A stretch of 45,552 nucleotides of DNA from positions 1 through 45,552 of the forward strand of contig DVGR01000082.1 of assembly GCA_018712605.1 (NCBI GenBank), written 5' to 3'. Within the stretch, counting starts at the first letter, position 1, and the number at the start of each line of letters is the position of its first letter. Below the pieces are notes generated by a model that had not been told where the DNA came from, did not search any database, and saw only the letters and a list, made by a program, of their open reading frames with translations. Position numbers and translations under genes: made by a program. Shown piece after piece: positions 1 to 45,552 of the stretch. The stretch comes from Candidatus Choladousia intestinigallinarum. Its GTDB lineage: Bacteria > Bacillota > Clostridia > Lachnospirales > Lachnospiraceae.

Positions 1-61
1 ATGAAAAATATGTATATTTAGGAGACGAGAGTGAAATAAGGATGAGATACAGGAGGGAGCT

Positions 62-595
62 ATGGGGTATTGTATAGAAGAAATTTCCCTGGATCTGCAG
101 GATTACCAGGAAGGCGGAACTGTCTTTAAAAGGAAAGCAGTCAGAGGCATCGTGCGGCGGGGAGAGAAATATCTGGTGATTCATGGAAAGTACGGGGATT
201 ATAAATTCCCGGGAGGCGGCATGAAGGAAGGGGAAGGGCTGCAGGATACCCTGATCAGGGAAGTGCAGGAGGAGACCGGATTTAAGGTTATTCCTGGCAG
301 TATAAAAGACTATCTCTTAGTCCATGAAAAGCGAAGGGGAGAACCGGAGGATTTGCTGGAGATGGATTCCTGGTATTATTTCTGCCAAGTGGAAGAAAAC
401 GCCGGCGAACGCTGCTTAGATGAGTATGAACAGGAGTATGATTATCAGGTAAGCTGGATGACCCTGCCGGAAATCATTCAAAAAAATGAGAGCGTGGAGA
501 ACTTCACCCATATTCCCTGGGTGGTACGGGAGACTTTGGTTATGCGAAAATTATATCAGATGAGGGTGACTCCCGCCTCTATAGGCGGAGAGTAA
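62..595 (+). CDS. Nudix family hydrolase
   Basis: This gene encodes a 177-residue Nudix hydrolase, which would split a nucleoside-diphosphate-linked substrate with help from a divalent metal in the cytoplasm. Residues 52-74 match the Nudix box exactly (G, five residues, E, seven residues, REVQEETGF). The substrate cannot be read from the sequence. The ATG follows a GGAGGG site by about four bases. It is probably co-transcribed with the beta-lactamase-fold gene 38 bp downstream. The residues before the box (FPGG) are typical of the fold. The family call is secure; specificity is unknown. Confidence 0.88.
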   Translation: MGYCIEEISLDLQDYQEGGTVFKRKAVRGIVRRGEKYLVIHGKYGDYKFPGGGMKEGEGLQDTLIREVQEETGFKVIPGSIKDYLLVHEKRRGEPEDLLEMDSWYYFCQVEENAGERCLDEYEQEYDYQVSWMTLPEIIQKNESVENFTHIPWVVRETLVMRKLYQMRVTPASIGGE

Positions 596-633
596 AAAAT
601 CTCAGTGAGGCGTCAGGAAATGGAGGAATTTAT

Positions 634-1515
634 ATGGGAATGGATCTGAGAGGTTTTATTGAGAAAGCAGAGCCGCTGCGGGCTCTGTCTGTAATGGTTA
701 CCCAGAACGGCGAAAAAATCGGGGAGTATCACTGGGATCAAAAATGCCGCAGAAATATATACTCCGCCACCAAAAGCTTTACATCGGCAGCGGTGGGAAT
801 CGCCTGCAGGGAAGGACTTTTAAGCCTGGATGAAAAGCTTGTGGATGCGTTCCGGGAGGATTTGCCGGAGAAAATCAGCGAAAATTTGGAAAAGGCCGTG
901 GTGCGGGATTTGCTGACCATGTGTCTGGGCCAGGGAAAAGCATCTCTGATGGGGGAAGAGCGGCCCTACTATAGGGAGAAGGACTGGGTAAAGCTGTCCC
1001 TTTCCCTCCCTTTCGAATACGAACCGGGCACACATTTTCTTTATAACAATGCAGGGCCTTATCTGGCCGGTGTGCTGGTGCAGAGAAGAGCCGGCTGCGA
1101 CCTGGCAGCTTATCTGACGCCGAGACTTTTTGATCACCTGGAGATCCTGGGAACCATGTGGGAGCGGGATCCCAAGGGAAATATTTTCGGGGCAGGCGGT
1201 CTGTGCCTGTGCATGGAGGAGCTTCACCGGTTCGGGCTTCTGTATCTGCAGGACGGGAACTGGAAGGGAAAGCAGATAATTCCCGGGGAATGGGTCAGGG
1301 AAAGTACCAGGAAACAGGCTGAAAATGGAACGCCTTATGGGTATGGGTATTTGTTCTGGGGAGACCGGCATGGAGTATTCAGGGCCGATGGAAAGTATGG
1401 CCAGTTATCTATGATCATGCGGGAAAAGAATGCGGTGGTATCTATTATGGCGGAATGCAGGGATACAGACGCCTTGCGGGAAGCTGTTTTTGAAGAGATC
1501 TATCCTCAATTATAG
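634..1515 (+). CDS. serine hydrolase of the beta-lactamase/PBP fold
   Basis: The 293-residue product belongs to the beta-lactamase-related serine hydrolases (class C/esterase type). The catalytic S-x-x-K motif is SATK (Ser44, Lys47), the Y-x-N motif is YNN (Tyr137-Asn139), and a Gly-rich DGKYGQ stretch near residue 250 takes the place of the third KTG-like motif. No signal peptide is visible, so the enzyme looks cytoplasmic and is unlikely to be a resistance beta-lactamase; an esterase or peptidase role is possible. A GGAGG site precedes the ATG. It sits just downstream of the Nudix gene and converges on pckA. Confidence 0.82.
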   Translation: MGMDLRGFIEKAEPLRALSVMVTQNGEKIGEYHWDQKCRRNIYSATKSFTSAAVGIACREGLLSLDEKLVDAFREDLPEKISENLEKAVVRDLLTMCLGQGKASLMGEERPYYREKDWVKLSLSLPFEYEPGTHFLYNNAGPYLAGVLVQRRAGCDLAAYLTPRLFDHLEILGTMWERDPKGNIFGAGGLCLCMEELHRFGLLYLQDGNWKGKQIIPGEWVRESTRKQAENGTPYGYGYLFWGDRHGVFRADGKYGQLSMIMREKNAVVSIMAECRDTDALREAVFEEIYPQL

Positions 1516-1592
1516 GAGCGTGAAGAGAAAATATGATTATAAGCGCAAGCAGGATCCCTGAGAGAGCGGCAGCTTTCTCTGTGGAATTTCTG

Positions 1593-1624
1593 AAAAAACC
1601 GGCACAGTCACCTGCGCCGGTTTT
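1593..1624 (-). terminator. Rho-independent terminator of pckA
   Basis: An inverted repeat (arms 1595-1607 and 1612-1624, one mismatch, 4-base loop) is followed on the minus strand by a run of six T residues. It lies about 30 bp beyond the pckA stop codon. Confidence 0.8.
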
Positions 1625-1655
1625 AAAAAACTTATTTTTTTTCAGAAACCTCTGC

Positions 1656-3260
1656 TCACACCTGAGGACCAGCGGAAACAAGAGCTTTTCCTGCTGCGTT
1701 GCCTTCATATTTAGCAAAGTTCTTGATGAATCTCTGAGCCAGATCCTTAGCCTTTGTCTCCCATTCGGAAGCGTCTGCATAAGTATTGCGGGGATCCAGG
1801 ATATTTGTGTCAACGCCCGGAAGCTCAGTGGGAACTTCGATGTTGAAGTACGGAATCTTCTTAGTAGAAGCCTTAAGAATATCGCCGTTGAGGATGGCAT
1901 CGATGATTCCACGGGTATCCTTGATGGAGATACGCTTGCCGGTTCCGTTCCAGCCCGTATTTACCAGATAAGCCTTAGCGCCGCTCTGCTCCATTCTCTT
2001 AACCAGCTCTTCTGCATACTTTGTAGGATGCAGCTCCAGGAATGCCTGGCCAAAGCAAGCGGAGAAGGTAGGTGTGGGCTCGGTGATACCACGCTCTGTA
2101 CCAGCCAGCTTAGCTGTGAAGCCTGACAGGAAGTAGTACTGTGTCTGCTCGGGAGTCAGGATTGATACAGGCGGAAGTACGCCGAACGCATCTGCAGACA
2201 GGAAGATTACTTCTTTCGCTGCCGGTGCGGAAGAAACAGGGCGTACAATGTTCTGAATGTGATCAATCGGATAAGATACACGGGTATTCTCTGTCACACT
2301 CTTGTCGTTAAAGTCGATCTTGCCTTCTGCATCCAGAGTAACGTTCTCAAGAAGAGCGTTGCGCTTGATTGCGTTGTAGATATCCGGCTCAGACTCTTTG
2401 TCAAGGTTGATAACCTTTGCGTAGCAGCCGCCCTCAAAGTTAAATACCCCGTTGTCGTCCCAGCCGTGCTCGTCGTCGCCGATGAGAAGACGCTTGGGAT
2501 CTGTGGAAAGGGTTGTCTTTCCAGTTCCGGACAGACCAAAGAAGATTGCGGTATTCTTTCCTTCCATATCTGTGTTTGCGGAGCAGTGCATGGAAGCGAT
2601 GCCCTTCAGCGGCAGGTAGTAGTTCATCATGGAGAACATACCTTTCTTCATCTCGCCGCCGTACCATGTGTTCAGGATTACCTGCTCACGGCTTGTAATG
2701 TTGAATACAACGGCTGTCTCAGAATTGAGGCCCAGCTCCTTGTAGTTCTCAACCTTTGCCTTGGATGCGTTGTAAACAACGAAATCCGGCTCAAAGTTCT
2801 TCAGCTCTTCTTCTGTGGGCTGGATGAACATATTCTTAACGAAGTGTGCCTGCCAAGCTACTTCCATGATGAAGCGGATTGCCATACGGGTATCTTCGTT
2901 TGCGCCGCAGAATGCGTCTACAACGAAAAGTCTCTTATTGGAGAGTTCTTTCAGAGCGATGTCCTTAACAGTGTTCCAGGTCTCTACGCTTGCGGGATGG
3001 TTGTCGTTCTTGTACTCATCAGAGGTCCACCATACGGTATCCTTTGAATTCTCATCCATAACGATGAACTTATCTTTCGGTGAACGGCCTGTATATACAC
3101 CAGTCATTACATTAACCGCGCCAAGTTCACTAACCTGTCCTTTTTCATACCCTTCCAGGGTGGGCTTTGTTTCCTCTTCAAACAGCAGTTCGTAAGAGGG
3201 ATTGTACACGATTTCCGTGGTTCCGGTAATGCCATACTTGCTCAAATTGATTTCTGCCAT
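1656..3260 (-). CDS. pckA: phosphoenolpyruvate carboxykinase (ATP)
   Basis: This 534-residue protein is ATP-dependent PEP carboxykinase, which interconverts oxaloacetate plus ATP with phosphoenolpyruvate plus CO2 plus ADP. In gut anaerobes it often runs in the CO2-fixing direction towards succinate. The kinase-1a P-loop GLSGTGKT is at residues 242-249, the metal/phosphate motif [10 protein letters not shown] at 260-269, and the R-S-P-K-D-K substrate segment near residue 60. Length is normal for the family. It is monocistronic, with its own promoter, a 5' leader hairpin and a terminator. The start ATG lies 11 bases behind an AGAGG site. Confidence 0.97.
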
Positions 3261-3304
3261 CTTACATTAACCTCTCTTCTAAAAATATTGTTACAGTGGA
3301 GCGC

Positions 3305-3337
3305 ATTGTAAGCCTCTGCCTATGCAGATCTTACAAT
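3305..3337 (-). promoter_or_regulatory. hairpin in the pckA 5' leader
   Basis: Arms 3305-3312 and 3330-3337 are perfectly complementary (8 bp), with an inner 5-bp helix (3315-3319 with 3324-3328) and a small loop. It lies within the roughly 110-nt leader between the predicted pckA start point and the gene. It may stabilise the mRNA or bind a regulator; function is not known. Confidence 0.45.
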
Positions 3338-3378
3338 CATTCTCAAGAAAATGGGGGTTCCCAGATTCTTCATCCCTA

Positions 3379-3406
3379 ATTATACCTAATAAATCAATTA
3401 AATCAA
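3379..3406 (-). promoter_or_regulatory. pckA promoter
   Basis: On the minus strand TTGATT (3401-3406) and a perfect TATAAT (3379-3384) are separated by 16 bp in AT-rich DNA, matching a housekeeping sigma promoter. It points at pckA. Confidence 0.65.
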
Positions 3407-3483
3407 TAAAAAATCCGCATTTTTTTCAAAAAAATGATAATTTTTTAACGGTCACATTTAGAAGACCTGCTAAAGTATCTCCC

Positions 3484-3512
3484 TTGAAGGAGAAAAGTGT
3501 ATACTGTATACT
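3484..3512 (+). promoter_or_regulatory. sigma-A-type promoter overlapping a palindrome
   Basis: TTGAAG (3484-3489) and TATACT (3507-3512) are 17 bp apart. The -10 lies inside the palindrome GTATACTGTATAC, so a dimeric repressor could occupy it. The nearest downstream gene starts at 3717, which implies a leader of about 200 nt in which I see no known riboswitch. Confidence 0.5.
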
Positions 3513-3716
3513 TATAAGAGCATAAATCTGGGGGATTATTCTACTTCCATGCAGTCTCTAGATCTCTTCTTTCCTAGTAGTTTCATAGATCAAAGTTCTC
3601 GGAATCCTGACAGTAATACTTAACAATAAAGGGTAGAAAATGGATCGGCGATCTGTTAAAATGACTATATCAGAAACAGAGTTTGCTGTAACTTTTTATG
3701 GAGGCGAGGGATCAAG

Positions 3717-4076
3717 ATGACACAGGAAACGTTAAATTACGTGATTGAGAAATCCAAGGAGCTGATGAATGCTGCGACTTGCAGTAAGGAAGCAAGAGAG
3801 GCGGCGCAGAATTGGCTGGACGCAGTGGGAACAGACACCCAGTCGGAAGTTACCCGAAAGTATATGGCTGAGCTGGAAGCGGATATTATGCCGGTGGAAG
3901 GTTTGATTGCTTTTGCGGAATCGGAGGCAGGTGCCAAGGTCTTTGGCGGTGAGGATGCTGCCAGGAAAGTTGCGGCCCATGGAAGAGAGATTCAGGCAGC
4001 AGGCGGGAAGTATTGTGATTGTCCGGCTTGTGCGGCAGTGGAAGCGATCCTTGCGAAGAAGGATGACATCCTGTAA
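3717..4076 (+). CDS. small conserved-type protein with CDCPAC motif
   Basis: This encodes a 119-residue soluble, mostly helical, acidic protein. Near the C-terminus it has a C-x-C-x2-C cluster (CDCPAC), with a further Cys at about residue 22; the cluster could bind a metal or take part in thiol chemistry. No signal peptide or membrane segment is present. I recall similar short Lachnospiraceae proteins carrying a chaperone Hsp90 label; nothing here resembles the Hsp90 ATPase (GHKL) domain and the length is far too short, so I do not adopt that name. A GGAGGCGAGG site precedes the ATG and a terminator follows, so it is probably transcribed alone. Function unknown. Confidence 0.75.
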   Translation: MTQETLNYVIEKSKELMNAATCSKEAREAAQNWLDAVGTDTQSEVTRKYMAELEADIMPVEGLIAFAESEAGAKVFGGEDAARKVAAHGREIQAAGGKYCDCPACAAVEAILAKKDDIL

Positions 4077-4107
4077 CAATCAGAAATAATAACAAAAAGG
4101 TCTTTTG

Positions 4108-4142
4108 ATCCTCCGGATTAGTCCGGGGGATTTGTCTTTTTA
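4108..4142 (+). terminator. Rho-independent terminator
   Basis: Arms 4108-4117 and 4122-4131 form a 10-bp stem with one G:U pair and a 4-base loop, followed by a T-rich tail (TTTGTCTTTTT). It closes the 3717 gene. Confidence 0.8.
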
Positions 4143-4191
4143 CATGAATAATAGTATAATTGACAGAAAATGCGGAGGGAATTAGGACAAG

Positions 4192-4644
4192 ATGAAATTT
4201 GTAAAGCTGCGGGAACATCAGGAACTGGCGGGTAAAGCGGCCTGGTGGTTTCACGAAAAATGGGGGATCCCCCAAGAAGAATATGCAAAAAGCATCTGGG
4301 AATGCGCAGAACGTAAAAAACCGGTTCCCCAATGGTACCTTATGATGGAAGAAGAACAGATCCTGGGCGGGCTGGGGGTGATTGAAAATGATTTCCATAA
4401 CCGAAAGGATCTGACACCCAATGTATGTGCCGTCTATGTGGAGAAAGAGTATCGCTGCCGTGGGATTGCGGGAAGGATGCTGCAGAGCGTGTGTGAAGAT
4501 ATGAAAGAACAGGGGATCCCCACTCTGTACCTGCTTACGGACCATACATCATTCTATGAGAGATATGGATGGGAATTCCTCTGTATGGTTCGGGGAGATG
4601 GTGAGACGTCCTTGTCAAGAATGTATGTACGCAGGCAGAACTGA
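4192..4644 (+). CDS. GNAT family N-acetyltransferase
   Basis: This 150-residue cytoplasmic protein is a GNAT acetyltransferase, using acetyl-CoA to acylate an amine. The beta4-alpha3 region AVYVEKEYRCRGIAGRML carries the R-x-x-G-x-A pyrophosphate-binding motif (RCRGIA), followed by the expected helix and a C-terminal FYERYGWEF segment typical of the fold. The substrate cannot be deduced. The ATG is preceded by a weak site about 15 bp upstream. It sits alone between a terminator and the dGTPase gene. Confidence 0.85.
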   Translation: MKFVKLREHQELAGKAAWWFHEKWGIPQEEYAKSIWECAERKKPVPQWYLMMEEEQILGGLGVIENDFHNRKDLTPNVCAVYVEKEYRCRGIAGRMLQSVCEDMKEQGIPTLYLLTDHTSFYERYGWEFLCMVRGDGETSLSRMYVRRQN

Positions 4645-4791
4645 CTGATCCTTTACAAAAAACGCATATAGTGATAAAATCCTTTTTTCTCTGAAGAGAT
4701 ATGACCGCACTGCAGAAAAGTTCAATGGCTGTGTGCGGATGCGCTTCATCACATGGAGCGTTTGCAGCAAGGAAAAAGGAGTGGATTGAGT

Positions 4792-6186
4792 ATGAAAATG
4801 CGGTGGGATGAACTGCTTTCCCAGGAACATTTTGCTGCGGCTGATGGGGAAGAGATTTCTGGAAGGAACGATTATGAGACTATAATATGCAGCACGTTTT
4901 TTAGGAGGCTGCAGGATAAGGCTCAGGTCTTTCCCCTTGCGGGGGATGACTATGTGAGGACCAGGCTGACACATTCCCTGGAGGTATCGGCCATCGGGAA
5001 AAAATTAGGGGAGTATACCGTAAAGAAAGCCAAGACGCTGGGGAAAGGCAGGGAGGAGATTCCAGAGGAAATTTCAGAGAAATTGCTGTGCGCAGGTCTT
5101 GTGCATGATATTGGAAATCCTCCCTTTGGCCATTTTGGGGAATATGCGATTCGGGAATGGTTTCGGGAACATCTTAAGGAGCTGGCTTTGAAGGAGAGAA
5201 GAGTCACAGAACTTCTGTCAGAGTGGCAGCTTGGGGATCTGTATTTTTTCGAGGGCAATGCTCAGTCTTTAAGGGTATTGTCGAAAACGCCTTATATGGG
5301 GAGGATGGATGGTTTTAATCTTTCTTATGGAGTCCTGGCTTCCATGATCAAATATCCCGTTTCCTCAGAGACATTGAGCCGCAATGTATCTGTTCCTTAC
5401 AAAAAGTTTGGATATTATTACGCAGAAAGACAGCTTTTTGAATCCATAAGCCGGGGGACAGGAATGGCGGGGAGACGCCATCCCCTGTCGTTTCTCCTGG
5501 AAGCGGCGGATGATATCGCTTATAGGACGTCGGATCTGGAGGACGCTCTGGTGAAAAAAGTGATTGCCCTTCAGCAGATCCTAGAGGTGTTTGAACATCA
5601 TCTAAAGGAATTGGAATGCAAGAAGAAAAACAAGGACGGACTGGAACAGGCTGTGCGGAGACTGAAGAAACTGTACCGGGAAGAAGTGGGAAAAAAGAAC
5701 CGAAAGCCGGAACTGACAGCCGTACAGAGATGGAACCAGTACCTTCAGGAGCAGATGATAAAAGACGCCGGGGATTCTTTCCTTGAACATTATGAAGCTC
5801 TGATGCAGGGCGGTTTCTTGGGGGAACTTTTTGATGGGACTCCTTCAGAAAGCATACTTTTGGCTCTTGCGGAAATCAGCGAGGAATATGTTTATACCAG
5901 CTCCGCAAAAACCCGGGCGGAACTGTTTGGCCGGAGGGTGATAGAAGCCCTGCTGGATCAATTCCTTCCGGCGGCTCTTGTGTACGATACAGGGGAGGAT
6001 GCAAGCTATATTCAGCGCAGAACTATGGATACTGTATCGGAGTTCTACAAATCCATGTATCACAGCGAAGCGTCCGGGAAAAGCCCCAGTGAAAAGCTTT
6101 ATCTGAGAATTCTTATGATTACGGATTATATAAGCGGTATGACGGACAGCTATGCCAGGAGGCTCTATCAGGAGCTGAATGTCTGA
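4792..6186 (+). CDS. dgt: dGTP triphosphohydrolase (HD domain, long form)
   Basis: This 464-residue protein is an HD-domain deoxynucleotide triphosphohydrolase of the long, E. coli Dgt-like type, which splits dGTP (or other dNTPs) to deoxynucleoside and tripolyphosphate. Metal ligands are visible as His61 (LTHSLEVS) and His105-Asp106 (HDIGNPPFGHFGE). I chose the ATG at 4792 because AAGGAG lies 10 bases upstream; an in-frame ATG at 4753 has no such site. It is followed after 18 bp by yaaA. A second, shorter HD dGTPase occurs at 33278, so the two may differ in substrate. Confidence 0.9.
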   Translation: MKMRWDELLSQEHFAAADGEEISGRNDYETIICSTFFRRLQDKAQVFPLAGDDYVRTRLTHSLEVSAIGKKLGEYTVKKAKTLGKGREEIPEEISEKLLCAGLVHDIGNPPFGHFGEYAIREWFREHLKELALKERRVTELLSEWQLGDLYFFEGNAQSLRVLSKTPYMGRMDGFNLSYGVLASMIKYPVSSETLSRNVSVPYKKFGYYYAERQLFESISRGTGMAGRRHPLSFLLEAADDIAYRTSDLEDALVKKVIALQQILEVFEHHLKELECKKKNKDGLEQAVRRLKKLYREEVGKKNRKPELTAVQRWNQYLQEQMIKDAGDSFLEHYEALMQGGFLGELFDGTPSESILLALAEISEEYVYTSSAKTRAELFGRRVIEALLDQFLPAALVYDTGEDASYIQRRTMDTVSEFYKSMYHSEASGKSPSEKLYLRILMITDYISGMTDSYARRLYQELNV

Positions 6187-6204
6187 TTCCGGGAAAGGAG
6201 TTTT

Positions 6205-6966
6205 ATGAAAATCATTATTTCGCCTGCCAAGAAGATGCGGGTGGACAGGGAACTGCTTCCGCCTGCGGGGCAGCCGGTTTTTCTGGAAAAAACGGAACTT
6301 TTGAAAAACTGGATAGAGAGTCTGAATCTGGATGAGGCAAAGCGGCTTTGGAAATGCAGCGATAAAATAGCCCGGGAAAATTTTCAGCGTTTCCGTCAGA
6401 TGGATTTAGGCAGGCATCAGACCCCGGCGATTCTGGCGTATGAGGGAATTCAATATCAGTATATGGCTCCAGCCGTGTTTGAGAGCAAGGCTCTGGAGTA
6501 CATACAGGAACATCTGCGGATTCTCTCGGGTTTTTACGGCGTTCTGAAACCCTTCGACGGCGTTGTGCCTTACCGGCTTGAGATGCAGGCAAAGCCGGAA
6601 AAGGGCACAGGCTTTCCGGCTGGGGAAGGAAAGGATTTATATGATTTCTGGGGGACGGCTCTTTATGAAGAAATCGCGGGCAGGAATTGTGTGACGGTAA
6701 ATCTTGCCTCCAAGGAGTATTCCAGATGTATTGAGAAATTTCTGCGGCCGGATGAGACATTCCTTACCTGTGTTTTTGGAGAAAAAGATGAGGGAAAGGT
6801 GAAGCAGAAAGGAACTCTGGCCAAGATGGCCCGGGGAGAGATGGTTCGCTTTATGGCGGAAAACCAGGTGGAGAATTTGGAAGAACTGAAAAACTTTGAC
6901 CGGCTGGGCTATAAATATAGTGAGGAGGACTCCGCCGCCGGGGAGTTTGTGTTTATCTGCGGATAG
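6205..6966 (+). CDS. yaaA: peroxide stress protein YaaA (DUF328)
   Basis: The 253-residue product matches the YaaA/UPF0246 family from its opening MKIIISPAKKM through the FYGVLKPFDG-VPYRLEM core and the C-terminal NFDRLGYKY segment. In E. coli YaaA limits intracellular iron and oxidative DNA damage during peroxide stress and binds DNA; that role is carried over from the family. It is soluble. It is tightly spaced after dgt (18 bp, AAAGGAG site) and before a flavodoxin-like gene, suggesting a small operon of nucleotide-pool and redox-stress functions. Confidence 0.92.
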   Translation: MKIIISPAKKMRVDRELLPPAGQPVFLEKTELLKNWIESLNLDEAKRLWKCSDKIARENFQRFRQMDLGRHQTPAILAYEGIQYQYMAPAVFESKALEYIQEHLRILSGFYGVLKPFDGVVPYRLEMQAKPEKGTGFPAGEGKDLYDFWGTALYEEIAGRNCVTVNLASKEYSRCIEKFLRPDETFLTCVFGEKDEGKVKQKGTLAKMARGEMVRFMAENQVENLEELKNFDRLGYKYSEEDSAAGEFVFICG

Positions 6967-6995
6967 AATATTAAAAATAAAAGGAGGAATTTCAA

Positions 6996-7613
6996 ATGAA
7001 GGTATTATTGATTAATGGAAGCCCCCACCGGGAGGGTAGCACGTACACGGCCCTTCACGAAATGGAGAAGGTGTTCAGGCAGGAGAACATTGAAACAGAG
7101 ATCATACAGATTGGCACAAAGCCAGTTCGGGGCTGTATTGCCTGTTCTTCCTGCTTTAAGACAGGAAAATGTGTCTTTGACGATGCGGTAAATGAGACGG
7201 CGGCCAAATTTGAGGAATGCGATGGCCTGGTGGTAGGAAGCCCCGTATATTATGCCTCTGCCAACGCTACCCTGATTGCGTTTCTGGATCGGTTATTTTA
7301 CAGTACACATTTTGACAAGACTATGAAGGTGGGGGCTTCTGTGGTTTCAGCCAGAAGAGGCGGGCTCTCATCTACCTTTGATGAGCTGAACAAGTATTTT
7401 ACCATCTCCGGGATGCCCCTGGCTTCCGGGCAGTACTGGAACAGCATTCATGGGAATTCGGCTCAGGAGGCCTCCCAGGATCTGGAAGGTCTGCAGATTA
7501 TGAGAACGCTTGCCAGAAATATGAGCTTTTTGATTAAAAGTATTCGGTTGGGAAGAGAGGCATACGGCCTTCCCAAAAAGGAGGAAAAAGTCGCCACCAA
7601 TTTCATACGATAA
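6996..7613 (+). CDS. flavodoxin-like NAD(P)H-dependent FMN oxidoreductase
   Basis: This 205-residue protein has the flavodoxin-like fold of the NADPH-dependent FMN reductase family. The FMN phosphate loop GSPHREGSTYTAL is at residues 8-20, and the second flavin-binding segment GSPVYYASANA is near residue 80. A Cys-rich stretch (GCIACSSCFKTGKC) has the C-x2-C-x2-C-x5-C spacing seen in iron-sulfur flavoproteins, though many relatives without a proven cluster share it. It follows yaaA by 29 bp with an AAAGGAGG site and likely ends that operon. Confidence 0.85.
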   Translation: MKVLLINGSPHREGSTYTALHEMEKVFRQENIETEIIQIGTKPVRGCIACSSCFKTGKCVFDDAVNETAAKFEECDGLVVGSPVYYASANATLIAFLDRLFYSTHFDKTMKVGASVVSARRGGLSSTFDELNKYFTISGMPLASGQYWNSIHGNSAQEASQDLEGLQIMRTLARNMSFLIKSIRLGREAYGLPKKEEKVATNFIR

Positions 7614-7679
7614 GAAATCTGCACAAAAATAGTTTGATTTTTTCTGCAAAATTGGTGAATCGTTTTGAGAAAAGAGCGT

Positions 7680-7764
7680 TATAATGACACCGTAAAAAGA
7701 AACACACTTAACCAGCCTGCTTTTGCAGGCCCGCTAAGCGCTCAGTGATTGGAGGAAAAGATAA
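7680..7764 (+). promoter_or_regulatory. ctc promoter -10 and leader hairpin
   Basis: A perfect TATAAT lies at 7680-7685, but no good -35 is seen 16-18 bp upstream. The leader contains a 5-bp hairpin with a TTTT loop (7716-7720 with 7725-7729) ahead of the GGAGG site. No sigma-B-like promoter of the Bacillus ctc kind is apparent. Confidence 0.4.
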
Positions 7765-8352
7765 ATGAATACTTTAAAAGCTGAAAAGAGAGACATGAAG
7801 ACGAAAGCCAAAAAGCTTAGACGGGAAGGATTTGTTACCGGCGTGATTTTCGGAAAAGAGATGGAAGAAGCCATTCCTCTTCAGATTGCGGTGAAGGATG
7901 CAGAGCGTTTCCTGAAAACCGGGGGAAAGGGCAGCAAGGTAACCCTGGATATAGAGGGGACGGCTATGGAAGCGCTGGTAAAAGAGGTGGATTATAATCC
8001 TCTGAAACGCCAGATTCTGGAAATAGATTTCCAGGCTTTGGTAAAAGGTGAGAAGGTTCATTCCACAGCGGAGATTGTTCTTCTGAACCATGATAAAGTG
8101 CAGGAAGGAGTACTGGAAAAGGTATTAAACGAGGTGTCTTATAGAGCCTTGCCGGAGTCTTTAGTGGAGAAAATAGAGATTGATGTGGCGTCTATGAAAG
8201 TGGGCGATACCATTAAAGTAGGTGATCTTCCCATTGCCTCTGACAAGAAGGTAGATTTGATGACAGATCCAGAGTCAGTGATTGTGACTGTGATGGAAGT
8301 ACATGGAGCGCCTTCAGAGCCCGAAGAAACAGAAGAGACCAAGGCAGAATAA
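7765..8352 (+). CDS. ctc: 50S ribosomal protein L25 / general stress protein Ctc
   Basis: This 195-residue protein is the long, two-domain TL5/Ctc form of ribosomal protein L25, which binds 5S rRNA in the large subunit. Residues 1-95 are the L25 beta-barrel (basic N-terminus, VTGVIFGKE, then the VDYNPLKRQILEIDFQAL stretch) and the remainder is the C-terminal Ctc domain with an acidic Glu-rich tail. In Bacillus, Ctc is a general-stress protein; whether it is here is unknown. It has its own promoter elements and terminator. Confidence 0.93.
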   Translation: MNTLKAEKRDMKTKAKKLRREGFVTGVIFGKEMEEAIPLQIAVKDAERFLKTGGKGSKVTLDIEGTAMEALVKEVDYNPLKRQILEIDFQALVKGEKVHSTAEIVLLNHDKVQEGVLEKVLNEVSYRALPESLVEKIEIDVASMKVGDTIKVGDLPIASDKKVDLMTDPESVIVTVMEVHGAPSEPEETEETKAE

Positions 8353-8366
8353 AGAAAGCGGAATGC

Positions 8367-8408
8367 CCCCCCGGGAGAGATGAATGACTCTGCCGGGGAC
8401 TTTTTTTC
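8367..8408 (+). terminator. Rho-independent terminator of ctc
   Basis: A GC-rich imperfect hairpin (CCCCGGGAGAG pairing with CTCTGCCGGGG) begins about 15 bp after the stop codon and is followed by seven T residues at 8401-8407. Confidence 0.8.
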
Positions 8409-8436
8409 GTCAAAGAAAAGATCCTGCCACGCTAAA

Positions 8437-8500
8437 GTTTACTGTTTACTGGTAGACGCAAACACCCGCTGTTTGCGGCGTAAGAACATGATTCGGGGTT
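8437..8500. repeat. diverged copy of the arg-region structured repeat
   Basis: This stretch is homologous to the left half of the element at 21619-21760. It begins with a degenerate terminal repeat (GTTTACTGTTTAC, 8437-8449). A 7-bp stem follows (8457-8463 with 8471-8477) with the 7-base loop ACCCGCT, then the shared block GCGTAAGAACATGATTC (8478-8494). The right half and the right terminal repeat are not recognisable, so it looks like a decayed or truncated copy. Confidence 0.65.
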
Positions 8501-8534
8501 AAGAAAATCTTCCCGCAGGTTAACTGCCTCTCTA

Positions 8535-8564
8535 TTGTTTAGGAGACCGGTTAAGGATTATAAT
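8535..8564 (+). promoter_or_regulatory. promoter of the XRE regulator gene
   Basis: TTGTTT (8535-8540) and TATAAT (8559-8564) are 18 bp apart, ending 39 bp before the chosen start. The TTG at 8535 could be misread as a start codon but is better explained as the -35. Confidence 0.6.
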
Positions 8565-8603
8565 GAAAGAAAAAGGAGACAGATAATCAGCATGGAGGAA
8601 AGT

Positions 8604-9680
8604 ATGAAACCTGATTTAGGAGGACGAATTGCCTTATTAAGAAGAAGACGGGGGCTCACCCAAGAGCAGTTGGCCCAGGAGCTGGGCGTCTCAGCCCCTG
8701 CCGTCAGCAAGTGGGAGACGAATCACTCCTGCCCGGACATTACCATACTGTGCCCCCTGGCCCGAGCCCTGGGGACAACCGTGGACACCCTGCTTCAGTT
8801 TGAAGAGGAGCCGGACCGGCAGGAGATCGCAAGGAAGGTAAAGGAGATTGTGGAAACTGGAAGAGAAGAGGGCTGGGAAAAAGCGGAGAGACTTCTGGAA
8901 GAATGGCTGCATCAGTATCCTTCGAGCGCTTCTGTAAAATTTAATGGGTCAGGAATCCTGGCCTTGTTTGATATAATGTTTCCTGAAGAAAGCCAGAAAA
9001 AGAGAGAAGAGTGGAAGGAACAGAGAAAGAAGCTGCTGCGCTTTCTTAGCTGCAGCGGAGATGAATCGTACCGGCATCGTGCCCTTCATGACATGGCGAT
9101 GTTGGAGCTTCAGGAGGGACAGCTTTTGGAGGCTGAGAAACTTCTGGAAGAAATTCCCAGGGAAGAAATAGACACAACTCTGCTTAAAACCAGAATTTAT
9201 TTGGAAAAGGGACAGAGAGAGGAAGCTCTGAAGCTGCTGCAGGAAAAACTTTATACGGTCCTTGCCCAGGCACACAACTATATGATCATGATGACCGGAG
9301 AGAAAATCACCCCGGATTCGGAAAAGGCGCTGGAGATTGGAAAGATCTGCCATGGATTTGAAAAACTGTTTGGCGGAAGATTCGGCATGGGACTGGGAAT
9401 CCTTATGGAGCTTTATATGCGGCTGGGGAAAAAGGAAGAAGCGCTGGATGTGTTGGAAGAGTATGTAAAACAGATTGTAAAAGAGGCGGAGCCGCTGAAT
9501 TCGGTCCTCTTTTCTCCGGGGGTAACCATGGAAAAGGGAAGGCCGGCCACCACAAAGGAAATGCGGCATATGTTTCTGCAGGGGCTCCAGACGGAGAAAA
9601 GCTTTGAAGATTTCAGGGAAGATCCCAGATATCAGGAGGCGGTGAAAACGTTGGAAGAAAGTCTTAAGGGAAGTCTGTAA
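8604..9680 (+). CDS. XRE-family transcriptional regulator with helical repeat domain
   Basis: The 358-residue product has an N-terminal Cro/C1-type helix-turn-helix (residues 5-60, with LTQEQLAQELGVS and VSKWET) that should bind DNA. A long helical C-terminal part with TPR-like periodicity follows (repeated LL-E-A and EEAL-LL patterns), likely for ligand or protein sensing. No membrane segment is seen. I chose ATG 8604 because GGAGG lies five bases upstream; ATG 8592 is possible. A -10 at 8559 rules out an upstream TTG start. The target is unknown and may be its own promoter. Confidence 0.85.
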   Translation: MKPDLGGRIALLRRRRGLTQEQLAQELGVSAPAVSKWETNHSCPDITILCPLARALGTTVDTLLQFEEEPDRQEIARKVKEIVETGREEGWEKAERLLEEWLHQYPSSASVKFNGSGILALFDIMFPEESQKKREEWKEQRKKLLRFLSCSGDESYRHRALHDMAMLELQEGQLLEAEKLLEEIPREEIDTTLLKTRIYLEKGQREEALKLLQEKLYTVLAQAHNYMIMMTGEKITPDSEKALEIGKICHGFEKLFGGRFGMGLGILMELYMRLGKKEEALDVLEEYVKQIVKEAEPLNSVLFSPGVTMEKGRPATTKEMRHMFLQGLQTEKSFEDFREDPRYQEAVKTLEESLKGSL

Positions 9681-9724
9681 CATCTTATTCCAGAGACTCA
9701 TAGTATAAAGAAAAAAGGATTTTT

Positions 9725-10204
9725 ATGAGACGAACCACGTATGTTCCTGTGATTGGAATTATCCTGAGGCTGAATCAGGACCGGGGCTGCTGCACCCAGC
9801 AGATGTCCCTTCGCACGGAAGAGGGAATCGTAAACTTTGTGATCTCCCAGGATACACGGATTGTCGATAACCGGCGGCTGCGGCCGGGGATGCGGGTGGC
9901 GGCTTTCTATGATGCATCTCTGCCCGTGCCGCTGATTTATCCGCCCCTGTATCAGGCTTTCATTGTCACACGCCTTGATCGGGATGAAGAGATTGCACTG
10001 AATTATTTTGACAGTAACCTGACGGCCTCTGACGGCTCTTTGCAGTTAACGCCGGGGCGGGGGACAGAGGCAGAGACCTTAAACGGTCAGAGGTTCTCCT
10101 GCAGCATACAGAATCAGACCCTTTTGGTGTATTATTCCAGGACCACCAGAAGCATTCCACCCCAGGCGTCTCCCTCCAGAATCATTGTGGTAAACTGCGG
10201 CTGA
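9725..10204 (+). CDS. hypothetical protein, beta-rich
   Basis: I do not recognise this 159-residue protein with certainty. It is predicted to be beta-rich and soluble, with no signal peptide or membrane helix. The segment around residues 48-80 (RLRPGMRVAAFYD, then PVPLIYPPLYQA) resembles a module I associate with secreted Clostridial proteins, in which a small barrel is followed by a conserved PLIYPP stretch. Three Cys (two adjacent at 22-23, one at 158) are present. It lies 44 bp after the XRE gene and may be co-transcribed. Confidence 0.65.
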   Translation: MRRTTYVPVIGIILRLNQDRGCCTQQMSLRTEEGIVNFVISQDTRIVDNRRLRPGMRVAAFYDASLPVPLIYPPLYQAFIVTRLDRDEEIALNYFDSNLTASDGSLQLTPGRGTEAETLNGQRFSCSIQNQTLLVYYSRTTRSIPPQASPSRIIVVNCG

Positions 10205-10225
10205 CTGCCCATCCTATATTTAAAA

Positions 10226-10273
10226 AACCTCCAAACCAAGGCAAGGAAATTTGCCGGTTTGGAGGCACTTTTA
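10226..10273. terminator. bidirectional terminator between convergent genes
   Basis: Perfect 10-bp arms 10228-10237 and 10256-10265 enclose a second short stem. On the minus strand the hairpin is followed by six T residues, so it chiefly terminates the DUF134-NifX-methyltransferase operon. A weaker T tract serves the plus strand. Confidence 0.75.
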
Positions 10274-10275
10274 TA

Positions 10276-11031
10276 TTACTTCCTTACAGCCCGGATCCGG
10301 ATTCTGACATAGTCGATGAACCATCTGCCTTCCCGGAAAAGAACCGGGCGCAGTTTTTCTGACGCTTCAGTCAGAATTTCTTTTACGGTACTCTCAGACA
10401 TTCCTTCAAAGGGTTTTTTGTCAAACATGCGAATCCATTCCTCCAGCCCGTTTTCATTTTTCTGGGGAGTGGGGCGGTCAAAGAGAATCGCATAGGTGAC
10501 TTTGAAGCCGCAGGATTCCATAAGAGAGGTATATTCTCCGATACTGGGGAAATAGAAAGCACGCAGATAGGAGAAGTCCCTGGCGGAAAAAAGCTCTTCA
10601 AGAGTGGAGTGCACCAATTCCGCACATCCTTTTCCGCCAAACTCACATACTAACTGGCCTCCCGGCTTAAGCTGGCAGAAGAGATTCCGCAGCATTTCTT
10701 CCTGGCGGTCTGCGTCTATCCAATGGAAAACAGCGTTGGAAAAGATCACGTCCGCTTTTTCTTCCAACTGGAAATTCAGGGCGTTTCCCTGAAGAAAACT
10801 TAGCTCCGAATACTGCCGCTTGGCCAGCGCAAGCATCTCGGAAGAATCGTCGATCCCCAGCACACGAAATCCTCTCTCGGAAAGTTTGTGCGTCAGAGCT
10901 CCGTTCCCGCATCCTAAGTCCACTACAAACTGGCTTGTATCCCCCGTGATCAGATCCAGCACGTCCTCTCCGTATTGATGGACAAAAGAAAAGTTATCTT
11001 TATAATTTTCGGCCTGCCAGGTGATGTTCAT
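10276..11031 (-). CDS. class I SAM-dependent methyltransferase
   Basis: This 251-residue protein is a Rossmann-fold methyltransferase resembling trans-aconitate 2-methyltransferases. Motif I is VVDLGCGNG (about residues 36-44), the acidic end of beta2 is GIDDSSEML, and the post-II/III region reads DVIFSNAVFHWI followed by LKPGGQLVCEFGG. The acceptor is unknown. It is the last gene of a minus-strand run behind DUF134 and NifX-like genes, 35 bp from the latter with a CAGGAGG site. Whether its substrate relates to the metal theme of those genes is open. Confidence 0.88.
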   Translation of the reverse strand: MNITWQAENYKDNFSFVHQYGEDVLDLITGDTSQFVVDLGCGNGALTHKLSERGFRVLGIDDSSEMLALAKRQYSELSFLQGNALNFQLEEKADVIFSNAVFHWIDADRQEEMLRNLFCQLKPGGQLVCEFGGKGCAELVHSTLEELFSARDFSYLRAFYFPSIGEYTSLMESCGFKVTYAILFDRPTPQKNENGLEEWIRMFDKKPFEGMSESTVKEILTEASEKLRPVLFREGRWFIDYVRIRIRAVRK

Positions 11032-11066
11032 ACTCTAAACCTCCTGATAAAAAAGATTTGTAAAGA

Positions 11067-11498
11067 TCAGTGACCGCCGCAGGAGCCGTGATGGCCGCAG
11101 GAGCCGTCTTCATGCTCGCCGTGGTGTCCGCAGGAACCGCTGTGATGCTCACCATGATGTTCTCCGTGGTGGCTGCATGTCACGTCAGGATTATAAGACA
11201 GAGAGCCGGACAGAAGAGACTGGACAGCCTCATCCGCATTGCCCTGGACGCCGCCGTAGAGGGAAATGCCGACCTCTGCAAGGGCTGTTTTGGCGCCTCC
11301 GCCGATACCGCCGCAGATGAGGGTATCCACAGAAAGGCTTTTTAAAAATCCGGCCAGGGCGCCATGGCCCTTTCCCTTTGTATCTGTGATTTCCTGAGCA
11401 AGGATCTTCCCGTCCTCTATGGTGTAGATTTTAAACTGTTCCGTATGGCCAAAGTGCTGGAACACCTGGCCGTTTTCATATGTTACCGCTACTTTCAT
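11067..11498 (-). CDS. NifX/NifB-like (dinitrogenase Fe-Mo cofactor domain) protein with His-rich tail
   Basis: The 143-residue protein has the small RNase H-like domain of the NifX/NifY/VnfX cofactor-binding family (residues 1-105: VAVTYENG, FGHTEQF, LICGGIGGGAK, GVQGNADEAV). It then has a 36-residue tail with 12 His and 4 Cys in HHGE/SCGHH units, which should bind transition metals. No nif genes are near, so a metal-storage or carrier role is likelier than nitrogenase assembly. I chose the second ATG (11498) because GGAGG stands seven bases upstream. The start sits two bases after the DUF134 stop, implying translational coupling. Confidence 0.88.
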   Translation of the reverse strand: MKVAVTYENGQVFQHFGHTEQFKIYTIEDGKILAQEITDTKGKGHGALAGFLKSLSVDTLICGGIGGGAKTALAEVGISLYGGVQGNADEAVQSLLSGSLSYNPDVTCSHHGEHHGEHHSGSCGHHGEHEDGSCGHHGSCGGH

Positions 11499-11500
11499 TT

Positions 11501-11869
11501 TCATTCCTCCTTGTCTCGATTCTGGCATTTTGCCCTGTGACGGCGGCAGCCGCCGCAGCCGCAGAATTCTTCAGCCCCGTCGCAGAGCCGGTAATCCCCG
11601 CCCTCTATTTTCAGGGGAAGTCCCTCGACCAGAGCTTGGGCCAGCTTTTTCCGTGCGCTTGTGTAGATCTGCTGAACGGTGGTTCTTGCGATTTTCATAT
11701 AGATCCCGCATTCTTCCTGAGAAAAATTTTCTTTGTCTATGAGCCGGATAGCTTCATACTCGTCTACAGTCAGGATTACGGGAGGGCCGGGGGCAGAGCA
11801 CCCCGCCGGAAGAAATTCAAGAACGCCGGGCAGACGGCAGACATGCCTGCATTTTCTGGGACGTGGCAT
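11501..11869 (-). CDS. DUF134/UPF0251 helix-turn-helix regulator
   Basis: This 122-residue protein belongs to the DUF134 (UPF0251) family. It has the typical MPRPRKCR-C-LP start, a sigma-70 region-4-like helix-turn-helix in the middle (VDEYEAIRLID, then SQEECGIYMKIARTTVQQIY), and a Cys/His-rich C-terminus (CDGAEEFCGCGGC). The Cys clusters at both ends suggest metal or redox sensing. Such genes often sit beside NifX-domain genes, as here. An inverted repeat around its promoter suggests it controls this operon. That regulatory link is inference. Confidence 0.87.
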   Translation of the reverse strand: MPRPRKCRHVCRLPGVLEFLPAGCSAPGPPVILTVDEYEAIRLIDKENFSQEECGIYMKIARTTVQQIYTSARKKLAQALVEGLPLKIEGGDYRLCDGAEEFCGCGGCRRHRAKCQNRDKEE

Positions 11870-11890
11870 AAAATCGCTCCCTTCTGTTTA

Positions 11891-11940
11891 TGACATATGC
11901 CAATTAATAGGAGCATACACTAGTTTTTGGCATATGTCAA
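11891..11940 (-). promoter_or_regulatory. promoter and inverted-repeat operator of the DUF134 operon
   Basis: On the minus strand a consensus TTGACA (11935-11940) and TATGCT (11912-11917) are 17 bp apart. A perfect 12-bp inverted repeat flanks them: TGACATATGCCA at 11891-11902 and TGGCATATGTCA at 11928-11939. One arm overlaps the -35 and the other lies just past the start site, the expected layout for repression by looping or paired dimers. Confidence 0.7.
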
Positions 11941-11946
11941 TAATAA

Positions 11947-11962
11947 GATGTTGAGGTCAAAA
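11947..11962 (+). repeat. 16-bp repeat, left copy flanking the purine permease
   Basis: GATGTTGAGGTCAAAA here recurs in inverted orientation at 13710-13725, about 1.75 kb away on the other side of the permease gene. Locally it can also form a 7-bp hairpin with the following CCCTCAA. Confidence 0.7.
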
Positions 11963-11972
11963 GCCCTCAACC

Positions 11973-12023
11973 ATGATGCCTACGGATTGTTCCGTGCTGC
12001 GCACTCCCACAATCCTGCATCAT
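11973..12023. repeat. imperfect hairpin upstream of the purine permease
   Basis: Arms ATGATGC (11973-11979) with GCATCAT (12017-12023) and GGATTGT (11984-11990) with ACAATCC (12009-12015) form a two-part stem around an 18-base loop. It lies between the divergent promoters. There is no T tract, so it is not an obvious terminator. Confidence 0.5.
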
Positions 12024-12064
12024 AATAAAGTATCAGACAAAAATAAGAATTGCCAAATATGGTA

Positions 12065-12092
12065 TTGAAAATTTCAGAAAATTCTTTATAAT
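12065..12092 (+). promoter_or_regulatory. promoter of the purine permease gene
   Basis: TTGAAA (12065-12070) and TATAAT (12087-12092) are separated by 16 bp in AT-rich DNA, about 78 bp ahead of the leader end. Confidence 0.65.
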
Positions 12093-12105
12093 AAGACACG
12101 GTGCA

Positions 12106-12136
12106 GATGCCGGAAATGATTTCTGGTTCCGGCATC
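12106..12136 (+). promoter_or_regulatory. leader hairpin of the purine permease mRNA
   Basis: A perfect 10-bp stem (12106-12115 with 12127-12136, 11-base loop) lies at the start of the predicted mRNA. No T tract follows and the purine-riboswitch core is not recognised. Confidence 0.5.
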
Positions 12137-12176
12137 CTTGGATGACATGTTGTCTGAATCAGGAAGGAGAAAAATT

Positions 12177-13532
12177 ATGGAGAAATTTTTTAAACTGAAA
12201 GAAAACGGCACCAAGTTTTCTACAGAAGTCGTGGCCGGACTGACCACCTTTTTCACCATGGCGTACATAATCGCGGTAAATCCCAGTGTACTCAGCCAGT
12301 CGGGAATGGAATGGGGAGCTGTTTTCCTGGCGACGATTATTGCGTCTATCATCGGAACTCTGGTTATGGGGCTCTTTGCCAACGTACCCTACGCCCAGGC
12401 TCCCGGTATGGGATTGAATGCGTTCTTCGTATACACGGTATGCTTCGGTCTGGGCTTTACCTGGCAGCAGGCTCTGTCCATGGTATTTATCTGTGGAGTC
12501 TTCAATATCATTATCACGGTGACCAAGGTTCGGAAATTTATTATCAAGGCCATTCCCAACAGCCTGCAGAATGCCATCGGCGGCGGTATCGGCGTGTTTG
12601 TGGCCTACATCGGTCTGCTCAATGTGGGGATTATCAGCTTTGATTCGGGAGTTCCGGCCATTGCCGCTTTGAACCAGCCGGCTTTCTGGCTGTTCCTTAT
12701 TGGGCTTGTGCTGACCATTGTGCTTCTTGTATGCAATGTGAAGGGTGCGATTTTGATCGGTATCGTGATTACGGCCCTTCTGGGGATTCCCATGGGAGTG
12801 ACGACTGCCAGTGATTCCGTAAGCTTTTCGGAAGCGTGCCAGGCACTTCCCTCAACCTTTGGCGTGATTTTCACCTCTCAGGGCCTGCCTTCCCTGTTCA
12901 GCGATATGGCAAAGCTTCCCCTTGTATTGGTGACGATTTTCGCTTTCAGTATTTCTGATACCTTTGATACCCTGGGAACCTTCATCGGAACGGGACGGCG
13001 AAGCGGCATCTTCAGCGAGGAAGACGAGAAAGCGATGGAGTCTAGTTCAGGCTTTAAGTCTAAAATGGATAAGGCTCTGTTTGCCGATGCCATTGCAACC
13101 TCCATTGGTTCCATATTCGGTACCTCCAACACTACTACTTTTGTGGAGAGCGCTTCAGGGATCGGAGCAGGAGGACGTACGGGACTGACCAGCGTGGTTG
13201 TAGCCATCTGCTTTGCAGTCAGCGCATTTTTAGCCACCTTTGTAAGTGCGATTCCCTCAGCGGCTACGGCACCTGCCCTGGTAGTAGTGGGGATTATGAT
13301 GACCTCTGCCTTTAAGGAGATTCAGTGGGAAGATTTTTCAGAGGCAGTTCCGGCTTTCTTCGCCGGCCTGTTTATGGCTCTTTGCTACAGCATATCCTAT
13401 GGAATCGCCTTTGGCTTTATTTCTTACTGTATCGTGAAGATCTGCAGAAAAGAAGCTAAGAGCATCCATCCCATTCTTTGGGTTGCTACGATTCTCTTTA
13501 TTCTGAACTTCATTCTTCTGGCAGTGATTTAA
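12177..13532 (+). CDS. pbuG: NCS2/AzgA-type guanine-hypoxanthine permease
   Basis: This 451-residue multi-helix membrane protein belongs to the AzgA-like branch of NCS2 purine transporters (B. subtilis PbuG/PbuO), which import guanine or hypoxanthine with protons. Visible family signatures are VAGLTTFFTMAYIIAVNP at the N-terminus, FSISDTFDTLGTFIGTGRR in the middle, and GTSNTTTFVESASGIGAGGR. About 12 hydrophobic segments follow one another. I chose ATG 12177, which has AAGGAG nine bases upstream; an upstream in-frame ATG lies inside the leader. Exact purine preference is not readable. Confidence 0.92.
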   Translation: MEKFFKLKENGTKFSTEVVAGLTTFFTMAYIIAVNPSVLSQSGMEWGAVFLATIIASIIGTLVMGLFANVPYAQAPGMGLNAFFVYTVCFGLGFTWQQALSMVFICGVFNIIITVTKVRKFIIKAIPNSLQNAIGGGIGVFVAYIGLLNVGIISFDSGVPAIAALNQPAFWLFLIGLVLTIVLLVCNVKGAILIGIVITALLGIPMGVTTASDSVSFSEACQALPSTFGVIFTSQGLPSLFSDMAKLPLVLVTIFAFSISDTFDTLGTFIGTGRRSGIFSEEDEKAMESSSGFKSKMDKALFADAIATSIGSIFGTSNTTTFVESASGIGAGGRTGLTSVVVAICFAVSAFLATFVSAIPSAATAPALVVVGIMMTSAFKEIQWEDFSEAVPAFFAGLFMALCYSISYGIAFGFISYCIVKICRKEAKSIHPILWVATILFILNFILLAVI

Positions 13533-13533
13533 G

Positions 13534-13614
13534 AGTAACAGCCATCAGCTATGACATGGGATGATTTATACTTGCATAAAAATCAGACCGTGTCATACTT
13601 GATGAGCTGTTACT
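13534..13614 (+). terminator. long hairpin after the purine permease, possible terminator
   Basis: Just past the stop codon three perfect stem blocks stack in order: 13534-13542 with 13606-13614 (9 bp), 13544-13547 with 13600-13603, and 13551-13556 with 13591-13596. A short TTTT follows. It is unusually large for an intrinsic terminator and could be a palindromic repeat. Confidence 0.5.
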
Positions 13615-13679
13615 TTTAAGATATGCCTCTCCAGAATTAATATTGATTTTTGGAGGTTTTTGTGATATATAAATATTTA

Positions 13680-13725
13680 GATGCCAAGGTCAAAAGGCCT
13701 AAGCAGGGATTTTGACCTCAACATC
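13680..13725. repeat. hairpin repeat, right copy flanking the purine permease
   Basis: TTTTGACCTCAACATC at 13710-13725 is the exact reverse complement of 11947-11962. It forms a local hairpin: AGGTCAAAA (13687-13695) pairs with TTTTGACCT (13710-13718), with outer GATG/CATC. Confidence 0.7.
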
Positions 13726-13767
13726 ATATTTATAAAACAGACTTACCATAATAATTGGATAAGGAAA

Positions 13768-13932
13768 ACAGTAGGTGTCGGATGGTATCGATCCGGTGAA
13801 AAGGGAAACAGGTGAGAATCCTGTACGATCTCGTCACTGTAATTAGTGAGCTTTTGCCAATATGCCACTGGGAGACCGGGAAGGCGGCTAAGGCGTGGAA
13901 CTATGAGTCAGGAGACCTGCCTATTGCTGTAC
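13768..13932 (+). ncRNA. cobalamin (adenosylcobalamin-type) riboswitch aptamer
   Basis: The order of conserved blocks matches the B12 riboswitch: GGTGAAAAGGGAA near 13795, GGTGAGAATCC near 13811, TCACTGTAATTAGTGAG near 13833, GCCACTGGGAGACCGGGAAGG near 13864 to 13883, and the B12 box GAGTCAGGAGACCTGCC at 13905-13921. Flanking bases can close P1. It lies upstream of the SBP gene at 14039 and should shut the operon off when cobalamin is plentiful. Confidence 0.92.
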
Positions 13933-13961
13933 GGGAGCTGGGCTCCAGACCACGAGGACTT

Positions 13962-14020
13962 GGTTGTACGATTGACATCTTTTTTGTGTACAATCCTTCG
14001 TTTTCGGCGGAGGATTTTTT
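13962..14020 (+). terminator. riboswitch expression platform (antiterminator and terminator)
   Basis: The terminator is an 8-bp stem with one wobble (13993-14000 with 14008-14015) followed by TTTTTT. An alternative helix, 13962-13969 with 13988-13996, uses the bases AATCC of the terminator arm, so the two structures exclude each other. This supports transcription attenuation. Confidence 0.75.
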
Positions 14021-14038
14021 GTTTTTGAAGGAGGAAAA

Positions 14039-15661
14039 ATGAAACGAAAGAAAATGCTGGCAGTTTGCCTGACAGCCGCCATGGCTTTGGGAGCCGCCCA
14101 GGTAAGTACGGTGTCCGCTGATGACGGGCCCCATCTTAACTTCGGATGCTATGTTTATTCAACGTCTTTTGATCCGGCAGCGTATCAGAATGCCGCCTGG
14201 CAGGGGATGAGATGGGGAATCACGGAGGCCTTGTTCAAATTTAATGACGATGCTACCATCGAACCCTGGCTTGCGGACTCTTATGAAGTTTCAGAGGATC
14301 ACATGACATGGACTTTTCACATCCGTGACGGCGTGCAGTTTTCAAACGGAAATCCCTGCGACGCCCAGGCTGTGGCAGACTCCCTGAACCGTCTGTTTAA
14401 TGTGTGCGAGAGTACCGAATACAGTTCCACGCCGAGACAGTATATAGACATGGCTAGTATTGAGGCTGATAATGAGGCAAATACAGTGACTATCGTGACG
14501 AATGTCCCTTATGCGGATTTGAGGGGACCTCTTTGTTTTCCTTTCTACACGGTCATCGATGTGGAAGGAGATACGACGGACGAAGCGCATCCAGGCGGCT
14601 ACAATACAACCGTGATTGGTACCGGACCCTATGTCCTGTCCTCCTTTGACGAACTCAGCAAGAGCGGTGAGATTGTCAAAAATGAAAATTACTGGGATGG
14701 AGAGGTTCCGTACGACAGTATTTCCGTTATCTTTATTGAAGACGATACCACAAAGGCAATGGCGCTCCAGAGCGGCGATATTGATCTGACAGAGAATGTG
14801 ACGACCATCAGCGATCTGCAGAACCTGGAGGCAGACAGTTCCTTCTATGTTTCCAGAAAAAATGGTGTGCGCAGCGGTTTTGCCCTTGTGAATTTTAACG
14901 GTATTCTGGCAAACGATGCCCTTCGCCAGGCGGTGTTTATGGCTGTCGATGGACAGACCCTGTGCGATGTGACTACAGGAGGCATGTACACCTACGGACC
15001 AGCCGTTCTTCCGTCCACACTGAGCTATCCGGATGAGGAACTGGAGAATCCCTATGCTTATGATGCGGAAGCGGCTGCGGCTCTTCTGGATGAGAACGGA
15101 ATCGTAGATACGGACGGAGATGGAATCCGTGAATTAGACGGACAGAATATTAATCTCCAGTTTGATACATATAAGAACCGCTGCCTCAGCGACTTTGCGG
15201 AGGCGATTCAGTCCCAGCTTGCAGTTGTGGGAATTGGCTGTACGGTGAATGTTCTGGACAGCGATACCCTGTGGATGCAGATGCAGGAGGGAGATTATGA
15301 TCTTACAAACTCCAACTGGATCACAGTGGGAACCGGTGACCCCACAGCATACCTTCTGAATTGGTACGGAGACGGGGGAGAAAACTTCTTCTCAAGCGAT
15401 AATACGGACGCTGCAAACTACTGCGGCTATGACAGTGAAGAATTCAACGAGCTGTACGATCAGTTCACCGCTTCCCTGGATCAGGAAGAGAGAGATGAAC
15501 TGGTTGTTCAGATGGAGCAGGTGCTGATCAATGACTGCGCGGTGCTGGTACACGGTTATTACAATTCAACCATGATCAGCAATGCTTCTAAGGTGACAGG
15601 GGCTGAGATCCCGGCATTCGACTATTATTGGCTGAACACGGATATTAAGCCGGCAGAATAA
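14039..15661 (+). CDS. ABC transporter substrate-binding protein, family 5 (NikA/OppA-like)
   Basis: This 540-residue exported protein is a cluster-C binding protein of the nickel/peptide/opine family. The block around residues 60-110 (IEPWLADSYEVSED, then TWTFHIRDGVQFSNGNPCDA) is very like NikA. The N-terminus is a signal peptide (basic n-region, hydrophobic core to about residue 20) with a likely cleavage after VSA at residue 27 and no convincing lipobox, which is odd for a Gram-positive binding protein. It heads a six-gene operon under a cobalamin riboswitch, so cobalt, a metal chelate or a corrinoid-related ligand is likelier than ordinary peptides. The ligand is inferred, not seen. Confidence 0.9.
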   Translation: MKRKKMLAVCLTAAMALGAAQVSTVSADDGPHLNFGCYVYSTSFDPAAYQNAAWQGMRWGITEALFKFNDDATIEPWLADSYEVSEDHMTWTFHIRDGVQFSNGNPCDAQAVADSLNRLFNVCESTEYSSTPRQYIDMASIEADNEANTVTIVTNVPYADLRGPLCFPFYTVIDVEGDTTDEAHPGGYNTTVIGTGPYVLSSFDELSKSGEIVKNENYWDGEVPYDSISVIFIEDDTTKAMALQSGDIDLTENVTTISDLQNLEADSSFYVSRKNGVRSGFALVNFNGILANDALRQAVFMAVDGQTLCDVTTGGMYTYGPAVLPSTLSYPDEELENPYAYDAEAAAALLDENGIVDTDGDGIRELDGQNINLQFDTYKNRCLSDFAEAIQSQLAVVGIGCTVNVLDSDTLWMQMQEGDYDLTNSNWITVGTGDPTAYLLNWYGDGGENFFSSDNTDAANYCGYDSEEFNELYDQFTASLDQEERDELVVQMEQVLINDCAVLVHGYYNSTMISNASKVTGAEIPAFDYYWLNTDIKPAE

Positions 15662-15689
15662 TCAGCAAAAGCGCATTTGAGGAAGAGTA

Positions 15690-16628
15690 ATGAATATAAA
15701 AAAACTTGGAAAACGATTTCTTCAAATTTTAATCGTATTGATTGGAATTAGTTTTCTTTCATTTTTACTTATTTTTATCTCTCCGGGAGACCCGGTTACT
15801 TCCATGTATTCCAGTACGGGTATGATGCCCTCTGAAGAAGTGATCAACGAGACGAGAGAGGAACTTGGACTGAACAGAATTTTTATAGAACAATACGGTA
15901 CATGGCTGTGGAACTGCCTGCACGGAAATTTCGGGAATTCCTTTTCCATGCACAAGCCAGTGACGGAACTGCTGCTGTCCCGCCTTCTGCCGACGCTTCA
16001 GCTTTCCCTGTTATCCCTGGCAATTATGCTGGTTATATCCGTTCCGTTGGGGATGCTGTCCGCAGTCTGCAAATCCAGGCCTATAGACTATATTGTGCGG
16101 GGATTTAGTTTCCTTGGGGTTTCCATGCCGAACTTTTGGGTGGGACTGCTGCTCCTGTACGTTATTGCCCTGAAGCTGCGGCTGGTACCTGTGGTAGCCG
16201 CTGGAGGCGGTATTCAGAAGCTGATTCTTCCGGCGCTGACGCTGGCATTTTCCATGACAGCAAAATATACAAGACAGGTGCGGACTGCCGTTCTGGAAGA
16301 ATTGAACCAGGATTATGTGACGGGTGCCAGAGCCAGGGGGATAAGTGAGAGGACGATCTTGTGGAGACATGTATTTCCCAATGCACTTTTGCCTCTTGTG
16401 ACCATGCTTGGCTTGTCACTGGGATCTCTGCTGGGCGGCACAGCAGTGGTTGAAGTGATTTTCTCTTATCAGGGGTTGGGAAATTTAGCGGTCACCGCTA
16501 TCACTGCCATGGATTATCCGCTGGTACAGGGATTTGTTCTTTGGATTGCGCTGATTTATATGGTAGTCAATCTGATTGTGGATATTTCTTATGAGTTTCT
16601 TGACCCACGGATCAGAGAGAAGAGGTAG
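15690..16628 (+). CDS. ABC transporter permease (NikB/DppB-like)
   Basis: This 312-residue inner-membrane permease of the DppB/NikB family has an N-terminal helix (residues 11-30), a long extracytoplasmic loop, and five further helices. The cytoplasmic EAA loop reads YVTGARARGISERTILWRHV and contacts an ATPase. It should form the transmembrane channel with the next gene's product. It follows the binding-protein gene by 28 bp with a GAGGAAGAG site, and its stop is four bases before the next start. Confidence 0.92.
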   Translation: MNIKKLGKRFLQILIVLIGISFLSFLLIFISPGDPVTSMYSSTGMMPSEEVINETREELGLNRIFIEQYGTWLWNCLHGNFGNSFSMHKPVTELLLSRLLPTLQLSLLSLAIMLVISVPLGMLSAVCKSRPIDYIVRGFSFLGVSMPNFWVGLLLLYVIALKLRLVPVVAAGGGIQKLILPALTLAFSMTAKYTRQVRTAVLEELNQDYVTGARARGISERTILWRHVFPNALLPLVTMLGLSLGSLLGGTAVVEVIFSYQGLGNLAVTAITAMDYPLVQGFVLWIALIYMVVNLIVDISYEFLDPRIREKR

Positions 16629-16631
16629 CCC

Positions 16632-17462
16632 ATGCAGAAAAAGCAAAATATTTTTATGAAAAATAAAATGTTTACGATATATCTGATCCTTGCGGTTGGG
16701 ATTATACTCATAGCTGTATTTGCGCCGCAGATCGCTACGCACGATCCAAGTGAAGCTTTGCTGACCAATGCATTAAAGTCTCCCAGCCGAGAGCATCTGT
16801 TTGGGACGGACAAACTGGGGCGGGACATGTTTTCAAGAGTGATTTACGGAACGAGAGCCTCCCTTCCAGCCGCCTTCGCCCTGGTAGGCATCATCTTTGC
16901 GGTGGGAAGCCTGCTCGGTATTATCGCTGGTTATTTTGGAGGATGGATTGATTCAGTTCTTATGCGCCTTGCAGATATGATGGTAGCCTTTCCTGGTATG
17001 GTGCTGGCAATCGCCGTGGCAGGTATTCTGGGAGCCAGCATTTCCAATGCGGTCATTGCCATCGCTCTTGTGAGCTGGACAAAATATGCACGTATGGCAC
17101 GAAGCCTGGTGTTAAAGATGAAAGGCGATGATTATGTGGAGGCGGCCCGGGTAACAGGATCGACAAATCCCCATATTTTGTTCCGCTATATGCTTCCCAG
17201 TGTGATACCTACGCTGATCGTGACGGCTTCAACGGATATCGGCGGTATGATGCTGGAGTTGGCAGGCCTCTCCTTTCTGGGGTTCGGAGCCAGACCGCCG
17301 ATACCAGAGTGGGGGCTGATGCTGAGCGAGGGGCGTTCCTATATGCAGAATGCTCCCTGGGTTATGATTTTTCCGGGACTTGCGATTTTGATTGTGGTTG
17401 CGGTCTTTAACCTGCTTGGCGACAGTTTGAGAGATGTGCTGGATCCTAGATGCGATGACTGA
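16632..17462 (+). CDS. ABC transporter permease (NikC/DppC-like)
   Basis: This 276-residue protein is the DppC/NikC-type partner permease. After an N-terminal helix it has the family segment HLFGTDKLGRDMFSRVIYGTR, then five helices with the EAA loop YVEAARVTGSTNPHILFRYM. It acts with the preceding permease in the membrane. It starts four bases after the previous stop and is followed by the first ATPase gene 11 bp on, consistent with one polycistronic mRNA. Confidence 0.92.
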   Translation: MQKKQNIFMKNKMFTIYLILAVGIILIAVFAPQIATHDPSEALLTNALKSPSREHLFGTDKLGRDMFSRVIYGTRASLPAAFALVGIIFAVGSLLGIIAGYFGGWIDSVLMRLADMMVAFPGMVLAIAVAGILGASISNAVIAIALVSWTKYARMARSLVLKMKGDDYVEAARVTGSTNPHILFRYMLPSVIPTLIVTASTDIGGMMLELAGLSFLGFGARPPIPEWGLMLSEGRSYMQNAPWVMIFPGLAILIVVAVFNLLGDSLRDVLDPRCDD

Positions 17463-17473
17463 GGAGGATACGC

Positions 17474-18268
17474 ATGGACCTATTAAATATGAAAAATATT
17501 ACGGTGAGTTACGGGAAGAATGCACTCCCTTCCGTGGAAAATTTCAACCTGGATATGAAAGAGGGGCAAATCGTCAGCATCGTAGGAGAGAGCGGAAGCG
17601 GCAAGACAACGGTTATACGGTCGGTTTTGGGACTGCTGCCTGGAAACGGCAGAGTGGAACAAGGAGACATTTTGTTTCGGGGAAATTCGCTGCTGAACCT
17701 GAATAAAGAACAATGGAAGGAACTGCGGGGTTCAGAAATTTCAATGATTTTTCAGGATTCAGGGGCAATGATCAATCCAATCCGCAGAATCGGGGACCAG
17801 TTCGTGGAATATATCCGCACCCATCAGAAGATGCCCAAAAAGGAGGCGTGGGCGAAGGCTGCCGATATGCTTACTAGGATGAATCTTCCGCACAGCGATA
17901 ATATTATGAAAAGCTATCCTTTTCAGCTTTCCGGAGGAATGCGCCAGCGTGTGGGCATTGCCATGGCCATGACTTTCCAGCCGAAACTTCTGCTTGCCGA
18001 TGAGCCCACCAGCGCCCTGGATGTGACGACACAGGCGCAGATTGTCCGCCAGTTTATGGAGCTGCGGGAACAGTACGGTACATCTATGATTATTGTGACC
18101 CACAATATCGGAGTGGCTGCCTATATGGCTGATCAACTGCTTGTCATGAAGAATGGAAAAATCGTGGATGCCGGAACACGTGACAGCGTAATAAAGCATC
18201 CGGCCAGTGATTACACTAAGAATCTGCTGGCGGCGGTTCCAGAGCTGGAGGGTAAGAGATATGTCTGA
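17474..18268 (+). CDS. ABC transporter ATP-binding protein (NikD/DppD-like)
   Basis: This 264-residue ATPase powers the importer from the cytoplasmic side. Walker A is GESGSGKTT (about residues 38-46), the signature is LSGGMRQR, Walker B is LLLADEPTSALD, and the switch His lies in VTHNIG. It is of the short DppD/NikD type, without the Cys-rich C-terminal extension of its partner. A GAGGAG site precedes the ATG. The stop overlaps the next gene's start by eight bases. Confidence 0.93.
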   Translation: MDLLNMKNITVSYGKNALPSVENFNLDMKEGQIVSIVGESGSGKTTVIRSVLGLLPGNGRVEQGDILFRGNSLLNLNKEQWKELRGSEISMIFQDSGAMINPIRRIGDQFVEYIRTHQKMPKKEAWAKAADMLTRMNLPHSDNIMKSYPFQLSGGMRQRVGIAMAMTFQPKLLLADEPTSALDVTTQAQIVRQFMELREQYGTSMIIVTHNIGVAAYMADQLLVMKNGKIVDAGTRDSVIKHPASDYTKNLLAAVPELEGKRYV

Positions 18269-19220
18269 TAAAATCATACTCAAAGCGGAACATATTACGA
18301 AAAAGTTCCCGGCATCCGAGGGCCGCACACTGATTGCCTGCAATGATATCAACCTGGCAGTTTATCAGGGGAAGACCTTGGGAATCGTGGGGGAGAGCGG
18401 CTGCGGGAAGTCAACATTTGTAAAAATGATCGTAAACGCACTTAAGCCTACAGAAGGGAAAATGATTTATGAGGGGCAGGACATCACAAAACTGAAGGGA
18501 GAAAAGCTGCGCAGGATGCGCCCGGAGATTCAGATGGTATTCCAGGATCCGGGAACAGCCTTTCATCCTAAGATGAAAGTGATGGATATCGTCACAGAAC
18601 CTCTGATGAACTTTGGGCTTATTAAGCGTTCTCAAAAGGAAGACAAAGCCAGAGAGCTGCTAAGGCTTGTTGAACTCCCGGAGGATTACATTTACCGTTT
18701 TCCCCACAGCATGAGCGGAGGGCAGCGGCAGAGAGTGGGAATTGCCAGAGCTTTAGCTCTGGAACCGAAGATTATTGTCTGTGATGAGGCCACCAGCGCC
18801 CTGGATGTGTCTGTACAGGACCGCATCATTGAACTGCTTGTAAGACTGCAGAGGGAAAAAGGAATCTCCTATGTCTTTATCTGTCATGACGTAGCTTTAG
18901 TGCAATCCCTGGCCCATCAGGTGGCAGTTATGTATCTTGGCAATGTTGTAGAGGTTCTGCCTGGGAGTGAAGTTGGGACAAATGCCCGGCATCCGTATAC
19001 CCAGGCGCTTCTGGGAGCGATCTTTTCCACAAAAATGGATTTTACAAAGAAAAACGAGAGTATCGAGAGTGAAGCACCCAGTTCGCTGAATACGCCCCCG
19101 GGATGCCCGTTTCAAAACCGGTGCAGCCAATGCAGAGAGATCTGTAAAAAGGAACGGCCGATACTTAAGAAAATTTCAGAAGGGCATGAGGCGGCTTGTC
19201 ACATGCTGCAGGGAGTTTGA
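18261..19220 (+). CDS. ABC transporter ATP-binding protein (NikE/DppF-like)
   Basis: This 319-residue second ATPase has Walker A GESGCGKST, signature MSGGQRQR and Walker B IIVCDEATSALD. The C-terminal oligopeptide-transporter extension contains PPGCPFQNRCSQCREIC, a Cys cluster that in relatives can hold an iron-sulfur centre. I chose ATG 18261, which overlaps the previous stop (ATGTCTGA); the reading frame is open further upstream but without a good start. It forms a heterodimer with the preceding ATPase. Confidence 0.93.
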   Translation: MSDKIILKAEHITKKFPASEGRTLIACNDINLAVYQGKTLGIVGESGCGKSTFVKMIVNALKPTEGKMIYEGQDITKLKGEKLRRMRPEIQMVFQDPGTAFHPKMKVMDIVTEPLMNFGLIKRSQKEDKARELLRLVELPEDYIYRFPHSMSGGQRQRVGIARALALEPKIIVCDEATSALDVSVQDRIIELLVRLQREKGISYVFICHDVALVQSLAHQVAVMYLGNVVEVLPGSEVGTNARHPYTQALLGAIFSTKMDFTKKNESIESEAPSSLNTPPGCPFQNRCSQCREICKKERPILKKISEGHEAACHMLQGV

Positions 19221-19252
19221 ACGCTGTAAACAAGAATGTGAGGACAGGAATT

Positions 19253-20212
19253 ATGTGGAATATCTGTGGACAGGCAATGAACAGGGGAGAGAAAAAACGG
19301 ATTCTTCTTGAACCTGCAGTGAAAGGCTACCAAATACCGGCGACCTTAATCTGCGGGCAGAAACCGGGAAAAACGCTGCTGGTGACAGCGGGAATCCATG
19401 CCGGGGAATACCCGGGAGTGGCTGCCGTGATCCGTATGGCTTCAGAAATTGATCCACAGAAGATTGAAGGAAATATTATACTGATGCACTGCGTAAACAC
19501 CAGCGGCTTCTGGGCTCGTACGGTGGAAATTATACCGGAGGACGGATACAATCTGAATCGGGATTATCCGGGAAGGGCGGACGGCACCATCGGGGAAAAA
19601 ATCGCATGGTATTTTATGGAAGAGCTGTTTCCCAAAGTGGATTTTATTTTTGATTTTCACAGCGGCTCTAATACGGAAATCATGACGCCTCTTGTCTTTT
19701 ACCCGGATGCCCCGAAGGTTATGGAGGCCTCTTTGGAGGCGGCAAAATCGCTGGATGTGCCCTACCTGGTTGAGTCAACGGCTGAAAAAGGACAATACAG
19801 CTATGCAGCCCGCAATTACGATGTGCCTGGGCTTTTAGCCGAGATCGGGCATTCCCATAGCTGCGAGCCGGAATGGGTAGATCTCTATTACAGAAATATC
19901 AAACTTTTGCTCCAGCATTTGAAGATGGGGCAGTTTGGCGAAAAGAAAAAAACAGAGCGTCAGCGGATATACAGAAAGACGATTTATCTGGATGCAAGAG
20001 AACAGGGGCTGTGGTATCCGGCGGTGAAAGCGGATGAGAAAATACAGAAGGGGCAGCTCATCGGACATACAGAGGATTTCTTCGGAAACGAGAGAGAAAG
20101 TTACCGTGCGGAGGCGGACGGCAGGATATTTTATTTTACGGATGCGCTGGCTGCGCCGAAAGGAAGTTTTCTGGCAGCGTATGGCCTGGAAGAGTCCGCA
20201 GAGAATATATAG
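19253..20212 (+). CDS. M14/AstE-AspA family zinc deacylase
   Basis: This 319-residue protein belongs to the succinylglutamate desuccinylase/aspartoacylase branch of M14 metallopeptidases, which cleave N-acyl amino-acid bonds with one zinc. Ligands are His49 and Glu52 (HAGE) and His136 (FDFHSG), with the substrate-binding NLNRDYPG near residue 100 and a catalytic Glu likely in LLAEIGHSH. A beta-rich C-terminal domain follows. There is no signal peptide, so it acts in the cytoplasm, plausibly on what the transporter imports. ATG 19253 or 19277 may be the start. It closes the riboswitch operon and a strong terminator follows at once. Confidence 0.87.
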   Translation: MWNICGQAMNRGEKKRILLEPAVKGYQIPATLICGQKPGKTLLVTAGIHAGEYPGVAAVIRMASEIDPQKIEGNIILMHCVNTSGFWARTVEIIPEDGYNLNRDYPGRADGTIGEKIAWYFMEELFPKVDFIFDFHSGSNTEIMTPLVFYPDAPKVMEASLEAAKSLDVPYLVESTAEKGQYSYAARNYDVPGLLAEIGHSHSCEPEWVDLYYRNIKLLLQHLKMGQFGEKKKTERQRIYRKTIYLDAREQGLWYPAVKADEKIQKGQLIGHTEDFFGNERESYRAEADGRIFYFTDALAAPKGSFLAAYGLEESAENI

Positions 20213-20245
20213 AATCAGGGGCTTTGAAAAAGCCCCTGATTTTTT
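20213..20245. terminator. bidirectional Rho-independent terminator
   Basis: A perfect 13-bp stem (20213-20225 with 20229-20241) with loop GAA is followed by TTTTTT on the plus strand. It lies between the convergent M14 gene and argG and has a short T run on the minus strand too. Confidence 0.92.
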
Positions 20246-20252
20246 GAAAAAA

Positions 20253-21482
20253 TTAGTTTTCTTTATTTTTGGAAAGCTCCGCCATCTTCATGGCACGAAC
20301 CTTTAAGGGAAGGCCAAAGAGAGTGATGAAGCCGTCGGCATCGTGATGGTCATACAGGTCTCCCGTGGTGAAGCTTGCCAGAGATTCGCTGTACAGGCTG
20401 TAGGGAGAGGTGGTTCCCGCTTTGATGATGTTTCCTTTATAAAGTTTAAACTTTACTTCTCCGGTTACATATTCCTGTGTCACGTCCACAAATGCCTGAA
20501 TGGCTTCACGCAGAGGTGTGAACCATTTTCCTTCATAGACCACCTGGGCGAATTTGTTGCCCAGATCTTTCTTTGTCTCCAGAGTGGCACGGTCAAGTAC
20601 CAGCTCCTCCAACTGCTGGTGAGCCTCCATGAGAATGGTTCCGCCCGGCGTCTCATAAACGCCTCTAGATTTCATTCCTACGACCCGGTTCTCCACGATA
20701 TCCACGATACCGATGCCGTGCTTGCCGCCCAGGCGGTTCAGTTCTTTGATAATATCAGAAACCTTCATTTCTTTTCCATTGATGGACTTCGGAACGCCTG
20801 CCTCAAAGGTCATGGTCACGTATTCGCCCTCATCAGGAGCTTTCTCAGGGGTAACGCCCAGCACCAGAAGGTGATCGTAATTCGGCTCGTTGGCGGGATC
20901 CTCCAGCTCAAGTCCCTCATGGCTGATATGCCACAGATTACGGTCACGGCTGTAGCTGCTGTCTGTGGAGAAAGGAAGATCAATGCCGTGCTGCTTGCAG
21001 TATTCGATCTCGTCCTCGCGGGACTGCATGGTCCATACATCCGTCATACGCCAGGGAGCGATCACTTTCAGATCCGGGGCCAGAGCCTTGATGCTCAGCT
21101 CAAAACGGATCTGGTCGTTTCCCTTTCCAGTAGCGCCGTGGCAGATGGCGGAAGCGCCCTCCTTGCGGGCGATCTCCACCAGCTTTTTGGCGATGGCGGG
21201 GCGGGCCATAGAGGTTCCCAGAAGGTATTTGTTCTCATATACAGCGCCGGCTTTTACGCAGGGCATAATGTAATTTTCAGAGAAATCGTCAATGATATTT
21301 TCAATATATAATTTGGAGGCGCCGGAAAGCTTCGCTCTCTCATCCAGACCATCCAGCTCGTTACCCTGGCCGCAGTCAACGCAGCAGCAGATTACTTCAT
21401 AGCCAAAATGCTCTTTCAGCCAAGGAATGATGGCTGTGGTGTCCAGTCCTCCTGAATAAGCCAGAACAACTTTTTCTTTCAT
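20253..21482 (-). CDS. argG: argininosuccinate synthase
   Basis: This 409-residue cytoplasmic enzyme joins citrulline and aspartate with ATP to give argininosuccinate in arginine synthesis. The PP-loop ATP motif AYSGGLDTT is at residues 8-16. Other family blocks are KGNDQIRFE and the [15 protein letters not shown] segment. I chose the ATG at 21482, with GGGAGG 11 bases upstream. It is transcribed divergently from argCJBD; argF and argH are not in the window. Control by arginine repressor is likely given a palindrome on its -35. Confidence 0.97.
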
Positions 21483-21550
21483 AGATTTAATTCCTCCCAA
21501 AGTCTGTATTTTATCCTCTCATTCGCAAATGCAGGGGATTTCCTTCCGAT

Positions 21551-21580
21551 ACTATAGCGCACTTGTCATAAATATGCAAG
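21551..21580 (-). promoter_or_regulatory. argG promoter with ArgR-like palindrome
   Basis: On the minus strand TTGCAT (21574-21579) and TATAGT (21551-21556) are 17 bp apart. The interval 21562-21580 is nearly palindromic (CTTG...CAAG with CATA/TATG inside), fitting a site for arginine repressor across the -35. Confidence 0.6.
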
Positions 21581-21618
21581 CGTATTTTTCAAGATTGTGG
21601 CCGGAAGTATATAAATGT

Positions 21619-21760
21619 GTTACTGTTCACACAGCGGCCCGACACTCGCTGTCGGGCTGCGTAAGAACGTGATTCAGGTGTGAGCAGGCTCCTTTTGCGA
21701 AGCAAAACTTTAAATGAGCCTGCGACTGTTACTGTTTACGAGATACGAGTGAACAGTAAC
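21619..21760. mobile_element. MITE-like structured repeat with 12-bp terminal repeats
   Basis: The 142-bp element is bounded by perfect inverted repeats GTTACTGTTCAC (21619-21630) and GTGAACAGTAAC (21749-21760), and by an exact 8-bp direct repeat ATAAATGT at 21611-21618 and 21761-21768, the signature of a transposition target duplication. Inside are a 7-bp hairpin (21637-21643 with 21651-21657), a bulged hairpin (21684-21691 with 21716-21723 and 21693-21698 with 21702-21707), and a near-copy of the left end (21728-21739). It has no coding capacity for a transposase. Confidence 0.8.
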
Positions 21761-21784
21761 ATAAATGTAAATTGCTGCGAATAA

Positions 21785-21812
21785 TATTCATGAATACTGA
21801 ATAAAAATACAG
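21785..21812. promoter_or_regulatory. tandem ArgR-like boxes upstream of argC
   Basis: TATTCATGAATA (21785-21796) is a perfect palindrome, and CTGAATAAAAATACAG (21797-21812) closely fits the ARG-box consensus known from E. coli and Bacillus. They lie adjacent to each other and just upstream of the argC -35. Confidence 0.6.
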
Positions 21813-21828
21813 AAAAATCAAAAAACTC

Positions 21829-21857
21829 TTTACTTCTCAGAAACCTTGGTATATGAT
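21829..21857 (+). promoter_or_regulatory. argCJBD promoter
   Basis: TTTACT (21829-21834) and TATGAT (21852-21857) are separated by 17 bp, 38 bp before the argC start codon. Confidence 0.6.
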
Positions 21858-21894
21858 TAGGGAAATATTTTAAAAGCACAGGGAGGGAAAACCC

Positions 21895-22935
21895 ATGATA
21901 AGGGCGGGAATCATCGGAGCTACCGGATATGCGGGAGGGGAATTGGTACGGCTTCTGCTGGGACACAGAGAGGCGGAGATTGTCTGGTACGGGTCCAGAA
22001 GCTATGTAGGGGAACCGTATGCCTCCGTTTATCAGAATATGTTTCAGATTGTAGAGGCAGAATGCCTGGATGATAATATGGAGGAGCTGGCGGATCAGGC
22101 AGATGTGATTTTTACCGCTACCCCCCAGGGGCTGTGTGCCTCTCTGCTCCAGGAAGACATATTAAAGAAGACGAAGGTAATTGACCTGAGCGCGGATTTC
22201 AGGCTGAAGGATGTAAAAATATACGAAGATTGGTATAAGATAAAGCATGCGTCTCCCCAGTACCTTTCCGAGGCGGTTTACGGTCTGTGTGAGATCAACA
22301 GAGATCAGGTAAAGAAGGCCAGGCTGACGGCCAACCCTGGATGCTATCCTACCTGCAGCATACTTTCCCTGTATCCCCTTCTGAAGGAAGGACTGGTGGA
22401 TCCGGCTACCGTGATTATCGACGCCAAGTCAGGGACCTCGGGAGCGGGCAGGGGTGCCAAGACAGACAATCTGTTCTGTGAGGTGAACGAGAATATGAAA
22501 GCTTATGGAGTGGCCGCCCACCGTCACACCCCAGAGATTGAAGAACAGTTAAGCTATGCGGCGGGGCAGCCGGTGACCTTGACTTTCACGCCCCATCTGG
22601 TTCCCATGAACCGGGGAATTCTGGTGACCGCTTATGCATCACTGAAAGAAAAAGTTTCGGAGGAGACCCTCCGCAAAATCTACAGGGAGTATTACGATCC
22701 GGAGTTTTTTGTACGTTTTCTTCCAGAAGGAGTCTGCCCCCAGACAAAATGGGTGGAGGGAAGCAATTTTGTGGATGTGAATGTGAAACTGGATCCCAGG
22801 ACAAACCGGGTGATCGTCATGGGTGCAATGGATAATCTGGTAAAGGGAGCGGCAGGCCAGGCTGTACAGAATATGAATCTCATGTTTGGCTTAGATGAGA
22901 GAACAGGCCTGATGCAGGCTCCCATGTTTCCATAA
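21895..22935 (+). CDS. argC: N-acetyl-gamma-glutamyl-phosphate reductase
   Basis: This 346-residue enzyme reduces N-acetylglutamyl phosphate to the semialdehyde with NADPH, the third step of arginine synthesis. The N-terminal Rossmann motif is GIIGATGYAGGELVRLL. The catalytic Cys lies in TANPGCYPT (about residue 147) and the conserved HRHTPEIEEQL block follows. The ATG follows a GGGAGG site. It leads the argCJBD operon, with argJ 14 bp downstream. Confidence 0.97.
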   Translation: MIRAGIIGATGYAGGELVRLLLGHREAEIVWYGSRSYVGEPYASVYQNMFQIVEAECLDDNMEELADQADVIFTATPQGLCASLLQEDILKKTKVIDLSADFRLKDVKIYEDWYKIKHASPQYLSEAVYGLCEINRDQVKKARLTANPGCYPTCSILSLYPLLKEGLVDPATVIIDAKSGTSGAGRGAKTDNLFCEVNENMKAYGVAAHRHTPEIEEQLSYAAGQPVTLTFTPHLVPMNRGILVTAYASLKEKVSEETLRKIYREYYDPEFFVRFLPEGVCPQTKWVEGSNFVDVNVKLDPRTNRVIVMGAMDNLVKGAAGQAVQNMNLMFGLDERTGLMQAPMFP

Positions 22936-22949
22936 AGGAGGAGAGAAGA

Positions 22950-24170
22950 TTGAAAAGCGTAGAAGGAGGCGTAACAGCGCCCTGTGGGTTCCTGGCGGCA
23001 GGTATCGCGGCGGGAATTAAGAAAGATAAAAAGGATATGGCCATGATCTGCAGCCGGAAACCTTGTCAGGCGGCAGGTACCTTCACCAAGAATCTGGTCA
23101 AGGCAGCTCCCGTAAAGTGGGACCAGGAAGTAGTCTATGGCGGCGGCACGGTTCAGGCCGTGGTGGTAAACAGCGGCGTGGCCAACGCCTGCACGGGAGA
23201 AGAGGGATATGGGTACTGCAGGGAGACGGCCCAAAAGGCAGCCGAAGTCCTGGAACTTTCCCCCAGCCAGGTGCTGGTGGCGTCTACGGGAGTGATCGGC
23301 GCCCAGATCCCCATTGAGAAGATAAAAAAAGGAATTGAGACAATGGCGCCCTTGCTCTCAGAGAGCCGGGAAGCAGGTGCACTGGCGGCGGAGGCGATCA
23401 TGACCACTGACACGGTAAAGAAAGAGATTGCGGTCAGTATTGAGATCGGCGGGAAAACCGTAACTCTGGGAGGGATGTGCAAGGGATCCGGCATGATTCA
23501 CCCTAATATGTGTACTATGCTGGGATTTGTCACTACAGATGCATGCATCTCCAAGGAAATGCTCCAGAAGGCATTGAGCGCCAGTGTGGCTGATACATAC
23601 AACATGGTTTCGGTGGACGGAGACACTTCCACCAATGATACGGTGCTTCTTCTGGCGAATGGCATGGCGGGGAATCCTATGATCACCGGCCCGGGAGAGG
23701 ACTATGATGCTTTTCTCGAGGCGCTGAATGAGGTCAATACGTATCTGGCCAAGCAGATTGCCGGGGACGGGGAGGGGGCCACAGCCCTCTTTGAGGTAAA
23801 GGTGATTCAGGCAGCCACGAAAGAGCAGGCAGTGACGCTGAGTAAGTCCATCATTACCTCCAATCTTACGAAGGCGGCTATTTTCGGCCATGACGCCAAC
23901 TGGGGAAGGATCCTCTGCGCCATGGGCTATTCCGGGGCGCAGTTTGATCCAGAGAAGGTGGATCTGTATTTTGAGAGTGCGGCCGGCAGGATTAAGATTA
24001 TAGAGAACGGTGTTTCCACCGGGTACAGTGAGGAAGAGGCCACCAGGATCCTCTCTGAAAAAGAGGTGACGGCTGTGGCGGACATCAAGATGGGAGAAGC
24101 ATCGGCTACGGCCTGGGGCTGCGACCTGACTTATGATTATGTAAAAATCAATGCGGATTACCGTTCCTGA
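22950..24170 (+). CDS. argJ: glutamate N-acetyltransferase / ornithine acetyltransferase
   Basis: This 406-residue enzyme recycles the acetyl group from N-acetylornithine to glutamate, and in bifunctional forms also uses acetyl-CoA. It is made as a precursor that cleaves itself before the nucleophilic Thr. That site reads GSGMIHPNMCTMLGF, so cleavage would fall between Cys and Thr where most relatives have Ala-Thr. The start is TTG at 22950, nine bases after GGAGG. It lies between argC and argB. Confidence 0.96.
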   Translation: MKSVEGGVTAPCGFLAAGIAAGIKKDKKDMAMICSRKPCQAAGTFTKNLVKAAPVKWDQEVVYGGGTVQAVVVNSGVANACTGEEGYGYCRETAQKAAEVLELSPSQVLVASTGVIGAQIPIEKIKKGIETMAPLLSESREAGALAAEAIMTTDTVKKEIAVSIEIGGKTVTLGGMCKGSGMIHPNMCTMLGFVTTDACISKEMLQKALSASVADTYNMVSVDGDTSTNDTVLLLANGMAGNPMITGPGEDYDAFLEALNEVNTYLAKQIAGDGEGATALFEVKVIQAATKEQAVTLSKSIITSNLTKAAIFGHDANWGRILCAMGYSGAQFDPEKVDLYFESAAGRIKIIENGVSTGYSEEEATRILSEKEVTAVADIKMGEASATAWGCDLTYDYVKINADYRS

Positions 24171-24220
24171 CAGGAGCGAGGCAACAGAGACAATCTGAAA
24201 GAAAGAGAAGGTGAAGCAGG

Positions 24221-25123
24221 ATGGAACCAACAATGGAATTATGGCTTCAGAAAGCCAATGTGCTGATTGAAGCCCTTCCTTATATCCGTCGTTTTCATGG
24301 AAAGACAATCGTTGTGAAATATGGGGGAAGCGCCATGGTGGAGCATGAGCTGAAAAAGAGCGTGATCCGTGACGTGGCTCTTTTGAAGCTGGTAGGCTTC
24401 AGGCCCATTATCGTTCACGGGGGCGGGAAAGACGTAACCAAGTGGATTCACAGGCTGGGATTGGAGACGAAGTTTGTCAACGGCTTGCGGGTGACGGATC
24501 AGCAGACCATGGAAGTGGCAGAGATGGTTCTGAATAAAATCAACAAGGGACTTGTCTCCATGATGGAGAAGGTGGGACTGAAAGCTGTAGGTATCAGCGG
24601 TAAGGACGGAACGGTACTGCGGGTGGAGAAGAAGCTGGCGGCAGGCGAGGATATCGGCTTTGTAGGAGAGGTAAAGGAAGTAGACACCTCCCTGCTGAAC
24701 ACTCTTTTGGAAAATGACTTCATTCCGGTAATCTGCCCGGTGGGGTCCGACGATGAATACCATTCCTATAATATCAATGCCGATGATGCGGCCTGCGCGA
24801 TCGCTAAGGCGGTGAAGGCGGCAAAGCTGGCTTTCCTCACGGATATAGAAGGGGTTTATCGGGATCCCCTGGACAAATCCTCACTGATCAGCGAGCTGTC
24901 TGTCCCCGAGGCAAAGGAATTTTTAAAAAGCGGTGGAGCCAGCGGCGGTATGCTGCCCAAGCTGCAGAACTGCATAGATGCCATCGAGGCCGGGGTATCC
25001 AGAGTCCACATTCTGGATGGAAGGATCGAACACTGTCTGCTCCTGGAGTTCTTTACTAATAAAGGAATCGGAACTGCCATTATCGGGGATCAGGAGGAAC
25101 GATTCTATCAGGAAGAAAAATAA
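24221..25123 (+). CDS. argB: acetylglutamate kinase
   Basis: This 300-residue amino-acid kinase phosphorylates N-acetylglutamate, usually the arginine-inhibited step. The N-terminal phosphate-binding KYGGSAM and the [10 protein letters not shown] motif are present, as are the [17 protein letters not shown] acetylglutamate segment and the C-terminal [18 protein letters not shown] block. The N-terminal helix (about 20 residues) is the extension that in hexameric forms confers arginine feedback inhibition. It lies 50 bp after argJ. Confidence 0.97.
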
Positions 25124-25161
25124 TTCCCGCAGCGGCAGCCCACGGGGAAAGGAGAGAGTAA

Positions 25162-26349
25162 ATGAAAAACAGTTCCTATATAGAACAGGCAGAGCAGGTG
25201 CTTCTGCATACATATAACCGGTTCCCGGTGGTACTGGAAAAAGGAAGGGGAGTCTGGCTGGAGGACGTAGAGGGAAAAGAATATCTGGACTTTGGCGCCG
25301 GGATAGGCGTGTGCGCCCTGGGCTATGGGGAGCCTGAGTATCAGGAGGCTCTTCAGAACCAGATTTCCAAAATCCTGCATACCTCCAACCTGTATTATTC
25401 CGTTCCCCTGGCCAAAGCGGCAGAAAAGCTCATAAAAGCCAGTGGTATGAGCCGGGTTTTCTTTACAAACAGCGGGGCGGAGGCCATAGAAGGGGCGATC
25501 AAGGCAGCCAGAAAATATGCTTTTCTGAGAGACGGAAGAACGGGACATGAGATTATTGCCATGGAGCATTCTTTTCATGGGAGAAGCATTGGGGCATTGT
25601 CTGTCACTGGAAACGACCATTATCAGGAGCCCTTCCGCCCCCTTATGGGAGGCGTCCGCTTTGCCAGCTTTAATGACCTGGAGAGTGTGAAAGCACAGGT
25701 GACAGAAAATACCTGCGCCATTATTTTGGAGACCGTGCAGGGGGAGGGCGGAATTTTCCCGGCCAAGCCCGAATTTCTGGAGGGAATAAAGAAAATCTGC
25801 CAGGAGAAGGACATCCTTCTGATTCTGGATGAGATTCAGTGCGGCATGGGACGGACCGGGAGCTGGTTCGCATGGCAGCAGTACGGTGTAAAGCCGGATA
25901 TTATGACTTGTGCCAAAGCCCTGGGCTGCGGTGTCCCTGTGGGAGCCTTTGTCCTGAACGAAAAAGCAGCCTGCGCTTCTTTGGTGCCTGGAGACCACGG
26001 CACCACATACGGAGGAAATCCCCTGGCCTGTGCCGCAGTGTCCGCAGTGTTTGACATTTTTGAGAAACAGGGCATTCTTTCCCATGTAAAAGACACAGCG
26101 CCTTATCTGGAGCAAAAGCTGGAGGAGCTTATAGAGAAGTATGACTTTCTGAAGGAGCGCCGGGGCATGGGGCTGATGCAGGGAGTTGAGGTGGAAGGAA
26201 GGCTTGTGGGAGACATCCTGCGAAAAGCTCTGGACAACGGCCTGATTGTATTAAGCGCCGGAGGAAACGTTCTCCGCTTCCTGCCCCCGCTGGTGATCTC
26301 CAAAGAAGACGTGGATGAGATGGTGCGCCGGCTGGAAGCATCCTTCTGA
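25162..26349 (+). CDS. argD: acetylornithine aminotransferase
   Basis: This 395-residue PLP enzyme of fold type I moves an amino group from glutamate to N-acetylglutamate semialdehyde to give N-acetylornithine. Visible are the phosphate-binding FTNSGAEAIEGAIKAARK, the aspartate of LILDEIQCGMGRTG and the Schiff-base lysine in TCAKALGCGVPVGAF. The start follows AAAGGAGAG. It ends the arg operon; no strong terminator is visible behind it. Confidence 0.96.
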   Translation: MKNSSYIEQAEQVLLHTYNRFPVVLEKGRGVWLEDVEGKEYLDFGAGIGVCALGYGEPEYQEALQNQISKILHTSNLYYSVPLAKAAEKLIKASGMSRVFFTNSGAEAIEGAIKAARKYAFLRDGRTGHEIIAMEHSFHGRSIGALSVTGNDHYQEPFRPLMGGVRFASFNDLESVKAQVTENTCAIILETVQGEGGIFPAKPEFLEGIKKICQEKDILLILDEIQCGMGRTGSWFAWQQYGVKPDIMTCAKALGCGVPVGAFVLNEKAACASLVPGDHGTTYGGNPLACAAVSAVFDIFEKQGILSHVKDTAPYLEQKLEELIEKYDFLKERRGMGLMQGVEVEGRLVGDILRKALDNGLIVLSAGGNVLRFLPPLVISKEDVDEMVRRLEASF

Positions 26350-26430
26350 GAAGAGACGGATTCAATCATCCTTTCCCTAAGAACCTGTATAATTTTGGGA
26401 AAACTGCATACTCTTAATGAAAAAGAAAAC

Positions 26431-26460
26431 CTTAAGGCGCTGTTACGGCAATGCCTTAAG
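26431..26460 (+). promoter_or_regulatory. leader hairpin before the YdcZ-type gene
   Basis: An 8-bp inverted repeat (CTTAAGGC 26431-26438 and GCCTTAAG 26453-26460) lies 22 bp upstream of the start. A TATAAT at 26388-26393 may be its -10, but no -35 is evident. No T tract follows the hairpin. Confidence 0.4.
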
Positions 26461-26482
26461 AGATTGCAGGAGAGGTGCTGTT

Positions 26483-26911
26483 ATGCTGGGAATTTTAATT
26501 GCTTTATTGTCAGGAACCCTTATGAGTGTACAGGGAGTTTTTAATACTGAGGTGACAAAGCAGACGAGCCTTTGGGTATCGTCTGCTTTTGTGCAGTTTA
26601 CGGCTCTGCTGGTATGTCTGGCGGCCTGGGCCGTGACAGACAGAACCAGTTTTGCCGGACTGACAGAGGTAGATCCAAAATACATGCTGTTTTCCGGTGT
26701 GCTGGGGGCTTTGATTACCATTACCGTGGTAAAGAGTATGGATGCCCTGGGGCCTGCCAGGGCGGCTATGCTGATCGTGATTGCACAGCTCATCGTTGCC
26801 TATGTCATAGAGCTGTTTGGAATGTTTGGCGTGGAAAAACAGCCTTTTGAGTGGCGGCGGGTACTGGGAATGGCAGTATCTATTGTGGGAATCGTGATTT
26901 TCAAAATGTAA
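26483..26911 (+). CDS. YdcZ/DUF606 small multidrug/metabolite-type membrane protein
   Basis: This 142-residue protein has about five hydrophobic helices and matches the DUF606 (YdcZ) branch of the DMT transporter superfamily. The opening MLGILIALLSGTLMSVQGVF, with a polar NTEVTK segment, and the pattern VKSMDALGPARAAMLIVIAQ are typical. Function in this family is poorly known; small-molecule export is the usual guess. I chose the ATG at 26483, which has AGGAGAGG upstream and gives the normal family length. It sits alone between argD and comEA. Confidence 0.85.
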   Translation: MLGILIALLSGTLMSVQGVFNTEVTKQTSLWVSSAFVQFTALLVCLAAWAVTDRTSFAGLTEVDPKYMLFSGVLGALITITVVKSMDALGPARAAMLIVIAQLIVAYVIELFGMFGVEKQPFEWRRVLGMAVSIVGIVIFKM

Positions 26912-26968
26912 AGAGAATCCTGCAGCGCTTTTAACTGAACTATGACGGCTGAACTATGAAAAAATAGG

Positions 26969-26997
26969 TTGCAAGTTCCCGTATTTCTCGTTAAAAT
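26969..26997 (+). promoter_or_regulatory. comEA promoter
   Basis: TTGCAA (26969-26974) and TAAAAT (26992-26997) are 17 bp apart. Just upstream CTGAACTATGA occurs twice with a 14-bp period (from about 26935), a possible activator or repressor site. Confidence 0.55.
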
Positions 26998-27051
26998 AGA
27001 AGAATGCACAGGGGATAAGGCTTTGATGGGCCTGCAGGTGCAGAAAACAGT

Positions 27052-27678
27052 ATGAGAAAAATAGGACGGCTGGCGGTGCCGGCATTGTTTGCTGTGGCTT
27101 TTTTAATGGGATGCGGGAAAGAACCGGTTTACGAGATCTCTGCGGGAACGGAGAGCGCCTTTGTACAGGAGAGGGATTCTTCTTCTCAGGAGACAGAGGA
27201 TATCCGGGAGACCCAGGCTGCGGAGCCGTATTATGTGTATGTGTGCGGTGCGGTGGGGGCTCCGGGAGTTTACCGGCTTGCCCCGGGAACAAGAGTCTAT
27301 GAGGCTGTGGCAGAAGCGGGAGGGTTTGCCGAGAACGCAGACCGGGAGTGGCTGAATCAGGCAGAACAGGTGACAGACGGTCAGAAGCTTTACATTTATT
27401 CAGAGGAAGAGACAAGACAGATGGAAGAATCCGGCCAGACAGCCGGGATGGCAGGAACACAGAATGGCGGGAGCGGCCAGGAACAGGCCAAGGTCAATCT
27501 GAACACTGCAGACAGAGAGCTTTTGATGACGCTTCCGGGTATCGGGGAGGCGAAAGCTGACGCCATTTTGCAGTACCGCACAGAGAAAGGGCCCTTTTCG
27601 GCCATTGAAGATATATTGCAGGTTTCAGGAATAAAGGATGCCGTATTTTCAAAAATAAAGGATCAGATTACGGTATAA
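27052..27678 (+). CDS. comEA: ComEA-like DNA-binding lipoprotein
   Basis: This 208-residue protein has an SLBB domain (about residues 60-118, YVYVCGAVGAPGVYRL) and a C-terminal double helix-hairpin-helix domain (VNLNTADRELLMTLPGIGEA and following) that binds DNA. That is the ComEA layout for DNA uptake. Instead of the usual single membrane helix it has a signal peptide ending in a lipobox (LMGC, Cys21), so it is predicted to be lipid-anchored. It opens a run that ends with comEC. The Shine-Dalgarno site is weak. Confidence 0.88.
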   Translation: MRKIGRLAVPALFAVAFLMGCGKEPVYEISAGTESAFVQERDSSSQETEDIRETQAAEPYYVYVCGAVGAPGVYRLAPGTRVYEAVAEAGGFAENADREWLNQAEQVTDGQKLYIYSEEETRQMEESGQTAGMAGTQNGGSGQEQAKVNLNTADRELLMTLPGIGEAKADAILQYRTEKGPFSAIEDILQVSGIKDAVFSKIKDQITV

Positions 27679-27690
27679 AGGAGCAGAGAT

Positions 27691-28380
27691 ATGGGAAAAA
27701 AGGTATTAGTTGTCGATGATGAGAAGTTAATCGTTAAGGGAATCCGTTTCAGTCTTGAACAGGATGACATGGAGGTGGACTGCGCTTACGACGGAGAAGA
27801 AGCCGTACGGATGGCCAGGGAAAAGAATTATGATATCATTCTTCTTGACCTGATGCTTCCGAAGCTGGATGGTCTGGAGGTCTGCCAGCAGATCCGGGAG
27901 TTTTCGGACGTGCCCATTGTCATGCTGACGGCCAAGGGGGACGACATGGACAAGATTCTGGGACTGGAATACGGGGCGGACGATTATATCACCAAGCCTT
28001 TTAACATCCTTGAGGTTAAGGCCAGGCTGAAGGCCATCATCCGGCGTACCTCCCAGAAGCAGCCTACGGAGCAGAAAGGACGGATCGTGGAAGTGGGAGA
28101 TCTGGTGCTGGACTGTGAAGGGCGCAGAGTGAAAGTGGCTGGAAAGGAAGTGAACCTGACTGCCAAGGAGTTTGATGTGCTGGAGCTTCTGGTCTTCAAC
28201 CCCAATAAGGTATACAGCAGAGAAAATCTTCTGAATATTGTCTGGGGCTATGAGTATCCGGGAGACGTGCGCACCGTAGATGTCCACATCAGAAGGCTCC
28301 GGGAGAAGATTGAGACCAATCCCAGCGAGCCCAAGTATGTACATACGAAGTGGGGAGTGGGTTATTATTTCCAGCATTAA
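27691..28380 (+). CDS. OmpR/PhoB-family response regulator
   Basis: This 229-residue regulator has a receiver domain with the acidic pair DD (residues 9-10), phosphoacceptor Asp53 (IILLDLMLP) and conserved Lys in MLTAKGDD. A winged-helix DNA-binding domain follows (LTAKEFDVLELL through DVHIRRLREKIE and the terminal TKWGVGYYF). It is set 12 bp after comEA and overlaps its partner kinase gene. Targets are unknown. Confidence 0.93.
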   Translation: MGKKVLVVDDEKLIVKGIRFSLEQDDMEVDCAYDGEEAVRMAREKNYDIILLDLMLPKLDGLEVCQQIREFSDVPIVMLTAKGDDMDKILGLEYGADDYITKPFNILEVKARLKAIIRRTSQKQPTEQKGRIVEVGDLVLDCEGRRVKVAGKEVNLTAKEFDVLELLVFNPNKVYSRENLLNIVWGYEYPGDVRTVDVHIRRLREKIETNPSEPKYVHTKWGVGYYFQH

Positions 28381-29800
28381 GGTAAAAGCGGTTAAATATA
28401 TTAAGAGTCTCCAGGCCCGTATCTTTGTGATTTTTATTCTGGTTGGAATGATCCCTCTTTCCCTGATGAAGTACGTAATCCTGGAGAACTACGAAAATCT
28501 GGCTGTAGGCCAGAAGGGAGTTATGCTGGAAAGCCAGTGCCAGCAGATCATTGAGCAGATCAGCGAGACATCCTATGTACACGGAGAGCCCTCCAGCATG
28601 ATCGACACGGAGATAACGCAGCTTGCCGCTATATACGGCGGAAGGGTTATTATTGTAAACAGTAATTTCCGCATCATTCTGGATACCTTTGGGATCGACG
28701 AGGACAAGGTGATCATCTCCAAGGAGGTGCTTCAGAGCTTTCTGGGCAGCGACTCTGTAAATTACAATCAGGAATACCAGTTCCTTGAGATGACCATCCC
28801 GATTCCGAACCGGGACACCAATGAGACGGAAGGGGTTGTCATTATCAGCGTTCCTACTGTGGATGTGGACAGCGGAAAAGAATCTCTGGGGAGCACCGTT
28901 CTGATCCTTCAGATCGGTATGTCCGTTTTGGTGTGTCTGCTGGCTTTTTACGTGGCACGCATGCTCACCAAGCCCTTCGGAAAGATTACAAAGTCCTTGG
29001 AGGAAGTCCGGGGCGGTGTCATTGAGCAGGAGATTTCCATACCGGATTACACGGAGACCCAGCTCTTGGCTGAAGCTTACAACCGAATGCTGAAGCGGAT
29101 GAAGATTCAGGAGGATTCCCGCCAGGAATTTGTCTCCAACGTCTCCCATGAGCTGAAGACACCCATCACCTCCATGAAAGTGCTGGCAGATTCCCTGCTG
29201 GCCCAGGAGGATGTTCCGGTAGAGCTTTACAAAGAGTTCATGAGCGATATTGCGGAGGAGATTGACCGGGAAAACAAGATCATCTCAGATCTTTTGTCTC
29301 TGGTAAAGATGGATAAGAAATCTTCCGATATAAATATTCAGGAAACGAACATTAACCAGCTTATTGAGTTGATCCTGAAACGGCTGCGGCCCATTGCCGC
29401 CAAGCACAACATAGAACTTGTGCTGGAGAGCTTCAAGCCCATTCTGGCTGAGGTGGACGAGACGAAGCTGACGCTGGCTCTGTCCAACCTGGTAGAGAAC
29501 GGAATCAAATACAATAAAGAAGACGGCTGGGTTCACGTATCCCTGAATGTGGACAGCAAATATTTCTATGTGAAGGTGGAAGATTCAGGGATGGGAATCC
29601 CGGAGGAAGCCCAGGAACATATTTTTGAACGGTTTTACCGTGTGGACAAATCCCATTCCAGGGAGATCGGCGGAACGGGCCTGGGGCTTGCCATTACCCG
29701 GAGCGCTGTTTTGATGCATCACGGAGCCATTAAGGTATACAGTAAGGAAGGGGAAGGAACCACCTTTACGGTTCGGATCCCGCTGAAATATGTACCGTAA
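28337..29800 (+). CDS. sensor histidine kinase (HisKA/HAMP)
   Basis: This 487-residue membrane kinase has a first helix (IFVIFILVGMIPLSLM), an extracytoplasmic sensor of about 150 residues, a second helix (VLILQIGMSVLVCLLAFYVA) and a HAMP linker. The HisKA site is SHELKTP (His271), and the ATPase domain has LVENGIKYN, DSGMGIPEEAQ and GTGLGLAI. The start is uncertain. ATG 28337 overlaps the regulator gene by 44 bp and has no clear ribosome site; a non-ATG start near 28364 behind GGGGAGTGGG is possible. It pairs with the preceding regulator. Confidence 0.88.
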   Translation: MYIRSGEWVIISSIKVKAVKYIKSLQARIFVIFILVGMIPLSLMKYVILENYENLAVGQKGVMLESQCQQIIEQISETSYVHGEPSSMIDTEITQLAAIYGGRVIIVNSNFRIILDTFGIDEDKVIISKEVLQSFLGSDSVNYNQEYQFLEMTIPIPNRDTNETEGVVIISVPTVDVDSGKESLGSTVLILQIGMSVLVCLLAFYVARMLTKPFGKITKSLEEVRGGVIEQEISIPDYTETQLLAEAYNRMLKRMKIQEDSRQEFVSNVSHELKTPITSMKVLADSLLAQEDVPVELYKEFMSDIAEEIDRENKIISDLLSLVKMDKKSSDINIQETNINQLIELILKRLRPIAAKHNIELVLESFKPILAEVDETKLTLALSNLVENGIKYNKEDGWVHVSLNVDSKYFYVKVEDSGMGIPEEAQEHIFERFYRVDKSHSREIGGTGLGLAITRSAVLMHHGAIKVYSKEGEGTTFTVRIPLKYVP

Positions 29801-29836
29801 GGAACCTAAAACCTAAGGAGGAAACGGAGGCATTTT

Positions 29837-30874
29837 TTGAAAAAGGGATGGAGCCTTTTTCTGATTCTTGTCTGCTGTATTCTGGCCCTGGCGGGGTGCA
29901 GTCAGCAGGAGGAGGAAAATGAGGATGAATATACCATTTATTATGTCAATATGGAGGAAACGAAGCTGGTAGAGAGCTCATACGTACCTGTCTCGGAGAC
30001 CTTTGACGGAATTATGGAGGAGCTCCAGCAGCAGCTTCAGGAACCGCCCGCCGGAGTGAGCAGCGCTCTGACGGGAGATGTGAAAATTCAGGGGTATCAG
30101 AGAGGAATTGACGCTCTCAGAGTCGACTTCTCATCAGAATATTATGATCTGACAAACACGGAAGAGGTTCTTTTAAGAGCGGCAGCGGTAAAAACCTTTG
30201 TACAGGTGCCGGGGGTCATAAAAGTCATGATTACCGTGGAGGGAGAGCAGCTTACAGATCTGGATGGTCAGCCGGTGCCGGGGATGGACGGGGATTCCTT
30301 CATTGATACCAGGGAGGGAGGAATCAATTCCTACCAGGATGCGTCCCTTTCCCTGTATTTTGCCCGGAAGGACGGACAGGAGCTTAAGCGTGAGATGCGC
30401 AGCATCCACTATTCCAGCAATATGATTTTAAGCAGAGTCGTGGTGGAACAGCTGATTGCGGGACCTCAGGGCCGGGAGCTGTCGCCGGTGCTTGCGGAGA
30501 ACACGGAGATTGAGAACATTCATATTCAGGATGGAATCTGCACCGTGTATTTTTCGGAGGCGGCAAACCAGGCGCCTGCGGAGAGCCAGGTATCGGCGGA
30601 GGCGGCTTTGTATGCCATCGTCAATTCAATCTGCGATACATGTGACGATATACAGGGGGTTCGCATTGTCGTTGACAGCGGAGCTATTGATACCTTCAGG
30701 GACCAGGTGGACCTGGATCAGACTTTTGCCATGAACCGCGCCGTCATTCAGGGATCCGGCAGTTCGGAGATGGAATCCAACGCATCCCCGGAGACGGCGC
30801 CGGACTCAGAAGGAGAAGGACAGGGGCTCTCTGAGAGCGCTCAGGAGGTTCAGGAGACCCAGTCCCAGAGCTGA
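29837..30874 (+). CDS. GerMN-domain lipoprotein
   Basis: This 345-residue surface lipoprotein has a signal peptide with lipobox LAGC (Cys21) and two GerMN modules (about residues 35-160 and 165-300, the second around LIAGPQGRELSPVL). GerMN domains occur in sporulation and cell-envelope proteins such as GerM and in LpqB, a partner of the MtrAB two-component system, which suggests it modulates the kinase beside it. The start is TTG at 29837, six bases after GGAGG. A Gln/Ser-rich tail follows. Confidence 0.85.
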   Translation: MKKGWSLFLILVCCILALAGCSQQEEENEDEYTIYYVNMEETKLVESSYVPVSETFDGIMEELQQQLQEPPAGVSSALTGDVKIQGYQRGIDALRVDFSSEYYDLTNTEEVLLRAAAVKTFVQVPGVIKVMITVEGEQLTDLDGQPVPGMDGDSFIDTREGGINSYQDASLSLYFARKDGQELKREMRSIHYSSNMILSRVVVEQLIAGPQGRELSPVLAENTEIENIHIQDGICTVYFSEAANQAPAESQVSAEAALYAIVNSICDTCDDIQGVRIVVDSGAIDTFRDQVDLDQTFAMNRAVIQGSGSSEMESNASPETAPDSEGEGQGLSESAQEVQETQSQS

Positions 30875-30887
30875 GAGGAGGAAGAAC

Positions 30888-33179
30888 ATGATGAGACGTC
30901 CCCTGGTTTGGGCGGGCGTATGTTTGATCCTGCTTCTGGCATTAGGAATGGCGGCGAAGGAGGCCGGTTTGATCCGGCCACCCTCCCAAGCCTGGAAGGA
31001 GCAGATGCCGGAAGAAGGGGAGAACATAACCATTCAGGGCACAGCGGCCCGGTGTATCTTGGCGTCAGAAGGGATGCGCCTTTCAGTAAAAGATTTTCTC
31101 TTTTATTCAAAAAACACTTCAAATTATCTTTTTTGTTCAGAATATCAGATTTTCCTTTATACAGATGAAATGAATATTGAGCCGGGGGATCGGATAAAGG
31201 TTCGGGGAGAGACAGCGTATTTTAAGCCGGCAGGCAATCCCGGCCAGTTTGACGCGGAGGAATACTATACCAGCCAGAATTATCTCTTTACCTTAAAAGA
31301 TCCCGTGATTCTTCAGACAGAAAAAGGACCGCCTTCTATAGAACGATTCCTGCATCGGATCCGAAGAAGGTTTATGAAATCCTATGAGGCGGTTTTTTCA
31401 CCTGAAGACGCTTCTGTTCTGGCTACCATGAGCCTTGGGGAGACAGGACAGACAGAGAGAGAAAGGAAGCTTTTGTACCAGGAGGGAGGGATCGCCCATA
31501 TCCTGGCTATTTCAGGGCTGCATATTTCCCTGTTGGGGATGGGGCTGTACCGTATTCTGCGCCGCCTGTATCTGCCAGTGCCGGCAGCGGCGGTTCTCTC
31601 AGGAACGGTTATGGGGGCCTATCTGCTCATGACCGGCATTAGTGTGTCGGCGGCCCGTGCCGTGGTTATGTTCTGGCTGTGGCTGGGAGCCCAGGTTATG
31701 GGCAGGGCTTATGACCGGCTGACCGGGCTCTTTGCTGCGGCCCTTGTGCTGTTGGCGGCAGAGCCGGAGTATTTGCTGCAGGCCAGTTTTATCATGTCCT
31801 TTCTTGCAGTTTTTACCCTGGCTGTTTTCGTGCCGGCAGTGCAGGAGAGCTGCGGCTTTTCCTCAAGGTGGGCCAATGCGCTTCTGGCCGGGGCGGCTCT
31901 TCAGGCGGGTACCCTCCCCTGCGTTCTTTTCTTTTTTAAGCAGGTACCGGTTTGGAGTTTTTTAGTTAATCTGGCTGTAGTGCCCCTTATGCCTGCCGTA
32001 ATGGGAACCGGACTCCTCGGCGGGGCGGCGGGGATCATCAGCCCTCAGGCAGGGATCTTTCTGGGGGCGCCCTGCGGCTATCTGCTGAAACTGTTTGATC
32101 TTCTCTGCCTTTTTGAGAGAAAACTGCCGGGAGGCATCTTTATAGCCGGACAGCCCTCCTGGTGGAAGATTGCGGTGTATTACGCAGTCTTAAGTCTGCT
32201 GCTGGTTTTCTTCCGCACCAGAGGGCGGCGGGAGAGGGGCTCAGGCACAGGGGGAAGGCAAAAGAAGGAAGCGCAGAAGAGTTTCAGAAGAAAGGCCAGG
32301 GGGATCTGGCTGGCGTGGCTTGCAGGAATGCTGTTTATACTGCCAGTCCGGCCGCCAGGACAGATGGAGGTGTATGTGCTGGATGTGGGGCAGGGAGATT
32401 CCATCCTTATACGGGAGCCTTCCGGTATGACGGCCCTTATCGATGGGGGCAGCAGCTCTGTCTCACAGGTGTGGCGGTACAGGATCAAAGAGACGCTGAA
32501 GTATTTTGGAATCCGTACTCTGGATTACGTGTTCCTCACCCATGGGGATGCAGACCACATAAATGGCATTCAGGAATTTTTGGAGGAGTATGAAAGGGGA
32601 ATCGGCGGCAGGAATACAGGCGGAATCACATTAAAACGCCTGATCCATGGCCCTGAGGCAGGGGAGGATTTTCTTTTGCTGGAGTCACTGGCGGCAGAAA
32701 ATGGTATTCCTGTGACTGTTATGGAAGAGGGCGGCGTGATTTCTTATGGGGAAGGCAGGGATGGATGGAAGATCCGCTGTCTGGCTCCTGATTCGGAAAA
32801 TCTCCTGGGGGAAAAGAACCAGGATTCACTGGTCCTTCTGTTAAGCTGCGGGAATTTCAGGATGCTGTTTACAGGAGATATGGAGAAGGAGGGGGAAGAG
32901 AGGCTGCTGGGCACAGGGGCAGAGCTTACGGCGGATGTCTTAAAAGCAGGCCATCATGGGGCCGCCAACGCATCTTCAGAAGAATTCCTGCGAGAAGTGA
33001 ATCCACGGTTGGCTGTAATCTCCTGCGGAGAAAACAACAGGTATGGACATCCTTCCCCGGAGACGCTGCGGCGGCTCCAGGAAGCGGGCAGCCAGGTCTG
33101 CTGCACGGCCTGGGAGGGTGCGGTAAAAATTGCCTCGGACGGAGAGAAGTGCCTTGTGGAAACATATTTGGAGAAATAA
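30888..33179 (+). CDS. comEC: ComEC/Rec2 DNA uptake channel
   Basis: This 763-residue membrane protein has an N-terminal helix, a DUF4131-type extracytoplasmic domain, the multi-helix competence domain (GGIAHILAISGLHISLLGMG block and following), and a C-terminal metallo-beta-lactamase-like domain. The last has VLDVGQGDSILIREPSG and the metal motif THGDADHINGI, then GHHG near residue 690. The full length suggests it is functional. It would carry single-stranded DNA across the membrane with ComEA. It starts 13 bp after the GerMN gene. Confidence 0.93.
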   Translation: MMRRPLVWAGVCLILLLALGMAAKEAGLIRPPSQAWKEQMPEEGENITIQGTAARCILASEGMRLSVKDFLFYSKNTSNYLFCSEYQIFLYTDEMNIEPGDRIKVRGETAYFKPAGNPGQFDAEEYYTSQNYLFTLKDPVILQTEKGPPSIERFLHRIRRRFMKSYEAVFSPEDASVLATMSLGETGQTERERKLLYQEGGIAHILAISGLHISLLGMGLYRILRRLYLPVPAAAVLSGTVMGAYLLMTGISVSAARAVVMFWLWLGAQVMGRAYDRLTGLFAAALVLLAAEPEYLLQASFIMSFLAVFTLAVFVPAVQESCGFSSRWANALLAGAALQAGTLPCVLFFFKQVPVWSFLVNLAVVPLMPAVMGTGLLGGAAGIISPQAGIFLGAPCGYLLKLFDLLCLFERKLPGGIFIAGQPSWWKIAVYYAVLSLLLVFFRTRGRRERGSGTGGRQKKEAQKSFRRKARGIWLAWLAGMLFILPVRPPGQMEVYVLDVGQGDSILIREPSGMTALIDGGSSSVSQVWRYRIKETLKYFGIRTLDYVFLTHGDADHINGIQEFLEEYERGIGGRNTGGITLKRLIHGPEAGEDFLLLESLAAENGIPVTVMEEGGVISYGEGRDGWKIRCLAPDSENLLGEKNQDSLVLLLSCGNFRMLFTGDMEKEGEERLLGTGAELTADVLKAGHHGAANASSEEFLREVNPRLAVISCGENNRYGHPSPETLRRLQEAGSQVCCTAWEGAVKIASDGEKCLVETYLEK

Positions 33180-33277
33180 AGAAAATAATGATAAAATTAT
33201 AAAAAATTTGAAAAAAGATGGAAAATTCATGCAGGTTTAGAATATAATAATAAAAGGGAACGTGGGGAGGGATGATT

Positions 33278-34285
33278 GTGACGATACGAGAGAAAACAGA
33301 GGAGCAGGAATTGAAGTATTTCAGTCCCTATGCTTCTTTCAGCAGATACTCAAAAGGCCGGGACCGCCAGGAAGAGCCCTGTGATATACGGACAGAATAT
33401 CAGAGAGACCGGGACCGAATCCTTCACAGCAAATCTTTTCGGCGGCTGAAGCAGAAAACCCAGGTGTTTTTGATTCCTGAGGGAGACCACTACAGAACGA
33501 GACTGACCCACACGCTGGAAGTCTCACAGCTTGCAAGAACCATTGCCAAGGCACTGAGGCTGAATGAGGATCTGGCAGATGCCATTGCCCTGGGGCACGA
33601 TCTGGGCCATACGCCCTTCGGCCATGCCGGGGAGAGCGCTCTGAATCAAGTCTGCCCCTATGGATTTGCTCACTATAAACAGAGCGTCCGGGTGGTGGAG
33701 CTTTTGGAAAAAAAGGGGCAGGGTCTGAACCTTACCTGGGAGGTGCGGGACGGCATCCTCAATCACAGGACAGCGGGAACGCCTCATACCTTAGAAGGCC
33801 AGATTGTACGGTACTGTGATAAAATTGCCTATATTAATCACGACATTGACGATGCGGAGAGAGCTGGGATCCTCAGGGAAGAGGACATTCCCCTGGAATC
33901 CAGGCAGATCATCGGAGACACAACCAGAAAACGGCTGAATACTCTGATCCATGATGTGGTGGAGCACAGCGAAGGGAAAGACAGGATCACCATGTCCCAG
34001 GAGATGGAGGCAGCCATGAGGCGGCTGCGGGCTTTCATGTTTGAGAATGTCTACCGAAACCGGGTGGCGAAGCGGGAAGAACAGAAAGCCATTCGGATGA
34101 TACAGGATCTCTACAGATTTTATAATGAGCATCCCGAGATGATGTCTCAGGAGTATCTAGATCTGATGAGAGAAAAGAACGAGGCCAGAGAGCGGGTGGT
34201 CTGCGATTACATAGCCGGGATGACAGATTCTTATTCGATCAAGAAGTATACGGATCTTTTTGTGCCGAAGTCCTGGCAGATTTGA
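33278..34285 (+). CDS. dgt: deoxyguanosinetriphosphate triphosphohydrolase-like protein (short form)
   Basis: This 335-residue HD-domain protein belongs to the short dGTPase-like family found upstream of dnaG in Clostridia. His78 (LTHTLEVS) and His107-Asp108 (GHDLGHTPFGHAGE) are the metal ligands, and IRTEYQRDRDRILHSKSFRRLK is the usual N-terminal block. I chose GTG 33278, seven bases after GGAGG; an ATG six bases earlier is too close to that site. It likely opens the dgt-dnaG-rpoD operon. A TATAAT at 33243 may be its -10. Confidence 0.92.
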   Translation: MTIREKTEEQELKYFSPYASFSRYSKGRDRQEEPCDIRTEYQRDRDRILHSKSFRRLKQKTQVFLIPEGDHYRTRLTHTLEVSQLARTIAKALRLNEDLADAIALGHDLGHTPFGHAGESALNQVCPYGFAHYKQSVRVVELLEKKGQGLNLTWEVRDGILNHRTAGTPHTLEGQIVRYCDKIAYINHDIDDAERAGILREEDIPLESRQIIGDTTRKRLNTLIHDVVEHSEGKDRITMSQEMEAAMRRLRAFMFENVYRNRVAKREEQKAIRMIQDLYRFYNEHPEMMSQEYLDLMREKNEARERVVCDYIAGMTDSYSIKKYTDLFVPKSWQI

Positions 34286-34342
34286 CCAAAGGGGCGGCGG
34301 ATTGGATTTTTTGGCCGCCTCAAAACAGGAGGATGACGGGAG

Positions 34343-36103
34343 ATGTATTATCCAGACGAAGTAGTAGAAGAAGTACGCACAAGAAATGATATTGTGGATC
34401 TTATCTCCGGATATGTGAAGCTTCAGAGAAGAGGCAGCTCTTACTTTGGCCTCTGCCCTTTTCACAATGAGAAATCACCTTCTTTTTCTGTAAGTCCCGG
34501 CAAACAGATGTATTACTGCTTTGGATGCGGAGCCGGGGGAAACGTGTTTACTTTTCTTATGGAATATGAAAATTACTCCTTTCCGGAGGCGGTGAAGGTT
34601 CTGGCAGACCGGGCCGGAGTCGCCCTTCCGGAGATGGAATATTCTCAGGAGGCCAAAAGAGCCAGGGATGAGAAAAATGCGGTATTTGAAGTGAACCGGG
34701 AGGCGGCGAAATATTACTATTATCTTCTGCGGACCAAGGAGGGTTCTCTGGGAATGGAGTATCTGAAAAAAAGAGGGCTGACCCAGGAGACGATGCAGAG
34801 ATTTGGGCTGGGATATGCCGGGCGCTTCAGCGACGGATTGTACCGCTACCTGAAAAAGAAGGGCATCTCGGACGAGCTTCTGAAAAAATCCGGGCTGATG
34901 CAGGTCAATGAAAAACAAGGAATGTATGATAAATTCTGGAACCGTGTCATGTTTCCCATTATGGATTTAAATGGGAAAGTGGTGGGGTTCGGGGGAAGAG
35001 TCATGGGAGATGGAAAGCCCAAATATCTGAACTCTCCGGAGACGGTGATTTTTGACAAAAGCCGGAACCTTTACGGACTCAATTTCGCCAGAAGCTCCCG
35101 CAAAAAACAGCTTCTGGTATGCGAGGGCTACATGGATGTGATTTCTCTGCATCAGGCTGGATTTACCAATGCGGTGGCTTCTCTTGGGACGGCCCTGACC
35201 AGTCAGCACGCCTCTCTCCTTAAGCGATACACGGACGAGGTGGTTCTGACCTATGACAGCGATGAGGCGGGGATCCGGGCGGCGCTGCGGGCAGTTCCTC
35301 TGCTGAAGGAGGCAGGCGTAACCGCCAGGGTTCTTCATATGGATCCATATAAGGATCCCGATGAGTTTATTAAGGCCCTGGGAGCGGAGGCTTTTCAGGA
35401 AAGGATCGACCAGGCGGAAAACAGCTTTATGTTTGAAATTTCCATTCTGGAAAAGGGATTTGATATGGGCGATCCTGAGGAAAAGACGAAGTTTTTCCAG
35501 GCTGTGGCCCGCAGAATATCGGAATTCGAGCTGGAGATTGAGCGGGAGAATTATATAGAAGCCATTACAGGAAAGTATCAGATTTCCTTCCAGGGACTTA
35601 GAAAAATGGTTATGAACTGGCTGATGCAGGGAGTGCCCAAGACGAGAGAGGCCGCAAAGCCGGGAAACCGCAGGGAGAAAGAGGACGGCATACGGAAATC
35701 CCAGCGCCTGATCCTGACCTGGCTGGCAGAGCATCCGGGAATTTACTCTGCAGTCAAACAGTATATCCGGCCGGAGGATTTTTCGGATGAGATGTATCAG
35801 AAAGCGGCGCAGCTTCTCTTTGAGCAGCTTGATAAAGGGGAAGTGAACCCGGCCAGGATCCTCAGTGCTTTTGAGAATCCTGAAGAGCAGAGGCAGGCCG
35901 CCGCTCTTTTTAACACGGATATACCGGTGGAGACTCCCCAGGAGTGGAATAAGGCGGTGCGGGAGACCCTGGCCAAGATCATGGATTACAGCATTAAGAA
36001 GAAGACTGCCCAGATGGACCCGGCGGATCTTCAGGGACTCCAGAAGCTGGTGGATGCGAAAAGAAGGCTTCAGGAACTGGGCCGTCTGCATATTTCCCTT
36101 TAA
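34343..36103 (+). CDS. dnaG: DNA primase
   Basis: This 586-residue primase makes RNA primers for DNA replication. The N-terminal zinc finger has Cys38, His41, Cys59 and Cys62 (CPFH, then CFGC). The catalytic TOPRIM domain holds the Glu of LVCEGYMDVISL and the DSDEAG motif, and the C-terminal part would bind the DnaB-type helicase. Length is normal. It sits 57 bp after the dGTPase and 58 bp before rpoD, the classic macromolecular-synthesis arrangement. Confidence 0.97.
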   Translation: MYYPDEVVEEVRTRNDIVDLISGYVKLQRRGSSYFGLCPFHNEKSPSFSVSPGKQMYYCFGCGAGGNVFTFLMEYENYSFPEAVKVLADRAGVALPEMEYSQEAKRARDEKNAVFEVNREAAKYYYYLLRTKEGSLGMEYLKKRGLTQETMQRFGLGYAGRFSDGLYRYLKKKGISDELLKKSGLMQVNEKQGMYDKFWNRVMFPIMDLNGKVVGFGGRVMGDGKPKYLNSPETVIFDKSRNLYGLNFARSSRKKQLLVCEGYMDVISLHQAGFTNAVASLGTALTSQHASLLKRYTDEVVLTYDSDEAGIRAALRAVPLLKEAGVTARVLHMDPYKDPDEFIKALGAEAFQERIDQAENSFMFEISILEKGFDMGDPEEKTKFFQAVARRISEFELEIERENYIEAITGKYQISFQGLRKMVMNWLMQGVPKTREAAKPGNRREKEDGIRKSQRLILTWLAEHPGIYSAVKQYIRPEDFSDEMYQKAAQLLFEQLDKGEVNPARILSAFENPEEQRQAAALFNTDIPVETPQEWNKAVRETLAKIMDYSIKKKTAQMDPADLQGLQKLVDAKRRLQELGRLHISL

Positions 36104-36161
36104 CAGGGTTACACTACAAATATTACAGTTCAGCCACACAGGCCAGAAAGGATGGTAACGG

Positions 36162-37256
36162 ATGGACGAGAGAACAGTTGAGTTTGAAAAGAAACTGAAA
36201 GAACTGGTAAAGGTGGCCGGCCGGAAAAAGAATGTTTTGGAATATAAGGAAATTCACGAGTATTTTCAGAATATGAACCTGACTGCGGAACAGTATGACC
36301 TGATCCTGGAATATTTGGAGAAGGCGGGGATCGACGTGCTGCAGACTGCGGAGGAAGAAGAGCCCCTGCTTACCGATGAGGACGAGGTGGCGGCAGAGGA
36401 TCTGGACTTAAGCGTACCGGAGGGAGTCAGCACAGACGATCCGGTGCGGATGTATCTGAAGGAGATCGGGCAGATTCCCCTGCTCAGCGCAGAGGAAGAG
36501 CTGGAGCTGGCAAAACGCATGAGCGAGGGGGATGAGAGCGCCAAGGAAAAGCTGGCGGAGGCCAATCTGAGACTGGTGGTCAGCATTGCGAAGAGATATG
36601 CAGGACGGGGCATGCAGCTTTTGGATCTGATCCAGGAGGGAAATCTGGGACTGATTAAAGCGGTAGATAAGTTCGACTATCAGAAAGGCTACAAATTCAG
36701 CACTTATGCCACCTGGTGGATTCGTCAGGCCATTACCAGGGCGATAGCGGATCAGGCCAGAACCATACGGATTCCTGTGCATATGGTAGAGACGATGAAC
36801 CGAGTGATCCGTACCTCCAGGCAGCTTCTCCAGGATCTGGGCCGGGAACCGAAGCCGGAAGAGATCGCCCGGGAGCTGAACATGCCGGTGGATAAGGTGC
36901 GGGACATTCTGAAGATTTCACAGGAGCCTGTATCCCTGGAGACCCCTGTGGGGGAGGAAGACGACAGCCATCTGGGAGACTTTATAAAAGACGACCATGT
37001 GCCGGTGCCGGTGGATGCAGCTACCTTTAAGATCCTGCAGGAGCAGTTGGTGGAAGTCTTATCCACTCTGACGGAGCGGGAACAGAAAGTTCTCCGCCTG
37101 CGGTTTGGGCTGGACGACGGGCGTGCCAGAACCCTGGAAGAGGTGGGAAAAGAATTTAATGTCACAAGAGAGAGAATCCGGCAGATCGAAGCGAAGGCCC
37201 TGCGCAAGCTCAGGCACCCCAGCCGGAGCCGGAAACTGAAAGATTACCTGGATTAG
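36162..37256 (+). CDS. rpoD: RNA polymerase primary sigma factor
   Basis: This 364-residue protein is the housekeeping sigma factor (RpoD/SigA). It has a short acidic region 1.1, region 1.2 ([17 protein letters not shown]), regions 2.1-2.4 with [19 protein letters not shown] for -10 recognition, region 3, and region 4.2 with [18 protein letters not shown] for -35 recognition. It follows dnaG as in most Firmicutes. Consensus-like -35/-10 pairs across the window agree with such a factor. Confidence 0.98.
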
Positions 37257-37271
37257 GGAGGAAGTTATCAT

Positions 37272-37988
37272 ATGCAGATATCAAAAAGGCTGCAGGCAGT
37301 GTCTGACATGGTGGCTTCCGGATCCTGCCTGGCGGACGTGGGGACAGACCACGGATACATACCGATTTACCTTGTGGAGGAGAAGAGAATATCCAGTGCC
37401 ATTGCCATGGATATCAACCGGGGCCCCTTAAGCAGGGCCAGAGAGAATATTGAGAGAAATGGGCTGTCGGATCAGATAGAGACCAGACTTTCCGATGGGC
37501 TGGATGCCCTTTTGCCAGGGGAGGCAGATACGATTGTCATTGCGGGGATGGGCGGCCCTCTGGCCGTTGAGATTCTAAAAAGAGGAAGGGCTGTATTGGA
37601 ATCCTGCCGGGATCTGATCCTCCAGCCTCAGTCGGAGATCTGGACTGTCCGCAGGTACCTGGATGAGAATGGATGGAGGATTCGCAGGGAAAATATGATC
37701 CTGGAAGAAGGAAAATATTACCCTATGCTGCTGGCTTCCCGGGGAAACTCCGAAGCCCTGGATATAGTAAAGCTTTTTTACGGCCCCAGACTTCTGGAAA
37801 AACGCCATCCAGTTTTGCTGGACTATCTGAAAAAGGAGCGGGAAAAATTAAGAGAGGTCAGGGAAAAGCTTTCCGTAAGCGGAAGTGAAAAGGCAGCGGA
37901 ACGAAAAAGAGAGATACAGAAGCTGCAGGAAATAAACGGGAGAGCCCTGGAGCTGTTCCAGGAGGCGGAAGCTGACACAAGGATATGA
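37272..37988 (+). CDS. trmK: tRNA (adenine(22)-N1)-methyltransferase TrmK
   Basis: This 238-residue SAM-dependent enzyme methylates A22 of tRNAs. Its family starts with the phrase seen here (RLQAVSDMV, then CLADVGTDHGYIPIYL, motif I), followed by IAMDINRGPL and the GMGG motif (IAGMGGPLAVEIL). It has a helical C-terminal extension. The gene starts 15 bp after rpoD, its common location in Firmicutes. A Nif3-like gene that often follows is absent here. Confidence 0.93.
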   Translation: MQISKRLQAVSDMVASGSCLADVGTDHGYIPIYLVEEKRISSAIAMDINRGPLSRARENIERNGLSDQIETRLSDGLDALLPGEADTIVIAGMGGPLAVEILKRGRAVLESCRDLILQPQSEIWTVRRYLDENGWRIRRENMILEEGKYYPMLLASRGNSEALDIVKLFYGPRLLEKRHPVLLDYLKKEREKLREVREKLSVSGSEKAAERKREIQKLQEINGRALELFQEAEADTRI

Positions 37989-38007
37989 CATAGAAAGGAG
38001 AGAGGCA

Positions 38008-39675
38008 ATGGAAGACAGACTGGCGCTTCTGATCAGAGGAGAGAGAAAAGAATATCCTTCCGGCACCCTTTACCGCAGGATTGCAGAGGAATACCAAGAA
38101 GAATATCAAAATCCCATTGTGCTGGTTTCGGCGGACGGGAGGCTCAGGGAGCTGCATCACGAGGCGGAAGAGGGGGCTGCGGTAGAATTTATAACCCTGG
38201 GCGACAAGGCTGGCTTTGACGCATATAGAAGGAGCATGACCCTTCTGCTTCTGAAGGCAGTCTATCATGTGGCGGGAGACAATTCCAGGATTGAGCGTGT
38301 GGGGATTCATTTTGCTCTGGGAGATGGGTTTTACTGCACCATGCAGGGGGAGATCCCGCTGAATCAGGAATTTCTGGATCAGGTAAAGGCATCCATGAGA
38401 GAGATGGTGGAAAAAGCCCTGCCCATTGAAAAACACGCAGTACCCACGTATGAGGCTGTAAAGAAATTCCGGGAATACAGGATGTATGACAAAGAACAGC
38501 TTTTCTATTACAGGCGGTCTTCCAGGGTAAATTTATACAGCCTTGACCGGTTTGAAGATTACTTTTATGGCTATATGGTTCCTGATACTTCTTATCTGAA
38601 GGTGTTCGACCTGCAGCTTTTCCAGGAGGGATTTGTGCTGCTGTTTCCTGACCGGAGCGACCCGGAGCATCTGGTTCCATTTAAACCGGACTATAAGATT
38701 TTTCATGTACAGCAGCATTCCATGGAATGGGGAAAAAAGCTGGGGATCCCCACGGTAGGGGCTTTGAACCACTATATTGTTCACCACAAGGCTAAGGAGC
38801 TGATCATGATTCAGGAAGCGTACCATGAGAAGCAGATTGCGGAGATGGCGGAGCAGATCGCTGAGGATTCGGAAAAGAAAATTGTCCTGATTGCGGGGCC
38901 TTCATCCTCAGGGAAAACTACGTTTTCCCACAGGCTCAGCACCCAGCTTTCGGTTTATGGACTGAAGCCCTATCCCATTGCGGCGGATGATTACTTCGTG
39001 AACCGGGAAAACACGCCTCTGGATGAGGAAGGGAAGCCGGATTTTGAGTGTCTGGAGGCCATAGACGCAGAGCAGCTAAATAAGGATATGCTGGCTTTGC
39101 TGCAGGGTGAGACGGTAGAAATCCCTACCTTTAATTTCAAGACGGGAAAAAGAGAGTACAAAGGGAATTTTAAGACCATGGGCCGGGAGGATATTTTGAT
39201 TATCGAGGGAATTCACTGTCTCAATGATAAGCTGACCTGGCGGCTTCCCAGAGAAAATAAATGCAAAATATATATAAGCGCCCTGACCCAGCTTAATATT
39301 GATGAACATAACCGGATTCCCACCACGGACGGGAGGCTCCTTCGGAGGCTGGTGAGGGATGCCAGAACCAGAGGAGCAGACGCCAGAAAGACTTTGGGCA
39401 TGTGGGGATCTGTCCGCAGAGGCGAAGAAAATCATATCTTTCCCTTCCAGGAGGAGGCGGACATGATGTTTAACTCAGCCCTGATTTATGAGCTGGCGGT
39501 GCTGAAAATGTACGCGGAGCCCCTTTTGTTTTCCATCAGGCAGGATGAACCAGAGTACCAGGAGGCAAAGAGGCTGCTGAAATTCTTGGATTATTTCCTT
39601 CCCATTCCCAGTGATGATATTCCCAATAATTCTTTGATCCGGGAATTTATCGGGGGAGGATGCTTCGGCATCTGA
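38008..39675 (+). CDS. nucleoside (uridine) kinase with ThrRS-like N-terminal domain
   Basis: This 555-residue protein joins an N-terminal TGS/threonyl-tRNA-synthetase editing-like region (residues 1-270, including YEAVKKFREYRMYDKEQLF) to a C-terminal P-loop phosphoribulokinase/uridine kinase domain. The Walker A loop is GPSSSGKTTFSHRL near residue 298, followed by DDYFVNRENTP and LIIEGIHCLN. It should phosphorylate uridine/cytidine or another nucleoside; the role of the N-terminal part is unsettled. Such fusions are common in Clostridia. It begins 19 bp after trmK with AAAGGAGAG. Confidence 0.88.
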   Translation: MEDRLALLIRGERKEYPSGTLYRRIAEEYQEEYQNPIVLVSADGRLRELHHEAEEGAAVEFITLGDKAGFDAYRRSMTLLLLKAVYHVAGDNSRIERVGIHFALGDGFYCTMQGEIPLNQEFLDQVKASMREMVEKALPIEKHAVPTYEAVKKFREYRMYDKEQLFYYRRSSRVNLYSLDRFEDYFYGYMVPDTSYLKVFDLQLFQEGFVLLFPDRSDPEHLVPFKPDYKIFHVQQHSMEWGKKLGIPTVGALNHYIVHHKAKELIMIQEAYHEKQIAEMAEQIAEDSEKKIVLIAGPSSSGKTTFSHRLSTQLSVYGLKPYPIAADDYFVNRENTPLDEEGKPDFECLEAIDAEQLNKDMLALLQGETVEIPTFNFKTGKREYKGNFKTMGREDILIIEGIHCLNDKLTWRLPRENKCKIYISALTQLNIDEHNRIPTTDGRLLRRLVRDARTRGADARKTLGMWGSVRRGEENHIFPFQEEADMMFNSALIYELAVLKMYAEPLLFSIRQDEPEYQEAKRLLKFLDYFLPIPSDDIPNNSLIREFIGGGCFGI

Positions 39676-39681
39676 GGCTGC

Positions 39682-39708
39682 TGCGGGGGGCTGGGAACTT
39701 GCCCCGCA
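39682..39708 (+). terminator. GC-rich hairpin after the nucleoside kinase
   Basis: A 7-bp perfect stem TGCGGGG/CCCCGCA (39682-39688 with 39702-39708) lies a few bases past the stop codon. It lacks a T run, so termination is uncertain; it may protect the mRNA end or attenuate. Confidence 0.35.
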
Positions 39709-39730
39709 TACTATAAAGAGGAACGACAGA

Positions 39731-41557
39731 ATGAGACTACAGAGGACAGGAAAACAACTTTTCTTTAATATAAAGGCGTTGGCAGGCTTTCAGGCTGTCT
39801 TTAAGCTTCTGCTGTTCTTCCTCTTGTGTCCTCTGTTTTTAGGACTTTTCTCCTTTGTCATGGAGGTGTCGGGATTTCCCTATCTGACGAGAGAAAATAT
39901 TTTTTCTTTCGTCAGGCATCCTGTGACGATTCTCTTTCTATGCCTTATGTTTCTGCTGTTTACAGCCTATTCCATTTATGATGCTGCGGTGGTGATTACG
40001 GTTCTGGAGATGTCCAGACAAAAACAAAAAGCGCATTTTTTTGCGACATTACTTTTTGCTCTGGATCAGTGGATCCGTATGCTGCGCCGGCCTAACAGGC
40101 GGCTTTTTTTGCTGCTTTTGTTTCAGTTTCCCCTTTTTGGGGTGGGGATGGCAGCCAGCCTTTTTGCCACCATCAGTGTTCCTGAATACGTGGTCAGGTA
40201 TTTTCTGAATAACTATGTTTTTCTGGGAGGAGCGGCGGTCTGTCTCATTCTGGCAGTGGTATTTTTGCCGTCCCGGATTTACTCCCTCCATTTTTTTGTC
40301 ATAGAGGGGGTGTCCTTTCAGGAAGCGCAGAAAAAGAGCAGGGAGCTGAGCAGGCGCAGCCGCTGGATGGATGCCGGGCTTCTGATCCTTCTTCAGGCCG
40401 CCCAGGTGTTTTTTTATTTTATCTGCATCTTTGCCGGAGTTTTCCTGATTCTCGCTTTCAACTGGTGCTTAAAAGAGATTTTCCGCACGGAAGTTCTCAC
40501 CGCAACTGCCGTGTGGTCCTTTCTTTTTCTCATCTGGATGATATTTGCAGCTTTAAGCGCCCCGGTTTCCTGCGGGGCTGTCAGCCTTTTATTCTATTAC
40601 CGCAAAAGAAAAGCGGGAGAAGAGATATTATCTGCCGCAAGAGAAGAAAGCGGCATGGCCAGGGTGAGCGGCAGAAAAAAGAAGGGGGTGGCTGCCCTCA
40701 TGGCAGGTGCTGTTTTGCTCTCGGGAGTTTTTTTTATCCAAAACCTTCAGCAGGGGGTATACAATTTAAACGTTGAAGAGATAAGAACCCTGGAGGTTAC
40801 GGCCCACAGAGGGGCATCCGCCGATTATCCCGAAAATACCATGAGCGCTTTTGAGGGGGCTGCCGAGCTGGGGGCGGACTGGATCGAGCTGGATGTGCAG
40901 CAGACCAAGGACGGGGAAATTATCGTTCTCCACGATACGAATTTAAAGAGAACCACAGGAGTAAATAAAAATACCTGGGAGCTTACCTTGAAGGAGATTC
41001 TCGAACTGGATGCGGGCAGCTCCTTTGATAAGTCCTTTGCGGGAGAGAAGATCCCTACCCTGGCCCAGGTCATAGAGTTTGCCAAAGACAGGGAGATCCG
41101 TCTGAATATTGAGCTGAAGCCCTCCGGTCATGAGAAGGATTTTGAGAAAACCGTGGTGGATCTCATTATGTCCATGGGGATTGAAGACAGATGTGTGATT
41201 ACCTCCCAGATGTACAGGGTCCTGGAGAGAGTAAAAGAATATGCGCCGGATATTACCACGGTGTATGTGATGAGCCTTGCCTACGGAAGCATTACATCCC
41301 TGAAAGCGGCCGACCATTTCAGCGTAAACGCCCGCAGCGTGACCAGAACGCTGGTGGACCGTGTTCATGCTGAGGGGAAACAGCTCTATGTCTGGACGGT
41401 GAACACAGAAAAAACCATTGCCAGGATGATAGAATTGAATGTGGATAATATTATTACAGACCGGATTACCCTGGCTAAGGAGACCATTTATTCAGAGAAA
41501 ACCAGCGGATTTATACAGGATTACACGGCAACGATCTATGCGATTTTCAGCAGGTAG
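39731..41557 (+). CDS. glycerophosphodiester phosphodiesterase with membrane domain
   Basis: This 608-residue protein has a large N-terminal membrane domain (about seven hydrophobic segments within residues 1-350) of the GDPD-associated type. A C-terminal GDPD TIM barrel (about residues 355-600) follows. Catalytic elements are AHRGASADYPENTMSAF, the acidic ELDVQQTKDGEIIVLHD and NIELKP. It should release glycerol-3-phosphate from glycerophosphodiesters or act on lipid/teichoic-acid glycerophosphates at the membrane surface. It precedes rnpB and seems transcribed from the trmK side. Confidence 0.92.
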   Translation: MRLQRTGKQLFFNIKALAGFQAVFKLLLFFLLCPLFLGLFSFVMEVSGFPYLTRENIFSFVRHPVTILFLCLMFLLFTAYSIYDAAVVITVLEMSRQKQKAHFFATLLFALDQWIRMLRRPNRRLFLLLLFQFPLFGVGMAASLFATISVPEYVVRYFLNNYVFLGGAAVCLILAVVFLPSRIYSLHFFVIEGVSFQEAQKKSRELSRRSRWMDAGLLILLQAAQVFFYFICIFAGVFLILAFNWCLKEIFRTEVLTATAVWSFLFLIWMIFAALSAPVSCGAVSLLFYYRKRKAGEEILSAAREESGMARVSGRKKKGVAALMAGAVLLSGVFFIQNLQQGVYNLNVEEIRTLEVTAHRGASADYPENTMSAFEGAAELGADWIELDVQQTKDGEIIVLHDTNLKRTTGVNKNTWELTLKEILELDAGSSFDKSFAGEKIPTLAQVIEFAKDREIRLNIELKPSGHEKDFEKTVVDLIMSMGIEDRCVITSQMYRVLERVKEYAPDITTVYVMSLAYGSITSLKAADHFSVNARSVTRTLVDRVHAEGKQLYVWTVNTEKTIARMIELNVDNIITDRITLAKETIYSEKTSGFIQDYTATIYAIFSR

Positions 41558-41597
41558 TCTCTGCGCTTTGGGAAAGGAAATCAGGGCAAGGAAGAGC

Positions 41598-41626
41598 TTT
41601 ACAGAAAATCCTCCTTATGATACAAT
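41598..41626 (+). promoter_or_regulatory. promoter upstream of rnpB
   Basis: TTTACA (41598-41603) and TACAAT (41621-41626) are 17 bp apart. The start would be about 120 nt before the mature RNA, implying a 5' precursor that needs trimming. Confidence 0.55.
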
Positions 41627-41751
41627 GCAAGAGCAGTATGAGACAGCCGTCCGCGGCTGCGCGGCAGGCGTGGCTGTGGGCGGTTTTATACAGATCTGAA
41701 AGGCTTTTCGGGGAAGAAGGACCCAGTTTCCGTTTTGATCCCGGGGAGCAT

Positions 41752-42096
41752 GGCAAGTAGGATAAGTGGTCGCGGCTGGCCAGACGAAAGGGGCCAGGTG
41801 AGGAAAGTCCGGGCTTCGCAGGGCAGGATGCCGGATAACGTCCGGTGGAGGCGACTCTAAGGAAAGTGCAACAGAAATGAACCGCCAGCTACGGCTGGTA
41901 AGGGTGGAAGGGCAGTGTAAGAGACTACCGCCTTCCCGGCAACGGGGAGGGCACATGTAAACCCCATCCGAAGCAAGACCGCAAGGAAGCATATGGCGGC
42001 CCGTCAGCTTCAGGTAGGTCGCTGGAATCTGCCGGCAACGGCAGATCTGGATAGATGACCATTCATGACATAACCCGGCTTATCGTCCTGCTTGCC
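41752..42096 (+). ncRNA. rnpB: RNase P RNA
   Basis: This is the catalytic RNA of ribonuclease P, which matures tRNA 5' ends. Diagnostic conserved blocks are GAGGAAAGTCCGGGC near 41800, GTGCAACAGAAATGAACCGCC near 41868, GTAAACCCCATCCGAAGCAAGACC near 41957, and GATAGATGACCATTC then ACATAACCCGGCTTAT at the 3' end. The ends pair as helix P1 (GGCAAG...AGGATAAG with CTTATC...CTTGCC). At about 345 nt it is full length and looks closest to bacterial type A, though I have not folded it. Confidence 0.95.
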
Positions 42097-42157
42097 ATTT
42101 CAGATTTTGTTACAGCCTTTTAAGAAAGTCTTAAGAAAAGTAGCGTGAAAGCCTTAT

Positions 42158-42186
42158 TTGTTTTTATACAGGGGGTATGCTATAAT
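42158..42186 (+). promoter_or_regulatory. promoter of the large surface-protein gene
   Basis: TTGTTT (42158-42163) and a perfect TATAAT (42181-42186) are 17 bp apart. The start would be near 42193, about 185 nt before the start codon. Confidence 0.65.
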
Positions 42187-42189
42187 TTC

Positions 42190-42377
42190 TGTAAGATAAA
42201 GAACTCCCTGCTTCAGCAGCGTCTGCGGCGGCAGAGGAATGCATGATGGGGTATTCTTTGATGAGGTATCGAGACTGTATATTTTGGCGCGGCTGAGCCG
42301 GCCGGTTTGTTCACCGGGTCAGTACAGGCATATCTCACGGAGGATACTGTGTGGGATACATGAAAGGAAGGGGTATT
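42190..42377 (+). promoter_or_regulatory. long 5' leader of the surface-protein mRNA
   Basis: No gene is supported in this roughly 190-nt leader. It can form a bulged hairpin around 42293-42327 (CTGA/TCAG outside, CCGGT/ACCGG inside). I do not recognise a known riboswitch class such as c-di-GMP-I. Its length suggests post-transcriptional control. Confidence 0.35.
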
Positions 42378-45300
42378 ATGAAAAAAAGGCAGAAGAAAAT
42401 TTTTGGGATCCTGCTGTCCTGTCTACTGGCAGTTTCGCCAGTGATTCAGGCAGGAGCGGCGACGGAATACAGTGCGGCACAGGGAGTCAGTTCTCAGGTT
42501 CTGTTTCCTGGGGACAGCCTTATAGAGGCTGCCGGGCCCATTGTCAAGGGGGAGGAGACTCTGGCAGAGAGCGGAACCTGGACGAATCAGGAGGACGGAG
42601 AAGTTTATGCGGCTAACTCCCAGGAGGACGGTACGATCCGGCTAGATCTGGTAGGGTATATGCTGGATGTAAAGAACGGAACTTCCAGCACAGACGCTCA
42701 GATCAGCGGGAATCATTATGAGTTCGGCGAGTGGGAGAAGCCGGACGTATCTACTGACAGAGCTTATTACCCGGAGGGGACTGCTGTGAAGATCAAAGCG
42801 GAGAGTGCCCCCGAGGGAATGGAATTTTCAGAGTGGAAGACAGAGGGAGACGTAACGCTGTCGGATCCGAAAGCCGCTGAGACGACTTTTAACATGCCGG
42901 CAGGGAAAGTGACTCTCACAGCTCAATACCAGGAGGTGCAGGAGACGCAGGCGCCGACGGAAGAGACGCAGCCCATCACGCAGGAGACGCAGCCTCTTAC
43001 ACAAGAGACGCAGCCCATCACGCAGGAGACCCAGCCTCTTACACAGGAGACGCAGCCTCTCACGCAGGAGACCCAGCCTCTTACACAAGAGACTCAGCCT
43101 CTCACACAGGAGACGCAGCCTCTCACACAGGAGACCCAGCCTCTCACGAATGAAACCCTGCCGTCTTTGGATCCCGGCATAACGGCACAGGATGCAGGAC
43201 AGTCGGGGAGCGGAGATACCATTGTGATCGGCGGCGGAGACGGTTCTACAAACATTGTGATCGGAGAACAAAGTGAGTCCCAGGAAGCAGGGGAAACGGC
43301 AGTTCCTTACACCCTTACGGTAGAGAACGGTACGGGCGGAGGTACTTTTGCAGCCGGTTCTCCCGTGACGGTTCAGGCGCAGGATCCTGCAGGGGCAGGC
43401 AGTATTTTCTCAGGATGGTTTGTCTCCAGCATGAATGCCTCCCTGACTGACGAAAATGGGCAGAGTGTAGATCTGACCCAGGAAACCATTACCTTTTTGA
43501 TGCCTGAGGCAAACGTGACTCTCAGCGCTCAGTTTTCAGCGCCGGATACCCTGACCAATGGGCCGGAACAGAGCGAAACCCAATCTGAGACCCAGAGCGA
43601 AACTCAATCTGAGACTCAGAGTGAAACTCAATCTGAGACCCAGACAGTGAGTGAGTCCGGAGTACAGGATCAGAGCGAAACACTTCCCCAGAGCGAATCT
43701 CAGGGGCAGGAAAACAATATTATAGTGATTGGCGGAGAGGAAGGCAGCCAGGGCCAGAGCGAGACCGGTCAGAATCAGGGCAGCACAGAGGCTCAGAGTG
43801 AGACTAATCAGACTCAGAGCGATACAGCGCCCCAGAGTGAAACGGTTCAGGACACAAGTTCCACAGAGCAGCTTACCCAGACCCAGTCTGAAACGACTCA
43901 GGCGGAGACGGCGGCGGCTCCCCAGAGTGAGGCAGCGCCGGAGACTACTCAGTCTGAATCGGCTCAGGTTTACCAGATTACGGTGCAGGACGGCAGCGGC
44001 AGCGGTGAAGCGGCTCCCGGAACCACAGTGAATATAGAAGCGGCCCAGAAAGAAGGATACACGTTCCAGAATTGGAATGTGACCGAGGGAAGTGTCAATC
44101 TGACAAATCCCAGTGAAGAAGTGACGAGCTTTGTGATGCCTGAAGGAAATGTAACTGTGGCGGCTGAATATGCAGCTACTCAGTATACGGTGACCTTGGA
44201 AGACGCAGCCACGGCGGATGCAGCGGCCGCATACCCCCAGGGAGCTACAGTGACGGTGACGCCCATTGACCGGACCAGTGAAAAGCTCCAGTTTGACCAT
44301 TGGGAAGTGTACCAGGTGGCGGCAGACGGCACGGAGACAGCTATGACGCTGCAGGACAACAAGGTTTCCACTTTGGCGTTTGAGATGCCAGCAAGCAATA
44401 TAAAGGTAACGGCTGTATATACGGAAATCCCCTCTGTTTATACGGTGAAGGTAGCCAACGGCGTGCTGGAAGGCGGAATGGTTCAGACCACAGTAGAAGA
44501 GGGAACCAGTGTTACCGTGACGGCCAATCCCAGCGCTGTGGGATACGCATTCTCAAGATGGGTGGTAAACGATGGAACGGTAGATTTAGGAGATGATATT
44601 TACAATTCCACTATGACTGTGGAAGTAACCCAGGATCTTACGATTCAGGCGGAATACGAAGGTGTTCCGTACGATATAACGGTAAATGACGGTCTGGCGG
44701 ATTATGACAGCGCCGTAATGGGTACCGTGGTTACCATTGAGGCGGACGAAGCGCCCTTAGGAGAGGAATTCGATTACTGGCAGGTAGATACGGGCAATGT
44801 GACTCTGGCGGATGCTCAGAGCGAGACTACCACCTTTACCATGGCAGCCGCTGATGTGCAGATTTCGGCCCATTACCGGGTTGTAGAGTATGAAGTGACT
44901 GTGGAGAATGGAAACAGTGCGGCAGATTTCTATTATATGGATGATACCGTAACAGTCAGCTCCAATTATCCCGCAAGCGGAAGAGTTTTCGACAAGTGGA
45001 TAGCTGTCAGCGGAAATGTTACTTTTGCCGACGCATCCAGGTGGCAGACCACCTTTTCCATGCCGGCCTCAGATGTAGTGGTTCGGGCAACATATAAAGA
45101 CGGACCGTCTCCTGACAATAACCAGATTCTGGATATTGTACCCGGAGGGGAATACTATACCGGCGATACTATTTCTTTCACAGCCTCCGGTGCAGGGATG
45201 TCCAATTCCAATCCCAATCCCGGCGATTACCGGTATCGTCCGGCAAGTTATCAGATCGGGAATGTGACGGGTACATGGCAGGGATCTCCCTATACGATTT

Positions 45301-45551
45301 CCATGGCCATCAACGCTACAGGAGAATATACTCTGAAGGTGATCTTTAACAAGGATGTGTACGATGGAAGTAAATGGGTTTCCGACGGAACGACAGATAC
45401 CAAGTCTGTTACCTTCCGTGTGATTACGAAGGCGGCAGGCGTGGCCACAGGCGATGAGACGCCGATTTACCAGGTGATTGCCATAGCAGCGGTTTCCTGT
45501 GTGATCTTTGTGGCGCTTCTGGTAATTATCCTTAAAAAGAGAAGAAAATAG
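42378..45551 (+). CDS. large repeat-rich cell-surface protein with InlB-like repeats
   Basis: This 1057-residue exported protein has a Sec signal peptide (KKRQKK, then a hydrophobic core ending near AGAA). It carries seven Flg_new/InlB B-repeat-like beta-grasp modules of about 70-80 residues (each roughly Y-x-V-T-V-x-N-G ... F-x-x-W ... F-x-M-P-x-x-x-V-x-V-x-A-x-Y). Thr/Gln/Pro- and Ser/Glu/Thr/Gln-rich linkers separate modules 1, 2 and 3. A final beta-rich domain, one membrane helix and a basic KKRRK tail end the protein. No LPxTG is present; the matching position reads GVATGD. It is probably a wall- or membrane-held adhesin or stalk. I chose ATG 42378 (AAGGAAGGGG upstream). Confidence 0.85.
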   Translation: MKKRQKKIFGILLSCLLAVSPVIQAGAATEYSAAQGVSSQVLFPGDSLIEAAGPIVKGEETLAESGTWTNQEDGEVYAANSQEDGTIRLDLVGYMLDVKNGTSSTDAQISGNHYEFGEWEKPDVSTDRAYYPEGTAVKIKAESAPEGMEFSEWKTEGDVTLSDPKAAETTFNMPAGKVTLTAQYQEVQETQAPTEETQPITQETQPLTQETQPITQETQPLTQETQPLTQETQPLTQETQPLTQETQPLTQETQPLTNETLPSLDPGITAQDAGQSGSGDTIVIGGGDGSTNIVIGEQSESQEAGETAVPYTLTVENGTGGGTFAAGSPVTVQAQDPAGAGSIFSGWFVSSMNASLTDENGQSVDLTQETITFLMPEANVTLSAQFSAPDTLTNGPEQSETQSETQSETQSETQSETQSETQTVSESGVQDQSETLPQSESQGQENNIIVIGGEEGSQGQSETGQNQGSTEAQSETNQTQSDTAPQSETVQDTSSTEQLTQTQSETTQAETAAAPQSEAAPETTQSESAQVYQITVQDGSGSGEAAPGTTVNIEAAQKEGYTFQNWNVTEGSVNLTNPSEEVTSFVMPEGNVTVAAEYAATQYTVTLEDAATADAAAAYPQGATVTVTPIDRTSEKLQFDHWEVYQVAADGTETAMTLQDNKVSTLAFEMPASNIKVTAVYTEIPSVYTVKVANGVLEGGMVQTTVEEGTSVTVTANPSAVGYAFSRWVVNDGTVDLGDDIYNSTMTVEVTQDLTIQAEYEGVPYDITVNDGLADYDSAVMGTVVTIEADEAPLGEEFDYWQVDTGNVTLADAQSETTTFTMAAADVQISAHYRVVEYEVTVENGNSAADFYYMDDTVTVSSNYPASGRVFDKWIAVSGNVTFADASRWQTTFSMPASDVVVRATYKDGPSPDNNQILDIVPGGEYYTGDTISFTASGAGMSNSNPNPGDYRYRPASYQIGNVTGTWQGSPYTISMAINATGEYTLKVIFNKDVYDGSKWVSDGTTDTKSVTFRVITKAAGVATGDETPIYQVIAIAAVSCVIFVALLVIILKKRRK
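42957..43145 (+). repeat. 21-bp tandem repeat coding T-Q-E-T-Q-P-L
   Basis: Nine tandem 21-bp units encode heptapeptides of the form T-[QE]-E-T-Q-P-[LI], and a degenerate tenth follows. Units differ mainly by synonymous changes (ACG/ACA, CTT/CTC). It forms a linker between InlB-like modules 1 and 2, and copy number is likely to vary. Confidence 0.9.
43572..43643 (+). repeat. 24-bp tandem repeat coding (S-E-T-Q)2
   Basis: Six S-E-T-Q units use alternating codons, AGY-GAA-ACY-CAA then TCT-GAG-ACY-CAG. The true DNA period is therefore 24 bp, present three times. It starts a Ser/Gln-rich linker of about 130 residues. Confidence 0.85.
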
Positions 45552-45552
45552 A

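Follow-up and report, generated by a model that had tools for sequence, protein, structure and literature searches.

NikABCDE-family importers that stand behind B12 riboswitches in Clostridium tetani and Desulfitobacterium hafniense have been classed as cobalt-type and set apart from nickel-specific systems (Zhang 2009, PMC2667541, citing Rodionov 2006), and R97, R137, Y402 and H416 are named as the metal-chelate residues of NikA in the accessible text of the same source (PMC2667541). Other cobalt transporters of Dehalobacter are named in PMC4285132, and gut peptide/nickel operons are treated in PMC3534369, in the accessible text of which neither "riboswitch" nor "cobalt" occurs. We analysed a window of 45,552 nucleotides (the whole of contig DVGR01000082.1) from Candidatus Choladousia intestinigallinarum that holds a Nik/Opp-type importer with an added deacylase. 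The initial annotation of this DNA did not recognise such a system as characterised, a view that must yield for the importer itself, since B12-riboswitch Nik-type importers were already in print as cobalt-type. The reading that we favour, with a probability of roughly 55%, is a cobalamin-repressed uptake operon supplying cobalt for de novo B12 synthesis.

Riboswitch leader and operon layout

A cmscan search placed a cobalamin riboswitch aptamer on the plus strand at 13756..13938, where the full RF00174 model (1-189 of 189) matched with 112.9 bits against a gathering cut-off of 31.5 (E 1.2e-27). The same aptamer was recovered as G000:C243 in a genome-wide riboswitch search of the source genome (G000). 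This full-length match bears out the B12 aptamer of the initial annotation, the start of which (13768) nevertheless falls 12 bases downstream of the aptamer's 5' end. A pattern scan located a hairpin of terminator type with a run of T residues (13992..14016, plus strand; 11 pairs, 4 of them G-C), which folds between the aptamer and the start codon of the first gene. The scan returned 11 sites versus 5.7 +/- 3.1 in shuffles, and it is the position of the hairpin that counts, the pattern alone being weak. Nascent-leader and forced folds further predicted an antiterminator on the same strand (arms 13962-13969 / 13988-13996; 8 pairs, one bulge), a helix which we infer from folding and which would occlude the 5' arm of the terminator. 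RNA ending at 14004 was predicted to adopt the antiterminator (-20.5 kcal/mol), whereas RNA ending at 14016 preferred the terminator (-26.5 versus -23.5 kcal/mol with the antiterminator forced), in agreement with the terminator/antiterminator pair proposed earlier. The whole-leader fold was not more stable than shuffles (z -0.18; z -1.23 for segment 13925-14020), and the riboswitch claim therefore rests on the Rfam match and helix geometry. As read from the sequence, the aptamer and two competing helices, antiterminator and terminator, ahead of gene 1 form the arrangement typical of B12 riboswitches that act by transcription termination; high cobamide would then stop transcription, and low cobamide would open the operon.

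Pfam family matches and ORF coordinates confirmed the six-gene order and the single tight operon that had been proposed, all on the plus strand. It starts with a family-5 solute-binding protein (SBP; SBP_bac_5, 540 aa, 14039..15661; PF00496, 249.8 bits), followed by two Nik/Opp permeases of the BPD_transp_1 family, B (312 aa, 15690..16628; NCBIfam Opp2B, "nickel ABC transporter permease") and C (276 aa, 16632..17462; Opp2C, "nickel transporter permease"). Next come two ATPases, D (264 aa, 17474..18268; PF00005) and F (ORF at 18261..19220; PF00005 and the oligo_HPY C-terminus, PF08352), the latter counted from its first ATG at 18261 and searched for families from 18255. An AstE/AspA-type (M14-like) deacylase closes the series (319 aa, 19253..20212), its start being set at 19253 (MWNICG...), where relatives align, rather than at the first mechanical start, 19196. 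Counted from the coordinates, the successive junctions comprise 28, 3 and 11 bases, an 8-base overlap and 32 bases. The closing terminator of the initial annotation corresponds to a hairpin read from the sequence on the plus strand at about 20213..20241, between the operon and a convergent ORF (20253-21500), which the automatic pattern scan lists on the minus strand only.

Importer and deacylase proteins

Both permeases passed their NCBIfam cut-offs (Opp2B, 386.2 bits versus 350 for B; Opp2C, 337.6 versus 300 for C) and fell under the strict models (nikB, 314.6 versus 447; nikC, 315 versus 358.45), as ATPase D did under those for OppD and NikD. The SBP scored far under the NikA cut-offs (229.8 versus 600 for Opp5A_nikA; 179.8 versus 393 for TIGR02294). 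Alignment by eye, with NikA numbering counted by hand, placed S, L and G at R97, R137 and Y402, respectively, with W398 kept and H416 outside the aligned part. The absence of R97, R137 and Y402 leaves a NikA-type metal site without support from the SBP residues, so that the term "NikA-like" used at first stands loosely, by virtue of W398, and fails for the cut-offs and these three positions. An ordinary NikABCDE importer, for nickel or for Ni and Co together, that is now under B12 control would agree with the permease scores, with W398 and with a PDB search whose closest SBP structures were nickel-binding proteins. Given the low NikA scores, the three absent residues and the difficulty of accounting for B12 control by nickel alone, we consider it quite improbable.

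The N-terminus of the SBP is, by eye, signal-peptide-like without a clear lipobox; loss of the lipoprotein machinery was rejected as the reason, as Lgt occurs in 39/40 genomes of the genus. The AlphaFold model of the SBP (mean pLDDT 51.9) was set aside. Eight other SBP_bac_5 genes were found in the source genome, none of them (0/8) on a contig with a cobalamin riboswitch.

The deacylase matched PF24827 (AstE_AspA_cat) with 98.4 bits against a cut-off of 25 when searched from 19286, and a signal peptide was not apparent. H49, E52, N102, H136 and E197 are invariant in an alignment of 13 sequences (A1), which left out L036 (internal stop), L035, L045 and L043; we take H49, E52 and H136 to be the Zn ligands. 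The "zinc deacylase" first proposed is thus upheld as to its AstE/AspA-type domain and H49/E52/H136 motif, the zinc itself being a reading of those residues. The AlphaFold model (pLDDT 85.5) found its best PDB match in DoeB (6twm_F; TM 0.81, 25% identity). The predicted fold and the catalytic motif are common to DoeB/EutE N-acetyl-diaminobutyrate deacetylase and the window deacylase, but the latter reaches 99.6 bits where the NCBIfam equivalog cut-off is 402.7.

Recurrence in relatives, B12 synthesis and cargo

SBP matches at E<=1e-80 occurred in 13/392 genomes of the order sample. An SBP-anchored set of 13 loci, from 12 genomes picked by SBP and other than the source, had a cobalamin-class riboswitch in front of 9/9 complete ABC sets with upstream DNA (8 genomes), the weakest being the AdoCbl match of L146 (RF01482, 63.3 bits versus 50). 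We also assembled the best 80 deacylase loci, 31 of which were termed close (permease B at least 53% identical). A riboswitch lay within 23/31 close loci versus 5/49 others (Fisher p 5e-9, a value that overstates, as p-values among related, non-independent genomes do), and in 22/31 it stands in front of the genes. Altogether, the deacylase loci (1.32 Mb) held 35 aptamers versus 2.2 expected at own-genome density. The underlying search (R1) counts matches at E<=1e-3 and thereby omits one at L051, which has no Rfam match, and the second one at L050, which passes Rfam with 61.3 bits, so that R1 undercounts. Eight of the 31 close loci lacked a cobalamin riboswitch by R1 or Rfam gathering (L053, for which upstream DNA is off the contig, L056, L068, L072, L073, L078, L082 and L098), six of these eight being Acidaminococcaceae-type. 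The link thus recurs among relatives chosen without reference to the riboswitch, and homologous operons mostly carry one instead of mostly lacking it, the latter being what the initial annotation had named as evidence against its proposal. The deacylase likewise recurs with the transporter, but not as the obligatory part that a six-gene set implied: it is present in 2/13 SBP-anchored loci and absent from the locus neighbourhood of the other 11.

In many relatives the gene set is extended by a heavy-metal ATPase of the P1B type, by a MATE exporter or by a secreted protein that fits no known family. The P1B ATPase, a heavy-metal P-type by NCBIfam that scores best on Zn/Cd/Pb-type models and not as a cobalt exporter, occurs in 19/31 close deacylase loci versus 5/49 others; the source genome has an ortholog (74% match) on another contig. 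MATE genes lie within the loci of several relatives. For the secreted protein, a DUF3798 identity was dropped because Pfam gave no such family and a PDB profile search returned two chance-level matches only. Of its members, 2/6 were weakly periplasmic-binding-like, under Pfam cut-offs. No ortholog of it was found in the source genome, a weak negative in a draft assembly.

CbiD was detected in 42/43 carrier genomes, a chosen group (22 with G handles, 21 via loci) rather than all holders of the system, versus an order background of 177/392. The only miss, G126, is one of three carriers with the SBP alone (the others being G106 and G167); the remaining carriers had it in 40/40. Holders of the system include the acetogens Clostridium ragsdalei, C. 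drakei and Eubacterium callanderi (loci L119, L124 and L108). Within the order sample, CbiD was found in 12/13 SBP-positive versus 165/379 other genomes (p 4.5e-4). CbiM over the cut-off was missing in 27/43 chosen carriers, including the source genome, where PF01891 gave no match in an assembly 86.8% complete. With CbiD so widespread and CbiM so often missing among the carriers, the B12-controlled importer is a direct candidate for cobalt supply. That the system and CbiM exclude each other was considered and discarded, the difference not being significant: among CbiD-positive genomes, CbiM was missing in 8/12 with the system versus 76/165 without it (p 0.23), at a threshold of E<=1e-20 that yields 123 CbiM genomes (133 at E<=0.001, 130 over the cut-off). 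The source genome has cob genes. It also encodes a BtuFCD-type set (Peripla_BP_2, FecCD and ABC) that lies 1.3-2.3 kb downstream of a different cobalamin riboswitch, so that corrinoid uptake seems to be provided for already.

CbiZ opens cobinamide, and in like manner the operon could take up a corrinoid, or a corrinoid precursor joined through an amide that the deacylase would open in the cytoplasm. Cobalamin riboswitches are often found in front of genes for corrinoid uptake (PMC3766115), large ligands fit family-5 SBPs, as suggested by heme-binding protein A in the PDB list, and the deacylase has an amide-cleaving fold. We nonetheless hold this to be possible but rather unlikely in view of the P1B neighbour in relatives, the BtuFCD-type set and the near-universal CbiD among the chosen carriers, a salvage system being expected in non-makers too. 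Import of a peptide or acyl-amino acid able to relieve the need for a B12-dependent enzyme, such as N-acyl-methionine when B12-dependent methionine synthase fails, with the deacylase freeing the amino acid, would suit both the cleavage of N-acyl amino acids by AstE/AspA enzymes and DoeB as the nearest structure. Isozymes of B12-dependent enzymes are also under cobalamin riboswitches (PMC3766115), but the P1B ATPase and the CbiD enrichment are left unexplained, making this a very improbable account.

That the carriers are corrin makers, and that many relatives have the P1B ATPase, favours cobalt, one of the cargoes first considered; it is the best cargo, probably as an organic chelate, and cobalt import is the likely step. 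Binding proteins of the Nik/Opp family have metal chelates or peptides as ligands. Here the SBP would capture cobalt in a small organic chelate, and the two permeases and two ATPases would bring the complex in. Gene company only suggests the roles of the other proteins: once the ligand is in the cytoplasm, the deacylase may cut it at an acyl or amide bond and so release cobalt to the chelatase, or it may trim the spent ligand. In relatives, the P1B ATPase, encoded in the same operon or divergon, may expel metals taken up in error, for example Zn or Cd, and the MATE exporter may send the ligand or its product back outside. A whole cobaltophore cycle under one B12 riboswitch, with a MATE-exported amide chelator, Opp-type re-import, release by the deacylase and P1B clean-up, is a tentative and doubtful extension. 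In the source genome such a cycle would be dispersed or partial, with P1B on another contig and no MATE gene in the operon, and no chelator-making gene was identified there. Should the substrate of the deacylase prove to be a cobalt ligand, chelators may be a means by which gut and anaerobic bacteria compete for this metal, as happens with iron elsewhere.

Comparison with known systems

The CbiMNQO ECF transporter shares the presumed role of providing cobalt for B12, but its proteins are unrelated to those of the window. BtuFCD combines Peripla_BP_2 with a FecCD permease, unlike the SBP_bac_5 system described here. The Cnt (staphylopine) importer of an opine metallophore is closer as an Opp-type metal importer, and some relatives' loci also include a gene for a small-molecule exporter. 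However, the window proteins fall under all the Cnt cut-offs (CntA, 112.4 versus 800; CntC, 249.3 versus 440; CntF, 245.4 versus 385; CntD, 244.7 versus 380), and the exporter in the relatives is a MATE protein, whereas that of Cnt belongs to another family. NikABCDE resembles the window in gene set and permease families and differs in its binding protein, given the cut-offs and chelate residues detailed above, and in the B12 riboswitch that heads the window operon. CbtJKL likewise performs ABC-type cobalt import, but CbtJ is BtuF-like according to the text available of PMC7689651, whereas the window SBP is of family 5.

The C. tetani and D. hafniense importers are, like that of the window, ABC transporters of the Nik/Opp type headed by a B12 riboswitch. 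Compared by description only, they differ in that no deacylase, P1B ATPase or MATE exporter is mentioned in the accessible text of PMC2667541, and deacylase or MATE company of a B12-riboswitch importer was not found in the open-access literature among the matches listed. The locus resembles a described cobalt-type class; what looks new is its wider spread and its association with deacylase, P1B and MATE genes.

The leader and its operon

The locus opens with a cobalamin aptamer (Rfam RF00174; 13756-13938, 112.9 bits), one of five cobalamin riboswitches revealed by searching the window's genome. On its 3′ side lies a terminator-like hairpin (13992-14016), which competes with an antiterminator formed by pairing of 13962-13969 with 13988-13996. 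Folding predicted that a leader RNA ending at 14004 would adopt the antiterminator form and one ending at 14016 the terminator form. Genes for an SBP_bac_5 binding protein (SBP), two permeases, two ATPases and an AstE/AspA-type deacylase follow with small gaps (14039-20212, plus strand), and a hairpin behind the deacylase faces a convergent ORF (20253-21500). The initial annotation had this layout right overall, except that the aptamer starts 12 bases earlier and the deacylase start is now set at 19253. An RNase P class A RNA gene lies at 41754-42098 of the window.

Elsewhere in this genome, cob genes stand behind a second riboswitch, and a BtuFCD-type set lies 1.3-2.3 kb behind a third. A strong one (94.4 bits; L027 4426-4627, contig C154) lies upstream of the sporulation gene spoIVA (5008-6477), and one (L026, 5472 onward, contig C219) precedes a series of genes for Fe-S and cysteine-rich (CCG) proteins that resemble heterodisulfide reductase. 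By eye, none of nine family-5 SBPs of the genome (L157-L165; window copy 14039-15661) has a clear lipobox before its mature part; L163 and L165 contain lipobox-like ALAC and MAGC within a hydrophobic stretch. LSGC is present in the nearest SBP homologs (L046, L047), and 39 of 40 genomes from the same genus encode Lgt.

Riboswitch linkage among relatives

Relatives were sampled by SBP and by deacylase, in both cases without regard to riboswitches. SBP matches at E ≤ 1e-80 occurred in 13 of the 392 genomes of the order, the window's own counted, and 13 loci were fetched from the other 12. Nine of these loci, from eight genomes, retain a complete ABC set and upstream DNA, and all nine (L140-L144, L146, L150-L152) carry a cobalamin-class riboswitch ahead of the genes on the same strand, that of L146 being recognised through Rfam AdoCbl. 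L145 is truncated by a contig end, and L147-L149 hold only the SBP, with no riboswitch. Eight further SBP_bac_5 genes were found in the window's genome, each on a contig lacking a cobalamin riboswitch.

The deacylase-anchored sample comprised the best 80 of at least 501 relatives, and our cobalamin-riboswitch search model (R1, E ≤ 1e-3) detected a riboswitch in 28 of these loci. Weak matches in L046, L047, L071, L083 and L085 exceed the Rfam cut-off, as do the matches in L090 and L092 and in L050, L069, L088, L099, L117 and L119. Thirty-one of these best 80 are close loci, with a permease B at ≥53% identity; a riboswitch was present in 23 of them versus five of the remaining 49 (p 5e-9, which, like our other p-values, overstates significance because neighbouring species do not count as independent samples and some of the loci come from genomes already covered by another search for relatives). 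It precedes the genes in 22 of the 31 and lies downstream in L119. In all, 35 aptamers were observed in 1.32 Mb versus 2.2 expected at own-genome density. The L119 locus (Clostridium ragsdalei) has three cobalamin riboswitches (10226-17001) within ~7 kb downstream of the deacylase.

The linkage fails in eight close loci (L053, L056, L068, L072, L073, L078, L082, L098), where neither R1 nor Rfam at its gathering score found a cobalamin riboswitch; the upstream DNA of L053 lies beyond the contig, and six of the eight are labelled Phascolarctobacterium, Succiniclasticum or Acidaminococcaceae. Rfam found none either in L070, slightly below the 53% line, and none was present in nine loci that are looser or only partial (L061, L095, L101, L104, L105, L109, L114, L115, L116). 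In L071, a Phascolarctobacterium locus, a NiCo (nickel/cobalt) riboswitch (17772-17865) and the deacylase are ~7 kb apart.

Genes accompanying the importer

A deacylase lies close by in only two of the 13 SBP-anchored loci (L142, L151) and is therefore a common but not obligatory partner of the importer. The predicted model of the window's deacylase (pLDDT 85.5) best resembles DoeB (6twm_F, TM 0.81, E 2.6e-26), followed by other AstE/AspA structures and a cyanophycin dipeptide hydrolase. H49, E52, N102, H136 and E197 are invariant across 13 aligned deacylases; the Arg following NLN is retained in the window's enzyme and lost in L031-L034. A second deacylase of this genome, 35% identical (L030 1139-3232, contig C28), shares one long frame with stretches on both sides that look methyltransferase-like by eye.

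Among the same best 80 of at least 501 deacylase relatives, close loci versus others contained a P1B heavy-metal ATPase in 19/31 versus 5/49, a secreted protein in 11/31 versus 2/49 and a MATE exporter in 10/31 versus 5/49 (p 0.02). PF01554 was found in the eight suspected MATE proteins checked, and four SBP-anchored loci (L140, L142, L144, L146) also have the exporter. In L038-L042, from the window's genus, the riboswitch heads permease B, permease C, SBP and ATPases D and F on one strand, with the P1B ATPase and then the deacylase on the opposite one. In L117 the riboswitch precedes the P1B ATPase, behind which importer and deacylase lie on the same strand, and L033 and L034 group ATPase, importer, secreted protein and deacylase in one locus, with a riboswitch in L034 and none at cut-off in L033. 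The P1B ATPases of L038, L033, L107 and L117 begin with a long His-rich stretch, which is missing from that of L108 and from the 74% match in the window's genome (contig C144). A Clostridiales-1 RNA (L166 2638-2805) adjoins the latter on the opposite strand. The secreted partner had no match in this genome.

Cargo and known systems

CbiD, a marker of corrin synthesis, was found in 42 of the 43 genomes chosen as carriers versus 177 of the 392 of the order, and in 12 of 13 SBP-positive versus 165 of 379 SBP-negative genomes (p 4.5e-4); the sole carrier lacking it (G126) is one of three genomes holding the SBP alone. Judged by gene content, carriers of the system are corrin makers. That many relatives have a P1B metal ATPase next to the importer speaks for a metal as cargo. 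Because carriers make corrin and this ATPase so often accompanies the importer, cobalt is the most likely cargo, at slightly better than even odds (about 0.55). Taken solely from gene company, the simplest reading is that the putative deacylase substrate would be an acyl- or amide-type ligand entering with the metal.

CbiM, part of the CbiMNQO cobalt transporter, exceeded the cut-off in just 16 of 43 carriers and had no match in the window's genome. Among CbiD-positive genomes its absence was not significantly linked to the system (p 0.23), so that plain replacement of CbiMNQO is not demonstrated.

In the part of the open-access literature covered, an association of the importer with deacylase, P1B and MATE genes did not come up, which is not proof of absence. 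Compared with NikA, using the residues listed in PMC2667541, the window's SBP retains W398 and lacks R97, R137 and Y402 (alignment, hand-counted numbering); it may therefore bind a complex other than NikA's Ni-histidine. That same study (Zhang 2009), citing Rodionov 2006, separates the NikABCDE members of C. tetani and D. hafniense that stand behind a B12 riboswitch, as cobalt-type, from the nickel-specific importers, and a 2021 review (PMC7689651) counts CbtJKL among ABC cobalt importers. On these statements, the core idea is therefore already known in print.
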